Shown here one piece after another: positions 1 to 64,000 of a stretch of DNA of 64,000 nucleotides. Numbering within the stretch: position 1 is the stretch's first letter; each line of letters begins with the position of its first letter. The stretch is from Halosaccharopolyspora lacisalsi (lineage in GTDB: Bacteria > Actinomycetota > Actinomycetes > Mycobacteriales > Pseudonocardiaceae). A program made the position numbers and the translations under genes. Location: positions 310,001-374,000 of the forward strand of contig NZ_JACGWZ010000004.1 in the NCBI RefSeq assembly GCF_014137975.1, written 5' to 3'. Below the pieces are notes generated by a model that searched no databases, had not been told where the DNA came from, and saw only the letters and a list, made by a program, of their open reading frames with translations.

Positions 1-1086
1 AGTACGAGTCAGAACAGCGCCGACACGACGGTGGCCGCCGCCGAGGTCGCGGTGTGTCACCCCGAGGGCGGGGACACGGTGTTCACCGGCGACCGCGGCT
101 CGGCGATCACCGAGATGGCCAAGGCGTTCACCCGCTTCCTGTCCGGGCGCGCGGACGTCGACGGGGTGCTCGGACTCGGTGGCTCCGGTGGTACCGCCGT
201 GATCACCCCCGCGCTGCGGCAGCTTCCGGTCGGCGTCCCCAAGTTCATGGTTTCCACGGTGGCCTCCGGAGACGTCTCGGCCTACGTCGACGCCAGCGAC
301 ATCGCGATGTTCCCCTCGGTCACCGACGTGGCGGGGTTGAACCGGATCTCGCGGCGGGTGTTGGCCAACGCCGCCCACGCCCTCGCGGGAGCGCTCGTGC
401 ACCGGGCACCGGAAGGCGCGGACAAGCCGGCCCTGGCGCTGTCGATGTTCGGTGTGACGACCCCGTGCGTGAGCTCGGTGGCCGATCGGCTCGAAGCCGA
501 GTACGACCCGCTGGTGTTCCACGCGACCGGCACGGGCGGCCGGGCCATGGAAAAGCTCGTCGACGACGGAATGATCGCGGCGGTCCTGGACGTCACCACC
601 ACCGAGGTGTGCGACCTCCTCGTCGGCGGGGTGATGAGCGCGGGCCAGCAGCGGTTGGACGCGATCGCTCGCACCAGGGTGCCTTACGTCGGTTCCTGCG
701 GTGCCCTGGATATGGTGAACTTCGGTGCCGAGGACACGGTCCCGCAGCAGTACCGGCAGCGGAACCTGTACGTGCACAATCCCCAGGTCACCCTGATGCG
801 CACGACCCCGGACGAGTGCCGCCGTATCGGCGGTTTCCTCGCGGCCAAGCTCAACGCGTGCGCCGGCCCGGTCCGCTTCCTGCTGCCCGAGGGCGGGGTG
901 TCCCTGCTGGACGCCCCCGGGCAACCGTTCCACGATCCCGAGGCCGATGCGGCACTGTTCGAAACCCTGGAGCGCGAGGTGCGCCAGAGCGAGCGCCGCC
1001 GGATCGTGCGCTGCCCGCACAATGTCAACGATCCCGAATTCGCCCACGAGCTGGTGGCGACGCTGCGAGAGGTGGTGGACTCGTGA
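1..1086 (+). CDS. Tm-1-like (UPF0261) protein, 5'-truncated by the window
   Basis: The reading frame is open from base 1, so the gene starts left of the window; a GTG at 31 is available but would remove the N-terminal part of this roughly 400-residue family. Visible family features are the glycine-rich [10 protein letters not shown] segment, the FGVTTPCV segment and the C-terminal FLLPEGGVS motif. The family is named after the tomato Tm-1 virus-resistance protein, whose N-terminal domain binds nucleotide; the bacterial role is not established. The stop codon overlaps the GTG start of the next gene (GTGA), and in fungi and plants the two domains are fused, so the products very likely act together. 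The family call is firm; the function is unknown. Confidence 0.85.
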
Positions 1087-1919
1087 GCCGCACGGAGCTC
1101 ATGGAGCGTTTTCGAGCCAAGGTGTCCCGTGGTGAACCGATCGTCGGTGGCGGTGCGGGTACCGGACTGTCGGCCAAGTGCGAGGAAGCCGGCGGCATCG
1201 ACCTCATCGTGATCTACAACTCCGGTCGCTACCGGATGGCCGGACGCGGTTCGCTGGCCGGACTGCTGGCCTACGGCAACGCCAACGACATCGTGGTCGA
1301 GATGGCCGGGGAGGTCCTCCCGGTGGTCGAGCACACGCCGGTGCTGGCCGGGGTCAACGGTACGGACCCGTTCCTGATGCGCGGGCGCTTCCTGAACGAG
1401 CTCCGCGACCTCGGTTTCGCCGGAATCCAGAACTTCCCCACCGTCGGCCTCATCGACGGCACCTTCCGGGCGAACCTGGAGGAGACGGGGATGAGCTACG
1501 AGCGCGAGGTGGAACTGATCGCGGCCGCTGCCGAGGCGGACCTGCTGACCACGCCCTACGTCTTCTCCGCCGCGGACGCCAGGGCGATGACCCGAGCGGG
1601 GGCCGACATCGTCGTCTGCCACATGGGTCTGACCACCGGCGGTTCGATCGGTGCGGAGACGGCGGGCGGCCTCGACGACTGCGTCGTCGCGATCGACGAG
1701 TGGTCGCGTGCCGCCATCGAGGTGCGCGACGACGTGCTCGTACTCTGCCACGGCGGTCCCATCGCCACGCCCGAGGACGCTTCCTACGTGCTGTCCCGGA
1801 CGAGCAACTGCCACGGTTTCTACGGCGCCAGCAGCATGGAGCGCCTTCCCGCCGAACAGGCGCTGACCCGACGGACCGAGGAGTTCACCGACGTGACCGT
1901 TCAACGGAGGCAGTCATGA
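1083..1919 (+). CDS. Phosphoenolpyruvate hydrolase-like TIM-barrel protein
   Basis: A 278-residue protein starting at GTG 1083, which overlaps the upstream stop by four bases. It matches the PEP-hydrolase-like TIM-barrel family, the usual partner of the Tm-1-like protein: an N-terminal [14 protein letters not shown] segment, an [18 protein letters not shown] motif, then [13 protein letters not shown] and a C-terminal CHGGPI segment. An in-frame extension back to base 54 exists but is a shadow of the first gene. Together with its neighbours it forms a translationally coupled three-gene unit. The name reflects barrel similarity to PEP mutase and hydrolase-type enzymes; the actual substrate cannot be told from sequence. 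Confidence 0.85.
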
Positions 1920-2353
1920 CCCAGTCCTACGCGAGTACCGTGATCGCGGCCGGCGCCGAACGGGTGTGGGAGGTCGTGCGCGACTTCGACGGCCTGCCGA
2001 CGTGGCACCCCGGCATCGCCTCCAGCGAGATCGAGCAGGGCCGCGGTGCGGCCGAGGTGGGGTGCGTCCGCCACCTGACGCTGCCGGACGGGGGCTCGAT
2101 CCGCGAGCGGCTCCTGACGCTCGACGACGTCGAGCGCTCCTACACCTACGAGATACTGCGGGCTCCGTTCCCCGTTCGCCGGTACCGGGCGACGATCCGC
2201 GTCGCACCGGTCACCGAGACCGGGCGGGCCTTCGTCGAGTGGTACGCGCACTACGACGCCGAGGCCGCGGACGAGGCCGAGCTGGACGAAACGTTCGCCT
2301 CCGGCGTCTTCGCTTCCGGGCTGCGCGGCTTGAGCGAGTACCTGGCCGGATAA
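1916..2353 (+). CDS. SRPBCC-fold (START/Bet v1-like) protein
   Basis: A 145-residue protein of the helix-grip SRPBCC superfamily, polyketide-cyclase/MxaD-like type. It opens with the typical ANRVWE-like helix ([22 protein letters not shown]), followed by [16 protein letters not shown] and a C-terminal amphipathic helix ending GLRGLSEYL. These proteins bind small hydrophobic ligands in an internal cavity. The ATG overlaps the preceding TGA (ATGA), making it the third member of the Tm-1-like operon. Its presence suggests the operon handles a small organic ligand, but which one is unknown. Confidence 0.8.
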
Positions 2354-2426
2354 CAGGGCTTTGATCACCCGTGACTCTTCGTTTCGTACGGTCTGACACC
2401 GAGCAGACACGGCGGCCGTTAGAGTC

Positions 2427-3425
2427 ATGCGCGTGCCAAGCAGCGATATACTCTCCGTAGCATCCGTCGCTCAGTCCGACATCGGACGTGTCGTGGTGAC
2501 CGGCGGATGCGGTTTTGTCGGTCGGTCAGTAGTACGCGCGTTCGTCGATCGCGGCATTCCGGTGACCGTGGTCGATTACCGACTCCCCGAGGGCTCGGCG
2601 GCCGAGATCCTCAGTCACGACCTCGTGACCCACGTGTGCGGCGACCTCACCGATCCGGCGGTGCGGGAGGACGCCGTCGTGCCGGGGACGGCCGGGATCG
2701 TCCACCTGGCCGCGATCACCTCCGTGCTCCGTTCGGTGGACCAGCCCGCCGAAACCCACGCCAACAACGTGGAGGTCACCCAGGGGCTGCTCGAACTCGC
2801 ACGGCAGCGTGGTGTCGGGCAGTTCGTCTTCGCCTCCACCAACGCCGTGGTCGGTGACATCGGCCGGTCCACGATCTCCGAGGACCTGCCGCTGCGTCCC
2901 CTGACTCCCTACGGCGCGACCAAGGCGGCCTGCGAAATGCTGATGTCCGGCTACGCCGGTGCCTACGGCATCGCCGCCAGCGCGTTGCGCTTCACCAATA
3001 TCTACGGTCCGGGTATGGGGCACAAGGACAGCTTCGTTCCCCGACTGATGCGGGCCGCGCTCTCCGGTGAGGGCGTCGAGGTCTACGGCGACGGCGCGCA
3101 GAGCCGCGACTTCGTCCACATCGACGACGTGGTGCAGGGCATCATGGCCGCATGGGACAAGCAGTACGTCGGGGAAGCCGTGATCGGCTCCGGGCGTTCG
3201 ATCTCGGTGCTGGAGCTCATCGACGCCGTGCGGGGGGCCACCGGTGAGTCGCTGCCGGTCACCCACGTTCCCGCCAAGAACGGGGAGATGCCCGCCGTGA
3301 TCGTGAACATCGACCGGGCGCGTCGCGAGCTCGGCTACACACCGGCGGTGTCGCTGTCCGAGGGCCTGAGTACGGTGTGGCAGGACTTCCGGGAATCCGC
3401 CGTTGCCGTGTCGGGGGCGACATGA
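2427..3425 (+). CDS. NAD-dependent sugar epimerase/dehydratase
   Basis: A 332-residue extended short-chain dehydrogenase of the NDP-sugar epimerase type (GalE/WbpP-like). The Rossmann motif GGCGFVG lies near residue 27. The catalytic tyrosine and lysine sit in TPYGATKAACE, a serine-rich FVFASTNAVVG strand precedes them, and RFTNIYGPG follows. About 20 extra residues precede the Rossmann fold, so a later GTG start (2433 or near 2491) is possible. The stop overlaps the next gene's ATG (ATGA), coupling it to a membrane glycosyltransferase. It probably supplies a nucleotide sugar for that enzyme; epimerase, dehydratase and decarboxylase activities cannot be separated by eye. Confidence 0.88.
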   Translation: MRVPSSDILSVASVAQSDIGRVVVTGGCGFVGRSVVRAFVDRGIPVTVVDYRLPEGSAAEILSHDLVTHVCGDLTDPAVREDAVVPGTAGIVHLAAITSVLRSVDQPAETHANNVEVTQGLLELARQRGVGQFVFASTNAVVGDIGRSTISEDLPLRPLTPYGATKAACEMLMSGYAGAYGIAASALRFTNIYGPGMGHKDSFVPRLMRAALSGEGVEVYGDGAQSRDFVHIDDVVQGIMAAWDKQYVGEAVIGSGRSISVLELIDAVRGATGESLPVTHVPAKNGEMPAVIVNIDRARRELGYTPAVSLSEGLSTVWQDFRESAVAVSGAT

Positions 3426-5719
3426 AAGACGCGCTGGTGCGCACGCTGCGTCGGCACTGGCTGCTGGCGCTGTTCGTGCTCGGCGGGCTCGTGCTGCGTG
3501 GGATCACCGTACAGGCCTACCAGCCGATCCTGCTCTACATCGACTCCTACCGGTACCTGACCGACCTCGGGGTCTTCTACCCCGGTGGCATCAATCCCAT
3601 CGGCTACGAGCTCCTGCTGCTGGGGCCGCTGCTGCTGATCGGGAACCTGGGGTTCGTGGCTGTGGTGCAGCACCTGCTGGGGCTGGCGCTGGGTGTGTCC
3701 ATCTACGTGCTGCTGCAACGGCTGGGGTGCCGTCGCTGGATCGCCGCGCTGGCCGCGGCACCGGTGTTGCTCGACGCCTACCAGCTCCAGATCGAGCACC
3801 TGGTCATGTCCGATCTGCTGTTCCAGATCCTGCTGCTGGTCGTGGTGGTGCTGCTGACCTGGTGGGGGACGCCGGGGCCCAAGGTCGCCGCAGTGGCCGG
3901 TGTCGTGCTCGCGACCTCGGTGCTCGTGCGGCTGGTGGGACTGACCCTGATCGTGCCCGCGGGGGTGTTCGTCCTGCTCGCCGCCGGGCTGCGCCCGCAC
4001 GACGGCTGGAAGCGGCGAATGAAGTCCGCCGGAGCTCTCACCGCCGGGTTCGCGGTGATCCTGGGCGGGTACATGGTCTACCACACGATCGCCGTCGGAG
4101 CGCCCGGACTGGGCGGTTCCACCGGCAGCGTCGTCTACGGCCGCACGGCCATGGTCGCCGAGTGCGACAAGCTCGACCTGACTCCGCAACAGCAACGAGT
4201 GTGCCCGGACGAGCCGGTCGCCCAGCGCAAGCTCAACGGCATCGACCACTACATCCACTACTTCCACGACCCCGCCAACGTCGAGAAGCTGCCGGACGGG
4301 TTCGACTACTCCGCCGTGCAGCACACCTTCGCGATGCGGGTGCTGATGCAGCAACCGCTCGACGTCGCCGGCGGTGTCGTCCGGGACTTCCTGAAGGGCT
4401 TCGCCCCGACGAGGACCCAGTCGCCCGGTGACGTGCCGCTGTCCCGCTGGCAGTTCCAGACCCACTACCCGATGAACGGCGAGCCCGAGCACTACGTCAA
4501 GGGGTGGCTGGAGCTCTACGGCGACGGCACCTACTCGGTCGACCAGCAGCTCGCCGGTTTCCTGCGCACCTACCAGCTGAACGGTGGGTACGCGCCCGGT
4601 ACCGCCCTCGGGGGCGCGCTGTTGATCGCGGTGGCCGCCGTGCTCGGTGCGGGGCGTGCCAGGAGAACAGGGCTGCGCGCGGTGTGCCTGCTGCCCGCGG
4701 GGCTGGGCTTCACGGTGCTGTTCACCGCGTCGGTCATGGAGTTCTCCTGGCGCTACCAGCTTCCCGGTCTGGTCCTGCTGCCGCTGGCCGGGGCACTGGG
4801 CATCACGGCCATCACCGGGCGCAGACCTCCCGACCCCGCGCCGAGCGCGGCTTCCGTCACGAGCACGAAGGAGAAGGACATGCCCACGACCTCTTCCGAC
4901 GAGGTGGACCGGGCTGCACTGGCCGATTACGCCGAACGCTACGGTGATCGCGGTTTCGCGCCGGTCGTGGTGCTGATCGCCGCCTACAACGAGGAGGACG
5001 CCCTCGGCAAGGTGCTCGGCGGGATGCCGACCTCGAGCTGCGGGCTCGAGGTGGACACGCTGGTCGTCGTCGACGGAGCGACGGACGCCACCGGCGAGGT
5101 CGCACTGAACCACGGCGCCCAGACGTGTGTCGCCCCCACCAACCGCGGACAGGGGGCCGCCCTGCGGCTGGGGTACCGACTGGCCGCCGAGCGCGGTGCC
5201 CGGTACGTCGTGACCACCGACGCCGACGGTCAGTACGACATCACCGAGCTGCCGAAGTTGTTGCGTCCGTTGATCGAGGACGAGGCGGACTTCGTCACCG
5301 GATCCCGGCGGCTCGGCCGCAGCGAGACGACGGACGCGTTGCGGCGGGCCGGGACCTACGTGTTCGCGTGGGTGGTCAGTGCGATGACGAGTCAGCGCAT
5401 CACCGACACCTCGTTCGGCTTCCGCGGCATGAAGGTGGAAGTGGCCGACGCGGTCCGCTTGGAACAGCCGCAGTACCAGTCCTCGGAGCTGCTGGTGGGT
5501 GTTCTCGCCCGTGGATACCGGGTGCTGGAGCAGCCGATGACCATGCACGAGCGCGTGGCCGGCGTCAGCAAGAAGGGCAACAACCTCTTCTACGGCTACC
5601 GCTACACCAAGGTGGTGGTGGGGACGTGGCTGCGGGAGCGTCGGTCTCGCGGCAGGTCCGTCGCGGCGACGGAGACGGCCACGGCGATCAGCGGACCGGC
5701 TCCCGCCGGCGAGCGGTGA
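3422..5719 (+). CDS. GT-C-type membrane glycosyltransferase fused in frame to a GT2 (DPM1-like) transferase
   Basis: One uninterrupted 765-residue frame from ATG 3422, overlapping the epimerase stop. Residues 1-470 are a multi-pass membrane protein with an early YIDSYRY motif in the first loop, as in GT-C enzymes that use polyprenyl-phosphate sugars. Residues 487-765 are a family 2 transferase of dolichol-phosphate mannose synthase type, with VLIAAYNEE, NRGQGAALRLGY, TTDADGQYD and ITDTSFGFRG. At the junction, ATG 4880 is preceded by a good ribosome binding site (GAAGGAG, about 7 bases), so the GT2 domain may also be made separately. The GT2 part would load a lipid carrier and the GT-C part would transfer the sugar. 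The last 32 bases overlap the convergent gtrA gene. Confidence 0.85.
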   Translation: MKDALVRTLRRHWLLALFVLGGLVLRGITVQAYQPILLYIDSYRYLTDLGVFYPGGINPIGYELLLLGPLLLIGNLGFVAVVQHLLGLALGVSIYVLLQRLGCRRWIAALAAAPVLLDAYQLQIEHLVMSDLLFQILLLVVVVLLTWWGTPGPKVAAVAGVVLATSVLVRLVGLTLIVPAGVFVLLAAGLRPHDGWKRRMKSAGALTAGFAVILGGYMVYHTIAVGAPGLGGSTGSVVYGRTAMVAECDKLDLTPQQQRVCPDEPVAQRKLNGIDHYIHYFHDPANVEKLPDGFDYSAVQHTFAMRVLMQQPLDVAGGVVRDFLKGFAPTRTQSPGDVPLSRWQFQTHYPMNGEPEHYVKGWLELYGDGTYSVDQQLAGFLRTYQLNGGYAPGTALGGALLIAVAAVLGAGRARRTGLRAVCLLPAGLGFTVLFTASVMEFSWRYQLPGLVLLPLAGALGITAITGRRPPDPAPSAASVTSTKEKDMPTTSSDEVDRAALADYAERYGDRGFAPVVVLIAAYNEEDALGKVLGGMPTSSCGLEVDTLVVVDGATDATGEVALNHGAQTCVAPTNRGQGAALRLGYRLAAERGARYVVTTDADGQYDITELPKLLRPLIEDEADFVTGSRRLGRSETTDALRRAGTYVFAWVVSAMTSQRITDTSFGFRGMKVEVADAVRLEQPQYQSSELLVGVLARGYRVLEQPMTMHERVAGVSKKGNNLFYGYRYTKVVVGTWLRERRSRGRSVAATETATAISGPAPAGER

Positions 5720-6152
5720 ACACCACGCGGTCGAACAGGAAGAACTTCACCACGAACATCACCAGGTAAGTACCGAGGAAGGCCCCCCAGACCAGGATCA
5801 CCTGTCCCGGGGGCGACTGCGGGAACAGCCGCAGTGCCAGTGTTTCGGTGTTGCTCGTCGCTAGGGCGGCGAGCAACGCCGTGCTCACCGAAACCATCGC
5901 GAAGCGCAGTAGTTGTCCGCGTAGTTCCGCGCTCCCTCCACCGCCCCAGGTTCGGCGGTTGAGCAGGAAGTTCGGTATCGCACCGGCCAGCCATGCCAGC
6001 ACTGTGGAGGTCACGGGGAGTGCCCCGAGCGCGTAAGAAGCGAGGAAGACGAGCTGACTGGCCGTGGTCGCCACCGCCGAGGCCGCCACGAAGCGCCGGA
6101 GCAGCCGTCCGTAGCGTCCCTTCGATCGTGTCTCGTCGACGTTCTGCTGCAC
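5688..6152 (-). CDS. GtrA-family membrane protein
   Basis: A 154-residue protein with four predicted membrane segments and the GtrA hallmark AIPNFLLNRRTW in the second helix pair. GtrA proteins help flip or retain polyprenyl-linked sugars, and commonly sit beside DPM1-like GT2 genes, as here. I chose GTG 6152 because GGAACGAG lies just upstream and because the longer frame (to 6431) adds 93 low-complexity residues not seen in the family. It is convergent with the glycosyltransferase gene and overlaps its 3' end by 32 bases. Confidence 0.88.
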   Translation of the reverse strand: MQQNVDETRSKGRYGRLLRRFVAASAVATTASQLVFLASYALGALPVTSTVLAWLAGAIPNFLLNRRTWGGGGSAELRGQLLRFAMVSVSTALLAALATSNTETLALRLFPQSPPGQVILVWGAFLGTYLVMFVVKFFLFDRVVFTARRREPVR

Positions 6153-6458
6153 GCCTCGTTCCTTCCGGGCACGGCTCGCCGGACCGCGACTCTGTTCACG
6201 TTCATCGAACACGGCGGTTGCCCTCGGTGATTGTCGGGACCGCCTTCGCCGGAGGCCCGATGGATGAGAACATACCTTTCGTATCGAATGGGTGTGTGCG
6301 GGTGCGGAGGTCATCGGGGCGTCTTCACCACACCCACACAGCGTGTTGCCTATCATTCCGGGGACCCGGTCTGATGGGAAGGTGTCAATAAGCGTTGACG
6401 GAGACGGTGTCATGAGTACGTCGACGGACAACCACGAACACCGGTAACGTCAGCATAA

Positions 6459-7646
<1,188 letters not shown>

Positions 7647-7656
7647 GTTAGTTCGG

Positions 7657-7703
7657 GTGGCCGCGAGGCGATACCGGACGAGCGGTAGGAGCCTCGCGGC
7701 CAC
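7657..7703. terminator. Bidirectional hairpin terminator
   Basis: A perfect 13-bp inverted repeat (arms 7657-7669 and 7691-7703, left arm gtggccgcgaggc, 21-base loop) lies just after the sqdB stop and before the convergent sulfite-carrier stop. It has no T-run, as is usual in high-GC actinobacteria. Confidence 0.65.
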
Positions 7704-7742
7704 TTCGTCAGCAGTGATTCGCGGGCCGGGTCGGAAGCTCGA

Positions 7743-8675
7743 TCACAGTGCCGGTTCGGCCCGCCTTTCCGGCTCGACCCGCTTCTCCTGCTCGGCCGCC
7801 TCGGATGCGGACTCCTCGACCGGCCCGCGACGAACCCTGCGCAGGGCCTGGACGAGAGCCGTCGCCCACACCACGACGGTGATGGCGTAGATGCTCCAGG
7901 CCGTTGTCACGGGCAGCTCGAGACTGGTCACCAGTGTTCGCAGGTTTGTCAGCACGATCATTCCGCCCGCGCCGACTCCGATCAGGTGCGTCGGCACGAT
8001 CCGCACCAGGTAGGCGGCCAGCGGCGCGGCGATGACGCCCCCGAGCAACAGTCCGCCCACGACGGGCCAGGACAACCCCGAGCGGCCGAGCGCCATCAGG
8101 AAACCGGCGCTGGCCGCCAGTCCGATCAGTAGTTCGCTGGTGTCGACCGAGCCCACGACCTTGCGCGGTTCGACCTTGCCGGTGCTCAGCAGGGTCGGCG
8201 TGGACACCGGCCCCCAGCCGCCGCCACCCGTGGCGTCGAGAAATCCCGCGACGAGCCCGAGCGGTGCCAACAGCTTGGGACTGACTCCTGTCGTGCCGCG
8301 TCGGCGCACCGTGCGGAAGGCGAACCGGATGAGCACGTAGACCCCGAGCACCAGGAGCACCGCGGCCATCCAGGGTTTGGCGATCGCCGTGGACAGGTTG
8401 CTCAGCGCCGTGGCTCCCAGGAACGCCCCGACAGCACCGGGCACTCCCATTGTCATCACGATTCTGAGGTCCACGTTGCCGAGCTTGTAGTGCGACAGTC
8501 CGGAGGCGGCGGCCGTGCCGATTTCGGCCAGGTGCACCGAGGCCGAGGTCAGCGCGGGCGTGAGGCCGGCCGCGAACAGGATGGTCGTCGAGGTGGCTCC
8601 GTAAGCCATGCCCAGGGAGCCGTCGATCAGCTGCGCGAAAAAGCCGCCGAGCGCGAAGAGCAGGAAGGCTTGCAC
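7743..8675 (-). CDS. TauE/SafE-family sulfite-type exporter
   Basis: A 310-residue membrane protein with about eight hydrophobic segments. Internal repeat motifs are typical of TauE/SafE carriers: an N-terminal GGFFAQLIDGSLGMAYG and a mid-protein AGFLDATGGGGWGP. The family moves sulfite, sulfoacetate or related anions; direction is often uncertain. The start is GTG 8675 with GGAG six bases upstream. The charged C-terminal tail (residues 285-310) is cytoplasmic-looking. It is convergent with sqdB, whose product consumes sulfite, and is preceded 81 bases upstream by a cysteine-containing leader peptide. Together these suggest control by sulfur supply. Confidence 0.88.
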   Translation of the reverse strand: MQAFLLFALGGFFAQLIDGSLGMAYGATSTTILFAAGLTPALTSASVHLAEIGTAAASGLSHYKLGNVDLRIVMTMGVPGAVGAFLGATALSNLSTAIAKPWMAAVLLVLGVYVLIRFAFRTVRRRGTTGVSPKLLAPLGLVAGFLDATGGGGWGPVSTPTLLSTGKVEPRKVVGSVDTSELLIGLAASAGFLMALGRSGLSWPVVGGLLLGGVIAAPLAAYLVRIVPTHLIGVGAGGMIVLTNLRTLVTSLELPVTTAWSIYAITVVVWATALVQALRRVRRGPVEESASEAAEQEKRVEPERRAEPAL

Positions 8676-8756
8676 GATGTCTCCGGTGAACGGTCGGGCC
8701 GACAGCGCGGATGCTGCCGCCGGAAGCCGACGAGCGTGAGAACTATGGCCGTGGAA

Positions 8757-8849
8757 TCAGCGAGCGGCCCGACATCCTGCGGATACCACGCGGAGCAGGT
8801 CGACGTGCAGGCGCTGCACCAGCAGCGGCCGTCGATCCTCGCGTGTCAT
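8757..8849 (-). CDS. Cysteine-containing leader peptide (HVDL-R...CR type)
   Basis: A 30-codon frame starting at ATG 8849 and ending at TGA 8757, 81 bases before the TauE/SafE gene. The peptide ends LHVDLLRVVSAGCRAAR, which matches the short actinobacterial leader peptides with an R-x-HVDL-x-R core and a Cys-Arg near the end that precede sulfur assimilation genes. Such leaders are thought to let ribosome stalling at the cysteine codon adjust expression of the downstream gene. No strong ribosome binding site is visible, so translation may be leaderless. I am fairly sure of the family resemblance; regulation by cysteine is inferred. Confidence 0.7.
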   Translation of the reverse strand: MTREDRRPLLVQRLHVDLLRVVSAGCRAAR

Positions 8850-9485
8850 GGTCACCAGTGAATCAGATCAAGTCCTCGTGGGGGGCCGGTTCCCATACTC
8901 CGAGAGCCGGGTCCGCGGCTCCCGTTTCACCGCTCAGCAGGAGCAAACCCGAGCTACTTTCGTCATTGGTGGTGAAGGTCACTTTTCGCGGTCTCGTGGC
9001 GGTGTTCCCGGCGCGGCCGGGGAGGCGTGACCACCCGTGAACGTGCTGCGTAGTTCCGGGGCGACCGCGGGTAGACATCATCTTCCGCCTGATCGATTCC
9101 GCGCCGGAGATCGATCCCGCTTCGGGAGCCCGCGCCGAGGAGGCGTTTCTGACCTGGGGAAAAGCGTCTCTGGTGGTTATTCGCCGCGATGGAAGTCGTA
9201 TTCGCAAGATCATGACTCGCAGTAGCGGAATGATCGGGGAGACCAAGTAGGCGTTTGGTTGCTTCGTTACCTGAAGGTCATCTTTGGTGGGCACTCTGTG
9301 TGTTTGAGTAACTCGCCAGGGTGGGTCCGACCAGGACCAAAAGGGTGAAGGTTTGAGGTAGTTAGTGACACTCCGCTACATTCTCGGCGTACGTCACGGT
9401 TTGGTCACGACACATCTCGCCCCCGAGAGATGTACCCGACCCCCGACGGGCAGTGACCGGACCTCCCCGAGACGGAAAGGCGAAC
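8850..9485. other. 636-bp intergenic region without a convincing gene
   Basis: This stretch separates the divergent leader peptide/TauE unit from the M23 peptidase gene. Short open frames exist on both strands (for example 8863-9294 on the minus strand), but they lack family features, plausible starts and typical third-position GC. It is less GC-rich than its surroundings. A 7-bp hairpin at 9412-9433 (acatctc/gagatgt) lies about 50 bases before the peptidase start. I could not find the conserved core of the c-di-AMP riboswitch that often precedes actinobacterial cell-wall hydrolases. Confidence 0.5.
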
Positions 9486-10466
9486 ATGGGCAAGTACAAC
9501 GAGGAGGGTGGCCAGCGCAAGCTCCCCGCCCTCCGGGGATACCTGCCGAACTCCCTCCGGCCCGGCGCTTCGTCGGACGACTCCCCCCGTAACCCGATCC
9601 GCAACAAGGTCCTCGCCGCCGTGGTGGCTACCGGCGCTGTCGCCGCAGTAGGAGCTCCGTTGGCGATCAACGCCACCGGTTCCGAGGACACCGCCGCTCA
9701 GGCCGTTCAGCCTGTCGTCAAGCAGCAGTCGCTCGGCGCTCCGGCCGGAGGCCCCGACGGCCCCCAGAGCCCGCCGCCCGCGGTCGAACTGCACGGCGCC
9801 CAGGATCCGGCCAACGCTCCGGCTCCGCCCCAGCCGGAGGCCAAGAGCAAGCCCGCACCCGCTCCGAAGGAGCAGGCGGGAGCCAAGAGCGAGCCCGCGC
9901 CTTCTCCGGCGGAGAAGAAGGCGCAGCAGCAGGCGATCGAGGACCAGATCGCCAAGAAGAAGGCCTACGCCGCGAAGAAGGCGGCTGAGCAGAAGGCGGC
10001 TGAGCAGGAGGCCGCTCCGGCCCCGGCGCCCGCTCCGGCGGCGAAGGCGGCTCCGGCTCCCCAGGCGAAGGCCGCTCCCGCCCCCAGCGGCAAGCTGACG
10101 CAGGGCCACCTCACCTCCGGGTATCACTCCCGGGGCGGTTCGCACGCCGGTATCGACATCGGTGCCGGCACGGGAACGCCGATCCACGCCCCCACCGGCG
10201 GTGAAGTGATCAGTTCCGGCCCGGCCAGCGGCTTCGGCAAGTGGGTCCGGGTTCAGCACGACGACGGCAAGGTGACCGTTTACGGCCACATCAACACCTC
10301 GTCGGTCAGCGTGGGCCAGCGCGTGGAGGCGGGTCAGCAGATCGCCACCGTCGGCAGTCGCGGCCAGTCCACCGGCCCGCACCTGCACTTCGAGGTGAGG
10401 TTGGCTCCCGGTGGCCAGGAGATCAACCCGTTGTCCTGGCTGCAGCAGTACGGCATCAGCTACTGA
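9486..10466 (+). CDS. Secreted M23 (LytM-like) metallopeptidase
   Basis: A 326-residue protein starting at ATG 9486, after GGAAAGG. A membrane segment or uncleaved signal lies near residues 40-60 (VLAAVVATGAVAAVGAPLAI). A long Ala/Pro/Lys/Glu-rich linker (about residues 75-205) could span the cell wall. The C-terminal M23 domain carries zinc ligands in SHAGIDIGAG and GPHLHFEV (HxH). These enzymes cut peptidoglycan cross-bridges or act as activators. An in-frame earlier start at 9453 has no ribosome binding site. A strong hairpin follows the stop. Confidence 0.9.
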   Translation: MGKYNEEGGQRKLPALRGYLPNSLRPGASSDDSPRNPIRNKVLAAVVATGAVAAVGAPLAINATGSEDTAAQAVQPVVKQQSLGAPAGGPDGPQSPPPAVELHGAQDPANAPAPPQPEAKSKPAPAPKEQAGAKSEPAPSPAEKKAQQQAIEDQIAKKKAYAAKKAAEQKAAEQEAAPAPAPAPAAKAAPAPQAKAAPAPSGKLTQGHLTSGYHSRGGSHAGIDIGAGTGTPIHAPTGGEVISSGPASGFGKWVRVQHDDGKVTVYGHINTSSVSVGQRVEAGQQIATVGSRGQSTGPHLHFEVRLAPGGQEINPLSWLQQYGISY

Positions 10467-10488
10467 GTGCCGTCGCGGTGAAAGACCG

Positions 10489-10540
10489 CTGCCCGGGACC
10501 CGAGAAGCCCCGGCCGGGGGGCTTCTCGGGTCCCGGGCAG
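10489..10540. terminator. Strong hairpin terminator
   Basis: A perfect 23-bp stem (10489-10511 with 10518-10540) closes a six-base loop (ggccgg). It lies between the stop codons of the M23 gene (+) and sigF (-), so it probably serves both. It is the most stable hairpin I noticed in the window. Confidence 0.85.
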
Positions 10541-10555
10541 TTTCCACATCGGTGG

Positions 10556-11371
10556 TTACCGCTCGTTCGTCTCGGGTCCCACGTCGGTTTCCAACCGGTT
10601 CCGCAACCAGGCCAGCGTGCGGGATAGCAGACGGGACACGTGCATCTGGGAGATGCCGATCTGTTCGGCGATCTGGGTCTGGGTCATGGACCGGAAGAAG
10701 CGCAGTACGACGATGCGCCGCTCGCGTTCACCGAGTTCGGCCAGCAGGGGGCGAATCGCCTCGCGGTTCTCCACCTCGCCGAGCTCGAGGTCGTGCTCGC
10801 CGATGGCGTCGCCGAGCGGGATCTCGTCGGTGTCGGTGAGCAGCTCGTCCAGCGAGCTGCTGCGGTAGGCGTTGCTCGCCTCCAGCCCCTCGTACACCTG
10901 GTTCCTGGTGATGCCGAGGTGCTTGGCGATCTCGCTCGGCGACGGCGCCCGGCCCAGCTCCTGCGAGAGCGTGGAAATCGCCGAGGAGACCGAGAGGTGC
11001 CGTTCCTGCAATCGCCGGGGGACTCGCACGGCCCACCCGGTGTCGCGAAAATGGCGACGCACCTCGCCCATGATCGTCGGTACCGCGTAGGAGAGGAAGT
11101 CCACGCCACGCTCGGGGTCGAAGCGGTCCACCGCGTTGATCAGACCCAGCGTGGCGACTTGGGTCAGGTCCTCCTGAGGTTCCCCACGATGGCTGAAGCG
11201 ACGGGCGATGTGCTGGGCCACCGGCAGGTGCTCGGTGACCAGCTTGTCGCGCAACTCCTCGTACCGAGGGTCCTGCCTGCTCACACCCGCGAGCTCCGCG
11301 AACAGCGGAGCCAGTTCCTCGTAACTCTGACCTCGGTGGTGAGCAGCGTGTTCGGAGTCCGCTGACGTCAC
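10556..11371 (-). CDS. sigF: SigF/SigB-family RNA polymerase sigma factor
   Basis: A 271-residue group 3 sigma factor. Region 2 is visible in HLPVAQHIARRFSHRGEPQEDL, TLGLINAVDRFDPERGVDFLSYA and PTIMGEVRRHFRD. Region 3 follows as VPRRLQERHLSV, and region 4 as MTQTQIAEQIGISQMHVSRLLSRTL. This is the general-stress and development sigma class of actinobacteria. It starts at GTG 11371, which overlaps the stop of the upstream RsbW-like kinase gene (GTGA), the arrangement usual for an anti-sigma/sigma pair. A SigF-type promoter-like sequence precedes the operon (about 11991-12015). Confidence 0.92.
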   Translation of the reverse strand: MTSADSEHAAHHRGQSYEELAPLFAELAGVSRQDPRYEELRDKLVTEHLPVAQHIARRFSHRGEPQEDLTQVATLGLINAVDRFDPERGVDFLSYAVPTIMGEVRRHFRDTGWAVRVPRRLQERHLSVSSAISTLSQELGRAPSPSEIAKHLGITRNQVYEGLEASNAYRSSSLDELLTDTDEIPLGDAIGEHDLELGEVENREAIRPLLAELGERERRIVVLRFFRSMTQTQIAEQIGISQMHVSRLLSRTLAWLRNRLETDVGPETNER

Positions 11372-11865
11372 TCGTGGACCGTCCGTCCTTTACGCAGGTC
11401 AATACGCACCACATAGGTACCGGTGTCATCCCCGGCCGACTCCACCGAGGGTGCCACACTATCGGCCAAAGCGCTGAGCACGCGCCAGCTGAACGTGCCG
11501 GTGCGCGGCCCTGACGGGTCCTTGCTGGTTACCTCCGCCTGGAGTGACAGACCGTCGTCCTCGGTCCGGAAACGGCACACCAGTGACGCCGAAGCGGTGG
11601 CGAGCCGGACCAGCGAGGAGCACACTTCGTCCACGGCCAGCCGCAAATCGGCGATCGAGTCCACGTCGAAGTCGGCGCGCATGGCCAGATCACCGACCAC
11701 TGCTCGCATGACCGACAGTTGCGCGGGCTCGGCCGCGACGCGAACTTCAACCGATCGTGGTTCGTCCACGGGCTCGCCCGCTGCGGTGGCCGGTTCCGCG
11801 GCCACTTCGGACTGAGACCAATCGGGACGGGACGTTGACACGCCGACACCACGCTCCAACCTCAT
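11368..11865 (-). CDS. rsbW: RsbW-like anti-sigma factor (HATPase_c)
   Basis: A 165-residue protein with a GHKL ATPase-like fold: AVVGDLAMRADFDVDSIADLRLAVDEV carries the N-box region of RsbW/UsfX anti-sigma kinases, followed by a weakly conserved glycine-rich end. Such proteins bind and hold SigF and phosphorylate an anti-anti-sigma factor. The start ATG 11865 has GAGGGGG upstream; an alternative ATG at 11880 has a poorer site. The stop overlaps sigF. The G1/G2 boxes are not crisp by eye, so catalytic kinase activity is less sure than sigma binding. No anti-anti-sigma gene is adjacent. Confidence 0.85.
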   Translation of the reverse strand: MRLERGVGVSTSRPDWSQSEVAAEPATAAGEPVDEPRSVEVRVAAEPAQLSVMRAVVGDLAMRADFDVDSIADLRLAVDEVCSSLVRLATASASLVCRFRTEDDGLSLQAEVTSKDPSGPRTGTFSWRVLSALADSVAPSVESAGDDTGTYVVRIDLRKGRTVHE

Positions 11866-11990
11866 GTCTGGCCCCCTCATGTGTACCCCGGGGAATCAGG
11901 ATCTCCCCGGTAACAATCATGCCCGAGAACGTGTCCTCGTATCCATACCCCGGGAGTGGCAGACGGTACACAGTCATCCATGGCTCCGGT

Positions 11991-12015
11991 GTACCCGCTG
12001 CGGAGACGAACAAAC
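11991..12015 (-). promoter_or_regulatory. SigF-type promoter upstream of rsbW-sigF
   Basis: On the minus strand GTTT (12012-12015) and GGGTAC (11991-11996) are separated by 15 bases, close to the SigF consensus GTTT-N15-17-GGGTA. It lies about 125 bases upstream of rsbW, as expected for autoregulation. A second GGGTAT lies at 11945-11950, with a weaker GTGT 17 bases further upstream. Confidence 0.55.
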
Positions 12016-12053
12016 GAACGTTTCCGCAGCGGGTGCGCAGTCCGCGGGGCCGC

Positions 12054-12698
12054 TCAGAGCAGGGTGGTCCAGTAGCTCCAGAAGGCCTGCAGGATCAGGG
12101 CGACGAACACCAGGTACCAGAGCACGAGCACCACGGTGTGGAGCCGGATCCCGCCGAGCACGGCCGGTCGTGCGGAGCCAGCGGGCAGGTGACCGCGTTC
12201 GAAGTTGTGCAACGTCGTGTACCAGAAGGTGGCGATGGTCACGACCCACACGACCATGCAGTAGGGGCACAGGGCCCCGATGACGTAGAGGCTCTGGACC
12301 ATCAGCCAGTGCACGAAGATCACGCCGAGAGTGGTCCCCAGCTGCATGCCGAGCCAGAACCAGCGCGGCGGCTTCAGCCCGGCCATCAGGACCACGCCCG
12401 AGGTCACGACCACGGCGAAGGCCGCGATCCCGATCAGCGGGTTGGGGAAGCCGAACAGGGTCGCCTGATCGCTCTCCATCACCGAGCCGCAGGACACGAC
12501 CGGGTTCAGGCTGCAGCTGGTGACGTAGTCGGGGTTGAGCAGGCTGAGGTACTCCTCGATGCTCAGGGCGAACGAGGCGACGAAGCCGATCCCGCCACCG
12601 ACCAGGTACAGCCAGCCCATGATGCGTCCGAGTGGCGCGGGGGCGCCGGAGTTCGACGAACTCCCGGCGCCCTGCGCGGTGTCCTGGGTGGTGGTCAT
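12054..12698 (-). CDS. Vitamin K epoxide reductase (VKOR) family protein
   Basis: A 214-residue membrane protein with about five hydrophobic helices. The redox CPYC motif sits in GALCPYCMVVW, and the loop cysteine pair is in SCSLNPVVSCGSV. Bacterial VKOR passes electrons from a DsbA-like oxidase to quinones, so it regenerates disulfide-forming capacity outside the membrane. The ATG overlaps the stop of the DsbA-like gene (ATGA), which supplies the expected partner. Confidence 0.95.
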   Translation of the reverse strand: MTTTQDTAQGAGSSSNSGAPAPLGRIMGWLYLVGGGIGFVASFALSIEEYLSLLNPDYVTSCSLNPVVSCGSVMESDQATLFGFPNPLIGIAAFAVVVTSGVVLMAGLKPPRWFWLGMQLGTTLGVIFVHWLMVQSLYVIGALCPYCMVVWVVTIATFWYTTLHNFERGHLPAGSARPAVLGGIRLHTVVLVLWYLVFVALILQAFWSYWTTLL

Positions 12699-13432
12699 TT
12701 GGCCAGCGCTCCGTCCAGCTTGTCACGCATGCCCTGCAGCGGGTTCTCGCCGCGGCTGAAGTTGATCTTCTTGCCGTCGAGGAAGAAGGTCGGGGTGCCC
12801 TGGACGCCGGCCTCGCTGCCGTCGGCCTTGTCCTGCTGGATCTGCTTCTCGACCTGGGGTGAGTTCATGTCGGCGCGGAACTTGTCCCTGTCCAGGCCGA
12901 TCTGTTGCGCGTAGGTCTCGAACTGCTTGATCGCCCGCTGCTTGTCGTCACTGGGCTTGCCGGAGGAGGCGGTGGCCCAGGACTGGTAGTTGTCGAAGAC
13001 CTGGTGGTACATCTCCTCGAACTTGCCCTGCATCGCGGCGGCCTCGACGGCCTTCGCGGCCGTGGGGGCCAGCGGGTGCATCTCCAGCGGGAAGTTGCGC
13101 ACCACGAAGTTGATCTTTCCTTCGTACTGCTTCTCGATCTTGCTGGTGACCTGCTTGTAGTACGTGTGGCACGAGGAGCACTGGTAGTCGACGAACTCCA
13201 CGAGCGTGGGAGCGCCCTCCGGCCCCTTCGAGATCATGTTGCTGTTCTGCGGCTGTAGCACCGAAGCGGGTACGGTCTCACCCGGTGTCGCCTGGTTCTG
13301 GCTGTTGCCGCCACGATTGAGCAGGAGAACACCACCGATGACCACCACGGCTACGATCAGCACGATCGCGGTTAAGACGATGTTGATCGATGCTCCGCTT
13401 TTCTGCGTCACCGGATTGGTTTTCTTCGGCAT
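12695..13432 (-). CDS. Membrane-anchored DsbA-like thiol oxidase
   Basis: A 245-residue protein starting at ATG 13432 (GAAGGTG upstream); the frame runs on to 13492, but the extra residues look non-coding. A single membrane helix (about residues 13-35, NIVLTAIVLIVAVVVIGGVLLL) is followed by a thioredoxin_4 domain. The active site is CSSC in VDYQCSSCHTYYK, and the cis-proline loop is VQGTPTFF. It introduces disulfides into exported proteins and is re-oxidised by the VKOR protein encoded next. Confidence 0.93.
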   Translation of the reverse strand: MPKKTNPVTQKSGASINIVLTAIVLIVAVVVIGGVLLLNRGGNSQNQATPGETVPASVLQPQNSNMISKGPEGAPTLVEFVDYQCSSCHTYYKQVTSKIEKQYEGKINFVVRNFPLEMHPLAPTAAKAVEAAAMQGKFEEMYHQVFDNYQSWATASSGKPSDDKQRAIKQFETYAQQIGLDRDKFRADMNSPQVEKQIQQDKADGSEAGVQGTPTFFLDGKKINFSRGENPLQGMRDKLDGALAK

Positions 13433-13585
13433 CGGTTCGCACACCTTCGACGGTCGGTTCGCGCGAGTGCCACTCGCGCACGGGCTTGCCACCAGTTTCC
13501 CGCATTCACCCGTTCGTGGAAGCGGTTGGGGTGTGAGATGTCACCGATTCCGCGATTGACTCGCCGTGGTGGAGGTGGGGCGGCC

Positions 13586-13738
13586 TCAGCGGCCGGGAGC
13601 GATCCCGATGAGCGCTGCCGGCTGGGGCTCGGGCGCGGCGGGTTGACCGGGGAACCATGCTGCCAGCAGAACGGTCATCACGACCATCGCCACCGTGGCC
13701 ACAACCGACACGAGCGTGTGACGGCCGTTGCTGTACAT
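13586..13738 (-). CDS. Small single-pass membrane protein, hypothetical
   Basis: A 50-codon frame from ATG 13738 to TGA 13586. The N-terminus MYSNGRH is followed by one hydrophobic helix (about residues 9-28, ending MTVLLAAWFPG) and a Pro/Ala/Gln-rich tail ending IGIAPGR. It lies between the GntR gene and the dsbA-vkor pair, all on the minus strand. The ribosome binding site is weak. The helix and the clean spacing make it credible, but I do not recognise a family. Confidence 0.45.
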   Translation of the reverse strand: MYSNGRHTLVSVVATVAMVVMTVLLAAWFPGQPAAPEPQPAALIGIAPGR

Positions 13739-13828
13739 GGCGGACCCCGCATTCCATAACGTGAAAAGAAGTTCATGTCCACCGGAAGACCGGTGTCGTT
13801 CTCTTCGTCGTCGGGGCGTGCCGAGTCG

Positions 13829-14512
13829 TTACACCCGTTCGTCCCAGAAACCCTGGCGCTCGAGCTGTTCGATCAGCAGCTCTCCCACGTGCGTGATGTG
13901 CGCGGACATCGCGGTTCTGGCCGCTTCGGCGTCACGGTCGTGCAAGGCGCGCAGAATCGCCGTGTGGTCACTCGCGGAAGCCTCGGGCCATCCCGCGACC
14001 GTGGTGAGGTGTTGTGGTGCGTAGCGGACGGCGATTCCGAGGAACCAGGTGAGTTTGTCGGACGCGGCTTCTCGGCTGAGGTCGTGGTGGAAACGGGAGT
14101 CGAGCGCTTCGACCGTGGCCGTGTCTCCGCGCTGGGCGGCGGCTTCGAGATCGTGTTGCACGGCATCCAGCTCGTCGAGTTCCTCGGAGGTGACCGTGGT
14201 CGCGACGCGGGAGGCGAGTTCCCCGGCGAGAGTGGCCTGCACCCAGTAGACGTCGGAGAGGTCGCGGCGGCTCAGCGGCCGGACCGTGAAACCCTGGCGC
14301 GGCTCCAGCTCGACGAAGCCGTCACCGCGCAGCGCCAGCAGTGCCTCGCGGACGGGGGTCACGCTGATGCCGAGTTCGTCGGCGATGTACTCGAGACGCA
14401 GGTAGTCCCCTTCCCGGAGGCTTCCGGTCATGATCTGTTCCCGGACGTGGGATGCGACCTCGTCGGGCAGCTGGGGGCGGCGTCTGGGAATGGGGGATCC
14501 TGCTCTGGCCAT
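13829..14512 (-). CDS. GntR-family (FCD) transcriptional regulator
   Basis: A 227-residue regulator. The N-terminal winged helix covers DEVASHVREQIMTGSLREGDYL and LGISVTPVREALLAL, and the C-terminal FCD domain has the metal/ligand-binding pattern DSRFHHDLS and HITHVGELL. Start ATG 14512 has GAGAGAGCG just upstream; the frame is open to 14614, but those residues lack family character. FCD regulators sense organic acids, and are usually coded beside the genes they control. Here the downstream gene is the small membrane protein and the upstream one is the divergent PucR-type gene, so the target is unclear. Confidence 0.88.
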   Translation of the reverse strand: MARAGSPIPRRRPQLPDEVASHVREQIMTGSLREGDYLRLEYIADELGISVTPVREALLALRGDGFVELEPRQGFTVRPLSRRDLSDVYWVQATLAGELASRVATTVTSEELDELDAVQHDLEAAAQRGDTATVEALDSRFHHDLSREAASDKLTWFLGIAVRYAPQHLTTVAGWPEASASDHTAILRALHDRDAEAARTAMSAHITHVGELLIEQLERQGFWDERV

Positions 14513-14748
14513 CGCTCTCTCGATCATCGGGGAAGCGTGTCTGCTGGTCATGCGGAACCCGATGGCGAAAGGCACCGGACTGTTCCTCGCTGAATATGAC
14601 AAACACCGCGTCACGTGCGCACCCTCACATGCCGAATCGTTCCCCGCGCCCGGGCGCGGCGCGTTCAGCCCGTCGCGGGCCGAGAAGCCGAGCGCAGCAC
14701 TCCGGTTGAGGGCGGGCGCGGTGAAACCCGCGAGTATCGTCGAGGGGC

Positions 14749-16008
14749 GTGGCAGTTGATCCTAGCGACATCCAGAGCGGTGCCGTCTCCCGAGGAATCC
14801 TCGGCGGGCGTCCCGGCGGCAGTGCCGAAGAAACCACGCACGTGCTGGCCAGTGCCAGGCTCGGGGACGTCTCGACGCTCGCGCGGCGACTGATGGCGGC
14901 CATCTTCACCGACAACCCGGAGTGGACCGATTACGGTCCGGTCCCCCGCGAGGACCTCTGGGAGGGGTGCGAACGCTACCTGCGGCGGGTTCTGGAGATC
15001 CTCAGCGGCTCCGCGCCCGGGCCGGACGGTGACGACGTGGCCGCGGCCATCGGTCGCCGCCGGGCCGAGCAGGGCGTGCCGCTGGAAGTGATGTTGCGGA
15101 CGTTCCGGCTCGGTGGCCGCATCGTGTGGGAGGCGCTGGTCGAGCAGGCGCACACCGAGCGGGTCGACCCGGACGCGGTGCTGACGGCGGCCACCTGGAT
15201 GTGGACGGTCATCGACGGGCTGTCCTCGACGCTGTCGACCTCGTACCGCAACACCGAGCTCGAACAGCTGCGGCAGGACGACCAGCGGCGCCACGCGCTG
15301 GTGGAGGACCTGCTCAGCGGACGCGCCCGGGACACCGCGTTCGCCCAGCGCACCGCCAAGGAGCTCGACCTGCCGACCGGTGGCCGCTACCTCGCCGTCG
15401 TGGCCGAGATGACTCCGGACGGCAGCTTCGCGCTGCGGGGCCAGCAGTCCGCCCTGGCCGCTCTGCACGTTCGGTCGGTCTGGCAGGTCCGAGCCGACAC
15501 GCTGGTCGGGCTCGTGGCCCTGGAACAACACGCCGAGGGCACCGCTCTCGGCGCCCTGCGCCAGCTGACGCGCGGTCGTGTGGCCTGCTCGCCGGTCGTG
15601 CGCGGGCTGGCCGAGGTCGGGCTCGCCCATCAGCTGGCCCTGACCACGCTGGACACCTCGCCCTCCGGAGCGACCGAGCTGGTCTCGCTGGAGCAGCGCT
15701 ACCCGGAGGCGCTGCTCGTGCAGTCGCCGGACCTGGCGCAGCGGTTGCTCGATTCCCAGCTCGGGGACGTGCTCGCGTTGCCGGTGAAGGAGCGGGACAT
15801 GTTGCTGGACACGCTCACCGCCTGGCTGGAGGAGAACTGTTCGACGGCCAACGCCGCCGTGCGGCTGCACTGCCACCGCAACACGGTGCTCAACCGCTTA
15901 CACAGGATCACGAGTCTGATAGGTCGTCCCCTCTACGGGCGTGAAGCCTACGTGGCGCTGTCGCTCGCCCTTTCGGCGCTGCGCCTGCGCGACGGTCAAG
16001 CTTCTTGA
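14749..16008 (+). CDS. PucR/CdaR-type transcriptional regulator
   Basis: A 419-residue protein of the helix-turn-helix_30 group. The N-terminal sensor-like part is about residues 30-170 (including MLRTFRLGGRIVWEALVEQ), a degenerate GGDEF-like middle follows, and the C-terminal HTH is TLTAWLEENCSTANAAVRLHCHRNTVLNRLHRI. The start is GTG 14749, with GAGGGG very close upstream. It precedes the 2-oxoacid dehydrogenase genes by 299 bases in the same direction and is the natural candidate to regulate them. Confidence 0.85.
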   Translation: MAVDPSDIQSGAVSRGILGGRPGGSAEETTHVLASARLGDVSTLARRLMAAIFTDNPEWTDYGPVPREDLWEGCERYLRRVLEILSGSAPGPDGDDVAAAIGRRRAEQGVPLEVMLRTFRLGGRIVWEALVEQAHTERVDPDAVLTAATWMWTVIDGLSSTLSTSYRNTELEQLRQDDQRRHALVEDLLSGRARDTAFAQRTAKELDLPTGGRYLAVVAEMTPDGSFALRGQQSALAALHVRSVWQVRADTLVGLVALEQHAEGTALGALRQLTRGRVACSPVVRGLAEVGLAHQLALTTLDTSPSGATELVSLEQRYPEALLVQSPDLAQRLLDSQLGDVLALPVKERDMLLDTLTAWLEENCSTANAAVRLHCHRNTVLNRLHRITSLIGRPLYGREAYVALSLALSALRLRDGQAS

Positions 16009-16140
16009 AAGCTCCTCCCGGGGGTGTCAACCCCTGTGGCCATGAAATTTCGGATAAGTTGACCGTCCTTCCTCCAGGGGTGGATTTCTCGTCGGGCGCA
16101 CTGCTCTTGTCGCCGGTAATTTCACGCACCATGACTGATC

Positions 16141-16157
16141 AATCACTCGGAGTGATT
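16141..16157. promoter_or_regulatory. Palindrome upstream of the 2-oxoacid dehydrogenase operon
   Basis: Perfect 8-bp arms around a single G (aatcactc-g-gagtgatt) lie 150 bases before lpdA, in the 299-bp gap after the PucR-type gene. It is a plausible operator or short hairpin. No other structure stands out in this gap. Confidence 0.4.
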
Positions 16158-16307
16158 ACTCGCCCTCTCAATGTGCGGGATGCACAGTGTGCGTCGCTCA
16201 AGTCTGGGCGTCCGCGCATGGCGCGATCGTGGGCGTGGTCACGACACTCTCGGTGAGATTGCTCGTCGTTCGCGACTGGCGCGTGCAGGACAAAGGAGCA
16301 CAGCGAA

Positions 16308-17783
16308 GTGCAAGATTTCGATCTCCTCGTGGTCGGGGGCGGTCCGGGCGGTTACGTCGCCGCGATCCGGGCCGCGCAGCGTGGTCTGTCGGTAGGCCTG
16401 GTGGAGAAGGAGAAGACCGGCGGAGTCTGTCTGAACTGGGGGTGCATCCCGACCAAGGCGATGCTGCGCTCGGCCGAGGTCTACGAGACCGTGCTGCACG
16501 CGGCCGATTTCGGCGTGCACGCGGACAACGTGACGTTGGACTACGACGCCGTGTCCCGTCGCAAGGACGGCATCGTCAAGAACCTCACCGACGGCGTGGC
16601 CGGGTTGCTCAAGGCCAACGGCGTGACCGTCATCGACGGCCACGCGCGGTTCACCGGCCCCACGACGGTCGACGTCTATCGCAACGGTGAGTCCGAGCTG
16701 GGGGAGGGCGGCCCTCGTTACGCCGCGTCCCCCGTCGGTTCGGAACCGGTCGAGCAGGTGCGGGCCACCGACGTCGTCGTCGCCACCGGCTCGGTGCCGG
16801 TGCGGTTGCCGCTGCCCGGGGCCGACCTGCCCGGGGTCATCACCTCCGACGGGGCTTTCGGGCTCACCGAGGTGCCCAAGCGCATCGCAGTGGTGGGCGG
16901 TAGCGCGGTCGGCGCTGAGTGGGCGAGTCTGTTCGCCAGTCTCGGCAGCGAGGTCACGATCGTCGAGATGATGCCGAACCTGGTGCCGGCCGAGGACGCC
17001 GAGGTCGGCAAGGAGCTCGGCAAGACCTTCCGCAAGAGCGGCATCCGGGTGCTCACCGACTCCACCGTGTCCAAGATCGAGAGCACCGGCGGCGACTCCG
17101 ACGCCGCCCTGCGGGTCACGGTCGACGGCGGCAAGTCCCAGGAGCTCGACGTGGACGTCGTCCTCGTCGGAGTCGGACGCAAGCCCAACACCGGCTCGCT
17201 GGACCTGTCGGCCACCGGCGTGGCCACCGACGAGCGGGGCTTCGTGCGGGTCGACGATCGGCTGCGCACCAACGTCGAGCACGTCTACGCCATCGGTGAC
17301 GTCACCGGTGAGGTCCTGCTCGCCCACGTCGCCTCGCACCAGGGGATCACGGCCGCGGAGGTGATCGCGGGCAGCGAGCACGCCCGGATCGACTACGGCG
17401 CAGTGCCCGCCGCGACGTTCACCCACCCGGAGATCGCCAGCGTCGGACTCACGGAGTCCGGGGCCACCGAGCTGGGGCACGAGGTGGTGACGGCGAAGTT
17501 CCCGTTCGCCGCGCTCGGACGCTCCAAGACCACCGGTGACGACAAGGGCTTCATGAAGATCGTCGCGGGCAAGCGCCACGGCGAGGTTCTCGGCGTGCAC
17601 GTCATCGGCCCGTCGGCCAGCGACCTGATCACCGAGGGGGCGCTGGCGATCACGCTGGAGGCGACTCTCGACGAACTCGCCGAGACCGTCCACGCGCACC
17701 CCACTCTCGGTGAGGTCGGCATGGAGACGGCCATGTCCGCGCTGGGACTGCCGGTGCACACCGCACCACCCCGCAAACGCTGA
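16308..17783 (+). CDS. lpdA: Dihydrolipoyl dehydrogenase (E3)
   Basis: A 491-residue flavoprotein disulfide reductase. The FAD motif GGGPGGYVAAIRAAQ is followed by the redox-active pair Cys41/Cys46 in GGVCLNWGCIPTK. The NAD-binding segment is IAVVGGSAVGAEWAS. The C-terminal VHAHPTLGE carries the catalytic His used by the E3 dimer. It starts at GTG 16308 after AAGGAG. It re-oxidises the lipoyl arm of the complex encoded immediately downstream. About 20 extra residues (near 130-150, rich in Gly and Ser) between FAD subdomains make it slightly longer than typical. Confidence 0.95.
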   Translation: MQDFDLLVVGGGPGGYVAAIRAAQRGLSVGLVEKEKTGGVCLNWGCIPTKAMLRSAEVYETVLHAADFGVHADNVTLDYDAVSRRKDGIVKNLTDGVAGLLKANGVTVIDGHARFTGPTTVDVYRNGESELGEGGPRYAASPVGSEPVEQVRATDVVVATGSVPVRLPLPGADLPGVITSDGAFGLTEVPKRIAVVGGSAVGAEWASLFASLGSEVTIVEMMPNLVPAEDAEVGKELGKTFRKSGIRVLTDSTVSKIESTGGDSDAALRVTVDGGKSQELDVDVVLVGVGRKPNTGSLDLSATGVATDERGFVRVDDRLRTNVEHVYAIGDVTGEVLLAHVASHQGITAAEVIAGSEHARIDYGAVPAATFTHPEIASVGLTESGATELGHEVVTAKFPFAALGRSKTTGDDKGFMKIVAGKRHGEVLGVHVIGPSASDLITEGALAITLEATLDELAETVHAHPTLGEVGMETAMSALGLPVHTAPPRKR

Positions 17784-17817
17784 GGAAGAACCCAAGGCAC
17801 GCCGAAAGGAAACTGTG

Positions 17818-18942
17818 ATGGCAGAGACGGCGACTCGAAGCAAGTCCGCCTCCTCCTCGGGGTCCTCCAAGACCCGCCGCGCCGGCACGCGCTCCGGAGG
17901 CAACCGGTCCCAGCGCCGTGCCTCCGAGGTGTTTCCCGGCGAGTCCCCGCAGACATTGTGCGACTACTACCGGCAGATGGCGCTCATCCGTCGTTTCGAG
18001 GAACGCGCCGCGCAGGGCTACACCCAGGCCAAGATCGGTGGTTACTGTCACCTCAACCTGGGGGAGGAAGCCACCGTCGTGGGGCTGATGAGCACGTTGC
18101 GCTCCGACGACTACCTGTTCACCAACTACCGTGAGCACGGTTACGCGATCGCCAAGGGCATCGAGCCCGGCCGCGTGATGGCCGAGCTCTACGGGCGCAG
18201 CACCGGCACCTCCAAGGGGTGGGGCGGCTCGATGCACATGTTCGACGTGGAGTCCGGGCTGCTCGGCGGGTACGGCATCGTCGGCGGCCAGGTACCGCTG
18301 GCGACCGGGGCCGCGCTGGCCATCGACTACCGCAGTGGCGACCAGGTCGTCATGTGCCAGATGGGCGACGGCACCACCAACATCGGCTCCTTCCACGAAT
18401 CGCTGAACATCGCCGCGCTGTGGAACCTGCCCGTGGTCTTCGTCGTGGTCAACAACCACCTCGGCATGGGGACCACCGTGGACAAGTCCTCCGCGGAGTC
18501 CGAGCTGTACAAGCGCGCGGTGGCCTACCGGATGCACGGGGAGCGGGTGGACGGCAACGACGTCGTCGCGGTCCGCGAGGCCTCCTCGCGGCTGGTCGAG
18601 CGGGCCAGGGAAACCGGTCAGCCCGCGATGCTGGAGACCGTCAGCCACCGGCTCAAGGGGCACTCGGTGGTGGATCCGGGCAAGTACCGCAGCCAGGAGT
18701 CCGTCGAAGCCGCTCGCGAGGCCGACCCCGTCGCGGCCTTCCGAGCGCAGCTGATCTCGGCGGAGGTGCTCGACGAGGACGGCGCCGTGGAGATCGAGCG
18801 CCAGGCCGAGGCCTCCGCGGACGCGGCCGTGGCCTTCGCCGACGACAGCCCGCACCCGAACCCGGAGACCCTGTTCGACTACACCTACGCCACCCCGGTG
18901 GCCAACGACTCGCGTCGCCTGCCGGCCGACCCGGTGTTCTGA
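17818..18942 (+). CDS. pdhA: Pyruvate dehydrogenase-type E1 alpha subunit
   Basis: A 374-residue thiamine diphosphate enzyme subunit. The cofactor motif runs from GDGTTNIGSF to VVNNHLGMGT. The phosphorylation-loop region RSTGTSKGWGGSMH is typical of the alpha subunit of pyruvate or acetoin dehydrogenase. The first 40 residues are a Ser/Arg/Lys-rich low-complexity extension not needed for catalysis. ATG 17818 follows AAAGGA. It pairs with the next gene as an alpha2beta2 E1, unlike the single-chain AceE that most actinobacteria use for pyruvate. Acetoin or a branched 2-oxoacid remain possible substrates. Confidence 0.9.
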   Translation: MAETATRSKSASSSGSSKTRRAGTRSGGNRSQRRASEVFPGESPQTLCDYYRQMALIRRFEERAAQGYTQAKIGGYCHLNLGEEATVVGLMSTLRSDDYLFTNYREHGYAIAKGIEPGRVMAELYGRSTGTSKGWGGSMHMFDVESGLLGGYGIVGGQVPLATGAALAIDYRSGDQVVMCQMGDGTTNIGSFHESLNIAALWNLPVVFVVVNNHLGMGTTVDKSSAESELYKRAVAYRMHGERVDGNDVVAVREASSRLVERARETGQPAMLETVSHRLKGHSVVDPGKYRSQESVEAAREADPVAAFRAQLISAEVLDEDGAVEIERQAEASADAAVAFADDSPHPNPETLFDYTYATPVANDSRRLPADPVF

Positions 18943-19016
18943 CAGGTTCCCTCACGACTCGTCAGTGGCACACGTTCGCCGTGTGCCACTGACCAAGTAT
19001 TTCCAGGAGAAACCCC

Positions 19017-20012
19017 TTGGCCGTCATCACGTATCGGCAGGCGCTGCACGACACGCTGCGCGAGGAAATGCTCGTCGACGAGGACGTGTTCCTCATCGGC
19101 GAGGAGATCGGAGTCTTCGAGGGCTCCTACAAGATCACCGCCGGCTTGCTCGACGAGTTCGGGGAGAAACGGGTCCGCGACACCCCGATCGCCGAGGAGG
19201 GCTTCGTCGGTGCGGCGGTCGGGGCCGCGATGTTGGGACTGCGCCCGGTCGCCGAGCTCATGACGATCAACTTCTCGTTGATCGCGCTGGACCAGATCGT
19301 CAACCACGCGGCCAAGATCTACGGCATGTTCGGCGGCCAGTGCAGCGTGCCGATGGTCATGCGCACGCCCGGTGGTGGCGGCCAGCAGCTCGGTGCCACC
19401 CACTCGCAGAACATCGAGCTGTACTACGCGTTCGTCCCCGGCCTCAAGGTCGTGGCCCCCAGTACCCCGGCCGACGCCAGGTCGCTGTTGCTGGCTTCCA
19501 TCCGCGACAACGACCCGGTGCTGTTCCTGGAGAACCTCTCCCTCTACAACACCAAGGGCGAGGTTCCGGAGCAGGCCGAGCAGGTCGAGATCGGCAAGGC
19601 GGCCGTGACCAGGCCCGGCAGTGACGTCACCATCATCGGCTACTCCAGGATGGCCACCGTGGCTCAGCAGGTGGCCGAGAAGCTGGCCGACGAGGAGGGC
19701 ATCTCCGCCGAGGTGGTCGACCTGCGCAGCCTGCGCCCGTTGGACCGTGACACCCTCGTACAGTCGGTGCGCAAGACCGGGTGTGCCGTGATCGCCGAGG
19801 ACGACTGGCTGACCTACGGCATCGGCGCCGAGGTCGCGGCCTCGCTGTCCGACGGTGCCTTCGACTACCTGGACGTCCCCGTGCGCCGGGTCGCCGCTGC
19901 CGAGGTGCCGCTGCCGTACGCCAAACCACTCGAGCGTGCGGCGCTGCCCTCCGCCGACTCCCTGACCACCGCCGTGCGTGAGACTCTCGACGCCGTCGGC
20001 CGCCGCCGCTGA
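19017..20012 (+). CDS. pdhB: Pyruvate dehydrogenase-type E1 beta subunit
   Basis: A 331-residue transketolase-like beta subunit starting at TTG 19017 after CCAGGAG. Visible family segments are YRQALHDTLREEM, FLIGEEIGVFEGSYK, DTPIAEEGFVGAAVGAAM and the transketolase C-terminal VVDLRSLRPLDRDTL. It forms E1 with the alpha subunit and carries part of the active site. The 74-base gap after the alpha gene holds only its ribosome binding site. Confidence 0.93.
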   Translation: MAVITYRQALHDTLREEMLVDEDVFLIGEEIGVFEGSYKITAGLLDEFGEKRVRDTPIAEEGFVGAAVGAAMLGLRPVAELMTINFSLIALDQIVNHAAKIYGMFGGQCSVPMVMRTPGGGGQQLGATHSQNIELYYAFVPGLKVVAPSTPADARSLLLASIRDNDPVLFLENLSLYNTKGEVPEQAEQVEIGKAAVTRPGSDVTIIGYSRMATVAQQVAEKLADEEGISAEVVDLRSLRPLDRDTLVQSVRKTGCAVIAEDDWLTYGIGAEVAASLSDGAFDYLDVPVRRVAAAEVPLPYAKPLERAALPSADSLTTAVRETLDAVGRRR

Positions 20013-20039
20013 TCCCTGCTTTTCGCGCGAGGAAGATCC

Positions 20040-21329
20040 ATGACAGAAATCCAGATGCCGCGCCTGTCCGACACGATGGAGGAGGGCGTGATCGCGGCCT
20101 GGCGCAAACAGGTCGGCGACACCATCAGCCGTGGTGACGTGGTGGCCGACATCGAGACCGACAAGGCCATCATGGAGCTGGAGTCCTACGACGACGGTGT
20201 CCTGGAGAAGGTGCTCATCGGCGAGGGCGAGACCGTGCCGATCGGGACCCCGATCGGGTTGATGGGCGACGGTTCCGGTGCTGCCGCCGAGGCCGGAGCA
20301 CAGACGTCGGCCCAGCCGACCGCTCCCGCCGAGCAGCCGGCCGCATCCACCGAGCAGCCGGCTGCCGAGCAGGAGTCGGCTCGGGAATCCGCTCCCGCCG
20401 TCGAGCAGCAGGAGGACGGGGGCCGACGCCCCAAGTCGTCCCCGCTGGCCCGGGCCGTGGCCAAGGAGCAGGGCGTCGACCTGTCGACGGTGACCGGCAC
20501 CGGACCCGGTGGGCGGATCATCCGTGCCGACATCGAGGCGGCGGCTTCGGTGGCTCCGGCCGAGCCCGCAGAGCAGGCCACGGCGGCTCCGGAGACCCCC
20601 GCTCCGGCCGTGTCCGAGGCAGTGGGGACCTCGAACGAGGACGTCGAGGAGATCCCGCTCAACAACATCCGCAAGGTGACCGCCAAGCGCCTGACCGAGA
20701 GCAAGCAGCAGGCCCCGCACATCTACCTGACCAGCGCGATCGACGTGACCGATCTCGTGGCTTTTCGGGCCGATCTCAACGAGCGGTTGCAGGCCGCGGG
20801 CGGCCCGAAGGTCAGCGTCAACGACCTGGTGGTCAAGGCGGTGGCGACCGCGCTGCGGGCCAACCCCTCGGTCAACGTCTCCTTCGACGGTGACAAGCTG
20901 CTGCAGCACAAGCGGATTCACCTCGGGGTCGCGGTGGCCACCGACTCGGGCCTCATGGTGCCGGTGGTGGCAGACGCGGACCGCAAGAGCGTTTCGGAGA
21001 TCGCGGCCGACGGTCGGGACAAGGCCGAGCGGGCTCGTGAGCGCAAGCTCAAGCCGGACGAGATGACCGGGAGCACCTTCAGCGTGTCGAACCTGGGCAT
21101 GTTCGGCATCGAGGAGTTCACCGCTGTGATCAACCCGCCGGAAGCCGGGATCCTCGCGGTTGGTGCGACCAGGGACGAGGTGCAGGTGCGCGACGGCGAG
21201 TTCGTGGCGCGCAAGATGCTGCGGGTGACGTTGTCGGCCGACCACCGCGCCGTGGACGGTGCCGTCGGTGCCCAGTTCCTTCAGCAGCTCACCTCGTTGC
21301 TGGAGGACCCGCTGCGCATCATCGCCTGA
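20040..21329 (+). CDS. pdhC: Dihydrolipoamide acyltransferase (E2)
   Basis: A 429-residue E2 core protein. One lipoyl domain carries lipoyl Lys42 in IETDKAIMELESY. An Ala/Pro/Glu linker leads to a peripheral subunit-binding domain (SSPLARAVAKEQGVDLSTV with GTGPGGRI). The catalytic acyltransferase domain ends in SADHRAVDG (His402, Asp406). It transfers the acyl group from E1 to CoA and completes a four-gene complex in E3-E1alpha-E1beta-E2 order. A hairpin terminator follows. Confidence 0.94.
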   Translation: MTEIQMPRLSDTMEEGVIAAWRKQVGDTISRGDVVADIETDKAIMELESYDDGVLEKVLIGEGETVPIGTPIGLMGDGSGAAAEAGAQTSAQPTAPAEQPAASTEQPAAEQESARESAPAVEQQEDGGRRPKSSPLARAVAKEQGVDLSTVTGTGPGGRIIRADIEAAASVAPAEPAEQATAAPETPAPAVSEAVGTSNEDVEEIPLNNIRKVTAKRLTESKQQAPHIYLTSAIDVTDLVAFRADLNERLQAAGGPKVSVNDLVVKAVATALRANPSVNVSFDGDKLLQHKRIHLGVAVATDSGLMVPVVADADRKSVSEIAADGRDKAERARERKLKPDEMTGSTFSVSNLGMFGIEEFTAVINPPEAGILAVGATRDEVQVRDGEFVARKMLRVTLSADHRAVDGAVGAQFLQQLTSLLEDPLRIIA

Positions 21330-21336
21330 CCGGGGT

Positions 21337-21372
21337 GGGGTTGGGCGGTTCCCGCGAAAACCGCCCAACCCC
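21337..21372. terminator. Hairpin terminator between convergent genes
   Basis: A perfect 14-bp stem (ggggttgggcggtt with its complement, arms 21337-21350 and 21359-21372) and an 8-base loop lie between the E2 stop and the convergent siderophore-binding gene stop. Confidence 0.8.
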
Positions 21373-21383
21373 GTCCGATCGGC

Positions 21384-22409
21384 TCAGCTCAGCGCCTTCG
21401 CCAGCATCGGGGCGATCCTGTCCAGGACGAAGGGGATGCTCGACACGGTCGACGAGCCCAGCGCCATCGTCAGGTCGTAGTCGTCCAGCAGCACGAGACC
21501 ACCGCGCTTGGCCGCGGGCAGGTTGTTGAGGAGCGGATCGTTGCGCACGGCTTGGACGTCGGTCGGCTTGGCCGTGGTGACGAGGACGACATCGGCGTCC
21601 AGCATTCCCACGTTCTCCTTGCTGACCTTGACGTTGAACTCCTCGCCGTTACCGAGCTCGCGAATCGACGGGGACAACCGCAGGCCGAGCTGCTCCAGCA
21701 GGTGCGTGCGGGCGTCCTGAGCGGTGTAGGCGGCGTAGGTGCCCTTCGAGTCGGTGCGCACCGTGACGTGGGTGCGACCTTCGAACACCGGGTTCTCCCG
21801 GCGGGTTCGCTCGATCTTGCCCTGGGTGTCGGCGATGAGCTTGGCGGTCTCCTCGGGCTTGCCCAGCGCCTTGCCGATGGTCTCGGCCTGCTGCCGCCAG
21901 GCCACGCCGTAGTCGATCGAGTTCGGCGGCTGTGCCACCACCGGTGCGAACTTGCCCAGGCGGTTGTACATCTCCGAGGTGAGCGCGCTCTGCACGGCCG
22001 TGATGGCCTGCGGAGCTAGCGCGACGACGGACTCGGCGGTGTAGTCGCTGCCGAACAGCTTCGGCCGCTTTCCCCGCAACATCTGCTCGACCCACGGGCC
22101 GACACCGCTGGACCACGGACCCCACTGGTAGAGCCCCTCCGGAACCACGCCCAGCGGCAGCGCCACGTCGTGGTCGGTGATGCCCAGAGTCACGATCCGC
22201 TGCGGGGCCGTCTCGATCGTGGAGCGGCCGTACTTGTTCGCGATCGTGACCGGGAAGCCCGGCGCGCTCCTGGCCTGGCTCTGCGGCGTTCCTCCGCCGG
22301 TGGCGCACGCGCTCAGGCCCGCGGCCGCCGCACCGGCCGCTCCGAGCAGCAGACCGCGGCGGCTCAGCTTCGACGTGCCCGCGGCGGGCACACCTGGACG
22401 AGAACTCAT
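21384..22409 (-). CDS. Iron-siderophore ABC transporter substrate-binding lipoprotein
   Basis: A 341-residue FecB/FepB-type periplasmic-binding protein. The signal has a twin-arginine-like SRRGLLLG start and a lipobox LSAC, giving a lipid-anchored mature protein. The domain begins ETAPQRIVTLGITDHDVALPLGVVP, typical of siderophore binding. ATG 22409 has AAGGA eight bases upstream; the GTG two codons earlier is too close to it. No permease or ATPase genes are adjacent, so it uses transport parts encoded elsewhere. An IdeR-type iron box lies upstream. Confidence 0.93.
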   Translation of the reverse strand: MSSRPGVPAAGTSKLSRRGLLLGAAGAAAAGLSACATGGGTPQSQARSAPGFPVTIANKYGRSTIETAPQRIVTLGITDHDVALPLGVVPEGLYQWGPWSSGVGPWVEQMLRGKRPKLFGSDYTAESVVALAPQAITAVQSALTSEMYNRLGKFAPVVAQPPNSIDYGVAWRQQAETIGKALGKPEETAKLIADTQGKIERTRRENPVFEGRTHVTVRTDSKGTYAAYTAQDARTHLLEQLGLRLSPSIRELGNGEEFNVKVSKENVGMLDADVVLVTTAKPTDVQAVRNDPLLNNLPAAKRGGLVLLDDYDLTMALGSSTVSSIPFVLDRIAPMLAKALS

Positions 22410-22445
22410 CGACACATCCTTCGGTCGGCACCTGAACGATTTTCG

Positions 22446-22464
22446 TCAAGTAAGCCTAACCTAA
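22446..22464 (-). promoter_or_regulatory. IdeR/DtxR iron box
   Basis: On the minus strand the 19 bases read ttaggttaggcttacttga, matching the palindromic DtxR/IdeR consensus TTAGGTTAGGCTAACCTAA at 16 of 19 positions. It sits 37 bases upstream of the siderophore-binding gene, so iron-dependent repression is expected. Confidence 0.8.
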
Positions 22465-22575
22465 ATGTGTGGAAGTGTGCCCGGTTTTACGGGGAGGGGG
22501 TAACCTCGTAAGTACGTACCTGGTCACGTCCGGTGAGGCGTGCGGGGGGCGTACACGATTCGCACGGGAGTGGCG

Positions 22576-22803
22576 ATGAGTGACGACGACGTGTTCAGCC
22601 GCCGCTGGGTCTTCACCGAGGACGAGCTGCTCAGGATGCTCTGGCGCTGTCACGGTGGCGAGAATCCCGATGTGGTGCTCCTGGAGCTGCACGCCCATCA
22701 CCACAACGAGCGACGTCGACCACCGCCGCTGACTCGGCACGCCTCGCGAGGCACGCCGCGCACCACCAGGCACGTCCGTCGCGGGGACGATTCGAGGCGG
22801 TGA
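22576..22803 (+). CDS. Small hypothetical protein
   Basis: A 75-residue protein from ATG 22576 (GGGAG upstream). The first half is acidic to amphipathic (MSDDDVFSRRWVFTEDELLRM); the second half is rich in Arg and His. I do not recognise a family. Its TGA overlaps a GTG that could start the next gene (GTGA at 22800), which hints at coupling with the EI24 membrane protein. The reverse-strand frames here look like shadows. Confidence 0.5.
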   Translation: MSDDDVFSRRWVFTEDELLRMLWRCHGGENPDVVLLELHAHHHNERRRPPPLTRHASRGTPRTTRHVRRGDDSRR

Positions 22804-22877
22804 TCCGCACGGGTGCGACCGTGTCGGATACGGTCCGTCGGGAAGACGACGGCTCACCATCGGGGAGAACACCCGCC

Positions 22878-23651
22878 ATGCACGAATTCGCCGCCGGTGC
22901 TCGCGCGTTGGGCGCCGGGTTCGGGGTCATCCTGCGTTCCCCGAAGTTGTTGGCGCTCGGAGCCCTACCGGCGTTGATCAGTGCAGTGCTGTACCTGGCC
23001 GCGATCGGCGGGCTGACCTACTTCAGCGGTGATGTGGCGAGTTGGATGACGCCCTTCGCCGACGACTGGACGAGCTTCTGGCGCGGTGGGATGCGGATCG
23101 TGCTGGCCGTGGCGCTCGTCGCGGTGGCGGTACTGGTGGCATCGCTGTCGTTCGTCGTGGTGACGCTGCTCATCGGAGGCCCCTTCTACGAGCACATCGC
23201 CGAGATCGCCGAGCGGCGGATCGGGCTCGACAGCAGTGATGACGGAGCGGGCCCGCTGCGCTCGCTGCTGCGTGGGCTGGGCGACGCGGTCAAGCTCGTG
23301 TCCGTCGCCCTGTCCGGCGCGGCCGTGCTGTTCTGCCTCGGCTTCGTGCCGATCGTGGGGCAGATCGCGGCCCCGATCCTGGGGGTGCTGTTCGGTGCCT
23401 GGATCATCAGTCTGGAAATGGTGGGCCTGGTCTTTCAGCGCCGTGGCCGGGGGATGCGTCAACGGCACCGCGTCCTGCGCGGTGAGCGAGCCACCGTACT
23501 CGGGTTCGGTGTGCCGACCTACCTGCTGTGCCTGGTACCGGTGCTCCAGCTGGTGGTGATTCCCTCGGCCGTCGTCGGTGGCACGATGCTGGCGCACCGG
23601 CTGCTCGGCCCCGCTCGTTCGGTGCCGGCCGAATCCGCCCCGACGCCCTAG
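22878..23651 (+). CDS. EI24/CysZ-like membrane protein
   Basis: A 257-residue EI24-domain protein with four or more membrane segments. The N-terminal amphipathic part MHEFAAGARALGAGFGVILRSPKLL is typical for the family; the Rv-type mycobacterial homologues are similar in length. I start it at ATG 22878, which has GGGGAG upstream; GTG 22800 would add 26 residues and couple it to the small gene. CysZ relatives conduct sulfate, but actinobacterial members have no proven role. Confidence 0.82.
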   Translation: MHEFAAGARALGAGFGVILRSPKLLALGALPALISAVLYLAAIGGLTYFSGDVASWMTPFADDWTSFWRGGMRIVLAVALVAVAVLVASLSFVVVTLLIGGPFYEHIAEIAERRIGLDSSDDGAGPLRSLLRGLGDAVKLVSVALSGAAVLFCLGFVPIVGQIAAPILGVLFGAWIISLEMVGLVFQRRGRGMRQRHRVLRGERATVLGFGVPTYLLCLVPVLQLVVIPSAVVGGTMLAHRLLGPARSVPAESAPTP

Positions 23652-23667
23652 GAGCGGCCTCGAGGAG

Positions 23668-24135
23668 TCAGCCGGTCTCGCCCGTGCGAAGCTTGTGGGC
23701 GACCGTGCTCAGTCCTTCGGACAGCGTCGTGAGTTGCTCCGCGCTGAGCTGGTCGATGAGCGACGACCGAACCAGGTTGACGTGGTCCGGTGCGGCCTCG
23801 CGGAGTTTTCGGCGGCCGTGATCGGTGAGCACGGCGTGGACTCCGCGCTCGTCGCTCGGGCAGGTGCGTCGGTGGACCAGTCCGGCCTTTTCGAGTCGAC
23901 CGATCTGGTAGGTCAGTCCGCTCTTGGAGGTCACCACCTTCTCGGCCAGCTCGGTCATGCGCAGCTCGCCTTCCGGTGCGTCGGACAGTCGCACCAGGAT
24001 CTCGTACTGCGGGTGGGAGAGCCCGGCCTGATCGCGTAGTTGCTGCTCCACGCGGCGTTCCACCAGATGACTCGCTTCGAGGAAGGCCGTCCAGGCCGCC
24101 ATCTCCTGTTGATTCAGCCACTGCGATTCCGTCAC
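23668..24135 (-). CDS. MarR-family transcriptional regulator
   Basis: A 155-residue winged-helix repressor starting at GTG 24135. The recognition region is MTELAEKVVTSKSGLTYQIGRLEKAGLV, and the wing is RRTCPSDERGVHAVLTDHG. It is divergent from a DoxX gene, and a perfect 18-bp palindrome lies between them. MarR proteins of this arrangement usually repress the neighbour in response to phenolics, quinones or electrophiles. Confidence 0.92.
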   Translation of the reverse strand: MTESQWLNQQEMAAWTAFLEASHLVERRVEQQLRDQAGLSHPQYEILVRLSDAPEGELRMTELAEKVVTSKSGLTYQIGRLEKAGLVHRRTCPSDERGVHAVLTDHGRRKLREAAPDHVNLVRSSLIDQLSAEQLTTLSEGLSTVAHKLRTGETG

Positions 24136-24185
24136 ACCACCATCCTAGAGATTGTTCAACTTGGAACCACTCGGTACGCTCGGTA

Positions 24186-24203
24186 TAGTTCGAATTCGAA
24201 CTA
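24186..24203. promoter_or_regulatory. Perfect 18-bp palindrome, candidate MarR operator
   Basis: TAGTTCGAATTCGAACTA is fully self-complementary, and sits 50 bases from the marR start and 31 bases before the doxX start. Its position overlaps where either promoter would be. It is the most likely binding site of the adjacent repressor. Confidence 0.75.
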
Positions 24204-24234
24204 ATCGACCGTCGCTGAAGGGAAACAACCACCG

Positions 24235-24657
24235 ATGCCACAGCCGACACAGTGGGCCCGTGATCTCGCGCTCCTGCTGGCCAGGATCGCCGTGGGGATC
24301 GTGTTCATCGCCCACGGTCTCCAGAAGTTCCTGCAATGGGGTATCGGCGGCACCGCCGGCTCGTTCGAGGGCATGGGCATCCCCCTGCCCGGCGCTTCGG
24401 CCTGGGCCGCCGCGTTGATCGAGACGCTCGGCGGGGTGGCCCTGCTGGTGGGACTGGCACTCCCGGTCGCGGGCGTGCTGCTCGCGTTGAACATGCTCGG
24501 GGCGCTGTTCCTGGTGCACTTCGGCCAGGGATTCTTCGCCTCCGGCAACGGAATCGAGTACGTGCTCGTGCTCGCGGTGACCGCGCTGGCGCTCGGTTTC
24601 AACGGTGGTGGATACGCGCTCGACCGGGCCTTCACCACCGGACGTGGCAGGGACTGA
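24235..24657 (+). CDS. DoxX-family membrane protein
   Basis: A 140-residue protein with four membrane helices. It has the family start RDLALLLARIAVGIVFIAHG and the second-helix pattern ASAWAAALIETLGGVALLVG. Actinobacterial DoxX proteins are linked to thiol redox and oxidative stress responses. It is preceded by the palindrome shared with the MarR gene and followed by a hairpin terminator. Confidence 0.92.
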   Translation: MPQPTQWARDLALLLARIAVGIVFIAHGLQKFLQWGIGGTAGSFEGMGIPLPGASAWAAALIETLGGVALLVGLALPVAGVLLALNMLGALFLVHFGQGFFASGNGIEYVLVLAVTALALGFNGGGYALDRAFTTGRGRD

Positions 24658-24675
24658 GAGCCCGGAACACTTCCG

Positions 24676-24710
24676 GTCCCGGACGGGCACGGCCCCTGCC
24701 CGTCCGGGAC
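24676..24710 (+). terminator. Hairpin terminator after doxX
   Basis: A perfect 14-bp stem (gtcccggacgggca, arms 24676-24689 and 24697-24710) with a 7-base loop lies 18 bases beyond the DoxX stop. Confidence 0.75.
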
Positions 24711-24830
24711 TTCCGTGGGACCCGCCGTGCACGCGCCCGGCCTACGAGCACCGCGTTGCCGGCGAGTTCCGCACAGCGCCGTTCGTCCGGTCAGGGTGCC
24801 GACCGAGCGCTCCGCGGGTATGCCTGAGCA

Positions 24831-25553
24831 ATGGCCAAGCGCGCGACCGCCGCCCCCGAGCCGATCACCGCGGAACCTCCGGTGCGGCCGCGGCCCGCTC
24901 CGCTCGGGGTGGCTCTCAACGACGTGACGTTCCTGCACTGGCCGATCGATCCGGCGCGAGTCGGCCCGCTGCTCCCACCGGGCACCGAGCCCGACACCTA
25001 CGACGGGGAGACCTACATCGGGCTGGTCGCGTTCCGGATGCGCTCCTACGGCGAGTTCCTGGAGACCAACGTCCGGGTCTACTCGGTCGACGAGAACGGC
25101 CGTCGCGGCATCGTCTTCCTGAGCATGGAGTGCGACCGCCTGCCCTGGGTGCTGGCCGCCCGGGCCGGAGGGCTGCCCTACGCCTGGTCGCGGATGAGCC
25201 TGGTCCGCGACGTCCACCGGCTGACCTACACCAGCCTCCGGCACCGGCCGGGACCGTCCACCCGCGGGAATCGAATCCGGATCCGGGTCGGGTCACCGAT
25301 CGAGCCCACACCGTTCGAGCACTTCCTCACCGCCCGCTGGCGGCTGCACCTGCGCGTGCTCGACCGCACCGTCACCGCACCGCTGTTCCACGACCGCTGG
25401 CCGCTGCACGCGGCCGAGCTGCTCGATCTGGATGACCAGCTCGTCACCGCGACCGGGCTACCCGCTCCCACCGACGCGCCGGCCAGCGTGCTCTACGCTC
25501 CGTCCGTGCACGGCCGGTTCGGCGTGGCGAGGCCGGTTCGTGGAGTTGGATGA
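24831..25553 (+). CDS. DUF2071 (YqjF-like) protein
   Basis: A 240-residue protein of the DUF2071 family, whose fold resembles acetoacetate decarboxylase. Typical segments are FLHWPIDPARVGPLLPPG, YIGLVAFRM, ETNVRVYSVDENGRRGIVFLS and LPYAWSRM. No catalytic function is established. It stands alone between a terminator and the M20 hydrolase gene. Confidence 0.85.
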   Translation: MAKRATAAPEPITAEPPVRPRPAPLGVALNDVTFLHWPIDPARVGPLLPPGTEPDTYDGETYIGLVAFRMRSYGEFLETNVRVYSVDENGRRGIVFLSMECDRLPWVLAARAGGLPYAWSRMSLVRDVHRLTYTSLRHRPGPSTRGNRIRIRVGSPIEPTPFEHFLTARWRLHLRVLDRTVTAPLFHDRWPLHAAELLDLDDQLVTATGLPAPTDAPASVLYAPSVHGRFGVARPVRGVG

Positions 25554-25617
25554 GGACAGGCCGCCACCGCGGCCGCGTTCTCGGCCTCACGGGCGCCGAG
25601 CTCCTAGGATCCGAGGT

Positions 25618-26949
25618 GTGACCGACAAGCGCCCCACCAGCGAGCCCGTCCCGCCCGACACGTCCTACCTGCGTTCGATGACCGAGGCCACCGAACGCGC
25701 CGTGGCCGGCAGCCGAGCCCCGCGTTCGTCGTCGACGGGGGCCGGAGAACAGCTGTGCCGCGATGTCGAGCAGCAGCTGGACTCGTGTGCCGAGGATCTC
25801 GTGGCGCTGAGTCGCGACGTGCACGCCCATCCCGAGGAGGGGTTCGCCGAGCACGGCTCGGTCGAACGGGTCGCGACCGTGCTGCGGCGATACGGGCATC
25901 TCCCGCGGGTCGGTGTCGGTGGGCTGGACACGGCGCTGCGCGCGGAGTCCGGAGCAGGAGCTCCGCACGTGGCGGTGCTCGCCGAGTACGACGCCCTGCC
26001 CGGCATCGGCCACGGCTGTGGTCACAACGTCATTTGTGCGAGCGCGGTGGGCGCTTTCCTGGCGGCGGCATCGGCGACGACCACCACGGGCGGCAGGGTC
26101 AGTCTCGTGGGCACCCCCGCGGAAGAGGGGGGAGGCGGCAAGGAGTTGCTGGCCAGGCGGGGCGTCTTCGACGACGTCGACGCCGTGGTGATGCTGCACC
26201 CCTTCTCGCACGACATCGCCGCGCATCCCTTCCTGGGACGTCGCCAGCTCGAAGTGGTCTTTCACGGGGTGGCCGCACACGCCTCGGCCCAGCCGTTCAT
26301 GGGGCGCAACGCCCTGGACGCGGTGGTCGCCACCTATCAGGGGGTCGCCGCGCTCCGCCAGCACATCCCGCCCACCGACCGGGTCCACGGGATCATCACC
26401 GACGGAGGAAAGCGACCGAACGTCGTACCCGAGCGTGCTTCGGCGCTGTTCTACCTGCGTTCGGCCGAGACCGGGCCCCTGCAGGACCTGACTCGGCGGC
26501 TGGAGGCGATCGCCCAGGGCGCGGCGGAGATGACCGGGTGCGGTGTGGAACTGCTGTGGGACTCACAACCGGGATACCTGCCGATCCGGCACAACGAGGC
26601 ATTGGCGGGTCGGTGGGCGCAGCACCAGGCGCGGCGAGGACGCACGTCGCTGCCGCGTGGTGTGGTCCCCGAGTACGTCACGGGCTCCACCGACCTCGGC
26701 AACCTCAGTCATCGGGTACCCGCGATGCACCCGATGATCGCGCTGGAGGGGGAGAGCCTGTCCCTGCACACCGCGGAGTTCGCCACGGCCGCCGGTGCGA
26801 CCACTGGTGACCGGGCTGTTCTCGACGGTGCGGCGGGGCTGGCCCTGACCGCGGTGGACTACCTCGCCGACGCCGAGCTGCGCCGCGCGGTCACCGAGGA
26901 GTTCGAGGCCGCGGGCGGCGCGGTGGACGTCGCCTCCTTCTTCGACTGA
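25618..26949 (+). CDS. M20-family amidohydrolase/peptidase
   Basis: A 443-residue zinc hydrolase of the aminoacylase/PaaJ-like M20D group. The metal-binding motif is GHGCGHN, the catalytic acid is in GTPAEEGGGGK, and the dimerisation-domain segments are FHGVAAHASAQPFMGRNALDA and DGGKRPNVVPE. It starts at GTG 25618 with a CGAGG site; an in-frame extension to 25432 overlaps the DUF2071 gene and is not real. The group removes acyl groups from amino acids or cuts small amides; the substrate is unknown. Confidence 0.9.
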   Translation: MTDKRPTSEPVPPDTSYLRSMTEATERAVAGSRAPRSSSTGAGEQLCRDVEQQLDSCAEDLVALSRDVHAHPEEGFAEHGSVERVATVLRRYGHLPRVGVGGLDTALRAESGAGAPHVAVLAEYDALPGIGHGCGHNVICASAVGAFLAAASATTTTGGRVSLVGTPAEEGGGGKELLARRGVFDDVDAVVMLHPFSHDIAAHPFLGRRQLEVVFHGVAAHASAQPFMGRNALDAVVATYQGVAALRQHIPPTDRVHGIITDGGKRPNVVPERASALFYLRSAETGPLQDLTRRLEAIAQGAAEMTGCGVELLWDSQPGYLPIRHNEALAGRWAQHQARRGRTSLPRGVVPEYVTGSTDLGNLSHRVPAMHPMIALEGESLSLHTAEFATAAGATTGDRAVLDGAAGLALTAVDYLADAELRRAVTEEFEAAGGAVDVASFFD

Positions 26950-27085
26950 ACCCGGTGCTCCGGGACGATCGCGCGGGATCGGTTCCCGCTGTGTCGGACA
27001 TCTGTGGGACTCGCCATGCACACACGTCCGGGGGAACCCGCCGTGGCATCCTGACTTCGCAACCTCCGCCCCCCGCAGCAACGGT

Positions 27086-27796
27086 GTGTCTTTCGTGAAT
27101 CGACTCGCGTGGCAGGTGAGCCTGCCACTGCTCGGCTCCGTGTCCGTGCTCGCCCTGGCCGTAGCCGCCGCGGCGCTGGTGCTGGTCTCCTCCGGCAGAT
27201 CGTGGCGGCTGCTGCGTACCGTCGTGACCATCGCTCACGAGGGGGGCCACGCCGTGGTCGCGTTGTTGAGCGGTCGCAAGCTCAACGGCATCCGGCTGCA
27301 TTCCGACACCTCCGGCCTCACGGTCTCGACCGGCCGTGCGAGTGGCCCCGGCATGGTGTTCACCCTGTTCGCCGGCTATCCGGCCGTGTCGCTGCTCGGA
27401 CTCGCCGGAGCCTGGCTGGTGACCACCGACAGGGTTCGGCTGATGCTCTGGATCGCCGTCGGGCTGCTGGTGCTCATGCTGCTCGCCCTGCGCAACGTCT
27501 ACGGCATCGTGTCGGTGATCGTCACCGGTGGACTGGTGTTCGCGATCTCCTGGTTCGCCACGCCGGCCGTGCAGGCACTGAGCTGCGGGTTGATGAGCTG
27601 GTTCCTGCTGTTCGGCGGGATCCGGCCGATCACGGAGCTGTCCTCGAAGCGGCGGCGTGGCCGTGCCCAGGATTCCGACGCCGACCAGCTCGCCAGGTTG
27701 GCGCGGGTTCCCGCGCCGCTGTGGTTGCTGCTCTGGCTCGCCATCGGTCTCGGCTGTCTGTTGTTCGGCGGTCACTGGCTGCTCGTCCGGCCCTGA
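27086..27796 (+). CDS. M50-like integral membrane metalloprotease
   Basis: A 236-residue protein with about six membrane helices and an HExxH zinc site (IAHEGGHAVVALLSGRKL) in the second. It matches the M50B-type group of small actinobacterial membrane peptidases, whose usual mid-protein FAGYPAVSLLGLAG motif is present. The start is GTG 27086; no strong ribosome binding site is seen. The function is probably intramembrane proteolysis, substrate unknown. Confidence 0.85.
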   Translation: MSFVNRLAWQVSLPLLGSVSVLALAVAAAALVLVSSGRSWRLLRTVVTIAHEGGHAVVALLSGRKLNGIRLHSDTSGLTVSTGRASGPGMVFTLFAGYPAVSLLGLAGAWLVTTDRVRLMLWIAVGLLVLMLLALRNVYGIVSVIVTGGLVFAISWFATPAVQALSCGLMSWFLLFGGIRPITELSSKRRRGRAQDSDADQLARLARVPAPLWLLLWLAIGLGCLLFGGHWLLVRP

Positions 27797-27868
27797 GAGG
27801 CGGCGCTCGGGAGTGTCGACCGCGTGGTTGCTCGCCGACCTCGGATGGACCAATATCGCGTCGTGACG

Positions 27869-28768
27869 ATGACATCCGCTGCTTCCGGCGGCACGTTCGC
27901 CCTGACCCCCTCCACGACCGTCAACCGCATCGGTTTCGGTGCCATGCAACTGGCCGGACCGGGCGTGTTCGGTCCACCCACGGACCGTTCGCGGGCATCG
28001 CGGGTACTGCGGAGAGCCGTGGAGCTGGGGATCGATCACGTCGACACCAGCGACTTCTACGGGCCGTGGGTGGTCAACGAGCTGATCGCCGAAGCGTTGT
28101 ACCCCTACGACGAGAACCTGGTGATCGCGACCAAGATCGGTGCCTACCGCGACCACCAGGGCGGTTGGCTTCCGCTGACCCATCCCGAGGCGCTGAAGGC
28201 CCAGGTGCACGACAACCTGCGGCGACTCCGGAGGGAGTCGCTGGACCTGGTCTACCTGCGTTTCATGGGCTCGGAGACGGGAGACGTGCTCGCCGAACGA
28301 CTCGGTGCCCTCGTCGAGCTGCGCGAGGCGGGACTGATCCGCTCCATCGGTCTGTCGCACGTCTCGCCGGAGCAGTTCGAGCAGGCTCGTTCGATCACCG
28401 AGATCGCGGCCGTGCAGAACCTGTACAACCTGGTGAACAGATCGGCGGCCGAACTGCTGGACAGGACTGCCGAGCTCGGCATCGCCTTCGTTCCGTTCTT
28501 CCCGCTGGGATCCGGTTTCACCAGCAGCCGCGCACGTGAGGACCGGACGCTGCGGCGAGTGGCCGAGCAGCACGGTGTTTCCCAGAGCCGGATATCGCTG
28601 GCGTGGCTGCTGCGGCGCTCCGCCAATATCCTGGTGATTCCGGGCACGTCCACCCCGGAGCATCTGGAGGACAACACCGCGGCCGGTCAGGTGGAGCTGA
28701 GCGAGGCGGAGGCCGACGAGCTCACCGGGTTGGTCGCCGAAGGACGGACGCTGGAGGCGGTGGAGTAA
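27869..28768 (+). CDS. Aldo/keto reductase
   Basis: A 299-residue NADPH-dependent reductase. The catalytic tetrad region starts at HVDTSDFYGPWVVNELIAEAL (Asp and Tyr) and continues with ATKIG (Lys). The His position is occupied by YLRFMG, a non-His variant. The cofactor end is IPGTSTPEHLEDN. Start ATG 27869 is chosen because the longer frame to 27824 runs back toward the M50 gene. The substrate is not predictable. Confidence 0.88.
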   Translation: MTSAASGGTFALTPSTTVNRIGFGAMQLAGPGVFGPPTDRSRASRVLRRAVELGIDHVDTSDFYGPWVVNELIAEALYPYDENLVIATKIGAYRDHQGGWLPLTHPEALKAQVHDNLRRLRRESLDLVYLRFMGSETGDVLAERLGALVELREAGLIRSIGLSHVSPEQFEQARSITEIAAVQNLYNLVNRSAAELLDRTAELGIAFVPFFPLGSGFTSSRAREDRTLRRVAEQHGVSQSRISLAWLLRRSANILVIPGTSTPEHLEDNTAAGQVELSEAEADELTGLVAEGRTLEAVE

Positions 28769-28896
28769 CGGTGCCGCCGTCGAATTCGATCAACCATTCG
28801 GAAGGTACGTCCGGGACGTCGTGATCCGCCGATCCCTCGGTTACGGCCGGTGGTCTTAGCGGTACACAGTGGAATCAGGACGGGGCGTGTATCGCT

Positions 28897-31179
28897 GTGA
28901 ACGGTCCGCGGGATTCGTTCGGCGTGGTGCGGAAGGAGCCGATGGCGCGGGAGGGGACGACTCCAGGGGGCGGCACGGCGCTGGTGAGGGCCACCGGCGA
29001 ACGCAGGACGTGGGACGGTGCGATGACGTTCGGTGATTCGGGCTGTGAGTCGGTGATCGCTCGGCGCGGCGACGCGGTGATGCCGGAACGCGGGCGGTGC
29101 CGGCGTGAGGAACTCGTGCGGCAGTGGGTGGCCGAACTCGGTGCTCTCGATCGGGCGCTCCCCGCCGGTTCGAGCGTCGAGAGCCGGGTTCGGGACCTGG
29201 TGGATCTCGTCGCCACCGCGTTGGAGGGGCCATCCGGCATCGACGGAGTCGGGCGCACGGTGGGCGGTCGACTGGCCGCGATGCGCGTCCCCGGCGACGA
29301 GGTCCTCACGCGCAGTCTGGAGCTCCTGCGGCGGAACCTGGTTTCCGGCGCGGAAAACGAGGTCTCCTCGCGAATCCCGACCCTGTTGACCGCGATCACC
29401 GCCGGATACGTGGGCGCCGACCACGAGAACACGGTCACGCAGCAGGAGGCGGTCAAACGAGCGTTGCTGCGTTCCAAGCTCCGCGCCGAGCGGGATCTCT
29501 GGGCCAGCGAGGCCCGCTTCCGGCGGGTGTTCACCACCTCCCCGGCGGGAATGGCGATCAGCGACCTGCACGGCGGGTTCGTCGAGGTCAACCCGGCGCT
29601 GGTGGACATGCTCGGTTACTCCGAGCAGGAGCTGTGCGGCATGACCGTCCACGAGTTGTTCCTTCCGGACGCGGCCGAGGAGCTGACCGCGGCCTACACC
29701 GCGGTCGCCGAGGGCAGCAGGCAGTGCTTGCGCGAACGGTGTGACCTGATCCGTGCCGACGGCGAGCGAGCCTGGGCCTACCTGGTGGTGTCGCTGCTGC
29801 GGGACGCCGACGACGCGCCGTCCCGGATCGTGACGATGGTCGAGGACCTGCGCGAGCTGAGTTCGTTGCAGACGTACGTGCACGACCAGTCGCTCTACGA
29901 CGGCATGACCGGGCTGGCCAACCGGGAGTGCTTCCGGAGTCGTGTGGAGCGGACCCTGGCTCGGTCTCCCGCCGGGGCCGTGATCACGCTCTACCAGCTG
30001 GGACTGGAAGCCTTCGAGCACATCAACAACGGTCTCGGTCGCGAGGTCGGTGACACCGTCCTCAGGGAGGTGGCGCACCGGCTGGAGGGCCTCATCCAGG
30101 GTGAGGCAGGGGTGGTCGCCCGCATCAGCGGCACCGAGTTCGCCATCCTGCTCGAACAGGGCGACCGGACCCCCGGCGTCGCCTCGTTCGCCACCCGGAT
30201 CAACGAGGAACTGGCCGAGCCGATCTACGTCGGTGACGGCGGGGTCGCCACCTCGGTCGGCATCGGTGTCGTCCAGCGCACCGCGGCCGAGGCCGACCCC
30301 GACGACATGATCCGGGGTGCCGACGTCGCGCTGCGTCGCGCCGAGGCGACGGGCAGGCGGCAGTGGGCGTTGTTCGACCCGGATCGCGCGCCGTACGAGC
30401 GCGAGGAGGCCAAACTGGTGGCCGTGATGCCGGGTGCGTTGGAACTCGGCGAGTTCGAGGTGGTCTACCAGCCGCTGGTCTCCCTCGACGGTGGTCGGAC
30501 GTCGGCCGTGGAGGTGCAGGTGCGGTGGCGACCGGACGGGCACGAACAGCTCGACCACGAGCAGTGCCTGCGGCTGGCCGAACGTTCCGGGGTCACGCTG
30601 TCGCTGCGGGACTGGATGCTGCGTACCGCGTGGGAGCAGCTGGCCGAATGGCACCGTGCCGGTCATCGGCCGTGGCTGGTGGCCGAACTCGGCCCGAACC
30701 AGGTACGGGATCCCGATCTCGTCGGCAGGCTTCGCGAGATCCTCGACGGCGGCACGCTCGACCAGCACTGGCTGCGGGTGGGTGTCCCGATGACCGCGCT
30801 GATGGACGAATCCGAGGAAGCGCGGGACAACGTGGACACTCTTTCCGAAATGGCCGTGCGAACCACCCTGCACGGTTTCCGGGGCTCTCCCGAGGAACTG
30901 CGCATGCTGCTGAACCTGTCCGCGTGCGAGGTTCGCCTCGCTCCGGAGCTGGTGCGGATGGTGCATGAAAGCGACTCGGAGAACTCGCCCGAGGTCCGGG
31001 CCGTCACGGGCACGGTGCCGCTGGTGCGGGACTGCGGTGTCCCGATCGCAGTGTCCGACCTCGACTCCGCGGAACAGGCCGACCGGTGGCGCTCGATGGG
31101 CTGTGAGACCGGCGCGGGAGCGTTCTACGGCGCACCGATGCCCGCCGAGGAGATGACACGACTGCTGGGTCGTGGCTGA
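28897..31179 (+). CDS. PAS-GGDEF-EAL protein with degenerate catalytic motifs
   Basis: A 760-residue protein: an N-terminal helical part (residues 60-200), a PAS domain (about 205-325, SEARFRRVFTTSPAGMAISD), a GGDEF domain (about 330-490) and an EAL domain (about 500-755). The cyclase motif GGDEF is replaced by SGTEF (near residue 411), and the phosphodiesterase motif EAL by EVQ (residues 539-541, VEVQVRW). Neither cyclic-di-GMP synthesis nor cleavage is therefore expected, and it may act as a c-di-GMP or protein-binding scaffold. ATG 28942 with AAGGAG is an alternative start to GTG 28897. It is not obviously in an operon. Confidence 0.88.
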   Translation: MNGPRDSFGVVRKEPMAREGTTPGGGTALVRATGERRTWDGAMTFGDSGCESVIARRGDAVMPERGRCRREELVRQWVAELGALDRALPAGSSVESRVRDLVDLVATALEGPSGIDGVGRTVGGRLAAMRVPGDEVLTRSLELLRRNLVSGAENEVSSRIPTLLTAITAGYVGADHENTVTQQEAVKRALLRSKLRAERDLWASEARFRRVFTTSPAGMAISDLHGGFVEVNPALVDMLGYSEQELCGMTVHELFLPDAAEELTAAYTAVAEGSRQCLRERCDLIRADGERAWAYLVVSLLRDADDAPSRIVTMVEDLRELSSLQTYVHDQSLYDGMTGLANRECFRSRVERTLARSPAGAVITLYQLGLEAFEHINNGLGREVGDTVLREVAHRLEGLIQGEAGVVARISGTEFAILLEQGDRTPGVASFATRINEELAEPIYVGDGGVATSVGIGVVQRTAAEADPDDMIRGADVALRRAEATGRRQWALFDPDRAPYEREEAKLVAVMPGALELGEFEVVYQPLVSLDGGRTSAVEVQVRWRPDGHEQLDHEQCLRLAERSGVTLSLRDWMLRTAWEQLAEWHRAGHRPWLVAELGPNQVRDPDLVGRLREILDGGTLDQHWLRVGVPMTALMDESEEARDNVDTLSEMAVRTTLHGFRGSPEELRMLLNLSACEVRLAPELVRMVHESDSENSPEVRAVTGTVPLVRDCGVPIAVSDLDSAEQADRWRSMGCETGAGAFYGAPMPAEEMTRLLGRG

Positions 31180-31183
31180 GCTC

Positions 31184-31882
31184 TCAGCCCAGGTGCCGGT
31201 GCAGGAACTCGAGCGTGCGCTCCCAGGCGAGGTCGGCCGACTCCTCGTCGTAGCTGGAGGGGTTGCGATCGTTGAAGAAGGCGTGTCCGGCCGGGTAGTA
31301 GTGCATCGTGGGAGTGACCCGCGAATCGGCCGCGATCTTGGACTTGGTCTCTTCGACCGCCTCGACGCCGATCGTGTGGTCCCGCTCGCCGTAGTGGCCG
31401 AGTACCGGAGCGGTCAGTCCGGAGAAGTCGGTTTCCGCGGGGGAGGGGAGACCGTAGAAGGGGAGGGCGGCACCCACTCTGGAACCCTGCTGCGCGGCCA
31501 GGACCAACACGAACATTCCTCCCATGCAGAATCCCACCGTGCCCACCGAGGAGCTGGTGACGGACTCGTGGGCCAGCAGGTGGTCCACCGCTCCGGAGAG
31601 GTCGCGGGTGGCCTGCTCGACGGGAAGTTCCTGCATCATCCGTGCGGCCTGCTGCGGGTCGTGCGTGGTCCTGCCGCCGTAGAGATCGGGGGCGAGAGCG
31701 ACGAAACCGGCGGCGGCGAAGCGGTCGGTGACGTCGACGACGTGATCGGTCAGTCCCCACCACTCCTGGACCACGACCAGACCCGGCCCCCGCCCGGAGT
31801 CGGGGAGCGCGAGGTAGCCGTGTGCCGTCGTGCCGTTGCTCGGGAAACTGACGTTCTGGTGCGGGTTGGAGGGTTCCGCCAT
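31184..31882 (-). CDS. Dienelactone hydrolase-family protein
   Basis: A 232-residue alpha/beta hydrolase. The nucleophile is the Cys of VGFCMGG, as in dienelactone hydrolase, the acid is in GERDHTIG, and the His is in YPAGHAFFN. The family opens ring-cleavage lactones or acts as carboxymethylenebutenolidase. It is convergent with the GGDEF-EAL gene, four bases apart. No aromatic-degradation genes are nearby, so the true substrate may differ. Confidence 0.92.
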   Translation of the reverse strand: MAEPSNPHQNVSFPSNGTTAHGYLALPDSGRGPGLVVVQEWWGLTDHVVDVTDRFAAAGFVALAPDLYGGRTTHDPQQAARMMQELPVEQATRDLSGAVDHLLAHESVTSSSVGTVGFCMGGMFVLVLAAQQGSRVGAALPFYGLPSPAETDFSGLTAPVLGHYGERDHTIGVEAVEETKSKIAADSRVTPTMHYYPAGHAFFNDRNPSSYDEESADLAWERTLEFLHRHLG

Positions 31883-32013
31883 GCCGTGCCTCCGAGAAAC
31901 CAGACGTGTCGTCGTCGCTACTTTACGCGACCGTTCTCCGGTTCGCGGACGTAAAGCGCATCAGGACGAGGTGGCGGTCCACGAAGGCCCGAGTCATCGC
32001 CGGTGCTTGCCCG

Positions 32014-32060
32014 GTGAACGCGTCGTCGTGGCGGCGTGAGTGCCACAACGACGCGTTCAC
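32014..32060 (-). terminator. Hairpin terminator of the LVIVD-repeat gene
   Basis: A 19-bp stem with one mismatch (arms 32014-32032 and 32042-32060, loop ggcgtgagt) lies 21 bases past the stop of the LVIVD-repeat gene on the minus strand. Confidence 0.75.
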
Positions 32061-32081
32061 GGCATGGGCGGGACTCGTCCG

Positions 32082-33551
32082 TCAGTAGACGGGCTGGGTC
32101 TGCGGGTTGAACTCCTTGAACTTGACCTTCTCCGCGCTGTCGGTGCGCGGATCGTCGATCTCGATGACGTCCAGGCCGCGCTGGATGCCGCTGGAGTAGA
32201 TGTAGCCGTTGTAGTAGTACGCCGACCAGGAACCGGCGAGCTTCAGCTCGCTCTCGTCGAAGGGCGTCCGGTCGAAGTGGGCGATCTCGGTCGGGTTCGC
32301 CGAATCGGTGAAGTCCCAGACCGACACGCCGCCCTGGTACCACGCCTGCACCATGATGTCGCGGCCTTCGACCGGGATCAGCGAGCCGTTGTGGGCCACG
32401 CAGTTCTCGGTGTCGGCCTGGTGCCGGGGAATCTTGTAGTAACTGCGGAACTTCAGCGTCCGGTCGTCGCCGGTGCCCACGATGTCGTAGACGCCGTCGG
32501 CGCCCCGCTTCGGACCGACCCGGCTGTTGCACGTGGCGGCGGCGCCCCCACCGAGCTCGTCGGTGAACACGACCTTCGTGCCGTCGTTGTTGAAGGTGGC
32601 CGAGTGCCAGAAGGCGAAGTTCTCGTCGTCGCGGACGCGCTCGATGACACGGGGGCTCCCCCGGTCGGAGATGTCGAGCAGGATGCCGTCACCCATGCAC
32701 GCCCCGGCAGCCAGGTCCTTGGACGGGAACACGGTGATGTCGTGGCAGCCGTTCGTGGCCGAAGTACCTTCCGAACCGGGGTTGCCACCTTCGGGGAACA
32801 GCACCGGCGCGTCGATCATCTCCGGTGCGGCCGGGTTCGCGAACGGCACCTTCACGATCGAGATCTTGTCGTGCGGCGGCTTGCAGTTCGGGAACTCCGC
32901 GGCCGGACCGTAGGAGGAGATGTAGAGGTAGGCGGCCTTGCCGGCCTTGTCCGGCACCAGCGTGTGGGTGTGCGAACCGCAGGAGGTGGGTATGGCCGAG
33001 ACGTAGCGCGGCTTGCGCGGGTTGCTGACGTCGAAGACCTTCATGCCCTCCCAGGAGTTCGGGTCGGCGCTGGTGGTCGACTCGCTCTGGCAGGTGTCGT
33101 TCGTGCGCGGGTAGTCGGTCGAGACGAACAGCAGGTTGCCGGAGATCGAGACGTCACCCTGGCCACCGGGGCAGAACACCTGACTGACGACACGCGGCTT
33201 ACGTGGGTTGGCGATGTCGTAGACGACGATTCCCTCGTAGTTGCCCACGAAGGCGTAGTGCTTCTGGAAGGCGATGTCGGTGCCCTTGGCTTCCAAGGTG
33301 TCGAAGGGCGGCTGCTTGGGCACGTTGGCGACGTGCTCGATGTTGTCGCTGGCGATGACCTCGTCGTTTTGTTGGCTACCGGCCATCGCCGCGGAGCTGT
33401 CCTCCGGCTGGTTCGCCGGTGGGGTCGCCGCCGACGGGGCGGCGAACAACAGACCCGCGACCAGTGGCATGACGCCGAACAGAACACCGGCTGCTCGGCT
33501 GCGTCTGCTGCCGGTACCGGGACGTAGTCGTCGAGTGGAGCTCAAGACCAC
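32082..33551 (-). CDS. Secreted LVIVD-repeat beta-propeller-like protein
   Basis: A protein of about 489 residues with a signal peptide (an Arg-rich start, then GVLFGVMPLVAGLLFAAPSAA). LVIVD-type repeats follow, such as GIVVYDIANPRKPRVVSQV and GMKVFDVSNPRKPRYVSAI, which predict a beta-propeller on the cell surface or outside the cell. Conserved cysteines (for example PTSCGSHTHT and NGCHDI) may form disulfides. Start GTG 33551 is preceded by TGGAG; GTG 33581 is an alternative. The molecular role is unknown. Confidence 0.88.
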   Translation of the reverse strand: MVLSSTRRLRPGTGSRRSRAAGVLFGVMPLVAGLLFAAPSAATPPANQPEDSSAAMAGSQQNDEVIASDNIEHVANVPKQPPFDTLEAKGTDIAFQKHYAFVGNYEGIVVYDIANPRKPRVVSQVFCPGGQGDVSISGNLLFVSTDYPRTNDTCQSESTTSADPNSWEGMKVFDVSNPRKPRYVSAIPTSCGSHTHTLVPDKAGKAAYLYISSYGPAAEFPNCKPPHDKISIVKVPFANPAAPEMIDAPVLFPEGGNPGSEGTSATNGCHDITVFPSKDLAAGACMGDGILLDISDRGSPRVIERVRDDENFAFWHSATFNNDGTKVVFTDELGGGAAATCNSRVGPKRGADGVYDIVGTGDDRTLKFRSYYKIPRHQADTENCVAHNGSLIPVEGRDIMVQAWYQGGVSVWDFTDSANPTEIAHFDRTPFDESELKLAGSWSAYYYNGYIYSSGIQRGLDVIEIDDPRTDSAEKVKFKEFNPQTQPVY

Positions 33552-33734
33552 CACACTCCAGAGGTCGAAGTCGGCCGGCACGGGCCCGTCGGGCTCGTGC
33601 CGGAGTGTCGGTTCCGGTCAGTATGTGGGCATTCCACCACTCGACCAATACTCCTTGTGGAGGTTTTTTCCCGGATGGATCCGTGCCAGGATCGCGCCTT
33701 GCCCCGAAAGCGCCGTTCACACCGAAGAGGACCG

Positions 33735-34403
33735 ATGTCGCGTTTCCGAGCGAGCCGTGCCGTGCCGGGCGTGGTCGTGGCACTGGCGATGGTGCTGGTG
33801 GGGAGTTGTACGGCCACGCGTGATTCCGGGCGGGCCGAAAGCGGGTCGGCCCCGGTGGTGCTGCCCGGTGCTCCGGGGGACCGTCCTCGGGCGGCCTCCT
33901 CGTCGGAGATCGCCGAGCTCGGAGACGGGAAGAGCGAACCGTCGCGGGCCGAGCGCCGCTACGTCCGGATGATGATCCCGCACCACCGGCAGGCTCTGAC
34001 GATGACGGACATGGCTCCGGAACGCGCGAAGCATCCGCGGGTGCGCGGCCTCGCCGGACGCATCGGGGGAGCACAACGAGCCGAGATCGGCATGATGCGG
34101 GGATGGCTGAAGCGCAGCGGTCTGCGGTCGAAGCCCGATCAGTCCGTCGACGAGCAGCACCGGCGCATGATGGGGATGGCCACCGAGGAACAGCTCGCAC
34201 GGCTGGAAGCGTCCTCGGGAACCGAGTTCGACCGGCTGTTTCTGCGGCTGATGACCAGGCACCACGAGGGCGCGGTGACCATGGCGGTCGATCTTCTCGA
34301 GAAGGGGACCGGTCCGCAGGTGCGCTCCATGGCCAAGGACGTGATGGCGACCCAGCGCGACGAGATCGCGGTGATGGAGGACCTGCTCACCGAGATCGGG
34401 TGA
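33735..34403 (+). CDS. DUF305 lipoprotein
   Basis: A 222-residue lipoprotein (lipobox LVGSC after SRAVPGVVVALAMV). It has the two DUF305 His-His motifs, RMMIPHHRQALTM and RLMTRHHEGAVTMA, each in a four-helix, ferritin-like half. The paired Met/His clusters suggest copper or other metal binding. ATG 33735 has GAAGAGG upstream; the frame extends to 33597, but those residues are not family-like. It is divergent from the LVIVD-repeat gene, with 183 bases between them. Confidence 0.88.
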   Translation: MSRFRASRAVPGVVVALAMVLVGSCTATRDSGRAESGSAPVVLPGAPGDRPRAASSSEIAELGDGKSEPSRAERRYVRMMIPHHRQALTMTDMAPERAKHPRVRGLAGRIGGAQRAEIGMMRGWLKRSGLRSKPDQSVDEQHRRMMGMATEEQLARLEASSGTEFDRLFLRLMTRHHEGAVTMAVDLLEKGTGPQVRSMAKDVMATQRDEIAVMEDLLTEIG

Positions 34404-34468
34404 TCCGGTGCCGCTGTGGTCCGGCGGAGCCGGGGCCGATCGGCGGGACTTCTACCGAGCCGGGAGGG

Positions 34469-34825
34469 CTACTGCTTCCGGGACCGCAGCGCCCGCACGG
34501 CCCAGCTCGCGACGAAGGCCGCCTCCACAACGAGCGAGGCGATGCCGAGGGGCTCGAGGAACTCGCTGCGCTCCTCGGCGGGCAACCCGGGCAGACCGGC
34601 CGTGCGGCTGACGACGTAAGCGGCGAAGGTCACCGCCGCGATCAGCGCCCCGAGCGACCACGCCTCGATCCGGTCCCGCGCGAGCCCCACGGCCACGACC
34701 ACCGCACCCACCGCGTTGGCCACGAACAGCGCTCCGAGATAGGTGGCGAACTCGAAGTACTCGGGTGCCTCGTAGGCGTGTATACCGCCCATGACGAGGA
34801 TGAGAACCAGACCTGTGGTGCGCAT
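34469..34825 (-). CDS. Hypothetical four-helix membrane protein
   Basis: A 118-residue protein with four hydrophobic segments: TTGLVLILVMGGIHAYEAP, FVANAVGAVVVAVGLA, SLGALIAAVTFAAYVVS and IASLVVEAAFVASWAV. I do not recognise a named family. The membrane topology and clean start (ATG 34825) make it a credible gene. It is convergent with the DUF305 gene. Confidence 0.75.
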   Translation of the reverse strand: MRTTGLVLILVMGGIHAYEAPEYFEFATYLGALFVANAVGAVVVAVGLARDRIEAWSLGALIAAVTFAAYVVSRTAGLPGLPAEERSEFLEPLGIASLVVEAAFVASWAVRALRSRKQ

Positions 34826-34952
34826 GGATGTCAGCGTAAGGGACTGCGTTCGTTCGGGAAGGCCGAAACGGTTCGAGCTCCGCTTCGGTCGCGGAGGGTG
34901 CGCGGGCTGCGGTCGGCGTTCACCGGCGGCGCCGCGGTCGTGAGGACCCGAA

Positions 34953-35663
34953 CTACCCGCCGGCCCGGTCCACGGACTCGTTGATGCTGCGGGCGAGCCG
35001 GAGATCCAGTTCGGTGACGGCGCCGAGGGAGCGCGTCCGGAGCGTGAATCGGATCCCGTCGTCGGTCTGCTCGATCTCAGCGGGATGGTTCAGCTCGGCC
35101 TGGGCCCGTTCGACGGCGTTGAAGAGCGGCTCGACCCGGTGGGAGGGCAGGCTGACCGTCCGGGTGAGTCGGTGGGTGTCACCGGACCACCCAGGTATGT
35201 CCCGGAGGCCCCGGTCCAGCTCGTCGGGCTCCAGCGGACGCGGTTGTTCGGGGACGGCCGCGGCCTCCTGGAGCTGGGCCTCGTGCGTCGGGGAGACGGA
35301 CATCGAGACCAGCTCGGCGGGCAGTCGCCGTCGCAGCGAGTCGTCCAGCGTCGGGTCGGACTCGGCGACTTCGGGAAGTACGACCTGGGTCAGGTAGCGC
35401 GCTTGCTCGGCCGAGCGGCCGGTGCGCCGTGCCACCTCGTCGACCAGGTGTGCGGGTTCGCACCGGTCGGTTTCCGCGACGTCCCACTGGACCAGGTCAC
35501 GTTCCTGCTCCGGCAGGGCCGCCGCGAGCCGCCTGCGCTCGGAGTCGTCGAGGCAGCGGGCCACGGTTTCGATCACGTGCGAGGTGACCGACTGGATCTC
35601 GTCGGGATCGCTGAGGCCCGACCGAGTCCGGATGCGCTCGATCAGATCCTGGTGCCGAATCAT
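34953..35663 (-). CDS. DUF2267 domain fused to pterin-4a-carbinolamine dehydratase domain
   Basis: A 236-residue protein starting at ATG 35663 (GGGAGAG upstream). Residues 1-130 are a DUF2267 helical domain (IRHQDLIERIRTRSGL; RRLAAALPEQERDLVQWD). Residues 135-236 resemble pterin-4a-carbinolamine dehydratase (PLEPDELDRGLRDIPGWSGD; AELNHPAEIEQTDDGIRFTL). The catalytic HHP is here NHP. The frame stays open upstream to 35999, but no domain is seen there. DUF2267 proteins have no known catalytic role, so this is an unusual pairing. It is not obviously in an operon with the MeaB gene. Confidence 0.85.
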   Translation of the reverse strand: MIRHQDLIERIRTRSGLSDPDEIQSVTSHVIETVARCLDDSERRRLAAALPEQERDLVQWDVAETDRCEPAHLVDEVARRTGRSAEQARYLTQVVLPEVAESDPTLDDSLRRRLPAELVSMSVSPTHEAQLQEAAAVPEQPRPLEPDELDRGLRDIPGWSGDTHRLTRTVSLPSHRVEPLFNAVERAQAELNHPAEIEQTDDGIRFTLRTRSLGAVTELDLRLARSINESVDRAGG

Positions 35664-35755
35664 GAATCTCTCCCGGCGATGACCGCGCTGTACTCGTACG
35701 CGGTGAATACCCGCGGACGACGGGGCCGAATCATCGGCCTTGGTCGTGAGCCGCT

Positions 35756-36745
35756 TCAGCTCCGCTCGTGGAAGGCCCGCAACAGGCGGTCGGCGGCCAG
35801 CCCGGCCGTCAGCTCCCCGTCCCGGACCTGGCGCTGCACCTCGCCGAGCGCGTCTCGCACGGCGGGATGGCCGACGAAGTCGGCCATGAGCTGATCGCGG
35901 ACCAGGGACCAGGTCCAGTCGACCCGTTGACTGCTGCGCCGTTCGGCCAGCTCCCCGGTCTCGCTCAGCGTCGTGCGATGCTGCCGGATCCGGTCCCACA
36001 CGTCCTCCAGGCCGAGCCTGTTCAGCCCGCTGCAGGTCAGCACGGGAGGTTTCCAGGAGGCATCGGAGGGGGTGAGCAGTCGCAGGGCGCTGCGCAGTTC
36101 CCTGGCCGCCTTGCGCGCCTCCTGCTCGTACGGAGGATCGGCCTTGTTGACCGCGACCAGATCGGCCAGCTCCAGCACGCCCTTCTTGATGCCCTGCAAC
36201 TGGTCGCCGGTGCGGGCCAGGCTCAACAGCAGGAAGCAGTCCACCATGCCGGCCACGGTGATCTCGGACTGCCCGACGCCCACGGTCTCCACGAGCACGA
36301 CGTCGAAACCGGCCGCCTCCATGAGCACGATGGTCTCGCGGGTGGCCCGGGCCACGCCGCCGAGCGTTCCGGCGGTCGGCGAGGGACGCACGAACGCCGC
36401 GGGGTCGGCGGCCAGCGTGGCCATCCGGGTCTTGTCACCGAGGATGCTGCCGCCGCTGCGGCTGGATGAGGGGTCCACGGCCAGCACCGCGACCCGATGA
36501 CCCGCCGCTGTGAGCATCGTGCCCAGGGACTCGATGAACGTGGACTTGCCCACGCCGGGAACGCCGGTGATGCCGATCCGATGCGCGCCACCGGCGTGGG
36601 GCAGCAGCTCGGTCAACAGTTCCTGCGCCTTGCGCCGGTGGTCGGCGCGGCTGGACTCGACCAGCGTGATCGCCTGGGCGAGCGTGCTGCGCGAACCGCC
36701 CAGCACGCCCTTGGCGTAGGTGTCGACGTCGATGGTGCGGGGCAT
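35756..36745 (-). CDS. meaB: Methylmalonyl-CoA mutase-associated GTPase MeaB
   Basis: A 329-residue G3E GTPase. The P-loop GITGVPGVGKSTFIES, the AVDPSSSRSGGSILGDKTRM segment, the base-specific AVNKAD and VLVETVGVGQSE are all present. MeaB protects and reloads adenosylcobalamin-dependent methylmalonyl-CoA mutase. It starts at ATG 36745, seven bases after the mutase large-subunit stop, so it completes the mutA-mutB-meaB operon. Confidence 0.96.
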   Translation of the reverse strand: MPRTIDVDTYAKGVLGGSRSTLAQAITLVESSRADHRRKAQELLTELLPHAGGAHRIGITGVPGVGKSTFIESLGTMLTAAGHRVAVLAVDPSSSRSGGSILGDKTRMATLAADPAAFVRPSPTAGTLGGVARATRETIVLMEAAGFDVVLVETVGVGQSEITVAGMVDCFLLLSLARTGDQLQGIKKGVLELADLVAVNKADPPYEQEARKAARELRSALRLLTPSDASWKPPVLTCSGLNRLGLEDVWDRIRQHRTTLSETGELAERRSSQRVDWTWSLVRDQLMADFVGHPAVRDALGEVQRQVRDGELTAGLAADRLLRAFHERS

Positions 36746-36752
36746 GTCGAGC

Positions 36753-38974
<2,222 letters not shown>

Positions 38975-38978
<4 letters not shown>

Positions 38979-40864
38979 CGCTTCGCTCCGTTCTCGCGGT
39001 GGACCTCGGTCAGGATCCGTAGTGCGTCGCTGCCGGTGTGGACGAACTCGTCCACCCCCTCGGGCGGCTGCTCCTGCGGCTTGCCCGCCAGCAGGATCGT
39101 GCCCGCTCCCACCTGCCTGAGCGCGCGCGCGGTCGCAGCGGCCCGCTCGGCGTAGACCTTGCCGGTCGAGCACAGGCAGACCACCGGTGACGGCGACCGC
39201 CGGTAGGCTTCGACGACGTCGTCGACCGATTCGGTGGCCCCGGCCTCCGTCGCCTCGATCCCGCCGGCGGCGAACAGGTTGCGCGCGAACGACGCCCGTG
39301 CGTTGTAGTCGGCCAGCGTTCCGAGTGTGGCCAGGAAGACCCGCGGGCGCTGGGCCGTCTCGGCGAGGCGGTCGGCGCTGTCGCGAAGTTCCTCGTAGTC
39401 CTCGGCGTAGCGGTGCCGGGGCAGCCCTCCTCCCGGTTCGGCCGGGGCCGCCGCGCGTCGTGGCGGGGTCTCGTCGAGGTCGGGGTACTCGCTGATCCCG
39501 GTGATCGGGTCACGGCGGTGGGCGATGGCGGTGTGCCGCTCGTTCCAGGTGGCAGCGATCCGCTCGGCCACCAGTCCCGAGTCCAGCGCGGCGGGCAGTC
39601 CTGCGGCGGCTTCGATGCGCTGGAACCACTCCCAGCCCGCGTGGGCGAGTTCGTCGGTCAGCCGTTCGACGTAGTAGGAGCCCCCGGCCGGGTCGATCAC
39701 CTGCGCCAGGTGCGACTCCTCCAGCAGCAGGGACTGCGTGTTGCGCGCCATCCGCCGCGCGAACCCGTCCGGCAGCCCGAGGGCGGCGTCGAAGGGCTGC
39801 ACGGTCACCGCCCGCGCCCCGCCGACTCCGGCCGCGAACGTGGCGATCGTCGTGCGCAGCATGTTCACCCACGGGTCGCGACGAGTCAGCATCGCCGAGG
39901 AGGTCACCGCGTGCTGGGTCTGCGCGCGGGCGTGCTCGGAGACGCCGCAAACACGCGCGACCCGCTCCCACATGCGGCGCGCCGCGCGCAGCTTGGCGAT
40001 CGTGCCGAACTGGTCGGCGGTGGCCGCGTAGCGGAACTCCAGCAGTCCGGCGGCGGTGTCCACGTCCAACCCGGCCTCGGTCAACCACCGCAGGTAGGTG
40101 ACCCCGGCCGCCATCGAGCAGCCGAGTTCCTCGGCGTCGGAACCACCGGCGTCGTGGTAGGGCAGTCCGTCCACGGCGATGGCGTGCAGACCGGTGTAGG
40201 ACTCCGCGCAGCGACGTGCCAGCTCGACAGCAGGGGAGTGGTCCGGGGCCCGGCCGGTGCGCGCGTGCACGCCGATCGGGTCCGCACCGAGGTTCCCACG
40301 CAGCGCGCTCGGCCGGACTCCGCGCTCGGCGGCCAGGTCCAGCAGGGCGGTGGCCGCCTGCTCGTACCGCTCGTCGGCCTCCAGCACGACGGCGGCGAGG
40401 TCGAGGTGCATCCCGTGCAGGGCATCGGCGAGGTCCTCGACGGCCAGCCCGGCAGGACCCAGCCGCAGCCACACCGAGGAGGCACCCCCCGAGAGGTCGG
40501 CCAACACCTCGCGGTTCGTCACGGCCGGGTCGGGATCGGTGTGGCGCTGCCGCACGTCCCAGCCCTCGGCGACGCACCCCTGCGGGCGGGAGTGCCGCAC
40601 GAACGGTGCCAGTCCCGGGTGCCCGGCTTCCGGCTGCTCGTCGCCCGCCGTGTACAGCGGCCGCACGGTCACGCCGTCGTGGGTGGTGGTCGCCAGCAGG
40701 TCCTCGGGAACCTGCGGGCCCGGATCCCCTTCGGTCAGCAGGCCCGTCTTGCGCAGGACCGTCTCGACCTGCTGCTGCCACTGCTCGTGGGGCGGTACCT
40801 CGAACCCGTCCATCAGGTCGAGATCCCCGCGATCGCTCGGCGTTGAGCGCTGGGACGCCATCAT
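38975..40864 (-). CDS. mutA: Methylmalonyl-CoA mutase small subunit
   Basis: A 629-residue partner of MutB. The TIM-barrel half resembles the large subunit ([45 protein letters not shown]). The C-terminal B12-like domain lacks the DxHxxG cobalamin ligand ([20 protein letters not shown]), as expected for the structural subunit. ATG 40864 and 40861 are tandem; no strong ribosome binding site is visible. It is the first mutase gene, 81 bases downstream of an MGT-type glycosyltransferase gene on the same strand. Confidence 0.95.
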
Positions 40865-40945
40865 GGATGCCGATGGTAAGCCGGTGGCGCGCTCGTGGAG
40901 ACCACCGAGGGATGTGACACACCTCGCAGGGCATGTCGTCGCCGG

Positions 40946-42148
40946 TCAGACCGTGAATCCCTCCAGCTCCGAGACGATCTCGGAGAATCCCGGCAGCGTG
41001 AGGAACTCCCGTCGCGCGCGCTGCGCCCGGTACCGGTAGGTGGGATCGTCCAGCACCGCGCCCACGGTCTCCCGCAGCGACTCGTGGGTCACGTCCTCGA
41101 CGTTCAGCCGTCGTCCGGCGCCCAGCTCCTCCACCCGCGTGGCGTTGGCGGGCTGTTCGGCGAGCATCGGAATCGTCACCATCGGCACGCCGGAACCGAG
41201 TGCCTCTCGCGTGCCGCTGAAACCGCCGTGGGTGATGAAGGCGTCGCAGGCGGGCAGGAGCAGGTGCTGCTGCACGAACGAGGTCAGGTGCACGTTGTCC
41301 GGCCGTGCGCCCTGCCAGTCCTCGGGGGAGAAATTCCTGCCCAGCGCGACCACGCCGGTGACGGGCAGTTCCCCCAGCACCTCGACGATGGTGTCCAGCA
41401 ACGAGCGGTCTTCACCGTGCACGCGCCCCGCGTTGGAACCGAGCGTGGCCAGGACCATCGGCCGGTCTCCGGGCAGTTCGGCGATGGCCGGGTCCAGCTG
41501 CTGCCCGGTGGGAGCCCGGGGGGGCTGGTAGTAGCGGGCGGAGTCGCTCCGGGCGCGTGGCGGGTAGAACGACTCGGAGATGATCCCGATCCGGCGGTGC
41601 CGGAACGGGTGCATCGGGTCGGACACCTCGTCGAGTCCGAGCTCGGTGCGCCGGGTGTTGATCTGGTCGAGTAGCTCGGGGACGTCGAACGGCCCGAGGG
41701 GAGCGATGTCCAGCACCGTGTTCGGCAGTCCCAGGACCTCGGCGGCGTAGTAGCTGCCGTAGTCGCTGCACTCGCCCACGATCAGGTCGGGCTTCCAGTC
41801 GCGCAGCGCCTCGATCGCGTCGAGAGCGAAGTCCCTGGCCGGCGGACCCGCGAACATCCGGGCGAAGAAGTCCGGACTCGCCGTGAGCGTGCGCCGACCG
41901 AAGTCGGTCATCATGCTGAAGTCGAGGCCGTACCGCTCGGCGAGTTCCGGGCGCTCGACCAGTTCGGCCGGGCCCAAGGCGTTCGGCAGTTCCAGTGGCC
42001 GCAACCCGGCGCGCCGCACCTCGTCGGCCAGGGCGGGGGAAGTCAGCACCACGACCTCGTGGCCCGCCTCGGCAGCCTCCGCCGCCAGGGGCAGGACGGC
42101 CGGGACGAGGTGGGAGTAGATCGGCTGACTGCTGAACGCGATGCGCAC
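40946..42148 (-). CDS. MGT-type (GT1) NDP-sugar glycosyltransferase
   Basis: A 400-residue GT1 enzyme starting at GTG 42148, after AGGAGACACG. The N-terminal FSSQPIYSHLVPAVLPLAAE acceptor-domain start and the C-terminal THGGFSGTREALGSGVPMVTIPMLAEQPANA sugar-nucleotide motif fit macrolide-type glycosyltransferases. No natural-product genes surround it, so it may detoxify antibiotics by glycosylation or modify a lipid. It lies directly upstream of the mutase operon in the same direction. Confidence 0.9.
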   Translation of the reverse strand: MRIAFSSQPIYSHLVPAVLPLAAEAAEAGHEVVVLTSPALADEVRRAGLRPLELPNALGPAELVERPELAERYGLDFSMMTDFGRRTLTASPDFFARMFAGPPARDFALDAIEALRDWKPDLIVGECSDYGSYYAAEVLGLPNTVLDIAPLGPFDVPELLDQINTRRTELGLDEVSDPMHPFRHRRIGIISESFYPPRARSDSARYYQPPRAPTGQQLDPAIAELPGDRPMVLATLGSNAGRVHGEDRSLLDTIVEVLGELPVTGVVALGRNFSPEDWQGARPDNVHLTSFVQQHLLLPACDAFITHGGFSGTREALGSGVPMVTIPMLAEQPANATRVEELGAGRRLNVEDVTHESLRETVGAVLDDPTYRYRAQRARREFLTLPGFSEIVSELEGFTV

Positions 42149-42298
42149 CGTGTCTCCTGAAGCCGCAGGTGAGGAGTTCTCCGCTTCCAACTCTATGGAT
42201 CACTGCTCTCGAACTCTTGTTTCGGCGGCGGAAATGTGGTGCGGGATACAGCCGCTTGTCCGGAACGTCCGGGAATCGTCGTGCCGACGACGCAAAAG

Positions 42299-42336
42299 CG
42301 TCGATGCCCAGGAAGTAGCAGTCCTGGGCATCGACG
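42299..42336 (-). terminator. Hairpin terminator after the LPMO gene
   Basis: A perfect 15-bp stem (cgtcgatgcccagga, arms 42299-42313 and 42322-42336) and an 8-base loop lie 34 bases past the LPMO stop on the minus strand. Confidence 0.8.
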
Positions 42337-42369
42337 GGTGACGAACTCGCGTTCAGGTTTCCGGGCTCG

Positions 42370-43047
42370 TCAGCTGCCGTTGAAGATCACGTCGCTGCAG
42401 AAGTAGTAGGACTGATCCATGTGCGCGGCCTGCCAGATCGTGTAGACGATGTGACGACCGCTCCGGTCACCCGCGTCGACCTCGATCCGCGTGTTGCTGG
42501 CGGGAGGCCGCTGGCCCACCTCGGTGACCAGTTCGAGGTCGTCCCAACCGAGCTGCTGGGTCGTGGGGTCGAATCCCTGCTCGGTGATGTAGATCTTGTA
42601 GTAGTCCGCACCGTGCAGGGCCTGGTCGGTCACGGTGACGTTGAACTGGTTGTTTCTGGTGACGGCCTTCCACTCGCCGACCTCGTCGAGCGCGGCGTAG
42701 CGGTCCCTCCCGGCGCTGCACAGCTGGCCGTCCGGGACGGCGGTCTCGGGCTCGCCGTTGGCGCCGTTGAGGTACAGGCCGTTCCAGTTCCACATCGCGT
42801 TCGGGTCGGCCTGCCAGGCCTGCCAGCACATCGGGTCCTGCTCGGCCATCTCGGGCGACTGGAAGTCGTCGCTCCACCGCTCCCAGCAACCGTAATTGCG
42901 TGACGGTGGGTCGGTGGCGGACCCGTGGGCGCTGGCCACCTCCGGCTGGTTCATCTGCAGTCCGGCGAACATCGCGGTGACGGCGGCGGACATGGCCACT
43001 ATCCGGGTCAGGGCGGTGACACGTCGGCGAACGGAACGCTGGGACAT
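42370..43047 (-). CDS. Lytic polysaccharide monooxygenase (AA10)
   Basis: A 225-residue secreted copper enzyme. The signal peptide ends PEVASA, leaving His41 as the mature N-terminus (HGSATDPPSRNYGCWERW), the first arm of the copper histidine brace. The second ligand is probably His145 in DQALHGADYY, and SYYFCSDVIF holds the axial aromatic. Such enzymes oxidatively cut chitin or cellulose; a single catalytic domain with no carbohydrate-binding module is seen. ATG 43047 has a GAGGAGGAG site. The SGNH hydrolase gene upstream on the same strand may act on related polymers. Confidence 0.94.
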   Translation of the reverse strand: MSQRSVRRRVTALTRIVAMSAAVTAMFAGLQMNQPEVASAHGSATDPPSRNYGCWERWSDDFQSPEMAEQDPMCWQAWQADPNAMWNWNGLYLNGANGEPETAVPDGQLCSAGRDRYAALDEVGEWKAVTRNNQFNVTVTDQALHGADYYKIYITEQGFDPTTQQLGWDDLELVTEVGQRPPASNTRIEVDAGDRSGRHIVYTIWQAAHMDQSYYFCSDVIFNGS

Positions 43048-43201
43048 TCCTCCTCCTCGGCAGAGGAACGTGGATTGGAATGTGGGAGCGCTCCCGAAAA
43101 AATCTAACGATTCGACCGAAGGGTGTGAACCCCCTCACGGCCCGGTTTTTCTCGCCCAGGTGGTTCGGGGTGCGGGAGTCCGTGCTCGACGATCGTCGGA
43201 C

Positions 43202-44512
43202 TCATCGGACGGGCGTGCGTCCACTGGGGACGTTTCCTTGAGAGCGCTCACGGTACTGATGAGGCCGTACTGTCGTCGACGGGCAGTGCTCGGCACCGGT
43301 GTCGAGCAGTACCGGGCGCGGCCTGTGTTCACCTCGTGCCGCGGGAGCCTTGGCGTGGGAGTTCGAGCCGATCAGGTCGGCGAGCTCGATCGCCGCGGCC
43401 ATAGCGCGGTATCCGGCCTCGTCGGGGTGCAGGTGGTCGCCGGAATCGTAGGCGGGGAGCAGCCGGTGCGGGTCGCTCGAATCGCGCACCGTCGCATCGA
43501 AGTCGATCACCGCGTCGAACGCGCCGCTGGTACGGATCCACTCGTCGACCGCCTGTCGCGTCGCCTCCAGCTCGGGTGTGTACGCGCTCCACCCCTGGAA
43601 AGGAGTGAGCGTCCCGCCGACGACTCGCAGGCCCGCGGCGCGTGCCTGCCGGACGATCTGCTTCATCCCGGCGATGATCCGCTCCGGATCGTCCTGGTGC
43701 GGTTGCTGCTGGATGTCGTTGATGCCTTCGAGCAGGATTCGGTTGCCACTGATCCCCGCGTTGAGCACGCTCAGCCGTCGCGGTGGCGGCTGGTGCCGCA
43801 GGCGGTCGGCGAGGAGGTCGGGCCAGCGATGGTTGGAGCCCACGGTCGAACCGTAACCGTCGGTGATGGAGTCGCCGAGCGTGACGACGGCACCGCGAGC
43901 ACGGTGATTGAGCACGTCCACGCCGTCGACGTAGAACCACGAGTTCACCGTGGACGTGTAGGTCTTCGCGGATTCGGCGGAAGCGTGATCACCGGAGGTG
44001 GAGACGTAAGAGGTCTGCTGAGCGAGGCTGTGCGCGGTGGCCGGTCCCCGCTGCTCGGCGACGTGAACGCTGACGAGCAGGTCCGAATCGGCCGGGACGT
44101 CCATGGTGACGGGATCGCTCACCGCTCGCGCGTGGGCCGGGACGACGGTTCGCTCGGATCCGTCGAAGGTCACCTCGTGCACGGTGCCGGGAACGGCAGC
44201 GGAGGGATGTTCAGCGGAGCGCCCTTCCCGGTCGGCTTCGGGGTTCGCGGCCAGCGCCACGGTGACGTGGTCCATGACCTGCTGATGCGTGTTGAACGCG
44301 TTGCTCAGGCGGATCCGCGAGGCGGAACCGCCGATGCTGGTGTGGACGATCATCCGCAGCGTGCGGCCGGAGGAGTCGTGCTCGGTGCCACCGTGGCTGA
44401 ACGCGCTCGTCCACGTGCCGATCCACGAGTCACCGGCCCGGTGGGGCGGTTGATGTTGCACCGCTCCGGCCGGAGCGGCGAGCAGTCCGGTCATCGCGAC
44501 GCACAGCAGCAT
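43202..44512 (-). CDS. Secreted SGNH/GDSL hydrolase with a disrupted signal-peptide region
   Basis: About 436 residues from ATG 44512. The SGNH motifs are VVTLGDSITDGYGS (nucleophile Ser), GISGNRIL and SGDHLHPDEAGYRAM (Asp/His). The N-terminal half is a beta-rich domain (GDSWIGTWTSAFSHGG), as in the two-domain secreted esterase-type members. From ATG 44512 the signal would be short and lack basic residues (MLLCVAMTGLLAAPAGA). A better start, ATG 44591 with GGGAGGTG, encodes a classic basic signal peptide, but is out of frame because a perfect 19-bp unit is duplicated. The gene may be off, switchable, or rescued by starting at 44512. Confidence 0.8.
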   Translation of the reverse strand: MLLCVAMTGLLAAPAGAVQHQPPHRAGDSWIGTWTSAFSHGGTEHDSSGRTLRMIVHTSIGGSASRIRLSNAFNTHQQVMDHVTVALAANPEADREGRSAEHPSAAVPGTVHEVTFDGSERTVVPAHARAVSDPVTMDVPADSDLLVSVHVAEQRGPATAHSLAQQTSYVSTSGDHASAESAKTYTSTVNSWFYVDGVDVLNHRARGAVVTLGDSITDGYGSTVGSNHRWPDLLADRLRHQPPPRRLSVLNAGISGNRILLEGINDIQQQPHQDDPERIIAGMKQIVRQARAAGLRVVGGTLTPFQGWSAYTPELEATRQAVDEWIRTSGAFDAVIDFDATVRDSSDPHRLLPAYDSGDHLHPDEAGYRAMAAAIELADLIGSNSHAKAPAARGEHRPRPVLLDTGAEHCPSTTVRPHQYRERSQGNVPSGRTPVR

Positions 44513-44532
44513 CCGCGACGCACAGCAGCATC
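44495..44532. repeat. 19-bp perfect tandem duplication inside a signal-peptide region
   Basis: The unit cgcgacgcacagcagcatc occurs twice in direct succession (44495-44513 and 44514-44532). Because 19 is not a multiple of three, it throws the SGNH hydrolase start at 44591 out of frame. Deleting one copy restores the frame (79 minus 19 bases gives 60, a multiple of three). Confidence 0.9.
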
Positions 44533-44778
44533 GTCGCCAGCAGGTGTGGAGCTCGTGCCTTGTTCCCGAGGGGTGGGTTGTGGCCTCGCATCCTGGGTGC
44601 ACCTCCCGGCGCGGAGACTTGCGGACTCGACGTCCCGGCTCGGACGGGACCCCAGACGATCGGGCACCACAGTGGAATCGGTCGAACAGACGATCCGCGC
44701 GGGAATGCATCCGCAGGTGCGTGCCCTGGCCGCGCCGCGGTCGGTGGCCGTCTGCTCAGCACCCTGATCGTGGCCGCT

Positions 44779-44997
44779 TCAGAGGTCGAAGCGGCCGGTG
44801 CGGAGGGCGTCGAGGAAGCTCGCCCATCGGGCGTGGGACACAGTGATCGCGCCGTCGTCGGGCACCTTGGAGTCCCGCGCGGCCACGATCCCGTCGCCGA
44901 GGGCGACCTCGACACAGGTGCCTCCACCATTGCTGCCGCCTGTGGAAAAGCTGCTCTTACGCCAGACGAGGTTGTCTAAAGTGCCTACAGCAGTCAT
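44779..44997 (-). CDS. DUF397 protein
   Basis: A 72-residue protein with the DUF397 pattern LVWRKSSFSTGGSNGGGTCVEVA and VPDDGAITVSHARWASFLDALRTGRFD. DUF397 proteins pair with DUF5753-type helix-turn-helix proteins in actinobacterial development loci. I take ATG 44997 (GAAGG eight bases upstream); GTG 45015 overlaps the stop of the upstream regulator and would give direct coupling. Confidence 0.9.
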   Translation of the reverse strand: MTAVGTLDNLVWRKSSFSTGGSNGGGTCVEVALGDGIVAARDSKVPDDGAITVSHARWASFLDALRTGRFDL

Positions 44998-45011
44998 CGG
45001 GATGCCTTCAC

Positions 45012-45893
45012 TCACTGGTGGTCGTTCATCGTCTTCGTGATCAGGTCGATGGAGTCGGCACGGGAGAGCGCCAGCTCGGTCAGTACGCCGAACCGCAGTG
45101 TGCAGGCGCGTACGTGCTCGCGATCCTCGATGTACACGCTACCCGCCGGACCTTCGGTGTAGCCGATGTCCGGGACGGGATCGGGGAGGGTCAGGATGGA
45201 GAACGGACCTTCCAGGCCGGGACTTCCGTTCGTCTCCTTGGGTAGGACCTGGATCGTGATGTTGGGGTTCTCGGTGAGGTCGAGCAGTTTCCGAAGCTGG
45301 TCACGCATGATCGTTGCTCGTCCGACGATCCGTTCCAAGACTGTCTGGTCGAGGATGAAATGCATGCGTGGTGCTTCCTCGTGGGTGACGGTTTGTTGTC
45401 GGACCATTCGTGCGGCCACCCTGCGTTCCAGCTCCTCAGGGGCGAACAGTCCGGGATTGACGGCGTTCATGACGGCTCGGGCGTAGTCCGCGGTTTGCAG
45501 TAGGCCGTGGACGAGCTGGTTCTGGAAGTCTCGGAGGCCGACGAGACCGCCCTCGATGCTCAGCAGGGGACGGATGCTCTCGGGTAGCTCGTTGTTGAAA
45601 CTGACCCACCACCCCTGCTCGTGTGAGTCGGCTGCCAACCGTGCGAGCTCTTCCCGGGTGCCTGTGTCAGTGACGCCGTAAGCGTCGAGGATCTGCTCGA
45701 CCTCGCGCGGCTTAACGTTGTGCTCGCGGTTCTCGATGCGCGAAAGTTTTGACCGCGACCAACGTCCCGCTCCTTGTTTCAGCTGTTCAACAGCCTGCTC
45801 CTGCCTCAAGTCGGCGTTCTCGCGGAGTGCCTTGAGGGCAGCCGCGAGCTGCCAGCGCCGTACGACGGATACGCCACCGTCTCCTTGTGTCAA
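45012..45893 (-). CDS. Helix-turn-helix DUF5753 regulator
   Basis: A 293-residue protein with an XRE-type helix-turn-helix (LAAALKALRENADLRQEQAVEQL; WSRSKLSRIENRE) and a C-terminal DUF5753 domain (FQNQLVHGLLQTADYARAVM; FILDQTVLERIVG; IQVLPKETNG). I start it at TTG 45893 because GAGGAG lies six bases upstream; the frame is open to 45971 without family sequence. It overlaps the DUF397 start by four bases if GTG 45015 is used. It is divergent from a small protein gene, with a palindrome between them, probably its own operator. Confidence 0.92.
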   Translation of the reverse strand: MTQGDGGVSVVRRWQLAAALKALRENADLRQEQAVEQLKQGAGRWSRSKLSRIENREHNVKPREVEQILDAYGVTDTGTREELARLAADSHEQGWWVSFNNELPESIRPLLSIEGGLVGLRDFQNQLVHGLLQTADYARAVMNAVNPGLFAPEELERRVAARMVRQQTVTHEEAPRMHFILDQTVLERIVGRATIMRDQLRKLLDLTENPNITIQVLPKETNGSPGLEGPFSILTLPDPVPDIGYTEGPAGSVYIEDREHVRACTLRFGVLTELALSRADSIDLITKTMNDHQ

Positions 45894-45952
45894 AGCGAGT
45901 CTCCTCGTGCGTCTAGCTCTTCCGAGTGAATCTTGGAATGTCCACTTGATGT

Positions 45953-45967
45953 TTTGGACAGTCCAAA
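45953..45967. promoter_or_regulatory. 15-bp palindrome in the divergent DUF5753 regulator promoter
   Basis: tttggac-a-gtccaaa has perfect 7-bp arms around a central A. Further GGACA-like half sites flank it. It lies in the 129-bp gap between the DUF5753 regulator and the divergent small gene, where an autoregulatory operator would be. Confidence 0.55.
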
Positions 45968-46022
45968 TCACGCTGTTCCTGACGGACAGTACACGATCAA
46001 GTACCGAGTGCAGGAGGTTGCG

Positions 46023-46376
46023 ATGCTAGCTGGAGAGGTGTCCGGGGCGGGGGAGGAGTCGGTGGAGGAGCCGAGCCCGTGGAGCATGAGCGAGGACGAG
46101 TTCGCCACGCTGGTGCAGGAGATCGCCGACGAGGACGTGCCGCGCGTGTTCGCCCTGGTGGAGGAGTTCGGTGCCCGGGAGTGCGCCGGGCTGTACGCCT
46201 GGGGCGTGGAGGTTGGTGACCGCGCGAGCGTGTTCGCAGAGGACGGCACCGCGTTCGCGCACTGCGACTCCGCCGCCGGCGCGCACGAGATGTTCTCGCT
46301 GATCCGCAGGGTGCACCTGGTGTGGCCTGGTCGTGGGAGCGAGTCCGGCCCGGAGGGGGTCCTGTCCGGCGTGTAG
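46023..46376 (+). CDS. Small acidic hypothetical protein
   Basis: A 117-residue protein from ATG 46023 (GGAGG upstream) with many Glu residues (SGAGEESVEEPSPWSMSEDE) and a conserved-looking core (DVPRVFALVEEFGARECAGLYAWGVEVGD). I recall similar small proteins beside DUF5753/DUF397 genes in related actinobacteria, but I know no function. It ends three bases before a strong hairpin. Confidence 0.72.
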   Translation: MLAGEVSGAGEESVEEPSPWSMSEDEFATLVQEIADEDVPRVFALVEEFGARECAGLYAWGVEVGDRASVFAEDGTAFAHCDSAAGAHEMFSLIRRVHLVWPGRGSESGPEGVLSGV

Positions 46377-46379
46377 CCG

Positions 46380-46426
46380 GTGACCGCGTCGTTCCGGCGG
46401 CGTGACCGCTGGAACGACGCGGTCAC
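46380..46426 (+). terminator. Hairpin terminator
   Basis: A perfect 16-bp stem (gtgaccgcgtcgttcc, arms 46380-46395 and 46411-46426) with a 15-base loop follows the small acidic gene. The rest of the gap up to 46688 (about 260 bp) holds only a 7-bp hairpin at 46529-46549 and no credible gene. Confidence 0.8.
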
Positions 46427-46688
46427 CCTCGGTGGGACCTCATCCAGCAGGGGGTCGGGACGTGCGGAGCGGACACGCAGCTGTTACCGCAGCACGCGCC
46501 CGGCGCCGGGGTCCGGTGTCGATGTGGTCACGAAACGACTTCTTTCGTGTTGGCTCCGCACCGGGAACGATAGGGTGTTTCGCGGTTTGTTTGATCACTC
46601 CGGGGGAACGTCTTCCGGGAAGCCTGCGACGACCGCCCGGTCCAGTGTGGATATGTTGTACGGATTCCGTGGGGTGGGGGGAGTGGGA

Positions 46689-47633
46689 GTGTTTCGCAGT
46701 CGAGACCGTGGCCCGTATCGTGGTGCGGCGTCCGGGCCGCGGGACTGGACGCCCGAGGATCCGCGGGAGGAGCCGAGGGGGAACTCCCCGTGGGCGGTAC
46801 TCGGCGTGTTCGGCGTCGTTTTCGGAATCGTCGCCGTGGTCGTGTTTTCGAAGCCGATCTTCCCGTCGTGGGAAAGCGACACGAGTACGGTTTCGGCGCG
46901 TTCAGGGACGGGGGTGGAGGATTATCCGCTGAATTCTCGTTCCGAACCGAGGGAGTCGCTCGAGGGAAACGCGCTGCTGGAACCGGGAACATCCCTTTCT
47001 CCGGTGACGTGCGATCTCCCGGACATCGGGAGGTCGGAAGCGCGGCTTCGCGGGTTCTACGAGGCGGGTATCGAGTGCCTGGACAGCGCGTGGCGCCCGG
47101 CTTTGCTCGAGGAGGGTTTCGATTGGGCCAGCCCGGAATTGAAACTCGCCGCCGGCCCCAGCCAGTGCGGTGAACCGCCGGATGAGGACAGTGCGACCGC
47201 GTTCTACTGCAGTGGCACGATCTTCATGCCGCGAGAACGGGTGCTCGGCGATCTGGGCGTGGCGTCCCGTTCCCACCTGGCGGTCCTGGCGCACGAATAC
47301 GGTCACCACGTCCAAGGGCGTAGTCGCGTTTTGCGGGCAGTGGCGGTCCGGACTGGCGAATTGGGTGAGAACGATCCGAAGCGGCTGGAGATCAACCGTC
47401 GCACGGAGTTGCAGGCGGAGTGTTTCGCCGGACTGTTCCTCGGTGGCGCACCCGAACGGGGGTTGGTGGAATCGTTGTCCGAGAAGGAGATCAGCGCAGT
47501 GAATCGTTCCACGGTCGGGAGCGACACGCACGGAACGCGGGGTAACCAGCAGGAGTGGTTCCACAGGGGAATCGAAGGCGACGGTCCGGAGGCCTGCAAC
47601 ACGTGGAGCGCTCCCGCGAGTCAGGTACGTTGA
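46689..47633 (+). CDS. Membrane-anchored neutral zinc metallopeptidase
   Basis: A 314-residue protein from GTG 46689 (GGGGGAG upstream). One membrane helix (about residues 35-60, AVLGVFGVVFGIVAVVVF) is followed by an extracytoplasmic domain with the zinc site LAHEYGHHVQ. The downstream acid is in RTELQAECFAGLFLGG, as in the YpfJ-type neutral zinc metallopeptidase family. A conserved disulfide-type Cys (CDLPDIG) is seen. The substrate is unknown. The frame to 46380 overlaps a terminator and is not coding. Confidence 0.88.
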   Translation: MFRSRDRGPYRGAASGPRDWTPEDPREEPRGNSPWAVLGVFGVVFGIVAVVVFSKPIFPSWESDTSTVSARSGTGVEDYPLNSRSEPRESLEGNALLEPGTSLSPVTCDLPDIGRSEARLRGFYEAGIECLDSAWRPALLEEGFDWASPELKLAAGPSQCGEPPDEDSATAFYCSGTIFMPRERVLGDLGVASRSHLAVLAHEYGHHVQGRSRVLRAVAVRTGELGENDPKRLEINRRTELQAECFAGLFLGGAPERGLVESLSEKEISAVNRSTVGSDTHGTRGNQQEWFHRGIEGDGPEACNTWSAPASQVR

Positions 47634-47665
47634 CGAAGGCGCCCCACTGCTTCCGGTGCGGTCCG

Positions 47666-48055
47666 TCAGGTTGCGGGCGTTCTTGAACCGTCCTGTGCAA
47701 GTAACGCCTCAGTGATCGGTGGTGCTGTTTTCGGCGCGCCGACGGTCGAGTTCGGCGAGGTGGCCCTCGACGATGGTGATGAGGTCTCGGTGGGGAGGGT
47801 GGCCAGCGTGATGTCGAAGACTTCGTCCTCGACGGTGACGCCGCTGCTGTCGATGATGATGCCGTAGCCGTTGCCGCCGGTGTCCCATTCCTCGCCGGTG
47901 GGGTGGCGGGCGTGCTCCAGGATCTCGGGCCGGAGTCGGGTGGGTAGATCACGGAGGAGATCGAGCACGGGGCGGTGGGTTTCGGGGACGTGGACGCTGA
48001 TGTGTCCGTGCTCGTTGCGCCCGAAGCGCACGAGGGAGTCGGTGTCAGTGCTCAT
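47666..48055 (-). pseudogene. Immunity-like protein with a frameshifted C-terminus
   Basis: The frame encodes 129 residues from ATG 48055, beginning MSTDTDSLVRFGRNEHGHIS. Up to about residue 88 (DEVFDITLATLPT) it reads well, but the remaining residues are Ser/Pro/Thr-rich. Adding back one base near 47790-47796 gives a sensible acidic end (RDLITIVEGHLAELDRRRA...) that stops at 47709-47711. The ATG overlaps the preceding toxin-like gene (the true toxin frame would stop at 48045), as in toxin-immunity pairs. I infer an immunity role from position only. Confidence 0.6.
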
Positions 48056-48574
48056 CGGGCTTGACCTTCCAAGACATGCCGGGGATGGGGTAGGCGTACC
48101 GATGCCGTCGCAGATAGCGGCATCGAAGTCTGCCCCGGTCGGATCATGCCTTCGGTTGTCACGCTCCGGTAGGCGCCTCGCCAGGTATTCGGTATGACGG
48201 TTCCGTCCCCGTAGTGGACACGGTAGCGGTTGACGAACGCTTCTCGGAGGGCGTGACGGACCTTCTCGGTGCTCCGGTGGTCGGGAAAGAAGGTCTTGGA
48301 CCTGGTTTTCTGCTTACCGCCGCGTGTGGTGGCGGTGGCAGGTGCCTGATAGCGGCCTGCCGAATCGCGGAACTCCGGTTCTCCCGTCTTGATCCCGCCG
48401 GTCTCCACGTCGCCGGGCCGGGCTCTCGTGGAGGGTGGCGTCGTCGCTGCCGACGGTGACCTTGTGCAGCTCGGTGGCGGCTTCGTCGAGCAGCGTTCGA
48501 GCACGCAGCAGGCCGTCGTGGGGCAGGGTGCCGAGCGGCTTGTGGATATCCTGCTGGACGTCCTCGATCGACAT
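48045..48574 (-). pseudogene. Frameshifted toxin-like gene, possibly EndoU nuclease type
   Basis: Three frames together make one protein. Frame 1 from ATG 48574 encodes MSIEDVQQDIHKPLG... and a coiled N-terminus, as in actinobacterial polymorphic toxins. A second frame (from about 48415) gives the middle, with KTRSKTFFPDHRSTEKVRHA, which resembles bacterial EndoU-type toxin domains. A third frame gives the end RYAYPIPGMSWKVKPDEH and a stop at 48045. At least two frameshifts therefore break the gene. The EndoU link rests on a short pattern and is tentative; the frame breaks are directly visible. Confidence 0.6.
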
Positions 48575-48844
48575 CGCGCGCTCTTTCCGCCGTCGCGACC
48601 CGAACGACTCAGGAACACCGACGGCGGTGATCGGCACCATTCCCCGAACGGGTGGTGTCGTGGCGGTACAGCGGTGCAGCGTGTGCGGGAACGCGCTTAC
48701 GCCGTGTTCAGTGCTCGGTAGTCCTGGCGCCACGCCCTCGTGAGTGCGCGGTCCGGTGTGAACCGCTCCGGGCGTTTCTGAGTACCGATCCCCCGAGGAC
48801 CCACGTGTCGCGGTCGGAGGTGGACGGGGATGATAGAGGGCGCG

Positions 48845-51367
48845 ATGACGCTCACCGACCAGCTCCCCGCCAGCCCCGAAACCGACGCCGACACCCTGTT
48901 CGAGTCCTTCGTCTCCTGGACCGCCGAGCAGGACATCGAGCTCTATCCGGCGCAGGAGGAGGCGCTGATGGAGGTGGTGTCCGGCTCCAACGTGATCCTG
49001 AGCACCCCCACCGGCTCCGGCAAGAGCCTCGTCGCCGTCGGTGCGCACTTCGCGGCGCTGGCCTCCAAGCGGCGCAGCTTCTACACCGCCCCCATCAAGG
49101 CGCTGGTCTCGGAGAAGTTCTTCGCCCTCGTCGACGTCTTCGGCCCCGACAACGTCGGGATGATGACCGGGGACAGCAACGTCAACCCCGACGCGCCCAT
49201 CATCTGCTGCACCGCCGAGATCCTGGCCAACATCGCGCTGCGCGACGGCGCGCGCGCCGAGGTCGACCAGGTCGTTATGGACGAGTTCCACTTCTACGCC
49301 GATCCGGAGCGCGGGTGGGCCTGGCAGGTACCGCTGCTGGAGCTGACTCAGGTGCAGTTCATGCTCATGTCGGCCACGCTCGGTGACGTCAGCCACTTCG
49401 AGAAGGACCTGACCCGGCGCACCGGCAGGGAGACCGCGGTGGTCAGCTCCGCCGAGCGTCCGGTGCCGCTGACCTTCCGATACGCCATGACCCCGCTGCA
49501 CGAGACGATCGAGGAACTGCTCGGCGGCAACCAGGCACCGATCTACGTCGTCTACTTCAACCAGGCCTCGGCGCTGGAGCAGGCGCAGGCGCTGGTGAGC
49601 ATGAAGGTCGCCTCCCGCGAGCAGCGCGACCGGATCGCCGAGGCCATCGGCGACTTCCGGTTCACCGCCGGGTTCGGCAAGACGCTGTCGCGCCTGCTTC
49701 GCCACGGCATCGGCGTGCACCACGCCGGGATGCTGCCGAAGTACCGGCGCCTGGTCGAGCAGCTGGCCCAGGCCGGGCTGCTCAAGGTCATCTGCGGTAC
49801 CGACACGCTGGGTGTCGGGATCAACGTGCCCATTCGCACGGTGCTGCTGACCGGGCTCACGAAGTTCGACGGCAACCGCACCCGCCACCTCAAGGCACGC
49901 GAGTTCCACCAGGTCGCGGGCCGGGCCGGGCGTGCGGGTTACGACACGGCCGGTTACGTGGTGGTGCAGGCCCCGGAGCACGTCATCGAGAACGAGCGGG
50001 CGCTGGCCAAGGTCGGTGAGGACCCGAAGAAGCGTCGCAAGGTCACCCGCAAGAAGGCGCCGGACGGGTTCGTGTCCTGGAGCGAGAAGACCTTCGACAA
50101 ACTCGTCGAGGCCGAGCCCGAACCGCTGCGGTCGAGTTTCGTGGTCAGTCACGCCATGCTGCTCAACGTCATCGACCGTCCCGGCGACGCGTTCGAGGCG
50201 ATGCGGCATCTGCTCACCGACAACCACGAGGACCGGCCCTCGCAGCGGCGCCACATCCTGCGCGCGATCGCGATCTACCGCGCGCTGCTGGCGGCCGGGG
50301 TGGTCGAGCGCCTGGACGAACCCGACGAACAGGGTCGCTCGGTGCGGGTGACCGTGGACCTGCAGTTCGACTTCGCGCTGAACCAGCCGCTGTCGCCGTT
50401 CGCGCTGGCCGCGATCGAGCTGCTCGACTCGGAGTCGCCCTCCTACGTCCTCGACGTCGTCTCGATCATCGAGGCGACCCTGGACAACCCGCGCCAGGTG
50501 CTGTCCGCGCAGCAGTTCAAGGCCAGGGGCGAGGCCGTCGCGCAGATGAAGGCCGACGGCATCGAGTACGAGGAGCGCATGGAGCTGCTGGAGGACGTCA
50601 CCTACCCGCAGCCCCTCGCCGAAATGCTGGAAGCGGCCTACGAGACCTACCGCCAGGGCCACCCCTGGGTCAGCGAGCACGAGCTGTCGCCGAAGTCGGT
50701 GGCCCGCGACATGTCCGAGCGCGCGATGAACTTCGTCGAGTTCGTCAACCACTACAACCTGGCGCGGTCGGAGGGCCTGGTGCTGCGGTACCTGGCCGAC
50801 GTGTACAAGGCCTTGCGGCACACGGTGCCCGACGACGCCAAGACCGAGGAGATGGAGGACTTCATCGAGTGGCTGGGAGAGCTGGTGCGCCAGGTCGACT
50901 CCAGCCTGCTCGACGAGTGGGAACGGCTGAAGAACCCGGGCGGGGCCGGCGCGACGTCCACTTCGACTCCCGAGGCCCCCACTGGGGTGACCGCGAACAA
51001 GCGCGCGTTCCGCGTGCAGGTGCGCAACGCGCTGTTCCGGCGCGTCGAACTGGCCGCTCGTCGGCGCTACGAGGAGCTCGGCGAGCTGGACGGCGACAAC
51101 GGGTGGGACGCCGACGAGTGGGCCGATGCCCTGGAGGAGTACTTCGAGCAGCACGACGAGATCGGCGCAGGTGCCGACGCGCGGGGACCGGCGCTGTTCA
51201 TGCTCGACGAGAGCTCCGATCCCTGGGTGGTTCGCCAGATCTTCGAGGACCCGGCCGGGGACAAGGACTGGGGCATCAGCGCCGAGATCGACCTCGCGGC
51301 CTCCGACGAGGCGGGCGCCGCCGTCGTCCGCGTCACCGCCGTCGACCAGCTTCAGGGTATTGCTTGA
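48845..51367 (+). CDS. DEAD/DEAH-box helicase with DUF3516
   Basis: An 840-residue superfamily 2 helicase. The Walker A is STPTGSGKSLVAV, motif II DEFH (VVMDEFHFYAD), motif III FMLMSATLG, and motif VI is represented by FHQVAGRAGRAGYDTAG. The C-terminal half is the actinobacterial DUF3516 region. It belongs to the Ski2/HelY-like RNA or DNA helicase group. ATG 48845 (AGAGGG upstream) is preferred over ATG 48830. It is a conserved housekeeping-type gene of unknown exact substrate. Confidence 0.93.
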   Translation: MTLTDQLPASPETDADTLFESFVSWTAEQDIELYPAQEEALMEVVSGSNVILSTPTGSGKSLVAVGAHFAALASKRRSFYTAPIKALVSEKFFALVDVFGPDNVGMMTGDSNVNPDAPIICCTAEILANIALRDGARAEVDQVVMDEFHFYADPERGWAWQVPLLELTQVQFMLMSATLGDVSHFEKDLTRRTGRETAVVSSAERPVPLTFRYAMTPLHETIEELLGGNQAPIYVVYFNQASALEQAQALVSMKVASREQRDRIAEAIGDFRFTAGFGKTLSRLLRHGIGVHHAGMLPKYRRLVEQLAQAGLLKVICGTDTLGVGINVPIRTVLLTGLTKFDGNRTRHLKAREFHQVAGRAGRAGYDTAGYVVVQAPEHVIENERALAKVGEDPKKRRKVTRKKAPDGFVSWSEKTFDKLVEAEPEPLRSSFVVSHAMLLNVIDRPGDAFEAMRHLLTDNHEDRPSQRRHILRAIAIYRALLAAGVVERLDEPDEQGRSVRVTVDLQFDFALNQPLSPFALAAIELLDSESPSYVLDVVSIIEATLDNPRQVLSAQQFKARGEAVAQMKADGIEYEERMELLEDVTYPQPLAEMLEAAYETYRQGHPWVSEHELSPKSVARDMSERAMNFVEFVNHYNLARSEGLVLRYLADVYKALRHTVPDDAKTEEMEDFIEWLGELVRQVDSSLLDEWERLKNPGGAGATSTSTPEAPTGVTANKRAFRVQVRNALFRRVELAARRRYEELGELDGDNGWDADEWADALEEYFEQHDEIGAGADARGPALFMLDESSDPWVVRQIFEDPAGDKDWGISAEIDLAASDEAGAAVVRVTAVDQLQGIA

Positions 51368-51524
51368 TCCGTTGCGGGCCTCGGTGGTCCGTGACGTTCA
51401 CGAGGCGTGAAGAGCTGGCGTATCGGGTACGGGTGCCATAAGATCACGAGTGCTCTCGTCAACGAGCTCGCATGCAGCGGTGTCGGTCTTTCCGTCGGCG
51501 AAAGGACACCGGAAGGAGTCAAAC

Positions 51525-51947
51525 ATGGCACAGCACCCACCGGTCGTCATCGTGGGCGTGGACGGTTCCGCCGAGTCGAGCCGTGCACTGCGCTGGGCGG
51601 CGGATTACGTCACCCAGCTCGGTGGTGTGGTGCACGCGATCACCGTCTGGCACCAGCCCGTCCAGTTCGGGTACCGGCTGGCCACGTCGGACTCGGACCT
51701 CGAACAGCGCGCCAGGAGGTCGCTGGAGGACACCATCGCCCCGGTACGTGCGGACTACCCGAATCTGGACCTCAAGAGCCGGTTACTGCGTGGCCACGTC
51801 GTTGACGAGATGGTCGGACTGTCGAACCAGGCCGACCTGATGGTGCTGGGCAACAAGGGCCACGGAGCATTCACCGGAATGATGGTCGGTTCGGTCGCGC
51901 TCAAGCTCGTGCACCACTCGCGCTGCCCGGTGACCGTCATCCGGTGA
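51525..51947 (+). CDS. Universal stress protein (UspA family)
   Basis: A 140-residue single-domain universal stress protein. The start is VVIVGVDGSAESSRALRWAA. The ATP-binding signature is G-2x-G-9x-G-S, in LGNKGHGAFTGMMVGS. ATG 51525 follows GGAAGGAG. Related actinobacterial proteins respond to hypoxia or other stress. It converges on the methyltransferase gene. Confidence 0.93.
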   Translation: MAQHPPVVIVGVDGSAESSRALRWAADYVTQLGGVVHAITVWHQPVQFGYRLATSDSDLEQRARRSLEDTIAPVRADYPNLDLKSRLLRGHVVDEMVGLSNQADLMVLGNKGHGAFTGMMVGSVALKLVHHSRCPVTVIR

Positions 51948-51959
51948 CGCACCGCGAGT

Positions 51960-52832
51960 TCAGCGCGGGAGTCGTGCGGTGAGCATGTGGCCGTGGGCGG
52001 CGATCTGCTCGCTGAGCCCGCGCAGTTCGCGGTTCAGGGCCTCGGCCACGTCCCTGGCGGGTTCCCTGGCCACCGTCCACCCGCGCGCGGCGAGCGTTTC
52101 TCCCGCGTCGGCTCGTTCTTCGCTCGACATGAGAGCGCTCAGGTCGATCCCCATCCCCTGGGCGAACTCCTGGATCTCGCCCTGGTCGTCGAGCATCGTC
52201 CGGGTCGCGGTGACGTTCTCGATGGCGAGGTGACTGCCGGGTGCGGAGAAGCCGTGCACGGTCTCCAGGAGCCGTTGCTCGGCTTCGGCCGGTAGGTACG
52301 GCAGCAGCCCCTCGGCCAGCCACGCGGTGGGGAGACCGGTGTCGAAACCCGCGTTCTTCAGCGCGCTCGCCCAGTCCTCGCGCAGGTCCGTGGCCACGGT
52401 GTGACGCTCGCAGTCGGCTCGGACGCCCTCGTTCCGCAGGACCGAGTCCTTGAACTCGAGCACCTTCGGTTGGTCGATTTCGAACACGCGCGTCCCCGAG
52501 GGCCAGGGCAGCCGGAACGCCCGTGTGTCCAGTCCGGAGGCGAGGATGACCACCTGACGCACCCCGCTGTCCCAGGTCTGCTCGAACCAGGTGTCGAAGA
52601 AGCGGGAGCGCACACCGATGTAGTCCGTCAGCTGTCCCCAGAACGACGAGTTCTCGACCCCGTCGCTCCCGGGCATCGGAATCGGCGAGTCCGCCGCGCG
52701 CACCAGGGGTTCGGCGTGGGGATCGTCGACCAGCCCGTCACCGCGTTCGGTTTCCAGCGCACGTCCCACGGCCACGGCCAGAGCGGTGGCACCGATGCCC
52801 GAGACGATGTCCCACTGCTGATTGCCCGCCAT
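51960..52832 (-). CDS. Class I SAM-dependent methyltransferase (TIGR00027-like)
   Basis: A 290-residue methyltransferase of the large mycobacterial/streptomycete S-adenosylmethionine family. Typical segments are VVILASGLDTRAFRL (SAM-binding glycine loop, here ASGLDTR) and VFEIDQPKVLEFK (acidic loop), with PTAWLAEGLLPYL in the third strand. Start ATG 52832 has AAAGGTG upstream. These enzymes are often leucine-carboxyl-methyltransferase-like or O-methyltransferases; the substrate is unknown. Confidence 0.9.
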   Translation of the reverse strand: MAGNQQWDIVSGIGATALAVAVGRALETERGDGLVDDPHAEPLVRAADSPIPMPGSDGVENSSFWGQLTDYIGVRSRFFDTWFEQTWDSGVRQVVILASGLDTRAFRLPWPSGTRVFEIDQPKVLEFKDSVLRNEGVRADCERHTVATDLREDWASALKNAGFDTGLPTAWLAEGLLPYLPAEAEQRLLETVHGFSAPGSHLAIENVTATRTMLDDQGEIQEFAQGMGIDLSALMSSEERADAGETLAARGWTVAREPARDVAEALNRELRGLSEQIAAHGHMLTARLPR

Positions 52833-53023
52833 GCGAACACCTTTCTCGTTGGGCCGCTGTGTGGCCGATTCGACCTTCTCCTTCACGGTAAACTTGTAGT
52901 TGCGCTAAACAACCATATGTGATCGAAATAACCCTGTTATATTTCGAGTAAACCGGATTTCCGTAAAACATTTCCGAAAACGGGCAAAAGCGTCCGGTGT
53001 CATTTCTCTTCGGGAGGGCGCTG

Positions 53024-53608
53024 CTAGCCCGCGTGGGCGTTCACGGAGGCCAGCGCGGTGTGGGCGGATCGTTCGGCCGAGTCGGCAGCCGCCGCGGCCT
53101 CGTGGGCACGGTCCAGGGGAAGACCGGCTGAGGCGAGGTTGACGCGGACGAGAGCGGCGGCGGCACGGGAGGCGCCGTGGGCGAGTGTGGCAGCCGTGAC
53201 CGCGTCGCCGCGCAGGGCGGAAGCGATCCTCGTGGCGATGTCCGCCGCCATTTCGGCGATGTCCGAGGCGAGCAGGGCGAGGCGCAGGGGTGGTTCGGCG
53301 GCTTCGGCGAGCGCGTCGCACAGTGCCGCGGCACGGTCGGCGTCCTGCCGGTCACGTCGTCCGGCGGCGAGGACTGCGGCGTAGGACTCCGAATCGGCCA
53401 CGGCGAGCTCCCCCGCGCGCTCGCGGAGTCGCTCGGCTCGTGCCGCGAGCGCGTCGGAGTCATCGAGGTCCGGTGAGAGCCGTGCGGTCATGGCGACGAG
53501 ACCCGCGGCCGCCGCCGAGGTGACCGCGTTGACCCCACCGCCGGTGACGGAGGGCGTCGGCTCGGCCACCTCGTCCAGGAACTCCCGGAGTGGCTGGTCG
53601 AAGGTCAA
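53024..53608 (-). CDS. Methenyl-THF cyclohydrolase / cyclodeaminase-family protein
   Basis: A 194-residue protein of the formiminotransferase-cyclodeaminase C-terminal type (FchA-like). The start PLREFLDEVAEPTPSVTGGGVNAVTSAAAAGLVAMTA is characteristic. It starts at TTG 53608, overlapping the fhs stop (TTGA). In this operon it most likely converts methenyl-THF to formyl-THF, between MetF-side carriers and Fhs. Confidence 0.88.
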   Translation of the reverse strand: MTFDQPLREFLDEVAEPTPSVTGGGVNAVTSAAAAGLVAMTARLSPDLDDSDALAARAERLRERAGELAVADSESYAAVLAAGRRDRQDADRAAALCDALAEAAEPPLRLALLASDIAEMAADIATRIASALRGDAVTAATLAHGASRAAAALVRVNLASAGLPLDRAHEAAAAADSAERSAHTALASVNAHAG

Positions 53609-55302
53609 CTCAATCCCACGACCTCCCCCCGCTCGTCGATGTCGATGCGTTCGGCGGCCGGTTGCGAACCGAGTCCCGGCATGGTGCGCATGTCACCGCA
53701 GATCGGGTAGATGAAACCGGCACCCACCGAGGCCCGCACCTCGCGCACCGGCAGGGTCCACCCGGTCGGGGCCCCGAGCAGCTTGGGATCCGAACTCAGC
53801 GACAGGTGCGTCTTGGCGATGCAAACCGGCAGGTTGCCGTACCCGTTGGCGGTGTAGTCCTCCAACGCGCGGGCGGCCGCGGGCTGGTAGGACACGCCGT
53901 CGGCCCCGTACACGCGGGTGGCGATCGTCTCGATCTTCGTGTGCAGGTCGGCAGAGTCCGGGTACAGCAACTGGAACCCGCTGGGCTCCTCGGCGGCTTC
54001 GGCCACGGCCTCGGCGAGCTCCACCGCTCCCTTGCCGCCGTCGGTGTAGTGCTTGCTCACGGCCACCCGTGCCCCGGCCTCCTCGGCGACCCGGCGGATC
54101 GCCTCGTGCTCGCTGGCGTGGTCGGTCGGGAACGCGTTGATCGCCACGACCGGGGAGACCCCGTGCACCCGGATGTTGTCGATCTGCTTGCGCAGGTTGG
54201 CAGCGCCCGCCATCACGTCGTCCGGATTCTCGGCGAGCATCCCGTCGGGCAGGTCCTTGCCCGCCACCACGCGGTAGCGGCCGGAGTGCGCCTTGAGCGC
54301 GCGCACGGTCGCCACCAACACGGCGGCGTCGGGCTGGATCCCGGAGGTGCGGCACTTGATGTTGAAGAACCGCTCGGCTCCCATGTCGGCACCGAAGCCG
54401 GCCTCGGTGACGAGGAAGTCGGCAGACCGGCTGGCGATGCGGTCGGCGACGATGGAGGAGTTACCGTGCGCGATGTTGCCGAACGGTCCGGCGTGCACCA
54501 GCACCGGCGTGTTCTCCACGGTCTGCATCAGGTTGGGCTTGATGGCCTCGCGCATGATCACGGTCATCGCGCCGGCGGCGCCGAGCTGTTCGGCCGTGAC
54601 CGGCTCGTTGTCCTTGGTGTAGCCGACGACGATCCGGCCCAGCCGCCTGCGCATGTCCTGCAACGAGGTGGACAGCGCCAGCACCGCCATGACCTCGCTG
54701 GCCGCGGTGATGTCGAACCCGCACTGCCGGGGTGAGCCGTCGAGCTTGCCCCCGAGCCCGGAGACGACGTTGCGCAGCTCCCGGTCGTTGACGTCGATCA
54801 CGCGACGCCAGGTGATCCGCTGCGGGTCGAGACCGAGCCGGTTGCCCTTGTGCAGGTGGTTGTCCACCATCGCCGAGAGCATGTTGTGCGCCTGGGTCAC
54901 GGCGTGCATGTCCCCGGTCAGGTGCAGGTTCAGCGCTTCCATCGGCACGACCTGGCTGTAGCCACCTCCGGCGGCACCGCCCTTGATGCCGAAGGTCGGT
55001 CCCATGGAGGGCTGGCGGATCGCCACGGCGGAGCGCTTGCCCAGTTGCTGCAGCGCCTGCCCGAGCCCGACGGTGGTGGTCGTCTTGCCCTCGCCCAGCG
55101 GGGTCGGGGTGATGGCCGAGACGACCACGTACTTCGCCTGCGAGGAGGGCTGCTGTTCCTCCAGCGCGTCCAGGGAGATCTTGGCGACGTCGTGCCCGTA
55201 GGGTTCGAGCAGGTGGGAACCGATCCCGAGCCGCCCGGCGACCTCGTCGAGGGGAGAGCGCGGGGCCGCGCGGGAGATGTCCAGGTCGGAGGGGATGCTC
55301 AT
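53605..55302 (-). CDS. fhs: Formate-tetrahydrofolate ligase
   Basis: A 565-residue Fhs. The ATP-binding segment TPLGEGKTTTTVGLGQAL and the family motifs RQPSMGPTFGIKGGAAGGGYSQV and GNSSIVADRIA are present. It reversibly couples formate, ATP and THF to 10-formyl-THF; here it probably runs toward formate with ATP gain. Its ATG overlaps the MetF stop (ATGA), and the downstream TTGA overlap couples it to the cyclohydrolase. Confidence 0.97.
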   Translation of the reverse strand: MSIPSDLDISRAAPRSPLDEVAGRLGIGSHLLEPYGHDVAKISLDALEEQQPSSQAKYVVVSAITPTPLGEGKTTTTVGLGQALQQLGKRSAVAIRQPSMGPTFGIKGGAAGGGYSQVVPMEALNLHLTGDMHAVTQAHNMLSAMVDNHLHKGNRLGLDPQRITWRRVIDVNDRELRNVVSGLGGKLDGSPRQCGFDITAASEVMAVLALSTSLQDMRRRLGRIVVGYTKDNEPVTAEQLGAAGAMTVIMREAIKPNLMQTVENTPVLVHAGPFGNIAHGNSSIVADRIASRSADFLVTEAGFGADMGAERFFNIKCRTSGIQPDAAVLVATVRALKAHSGRYRVVAGKDLPDGMLAENPDDVMAGAANLRKQIDNIRVHGVSPVVAINAFPTDHASEHEAIRRVAEEAGARVAVSKHYTDGGKGAVELAEAVAEAAEEPSGFQLLYPDSADLHTKIETIATRVYGADGVSYQPAAARALEDYTANGYGNLPVCIAKTHLSLSSDPKLLGAPTGWTLPVREVRASVGAGFIYPICGDMRTMPGLGSQPAAERIDIDERGEVVGLS

Positions 55303-56141
55303 GCCGGGACCTCCTGCATGCGTGCGGCCATGTCCTGAAGGCACTGCTGAGTCTTGGTGATCTCGTTGAAGGTGAACAGGTGCCAGCCCACGATCCCGTA
55401 GGCGTCGTCGACGATGTAGGGGGAGAGCTCGTCGAAGAGGTTCTCGGGGGTGTAGCGGGACAGCAGCTTGGTGACCACGCCGTGCTGCTTGCGCAGGAAC
55501 CGCATCGAATCGCCCAGGCCGATCTTCATCGAGATCCGCAGGAGTTTCGTCGGATCCACCGCACCCGGCGCTCCGATGTGGACGGGCAGCGTGACGCCCC
55601 GAGCCCGGAGTGCCTTCACCCACGAGGCGATCGTGTCCGGGTCGTAGCAGATCTGGGAGACGATGTAGTCGGCGTAGCGGGACTTCTCGTCGGTGGCCTG
55701 GATGGTGGCCGCGTCGGAGATGAAGGCGTGCGTCTCCGGGTAGCCGGTGATGCCCACGCGAGAGGGCCGGATCCCGAGCTCGTCCATCGCGCGCAGCAGG
55801 CTCAACGAGTCGGGGAACTCCCCGGCGGGACTCTGGGCGTCACCGGCGACGACGAAGACCTCGGACAGCCCCCACCGCGCGCACCTGTCGACCAGTTCCG
55901 ACAGGTGCGCGCGGTCGGTGATCATGCGGGCTGCCAGGTGCGGGACGGCGTGGAATCCCTCGTCCCGCAGCCGCGCGGCGGTGTCCAGGGTCGCGTCGAC
56001 CCCCTTGGTGGGCGAGGACGTGACCGTCACCGTCGTGCTGGCTGGCAGGTACCGGGCCTGCTCGACGACCCCGCGCAGTGGGAGTACCTCGAAGCGGGCG
56101 TGCGTGAGGTAGTCGCGAAGCCGCTGGGTGCGAGTGCTCAT
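55299..56141 (-). CDS. metF: Methylenetetrahydrofolate reductase-like protein
   Basis: A 280-residue MTHFR-family flavoprotein. Visible landmarks are VTVTSSPTKGVDATLDTA, VPHLAARMITDRAHLSELV, VFVVAGDAQSP and a C-terminal YTPENLFDEL region. In catabolic clusters such enzymes oxidise methyl-THF to methylene-THF. Its ends overlap both neighbours (ATGA), placing it between the GcvT-type demethylase and Fhs in one transcript. Confidence 0.92.
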   Translation of the reverse strand: MSTRTQRLRDYLTHARFEVLPLRGVVEQARYLPASTTVTVTSSPTKGVDATLDTAARLRDEGFHAVPHLAARMITDRAHLSELVDRCARWGLSEVFVVAGDAQSPAGEFPDSLSLLRAMDELGIRPSRVGITGYPETHAFISDAATIQATDEKSRYADYIVSQICYDPDTIASWVKALRARGVTLPVHIGAPGAVDPTKLLRISMKIGLGDSMRFLRKQHGVVTKLLSRYTPENLFDELSPYIVDDAYGIVGWHLFTFNEITKTQQCLQDMAARMQEVPA

Positions 56142-57346
56142 GATGTCACCGTCGCTTCCTGTCGCAGCACACGCTTGGGGATGTCCTTGTTGGTGTCCAG
56201 GAAGGGCTTTTCGACCACGACCGCCTCCTGCGGGCCGTGCTGGGTCTCCACGACCAGCGGAGTTCCGGGCTCCTGGTAGCTGATCGGCACCATCGCGTAG
56301 CCGATGTTGCGCTCCAGCCGCGGCGAGTGGCAGGCCGAGGTGACATCACCGATGCGCAGCCCGTGCGGGTCGTGCACGTTGAACGACTCGATCATCGACC
56401 CGTCGTTGAAGGTGCCCACGTCGGGGCCGCCGATCTCGACGCCGACCAGCTTGCGGGAGACGCCCTCCTCCTTGATCCGGGTCAGGGCCTGCTTGCCGAT
56501 GAAGTCGGCCTCCTGGTCGAGCTTGACCATCCAGGTGGCCTCGAAGCCGTAGCCGACCTCGAAGGGGTTGGTGTTGTAGGTGATGTCGTTGCCCCAGGAC
56601 AGGATTCCGGCCTCGATGCGGCGGATGTGGCACGGTCCGATCACGCGCATGTCGTGGGGGCGACCGGCCTCCCAGATCTTCTCCCACAGCCGGACGCCGT
56701 CCCGGCTGGCGTTGTGCAGGTAGATCTCGTAGCCGAGCTCGGCGCTGAAACCGGTCCGCGAGACCACGACCTGCATCCCGTCGAGCTCGCGGTCGACGGT
56801 GTAGTAGTAGGGGACGTCGAGGATGGACTCGCCGAACAGGTCCACCATGACCTCGCGCGACTTGGGACCCTGGACCTGGACCGGTCCCACGTCGGGCTCG
56901 CGGATCTGCACGTCCATGCCCATGTTGTAGGCGAGTCCCTTCGCCCACAGCAGCACGTCACTGTCGGCCAGCGACAGCCAGAAGTGGTTCTCGCCCAACC
57001 GCAGCAGGACGGGATCGTTGATGATGCCGCCGTCCTCGGCGGTGATGAACGTGTACTTGCACTGGCCGATCTTGCACTTGGTCAGGTCACGAGGCACCAG
57101 CATGTTGGTGAAGTCGAAGGCGTCCGGGCCGGTGATCTCCACCTGCCGCTCGACTCCCACGTCCCACAGGGTCACACCCTCCAGCAGGTGCCAGTACTCG
57201 GCGACGGGATCGCCGTAGTGCCGGGCGTGGTAGGTGTGGTTGTACACGCTGTACAAGCCGACACCGTGGCGGCGGGAGGCGTGGAAGAACGGGGACTTGC
57301 GAATCCGAGGGTACTGCAGGATTCCCGGGTTCGGGTTGATGCTCAT
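56138..57346 (-). CDS. GcvT-family THF-dependent demethylase, DmdA-like
   Basis: A 402-residue aminomethyltransferase-fold protein. The segments RIRKSPFFHASRRHGVG, VYNHTYHARHYGDP, LWDVGVERQVEITGPDA, MLVPRDLTKCKIGQC and WLSLADSDVLLWAKG mirror the layout of dimethylsulfoniopropionate demethylase DmdA rather than of glycine-cleavage T protein. It would transfer a methyl group to THF. Genes for MetF, Fhs and cyclohydrolase follow, coupled by overlaps, giving a ready route to oxidise that methyl. The substrate (DMSP, a methylamine osmolyte, or a methoxy compound) is not proven. Confidence 0.85.
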   Translation of the reverse strand: MSINPNPGILQYPRIRKSPFFHASRRHGVGLYSVYNHTYHARHYGDPVAEYWHLLEGVTLWDVGVERQVEITGPDAFDFTNMLVPRDLTKCKIGQCKYTFITAEDGGIINDPVLLRLGENHFWLSLADSDVLLWAKGLAYNMGMDVQIREPDVGPVQVQGPKSREVMVDLFGESILDVPYYYTVDRELDGMQVVVSRTGFSAELGYEIYLHNASRDGVRLWEKIWEAGRPHDMRVIGPCHIRRIEAGILSWGNDITYNTNPFEVGYGFEATWMVKLDQEADFIGKQALTRIKEEGVSRKLVGVEIGGPDVGTFNDGSMIESFNVHDPHGLRIGDVTSACHSPRLERNIGYAMVPISYQEPGTPLVVETQHGPQEAVVVEKPFLDTNKDIPKRVLRQEATVTS

Positions 57347-57440
57347 GGTGCTGTGCTCCTCACTGTGCTTTTTCCGGGGAGGACGAGACTCGCCCGCACG
57401 CGTCGGGCGAGGGGACTGCGCTGGGTGCCGTCGCGATGGA

Positions 57441-57796
57441 TCAGCAGCGCATGCGTTTCATCTCGGGATCGAGGGCCGGATCGGCGACCGCGGTCGCCGG
57501 ACGTGGCTGGTCGAGGTGGGCGACTCGGTGCCGGACTCGGTGGTGGCGAACACGGGGTCGGAGCCCGTCGGGGAGGTGCCGTCGTCGATCGTCGGGCAGA
57601 GCAGCCGCCGCCGTGCCGGCCGCTCTCGGCGTCGACCGACCTCGACACGTGCCGGGGAGGTCGTGTCGTCGATGCCGCCCGTCCGCGCGAGGTGGTGCGC
57701 CGTGCTGTACCCGACAATGTCCGCGCCGGTCACGAGTACCCGCGCGCTCGAACTCAGTCCCGAACCCATCGCCGCCCCCTGTTGCGTTTGAGACAA
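57441..57796 (-). pseudogene. Dimethylglycine oxidase remnant with a large internal deletion
   Basis: The N-terminal end (from ATG 57769, SSARVLVTGADIVGYSTAHHLAR) is the FAD-binding start of the dimethylglycine oxidase/dehydrogenase family, with the GxGxxG broken (GADIVG). Soon after it reads LLCPTIDDGTS and DPVF, which belong to the far C-terminal part, and in another frame DQPRPATAVADPALDPEMK and a TGA at 57441, the usual C-terminal end. About 700 codons between are missing, so it is a deletion relic with a further frameshift. It sits directly upstream of the DmdA-like operon. Confidence 0.75.
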
Positions 57797-57949
57797 CTTA
57801 CTGCTTCATGCGCAACAGTGCGCTCGATTCGGGGGGTGCGTCAAGACACACGTTCGGGCTAACTTTCGGCCTCTTGATCGGCGCGGTGCGTGAGGGGTGA
57901 GGTGGTCGGAACAGGGTGCGAGAGCGATTCGGGAAGTCCCGTGTCGGCT

Positions 57950-58621
57950 CTAGATCGCCTGCCGAATCGCCTGCTCGAAGTGATCCACGTGGGAGACCGC
58001 TGTCCGGTCGGCGCGGTCGGCGTCGCCCGCGATGACCGCTTCCAGCAGTTCCGCGTGTTCGCCGACGTGGTCGGCGACGTCGGGCAGCCGGTCGAAGAAC
58101 AGGCCCCAGATGCGCAGTGCCAGGTTGTAGTACTGCCCGAGGGTGGTTTCGAGGTACTCGTTGTGGGTGCAGCGGTAGAGCGCGCGGTGGACGCGGGCGT
58201 CGACGTCCATGATCGGCGCGGGATCGCGGGGAGTCGACGCGACCAGCTCGCGGAGCTCCGCGAGCTCGGCCCGGTCGGACTCGGTGGCGCGCTCGGCCGC
58301 CCGTCGTGCCGCGTGGCCCTCCAGGCGGCGGCGCACGTCGGCGATCAGGGCATGATCGGTGATGTTGACTTCGGTGACGAAGCTGCCCCTGCGGGGGTAG
58401 ATCGCCACCAGCGACTCGGCCTGGAGTCGCTTGACGGCCTCCCGGAACGGTGTCCTGCCGATGCTGAGCTCCCGCGTGAGCTGTCCCTCCTGCACGGGAG
58501 AGCCCGGGGCGAGTCGCAACGACAGGATCAGGTCGCGCAGGGTCAGATACGCGCGTTCGGCCTGGGACATGTCCGTTCCCGGGCCACTGTCGCCCCGCGG
58601 GGAATTGACCGATGCCGACAC
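57950..58621 (-). CDS. GntR-family (FCD) regulator of the sarcosine genes
   Basis: A 223-residue GntR/FCD protein: winged helix AYLTLRDLILSLRLAPGSPV with IGRTPFREAVKRLQAES, then an FCD domain with DVDARVHRALYRCTHNEYL and GEHAELLEAVIAGD. The start is GTG 58621. It is divergent from soxB, with a 14-bp palindrome between, so it likely represses the sarcosine oxidase operon and perhaps itself. Confidence 0.9.
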   Translation of the reverse strand: MSASVNSPRGDSGPGTDMSQAERAYLTLRDLILSLRLAPGSPVQEGQLTRELSIGRTPFREAVKRLQAESLVAIYPRRGSFVTEVNITDHALIADVRRRLEGHAARRAAERATESDRAELAELRELVASTPRDPAPIMDVDARVHRALYRCTHNEYLETTLGQYYNLALRIWGLFFDRLPDVADHVGEHAELLEAVIAGDADRADRTAVSHVDHFEQAIRQAI

Positions 58622-58642
58622 GGGTCGTAGCCTACCTCACAG

Positions 58643-58656
58643 ACTGATATATCAGT
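58643..58656. promoter_or_regulatory. 14-bp palindrome, candidate GntR operator
   Basis: actgatatatcagt is perfectly self-complementary and lies 22 bases from the gntR start and 83 bases before soxB. It is AT-rich against a GC-rich background and is a good operator candidate. Confidence 0.65.
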
Positions 58657-58738
58657 TGTCGAACAGTTGTGCGTGAGAATTGTCCGTGTTCCAGGGTCCG
58701 CTGATCGTCGACAACGGCGTCTTGATCAAGGAGCTACC

Positions 58739-59965
58739 GTGGCCACTCCCCGACGGACTCCGCCCGAACCGCCGGCACGCCTGTGGCGCAATCCCGAGCC
58801 GAAGAGCCGGTACGACGTGGTGATCGTCGGAGCTGGTGGGCACGGCCTGGCCACGGCGTACTACCTCGCGCGCGACCACGGCATTCGCGATATCGCCGTG
58901 CTGGAGCGCGGCTGGTTGGCGGGCGGCGGCACGGTTCGCAACACCATGATCATCCGTTCGGACTACCTGCTCGACGAGAGCACGGCGCTGTACGACCACG
59001 CGCTCGGACTCTGGGAACAGCTGCCCGACGAGCTGGAGTACGACTTCTCGTTCAGCCAGTGCGGTGTGCTGAACCTCGCCCACACCGAGCAGGAAGTTCG
59101 TGACTCCCGGCGCCGCGCTTTCGCCAACCAGCTCAACGGAGTCGATACGGAGTGGCTCGGTCCCGAGGAGGTCGCGGAGTTCTGCCCCGTGCTCGACACC
59201 TCCGGCGAGAGTCGGTACCCGGTGCTGGGAGCGACGTTGCAGCGCCGCGCCGGTACCGTCGAGCACGACCACGTGGCCTGGGCACTGGCACGCAAGTGCG
59301 ACGAGATGGGTGTGGACCTCGTGCAGAACTGCGAGGTCACCGGTTTTCGCACCGAGGGGGATCGGGTCACCGGCGTCCGGACCGGTCGTGGGCCGATCTC
59401 GGCGGGTCGGGTCGGACTGGCGGCGGCTGGGCGAACCAGTCCGCTCACCGACACCCTCGGGGTCAGGTTGCCGTTGCAGAGCCACCCGCTGCAGGCGTTG
59501 GCCTCCGAACTGCTCGAACCCGTCCATCCGTGCGCGGTGATGTCCAACCACGTCCACGTCTACTGCAGCCAGGCGCACAGGGGCGAACTCGTCCTCGGCG
59601 GGGGCATCGACTCCTACAACGGTTACGCCCAGCGGGGATCGGTGCACCTCGTCGAACGTCAGCTGGCCGCGGCGGTCGAGCTGTTCCCGATGTTCGCCCG
59701 GGCCCACGTGCTGCGTACCTGGGCGGGGACGGTCGACGTGACCCCGGACGCCTCGCCGATCATCGGTCCCACCCCCTACGGGAACCTCTTCGTCAACTGC
59801 GGTTGGGGCGCCGGTGGCTTCAAGGCCACGCCCGGCGCGGGCAGAGTGTTCGCCCACACCATCGCCACCGGCGAGCCGCACCCCCTCAACGCACCGTACG
59901 GGCTCGAACGGTTCACCACCGGAGCGCTCATCGACGAGCACGGCGCCACGGGCGTGGCGAACTAG
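58739..59965 (+). CDS. soxB: Sarcosine oxidase beta subunit
   Basis: A 408-residue FAD/FMN flavoprotein subunit of heterotetrameric sarcosine oxidase. The dinucleotide motif is [16 protein letters not shown], and the covalent FMN region is [18 protein letters not shown]. Start GTG 58739 has AAGGAG upstream. The enzyme demethylates sarcosine to glycine, passing the carbon to THF as methylene-THF and producing peroxide. It begins the soxBDAG operon. Confidence 0.95.
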
Positions 59966-60037
59966 GCCGTGACTCCTGCGGTAGGCCGCGGGACTCACCT
60001 TCCACCCCTCCCACCGCCGTGAGGAAGAAGGAACGAC

Positions 60038-60307
60038 ATGCTGCTGATCCACTGCCCGTGGTGCGGCGCTCGCGACGAGGCCGAGTTCCGCTACGGAGGT
60101 CAGGCCCACGTCGACCGCCCGCCGGACCCGAACGCCGTCGACGACCGGGAATGGGGCGAGTACCTGTTCGTGCGGGACAACCCGCGCGGAAGGTTCTCCG
60201 AGCGCTGGGTGCATTCGGCGGGCTGCCGCCGCTGGTTCGACGTGGTCCGGGACACGGCCACGAACGAGATGAGTGCAGAGGTTCCCTCCCGGAGCGGAAG
60301 GCGGTGA
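60038..60307 (+). CDS. soxD: Sarcosine oxidase delta subunit
   Basis: An 89-residue zinc-binding subunit with IHCPWCGARDEAEF and VHSAGCRRWF supplying Cys/His ligands. It shows the family's YLFVRDNPRGRFSERW. It lies 72 bases after soxB and just before soxA. Confidence 0.95.
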   Translation: MLLIHCPWCGARDEAEFRYGGQAHVDRPPDPNAVDDREWGEYLFVRDNPRGRFSERWVHSAGCRRWFDVVRDTATNEMSAEVPSRSGRR

Positions 60308-60311
60308 CTCG

Positions 60312-63206
60312 ATGACCTCCCCGAACCGCCTGGACGCAACGGTCCGTCCGGGTCGCATCGACCGCACGCGCCGGCTGCGATTCACCTTCGACGGGACCGA
60401 ACTGCACGGACACCCCGGGGACACGCTGGCTTCGGCGCTGCTCGCCGAGGGCAGGACGGAGGTCACCACCTCGGTCCACCGGGGCCGTCCACGCGGCATC
60501 GTCGCCGCGGACCGCACCGAACCCAATGCGCTCGTCCAGCTGCACGGTGACTGCCCGGAACCGATGCTGCCCGCCACGCGGGTCGAACTCCGCGACGGGT
60601 TGGTCGCCGAGAGCCTCTCCGGGATCGGCTGGGTCGGTGACCGGCCGGACACGGCCGTGCACGACAAGAAGTACGTGCACGCCGACGTGGTCATCGTCGG
60701 CGCAGGGCCGTCCGGCCTCGCCGCCGCCCTGTCGGCCGGACGCAGTGGTGCGCGCGTGTTCCTCGTCGACGAACAGGCCGAACTCGGCGGCAGGTTGCTG
60801 GACGGGCACGAACGGATCGACGGCGCTGCGGCCACCGACTGGATCGCCCGCGCGGTGCGTGAACTCGCGGAGATCCCGGAGGTGCGGGTGCTCACCCGGG
60901 CCACCGCCGTGGGCTGTTACGACCACGATTACCTGCTCGTCGCCGAACACCGCACCGACCATCTCGACACTGTCGGTCCCCACCAGTCGCAGCAGCGCCT
61001 GTGGCACGTACGTGCCCGGCGTGTCGTGCTGGCCACGGGTGCACACGAGCGCCCCGTGGTGTTCGAGGACAACGACCGTCCGGGAATCATGCTCGCCGCT
61101 GCCGTGCGCAGCTACCTGAACCGCCATGCGGTCCTACCGGGACGCGATGCGGTCGTGTTCACCACCTCCGACAGCGCCTACTCGACGGCCCTGGACCTGT
61201 TGGCCGTGGGAGCGAGCGTGCCCGCGTTGGTGGACACCCGTCCGCAGCCGCCCGCTCACCTGGTCGACCAGGTCGAGGCGGCCGGGGGCCGGGTCCACCC
61301 GGGATCGACCGTGATCTCGACCAAGGGACACGACCGGGTTCGCGGAGCGCGCGTCACCGAGCTCGACGAGCAGGGCTGCCTGAGCGGAATCCCCTACGAG
61401 GTGGACTGCGACCTGCTGGCGGTCTGCGGTGGGTGGAGCCCGGTGGTGCACCTGTTCGGCCAGGCGGGCGGGTCGCTGCGCTGGGACAGGACAGCGGCCG
61501 GATTCGTTCCGGAATCCTCCGGGACTCACCTGCCCAGGGTGATCGGTTCCGCACGGGCCACCCACGATCTCGCCGGGAGCCTGGCCCAGGGGTTGGCCGC
61601 GGGTGCGGAGGCCGCCACCGCCTGCGGTTTCCGGATCGCGGCCCCACGGGTACCGCCGACGTCGGGAGACCGCCCGAACTCCAGGCCCCGACCGCTGTGG
61701 CTGGTTCCGGGGATGACGAAGCCGCCGGAGCAGTGGGACCGGCACTTCGTGGACCTGCAACGCGACGCCACCGTGGCCGACGTGTGGCGGGCGATCGGTG
61801 CGGGAATGCGCTCGGTGGAGCACGTCGAGCGCTACACCACGATCAGCACCGGTCAGGACCGGGGCAAGACCTCGGGAGTCAACGCCATCGGCGTGATCGC
61901 CGACGCGTTGATGGTCGACTCGCCGGGCGAGGTCGGCACGACCACGTTCCGCCCGCCCTACGCGCCGGTGCGGTTCGCGCTGATGGCCGGACGGGAGCGT
62001 GGCCACTTGCACGAGCCCGTCCGCACCACGTCGATGCACTCCTGGCACGAGGCTGCGGGTGCGGAGTTCGAGAACGTCGGCCAGTGGAAGCGCCCCCGGT
62101 ACTACCCGCGTCCCGGTGAGGACATGGATGCCGCCGTGCAACGCGAATGCCGGGCCGCGCGTACCGGCGTGGCGATGCAGGACGTCAGCACTCTCGGCAG
62201 GATCGAGATCGTCGGATCGGACGCTCCGGAGTTCCTCGACCGCGTCTGCACCAGCGGTTTCGCCGAGCTCGCCGTCGGCAGGGCCCGCTACGGGATGATG
62301 TGCGGGGCCGACGGGATGGTCCTCGACGACGGCGTGTCGATGCGGTTGGCCGCGGACCGCTACCTGATGAGCACCACCACGGGCGGCGCGGCAGGAGTGC
62401 TGGAATGGCTGGAGGAGTGGCTGCGGACCGAGTGGTCGGAGCTCGACGTGTACTGCACGTCGGTCACCGAGCAGTGGGCCGCGGTGGCCGTGGTCGGCCC
62501 CCGTTCCCGTGACGTGGTGGCTCGGCTCGCACCGGATCTGGACGTCTCGTCCGCGGGCTTCGGTTTCATGGAGTTCCGCGAGACGGAGCTGTACAACGGG
62601 ATTCCCGCCAGGATCAGCCGGATCTCGTTCTCCGGCGAACTGGCCTTCGAGATCAACGTCGCGAGGTGGTACGGGCTCGCCACGTGGGAAGCCGTGGCCG
62701 CGGCCGGTGCCGACCACGGCATCACCCCCTACGGCGCGGAGACGATGCACGTGCTGCGTGCCGAGAAGGGCTTCGTGGTCGTCGGTCAGGACACCGACGG
62801 CACGGTCACGCCACTGGACCTGGGCATGGACCGGCTGGTGTCCCGGCACAAGGACTTCATCGGCAAGCGCTCATTCGCGCGGCAGGACACCGCGCGCACC
62901 GACCGCAAGCAACTGGTCGGTCTGCTGCCGCTGGAGCGGGAGAGGCTCCTGCCCGAGGGGGTGCACCTGGTCGAACCGGACGTGCCGCTGCGCCCGCCGG
63001 TGCCGATGCTCGGTCACGTGACGTCCAGCTACCGCAGCGCCGCGCTGGACCGCACCTTCGCACTGGCCCTGATTCGCGACGGTCGACGCCGAATCGGCGA
63101 CGTGCTGCACGCGCCGTTCGAGGGCAGCAGCACCGCCGTCGAGGTCACCAGGCCGGTTTTCTACGACGAGGAAGGAGCCCGCCGTGACGGTGTTGAACAC
63201 GGTTGA
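60312..63206 (+). CDS. soxA: Sarcosine oxidase alpha subunit
   Basis: A 964-residue subunit. The N-terminal region FTFDGTELHGHPGDTLASALL is the 2Fe-2S-like fold, followed by the NAD/FAD domain (VVIVGAGPSGLAAALSAGRSG) and a GcvT-type THF domain at the C-terminus (GKRSF region, VGLLPLERERLLPEG). ATG 60312 follows a weak site. It uses THF to accept the methylene group from sarcosine. The stop overlaps soxG. Confidence 0.95.
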   Translation: MTSPNRLDATVRPGRIDRTRRLRFTFDGTELHGHPGDTLASALLAEGRTEVTTSVHRGRPRGIVAADRTEPNALVQLHGDCPEPMLPATRVELRDGLVAESLSGIGWVGDRPDTAVHDKKYVHADVVIVGAGPSGLAAALSAGRSGARVFLVDEQAELGGRLLDGHERIDGAAATDWIARAVRELAEIPEVRVLTRATAVGCYDHDYLLVAEHRTDHLDTVGPHQSQQRLWHVRARRVVLATGAHERPVVFEDNDRPGIMLAAAVRSYLNRHAVLPGRDAVVFTTSDSAYSTALDLLAVGASVPALVDTRPQPPAHLVDQVEAAGGRVHPGSTVISTKGHDRVRGARVTELDEQGCLSGIPYEVDCDLLAVCGGWSPVVHLFGQAGGSLRWDRTAAGFVPESSGTHLPRVIGSARATHDLAGSLAQGLAAGAEAATACGFRIAAPRVPPTSGDRPNSRPRPLWLVPGMTKPPEQWDRHFVDLQRDATVADVWRAIGAGMRSVEHVERYTTISTGQDRGKTSGVNAIGVIADALMVDSPGEVGTTTFRPPYAPVRFALMAGRERGHLHEPVRTTSMHSWHEAAGAEFENVGQWKRPRYYPRPGEDMDAAVQRECRAARTGVAMQDVSTLGRIEIVGSDAPEFLDRVCTSGFAELAVGRARYGMMCGADGMVLDDGVSMRLAADRYLMSTTTGGAAGVLEWLEEWLRTEWSELDVYCTSVTEQWAAVAVVGPRSRDVVARLAPDLDVSSAGFGFMEFRETELYNGIPARISRISFSGELAFEINVARWYGLATWEAVAAAGADHGITPYGAETMHVLRAEKGFVVVGQDTDGTVTPLDLGMDRLVSRHKDFIGKRSFARQDTARTDRKQLVGLLPLERERLLPEGVHLVEPDVPLRPPVPMLGHVTSSYRSAALDRTFALALIRDGRRRIGDVLHAPFEGSSTAVEVTRPVFYDEEGARRDGVEHG

Positions 63207-63813
63207 ACCAGCCACCGGTCTCGCGAGTCTGCGCCGCAGCCCCCTGGCGGACCGCGCAGCGGAATTCGCGGCCTCCAGCGCGGACGGACTGCGCGGGGTT
63301 CGACTGAGCGAGGAGGCGTTCCTGACGCAGGTGAACCTGCGGGTGCCCCCCGAGAGTCCCGCGCTGCTCGCCGGGCTGGAACGGGAACTGGGACTGGCGT
63401 TGCCGCATCGGCCGAACAGCGTGGTCGGCGACGAGCGCGACGCGGTGCTGTGGCTCGGTCCGGACGAGTGGTTGGTGATCGCTCCGGAAGGACGGGCCGA
63501 CCGGGTGGTGAGCCGGGCTCGCACCGCGATGGCCGACTCGGTCGGCTCCTCGGTGGACGTCTCCGCCGACCGGACGACCGTGCGGCTGGCGGGGCCGGTG
63601 TCCAGGGATGTGCTGGAGAAGGTGTGCTCGCTGGACCTGCACCCGCGTGCGTTCGGTGCGGGGCAGTGCGCCCGGACCCTGGTCGGCAGGGTTCGGGTCG
63701 CGCTCTGGCAGGTCGGTGCGGAGCCCGCGTACCGGCTGCTGGTCCACTGCTCCTTCGCCGGTTACCTGGCGGACCTGCTGCTCGACGCGATGGCGGAGTT
63801 CACCCACGCCTGA
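63184..63813 (+). CDS. soxG: Sarcosine oxidase gamma subunit
   Basis: A 209-residue subunit with the family pattern SPLADRAAEFAASSADG, ALPHRPNSVVGDERDAVLWLGPDEW and the C-terminal YLADLLLDAMAEFTHA. GTG 63184 overlaps the soxA end by 23 bases. It completes the operon. Confidence 0.92.
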   Translation: MTVLNTVEPATGLASLRRSPLADRAAEFAASSADGLRGVRLSEEAFLTQVNLRVPPESPALLAGLERELGLALPHRPNSVVGDERDAVLWLGPDEWLVIAPEGRADRVVSRARTAMADSVGSSVDVSADRTTVRLAGPVSRDVLEKVCSLDLHPRAFGAGQCARTLVGRVRVALWQVGAEPAYRLLVHCSFAGYLADLLLDAMAEFTHA

Positions 63814-63832
63814 CGCCTCCCGAAAGGACTTC

Positions 63833-64000
63833 TCACCCGGGAGCCGTCGGCGCCGTCCTGGCGGTGCGTCCGGAACCGGGTACGGAGTTCGCGGTGAGTT
63901 TCCTGCGGTAGGCGGCGAAGCGCTTCGGGTCGTTCATGGCGAAGACCGCCACCAGTCTTCCCCCGCGTCGGTAGGTGGCCACGAACTTGCGTGCCTTCGT
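63833..64000 (-). CDS. FAD-dependent ferredoxin/NAD(P)H reductase, 3' part
   Basis: The window edge cuts this gene. The visible 55 codons end with KFVATYRRGGRLVAVFAMNDPKRFAAYRRKL, the typical C-terminal strand of pyridine nucleotide-disulfide and ferredoxin-reductase-like enzymes, then a polar tail and TGA at 63833. It is convergent with soxG. A role as electron carrier for an oxygenase in the same methyl-catabolism region is possible but unseen. Confidence 0.75.
   Translation of the reverse strand, partial: TKARKFVATYRRGGRLVAVFAMNDPKRFAAYRRKLTANSVPGSGRTARTAPTAPG

Follow-up and report, generated by a model that had tools for sequence, protein, structure and literature searches.

To what end would an actinomycete whose sqdB gene lies among genes for lipid-phosphate-sugar enzymes make UDP-sulfoquinovose, a membrane lipid or a surface glycan? 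Few organic sulfonates are more abundant than sulfoquinovose, and the sulfolipid of plants and cyanobacteria is made with SqdX/SQD2. For the locus in Halosaccharopolyspora lacisalsi, an initial annotation had proposed a glycan rather than a lipid as the target. Open reading frames and family scans of the window (the whole stretch of 64,000 nucleotides that was analysed) confirmed the genes that it had named and their positions, namely an epimerase, a GT-C/GT2 protein, GtrA, and an SqdB whose gene converges on that of a TauE-type carrier (Table 1). The ORF of the GT-C/GT2 fusion (3422-5719, plus strand) overlaps the 3′ end of the epimerase ORF by 4 bases, and the 3′ end of the minus-strand GtrA ORF falls within the 3′ end of the fusion. 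Upstream of the TauE gene, on the same strand, lies an ORF for a short cysteine-bearing leader peptide.

Table 1 Features of the sqdB locus, in positions of the window
Feature	Position	Strand	Evidence
Epimerase (NDP-sugar, extended SDR type; module auxiliary)	2427..3425	+	PF01370, 180 bits
GT-C half of fusion (residues ~1-479)	3422..4858	+	AlphaFold fold; PF02366 below cut-off
GT2 half of fusion (residues ~501-765)	4922..5719	+	PF00535, 60.1 bits (cut-off 23.3)
GtrA-type small membrane protein	5688..6212	-	PF04138, 31.7 bits (cut-off 26.1)
sqdB, UDP-sulfoquinovose synthase	6477..7646	+	SQD1 homology, conserved residues
TauE/SafE-type carrier; neighbour, probably outside the module	7743..8675	-	PF01925, 120.3 bits (cut-off 32.6)
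Cys leader peptide ORF, 30 residues	8757..8849 (or start at 8855)	-	NF042934, 26.5 bits (cut-off 27)

The identification of the synthase as SqdB-type is borne out by full-length homology to Arabidopsis SQD1 (phmmer E ~1e-161 to 1qrr/1i24, residues 2-381) and by its catalytic residues. Its best family by far is NF041015, at 468.7 bits against a curated cut-off of 575 that is not reached, with the next family at 39.3. Thr144, Tyr181 and Lys185, described at the outset as intact, are so, and together with His95, Arg100 and Met145 they are invariant in all 17 aligned SqdBs (that of the window and those of 16 of the 17 other relatives with sqdB, L033 being left out). In Agl3 of Sulfolobus, according to the part of the report available, mutants identified His95, Arg101, Met145, Tyr182 and Lys186 as essential, and a Thr-to-Ala mutant is still active (PMC4388408). 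The residues essential in Agl3 are all present in the window SqdB and invariant among the 17 sequences.

Comparison of related genomes, which the initial annotation had suggested as a check, indicated that the sugar genes travel with sqdB. In a set of 60 genomes, that of H. lacisalsi included, sqdB is present in 18 and absent from 42; the GT2 region was matched in 17 of the 18 and in 0 of the 42, and the epimerase, at E ≤ 1e-60, in 15/18 and 0/42, in many genomes among the matches listed. The co-occurrence of GT2 with sqdB is kept without adjacency in two genomes, on another contig in G002 and at a distance of about 200 kb in G017, and the one sqdB genome that lacks GT2 (G056) has instead a GT4 gene that overlaps sqdB by 4 bases. 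The linkage of SqdB with sugar genes exceeds chance; the loci share descent, so that Fisher p-values overstate their independence.

Across 110 sqdB loci, GT2 lies near 50, an SqdX-like GT4 near 15, and both near none (at the cut-offs used, within 6.5 kb). The epimerase is near 37 of the 50 GT2-type loci and 0 of the 15 SqdX-like ones, and GtrA is near 34/50 and 0/15, respectively, and near 4 of the other 45 (four queries, one of which, L036_07, was chosen by place alone; the counts are unchanged without it). Within 6.5 kb, the epimerase was not found at 13 GT2-type loci, GtrA at 16 and GT-C at 21, loci of Nonomuraea and Actinomadura among the last; some of these absences are due to short contigs. 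Many of the 45 loci with neither GT2 nor an SqdX-like gene nearby are likewise on short contigs, and they include those of G002 and G017, whose GT2 lies elsewhere. A search for a shared third partner in 41 named loci of this kind found that the most widely shared protein families occur in 6 loci, the exception being one reverse-strand ORF that overlaps sqdB.

The partnership also outlasts exchange of the synthase. In L044, a foreign SqdB of type II, 43-44% identical to those of L035-L037, occupies the same syntenic place among neighbours that are mostly 58-86% identical, which is an in-place replacement of SqdB by one from another clade. The GT2 partner accompanies two well separated SqdB clades in a FastTree tree that was used for this point only (31 open forks among 107 inner branches, and a long-branch warning).

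The two halves of the fusion resemble enzymes of lipid-linked sugar transfer. An AlphaFold model of GT-C residues 1-475 (pLDDT 82.6) aligned with Pmt4, Pmt1-Pmt2, OST and ArnT (VIA-align Z 17-19), and Asp41, which follows the first membrane helix, is invariant in two sets of 15 aligned sequences; acidic and placed in the first outer loop, it is a candidate catalytic residue. The GT-C half is a candidate transferase to an extracytoplasmic acceptor. Its score with PF02366, the Pfam PMT family, is 18.1 bits, below the cut-off of 22.7. The GT2 half reaches no NCBIfam equivalog cut-off; it matches NF041391 (dolichyl-phosphate hexose transferase) at E 1.9e-30, below the cut-off of that family, and has dolichol monophosphate mannose synthase (5mlz, E 2.6e-8) as a relative in the PDB, which makes it a candidate polyprenyl-phosphate-sulfosugar synthase. 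The lipid-linked sugar has in GtrA, by family, a candidate flippase. Fusion of GT-C to GT2 is seen in the window and in many module carriers. Among the carriers are cultured members of Amycolatopsis, Kribbella, Nonomuraea, Actinomadura and Actinopolyspora, for example Amycolatopsis circi DSM 45561, Kribbella antiqua and Actinopolyspora mzabensis DSM 45460.

The best solved relative of the epimerase is MoeE5 (6kv9), which we take to be a UDP-glucuronate 4-epimerase and so to act on a sugar charged at C6. Lys200 of the epimerase is invariant in 21 of 21 sequences and aligns one place off an arginine of MoeE5. Because the epimerase tracks the GT2-type loci, has this relative and keeps this lysine, we put forward, as a tentative idea that we hold to be possible rather than probable, that it converts UDP-sulfoquinovose to UDP-6-deoxy-6-sulfo-galactose and that the module places a sulfonated galactose on an actinomycete surface glycan. 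To our knowledge, 6-deoxy-6-sulfo-galactose is known in no glycan.

The initial annotation had also counted a sulfite carrier and a Cys leader as parts of the cluster, and this was not supported. TauE adjoins sqdB in only 4 of the 18 sqdB genomes (that of H. lacisalsi and L030-L032) and at 4 of the 50 GT2-type loci, Actinopolyspora mzabensis (L084) has no TauE within 6.5 kb of sqdB, and two relatives that lack sqdB (G008 and G050) have both leader and TauE; on this distribution the pair was rejected as probably not part of the module. A Cys leader-like ORF precedes TauE at all four loci where TauE adjoins sqdB (the window and L165-L167) and, in a looser regex scan, 9 of 25 TauE matches. TauE and the leader thus look like a separate sulfur unit in which the leader is cis-regulatory. 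The leader resembles the actinobacterial Cys-rich leaders NF042934 and NF042936 in its shortness, its Cys content and its place before a sulfur gene, but differs from them in preceding TauE and in scoring 0.5 bit below the NF042934 cut-off. In the part of the source available, candidate leader peptides are described before mycobacterial cys operons (PMC1262725).

Taken together, these findings suggest that the four-gene module (2427-7646) is probably a three-component extracytoplasmic glycosylation system adapted to a sulfosugar, for which systems with auxiliary epimerases, as described in the part of the source available, are a precedent (PMC11127046). All three components are recognisable: a GT2 over the PF00535 cut-off, a GtrA over that of PF04138, and a GT-C with a PMT/OST/ArnT-like fold. 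SqdB would join UDP-glucose and sulfite to give UDP-sulfoquinovose, the GT2 domain would load the sugar onto a polyprenyl phosphate on the inner side of the membrane, GtrA may assist the lipid-linked sugar to the outer face, and there the GT-C domain would pass the sulfosugar to an extracytoplasmic glycan or glycoprotein. The sugar moved would be sulfoquinovose, perhaps 4-epimerised; the epimerase might work on UDP-sulfoquinovose itself, as a 4-epimerase, or else on the UDP-glucose/galactose pool. We infer every substrate, the order of the steps, the flippase role of GtrA and the acceptor; the base of the model, that is gene content, families, conserved residues, the GT-C fold, co-occurrence, the separation from SqdX-like genes and the replacement of SqdB, is observed. 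Co-occurrence, the split between GT2-type and SqdX-like loci, and the GT-C fold all favour the glycan over a lipid as the target. The scores of SqdB and GT2, below the nearest NCBIfam cut-offs, and of GT-C, below the Pfam PMT cut-off, count against the model.

How far a plant-type sulfolipid competes with this model depends on the SqdX-like GT4s. Our queries for these were the sqdB-adjacent GT4s of G056 and G286, labelled by place and GT4 domains rather than by comparison with known SqdX, so that the name SqdX is our assumption; the second was used because the G056 query proved the most divergent of the set. At 37.7% identity to the nearest other query, just below the class cut-off of 38%, the G056 GT4 counts as SqdX-like among the 110 loci only through matching itself, whereas those of L074 and L080, also queries, pass without a self-match. 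SqdB might nevertheless feed an unlinked SqdX-type enzyme that makes sulfoquinovosyl diacylglycerol, with the GT-C/GT2 genes as bystanders: the closest PDB relative of SqdB is the plant sulfolipid enzyme, SqdX-like GT4s adjoin sqdB in the actinobacteria G056, G286 and G277 and in Halobacillus, Salinicoccus and Alicyclobacillus, and unlinked GT4s with 37-40% identity to an SqdX-like query, possibly a distant SqdX, occur in 7 of the 17 genomes with both sqdB and GT2. We nonetheless regard this as improbable. The absence of an SqdX-like gene noted at the outset was upheld, since no SqdX/SqdD-type lipid glycosyltransferase lies within 6.5 kb of the window sqdB and the genome has no match at E ≤ 1e-40 to either query, nor do nine further sqdB genomes to the second. 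A GT4 of weaker similarity, 30-34% identical to an SqdX-like query and below the cut-off, lies near sqdB at three GT2-type loci (L076, L085 and L087). GT4s in relatives that are not linked to sqdB share 35-41% identity with the L074 GT4, about what the sqdB-linked GT4 of G056 reaches (40%), so SqdX-like proteins are not sharply separable from other GT4s; these unlinked matches do not track sqdB, being found in 8 of the 18 genomes with it and 19 of the 42 without.

Could the surface system instead carry an ordinary hexose supplied by the epimerase, for example galactose, while another, unlinked glycosyltransferase uses the UDP-sulfoquinovose? The epimerase is co-directional and overlapping with the fusion, sqdB forms a separate unit across GtrA, and many genomes that lack sqdB have GT-C relatives. 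However, the absence of GT2 and epimerase from all sqdB-less relatives, at the thresholds and among the matches given above, and the SqdB of another clade that keeps the same place in L044 make this unlikely. We consider it highly improbable that the sugar is something other than sulfoquinovose, through an SqdB that in this clade takes a different nucleophile or goes no further than the 5,6-ene; the unreached NF041015 cut-off would fit, as would the formation of UDP-glucose-5,6-ene by Agl3 when no sulfur donor is present, described in the available part of that report (PMC4388408), but the full-length SQD1 match and the invariance of the Agl3-essential residues argue against it.

If the sulfosugar glycosylation model is right, it would represent a new bacterial use of sulfoquinovose, on a surface glycan instead of a membrane lipid in soil actinomycetes, and cultured members of genera such as the five named above would carry an overlooked sulfonated surface sugar, which would matter for the charge of the envelope, for the binding of phages and hosts, and for sulfur cycling in soil. 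Whether the partner is GT2-type or SqdX-like would then serve as a genomic rule for predicting, from sequence, where UDP-sulfoquinovose goes. Among the matches listed in the open-access literature, none described sulfoquinovose in an actinomycete surface glycan. A 2026 review, in its introduction, gives as places of sulfoquinovose the sulfolipids of phototrophs and of Bacillus coahuilensis and the N-glycans of Sulfolobus, with no surface glycan of a bacterium among them (PMC12890257).

The window SqdB is like SQD1/SqdB of Arabidopsis and cyanobacteria in full length and catalytic residues, but the known role of those enzymes, in the part of the same review available, is in sulfolipid (PMC12890257), whereas the transferases linked to it here are of the lipid-phosphate-sugar kind. 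Alike in destination is Agl3 of Sulfolobus acidocaldarius, which provides UDP-sulfoquinovose for the N-glycan of the surface S-layer rather than for a lipid; that system is archaeal, with a proposed membrane-bound transferase, Agl1, and the part of the report available describes no GT2/GtrA/GT-C set (PMC4388408). Alike in architecture are GtrABC, the Citrobacter ribofuranose/xylofuranose system and mycobacterial arabinan synthesis, which share, as set out in the available part of the source, a polyprenyl-phosphate donor synthase, a flippase, a GT-C and an auxiliary epimerase (PMC11127046). The module differs from these in that GT-C and GT2 are fused in the window and in many carriers, its epimerase belongs to the NDP-sugar SDR type, and the donor maker is SqdB, from which it follows that the sugar of the module should carry a sulfonate.

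The sqdB gene of Halosaccharopolyspora lacisalsi (genome size, 5.37 Mb) lies within 2427–8849 together with genes for an epimerase, a GT-C/GT2 fusion protein of 765 residues, GtrA, and a TauE-type carrier that converges on sqdB and is preceded by a cysteine-bearing ORF of 30 residues. The epimerase and fusion genes overlap by 4 bases. Upstream of the module is a three-gene run that also adjoins it in four other genomes (L029–L032) and presumably encodes Tm-1/UPF0261-like, TIM-barrel PEP-mutase-like, and SRPBCC-like proteins.

Positions of the module genes and of other features (L numbers denote compared loci)
Feature	Source	Position	Strand
Three-gene run	window	31–2353	
Epimerase	window	2427–3425	+
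GT-C/GT2 fusion	window	3422–5719	+
GtrA	window	5688–6212	-
SqdB	window	6477–7646	+
TauE/SafE-type carrier	window	7743–8675	-
Cysteine leader ORF	window	8757–8849	-
SAM methyltransferase (PF13489)	L038	5746–6477	
LPG_synthase_TM similarity (weak, below Pfam cut-off)	L042	11241–12206	
LPG_synthase_TM similarity (clear)	L075	6412–7428	

Arabidopsis SQD1 matches the SqdB of the window over nearly its full length (phmmer against the PDB, E about 1e-161), the nearest NCBIfam model is that of UDP-sulfoquinovose synthase (NF041015; 468.7 bits, below the cut-off of 575), and the closest named relative among the GTDB matches listed is from Actinopolyspora mzabensis (90% identity). Alignment with 16 relatives (the SqdB of genome G010 was left out) indicated that His95, Arg100, Thr144, Met145, Tyr181, and Lys185 are invariant in 17 of 17 proteins, and the residues that the initial annotation had named, Thr144, Tyr181, and Lys185, are correct. 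Thr144 is the weakest of these as evidence: in excerpts of a study of Agl3, the SqdB relative of Sulfolobus acidocaldarius, the essential residues include the counterparts of the His, Arg, Met, Tyr, and Lys, whereas a Thr144-to-Ala mutant retained activity (PMC4388408).

sqdB is present in 18 of 60 related genomes, counting that of the window. Among the matches scored, which in many of these genomes were limited in number, the GT2 region of the fusion was matched in 17 of the 18 and in none of the 42 without sqdB (Fisher p = 5e-14), and the epimerase (E ≤ 1e-60) in 15 of 18 and none of 42 (p = 2e-11), p values whose significance is inflated by the kinship of the genomes; a match to GT-C only occurs in two of the 42. 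In 14 of the 18, sqdB and GT2 share one stretch of retrieved sequence, but GT2 is on another contig in G002 and about 200 kb away in G017, indicating that co-occurrence outlives loss of linkage. The GT2 match in G010 is partial and at the end of a contig, and the contigs of this genome are too short to judge linkage. In a sample of 296 genomes of the class, sqdB (E ≤ 1e-70) is carried by 13, the window's included; nine of the other 12 have a fusion-family GT2 near it (41–61% identical), two (G286 and G277) have an SqdX-like GT4, and one (G335) has neither partner, though a GT2 of a different kind lies nearby. With up to three best matches scored per genome, the GT2 part was matched in 10 class genomes besides the window's own, nine of which carry sqdB, the other (G186) having an sqdB fragment at a contig edge.

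We compared 110 sqdB loci, no two with identical SqdBs, made up of the window, 17 relatives, the 12 class genomes, and the best 80 named loci among the matches listed in a scan of the GTDB collection. With identity and bit-score cut-offs that we set ourselves (38% and 130 for GT2, 38% and 150 for SqdX-like, 45% and 150 for the epimerase), 50 loci have the GT2 within 6.5 kb of sqdB, 15 an SqdX-like GT4, none both, and 45 neither; restricting the comparison to the 59 loci whose flanks are complete gives 35, 9, 0, and 15 (Fisher p 1e-4). Near sqdB at GT2-type, SqdX-like, and partnerless loci, respectively, are the epimerase (37, 0, and 1), GtrA (34, 0, and 4), GT-C (29, 0, and 0), and TauE (4, 0, and 0). 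Of the 50 GT2-type loci, 21 lack a nearby GT-C, 16 lack GtrA, and 13 lack the epimerase; three of these 13 have a weaker epimerase (35–39% identity). Among the best 80, the full set of epimerase, GT-C, GT2, GtrA, and SqdB occurs in Actinopolyspora, Amycolatopsis (3), Saccharomonospora, and three of four Kribbella, the fourth having a methyltransferase in place of GtrA; Nonomuraea (3) and Actinomadura (2) have epimerase, GT2, and methyltransferase, and GT-C was not found within 6.5 kb of their sqdB.

The SqdX-like class is to be read with care. The GT4 gene that overlaps sqdB by 4 bases in G056 shares 37.7% identity with its closest counterpart among the other SqdX-like queries and therefore counts among the 15 solely by self-match, and three GT2-type loci (L076, L085, and L087) have, near sqdB, a GT4 30–34% identical to one of the SqdX-like queries, below the cut-off. 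The more typical GT4 of G286 finds GT4s at 35–41% identity in 8 of the 18 sqdB genomes (that of G056 among them) and also in 19 of the 42 without sqdB, so "SqdX-like" here means a GT4 adjoining sqdB, not separable by sequence alone in these relatives. Neither the GT4 of G056 nor that of G286 matches anything in the window's genome at E ≤ 1e-40.

Several other genes accompany sqdB. Methyltransferase genes like that of L038 occur at 13 of the 50 GT2-type loci, Nonomuraea and Actinomadura included, a hint that the sulfosugar is O-methylated or carries another modification. An LPG_synthase_TM-like protein, perhaps an alternative flippase, lies near GT2 at some type II SqdB loci and at L075 (in all, loci L042, L075, L076, L077, and L078). 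Six acidobacterial partnerless loci (L125, L140, L144, L147, L152, and L162) share a large membrane protein, ArnT-like by eye, and are possibly another sulfosugar-on-glycan system.

At loci L035, L036, L037, and L044 the shared module genes are in the same order, with a few extra genes, and adjoin genes matching, in L036, sepH and serC. L044 is 74–78% identical to the other three in the epimerase, 62–65% in the fusion, and 58–86% in flanking genes (cl18 excepted, at 40–44%), whereas its SqdB is only 43–44% identical to theirs, which are mutually 85–91% identical. An SqdB of a distant clade has thus replaced the resident one; GT2 is found with both clades of the SqdB tree. Such a swap in place is as expected if the module requires SqdB activity and not one particular SqdB protein.

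TauE homologues (E ≤ 1e-40) number 25 in 19 of the 60 genomes, four of them adjoining sqdB. Nine of these 25 follow a similar leader: the four next to sqdB, two in genomes that lack sqdB (one each in G008 and G050), and three far from sqdB (G019, G027, and G032). This distribution points to a separate sulfur-supply unit that may help SqdB but does not regularly belong to the module. Leader–TauE pairs like that of the window recur independently of sqdB among relatives (L168, L177, L181, L184, and L186) and are candidates for a cysteine-responsive sulfite carrier; cysteine leader peptides upstream of sulfur genes are known in actinobacteria (PMC1262725).

In the PDB, sequence and profile comparisons both give MoeE5, a 4-epimerase of UDP-glucuronate, as the top relative of the epimerase. 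That the epimerase accompanies GT2 and not SqdX-like loci argues, at the level of gene content, that it modifies the transferred sugar rather than solely supplying UDP-glucose. From this starts the more novel reading, in which the epimerase would act on UDP-sulfoquinovose itself.

The introduction of a 2026 review places sulfoquinovose in the N-glycans of Sulfolobus and in sulfolipids, both those of phototrophs and those of Bacillus coahuilensis (PMC12890257). No report of sulfoquinovose in an actinomycete surface glycan was found among the literature matches listed; all parts of the module belong to known families and, as far as we searched, their combination is undescribed.

A model of the GT-C half built from 15 sequences (mean pLDDT 82.6) gave Pmt4 as its single Foldseek match below 0.001, and the best 13 rows from VIA-align are Pmt4, Pmt1-Pmt2, OST, and ArnT (Z 17.2–19.1, 296–341 residues aligned), all of which employ lipid-linked donors. 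Asp41 is invariant in the aligned sequences and directly follows the first membrane helix, where the acidic residue of GT-C enzymes sits. The GT2 half has dolichol-phosphate mannose synthase among its relatives. Three-component systems, as described in extracts of one paper, combine a polyprenyl-phosphate-sugar synthase with a flippase and a GT-C, in some cases with an epimerase as well, to attach side chains outside the membrane (PMC11127046). Although not all carriers have every part near sqdB, the module fits the systems so described with SqdB as the donor maker: SqdB would supply the sugar donor to a GT2/GtrA/GT-C system of the three-component type.
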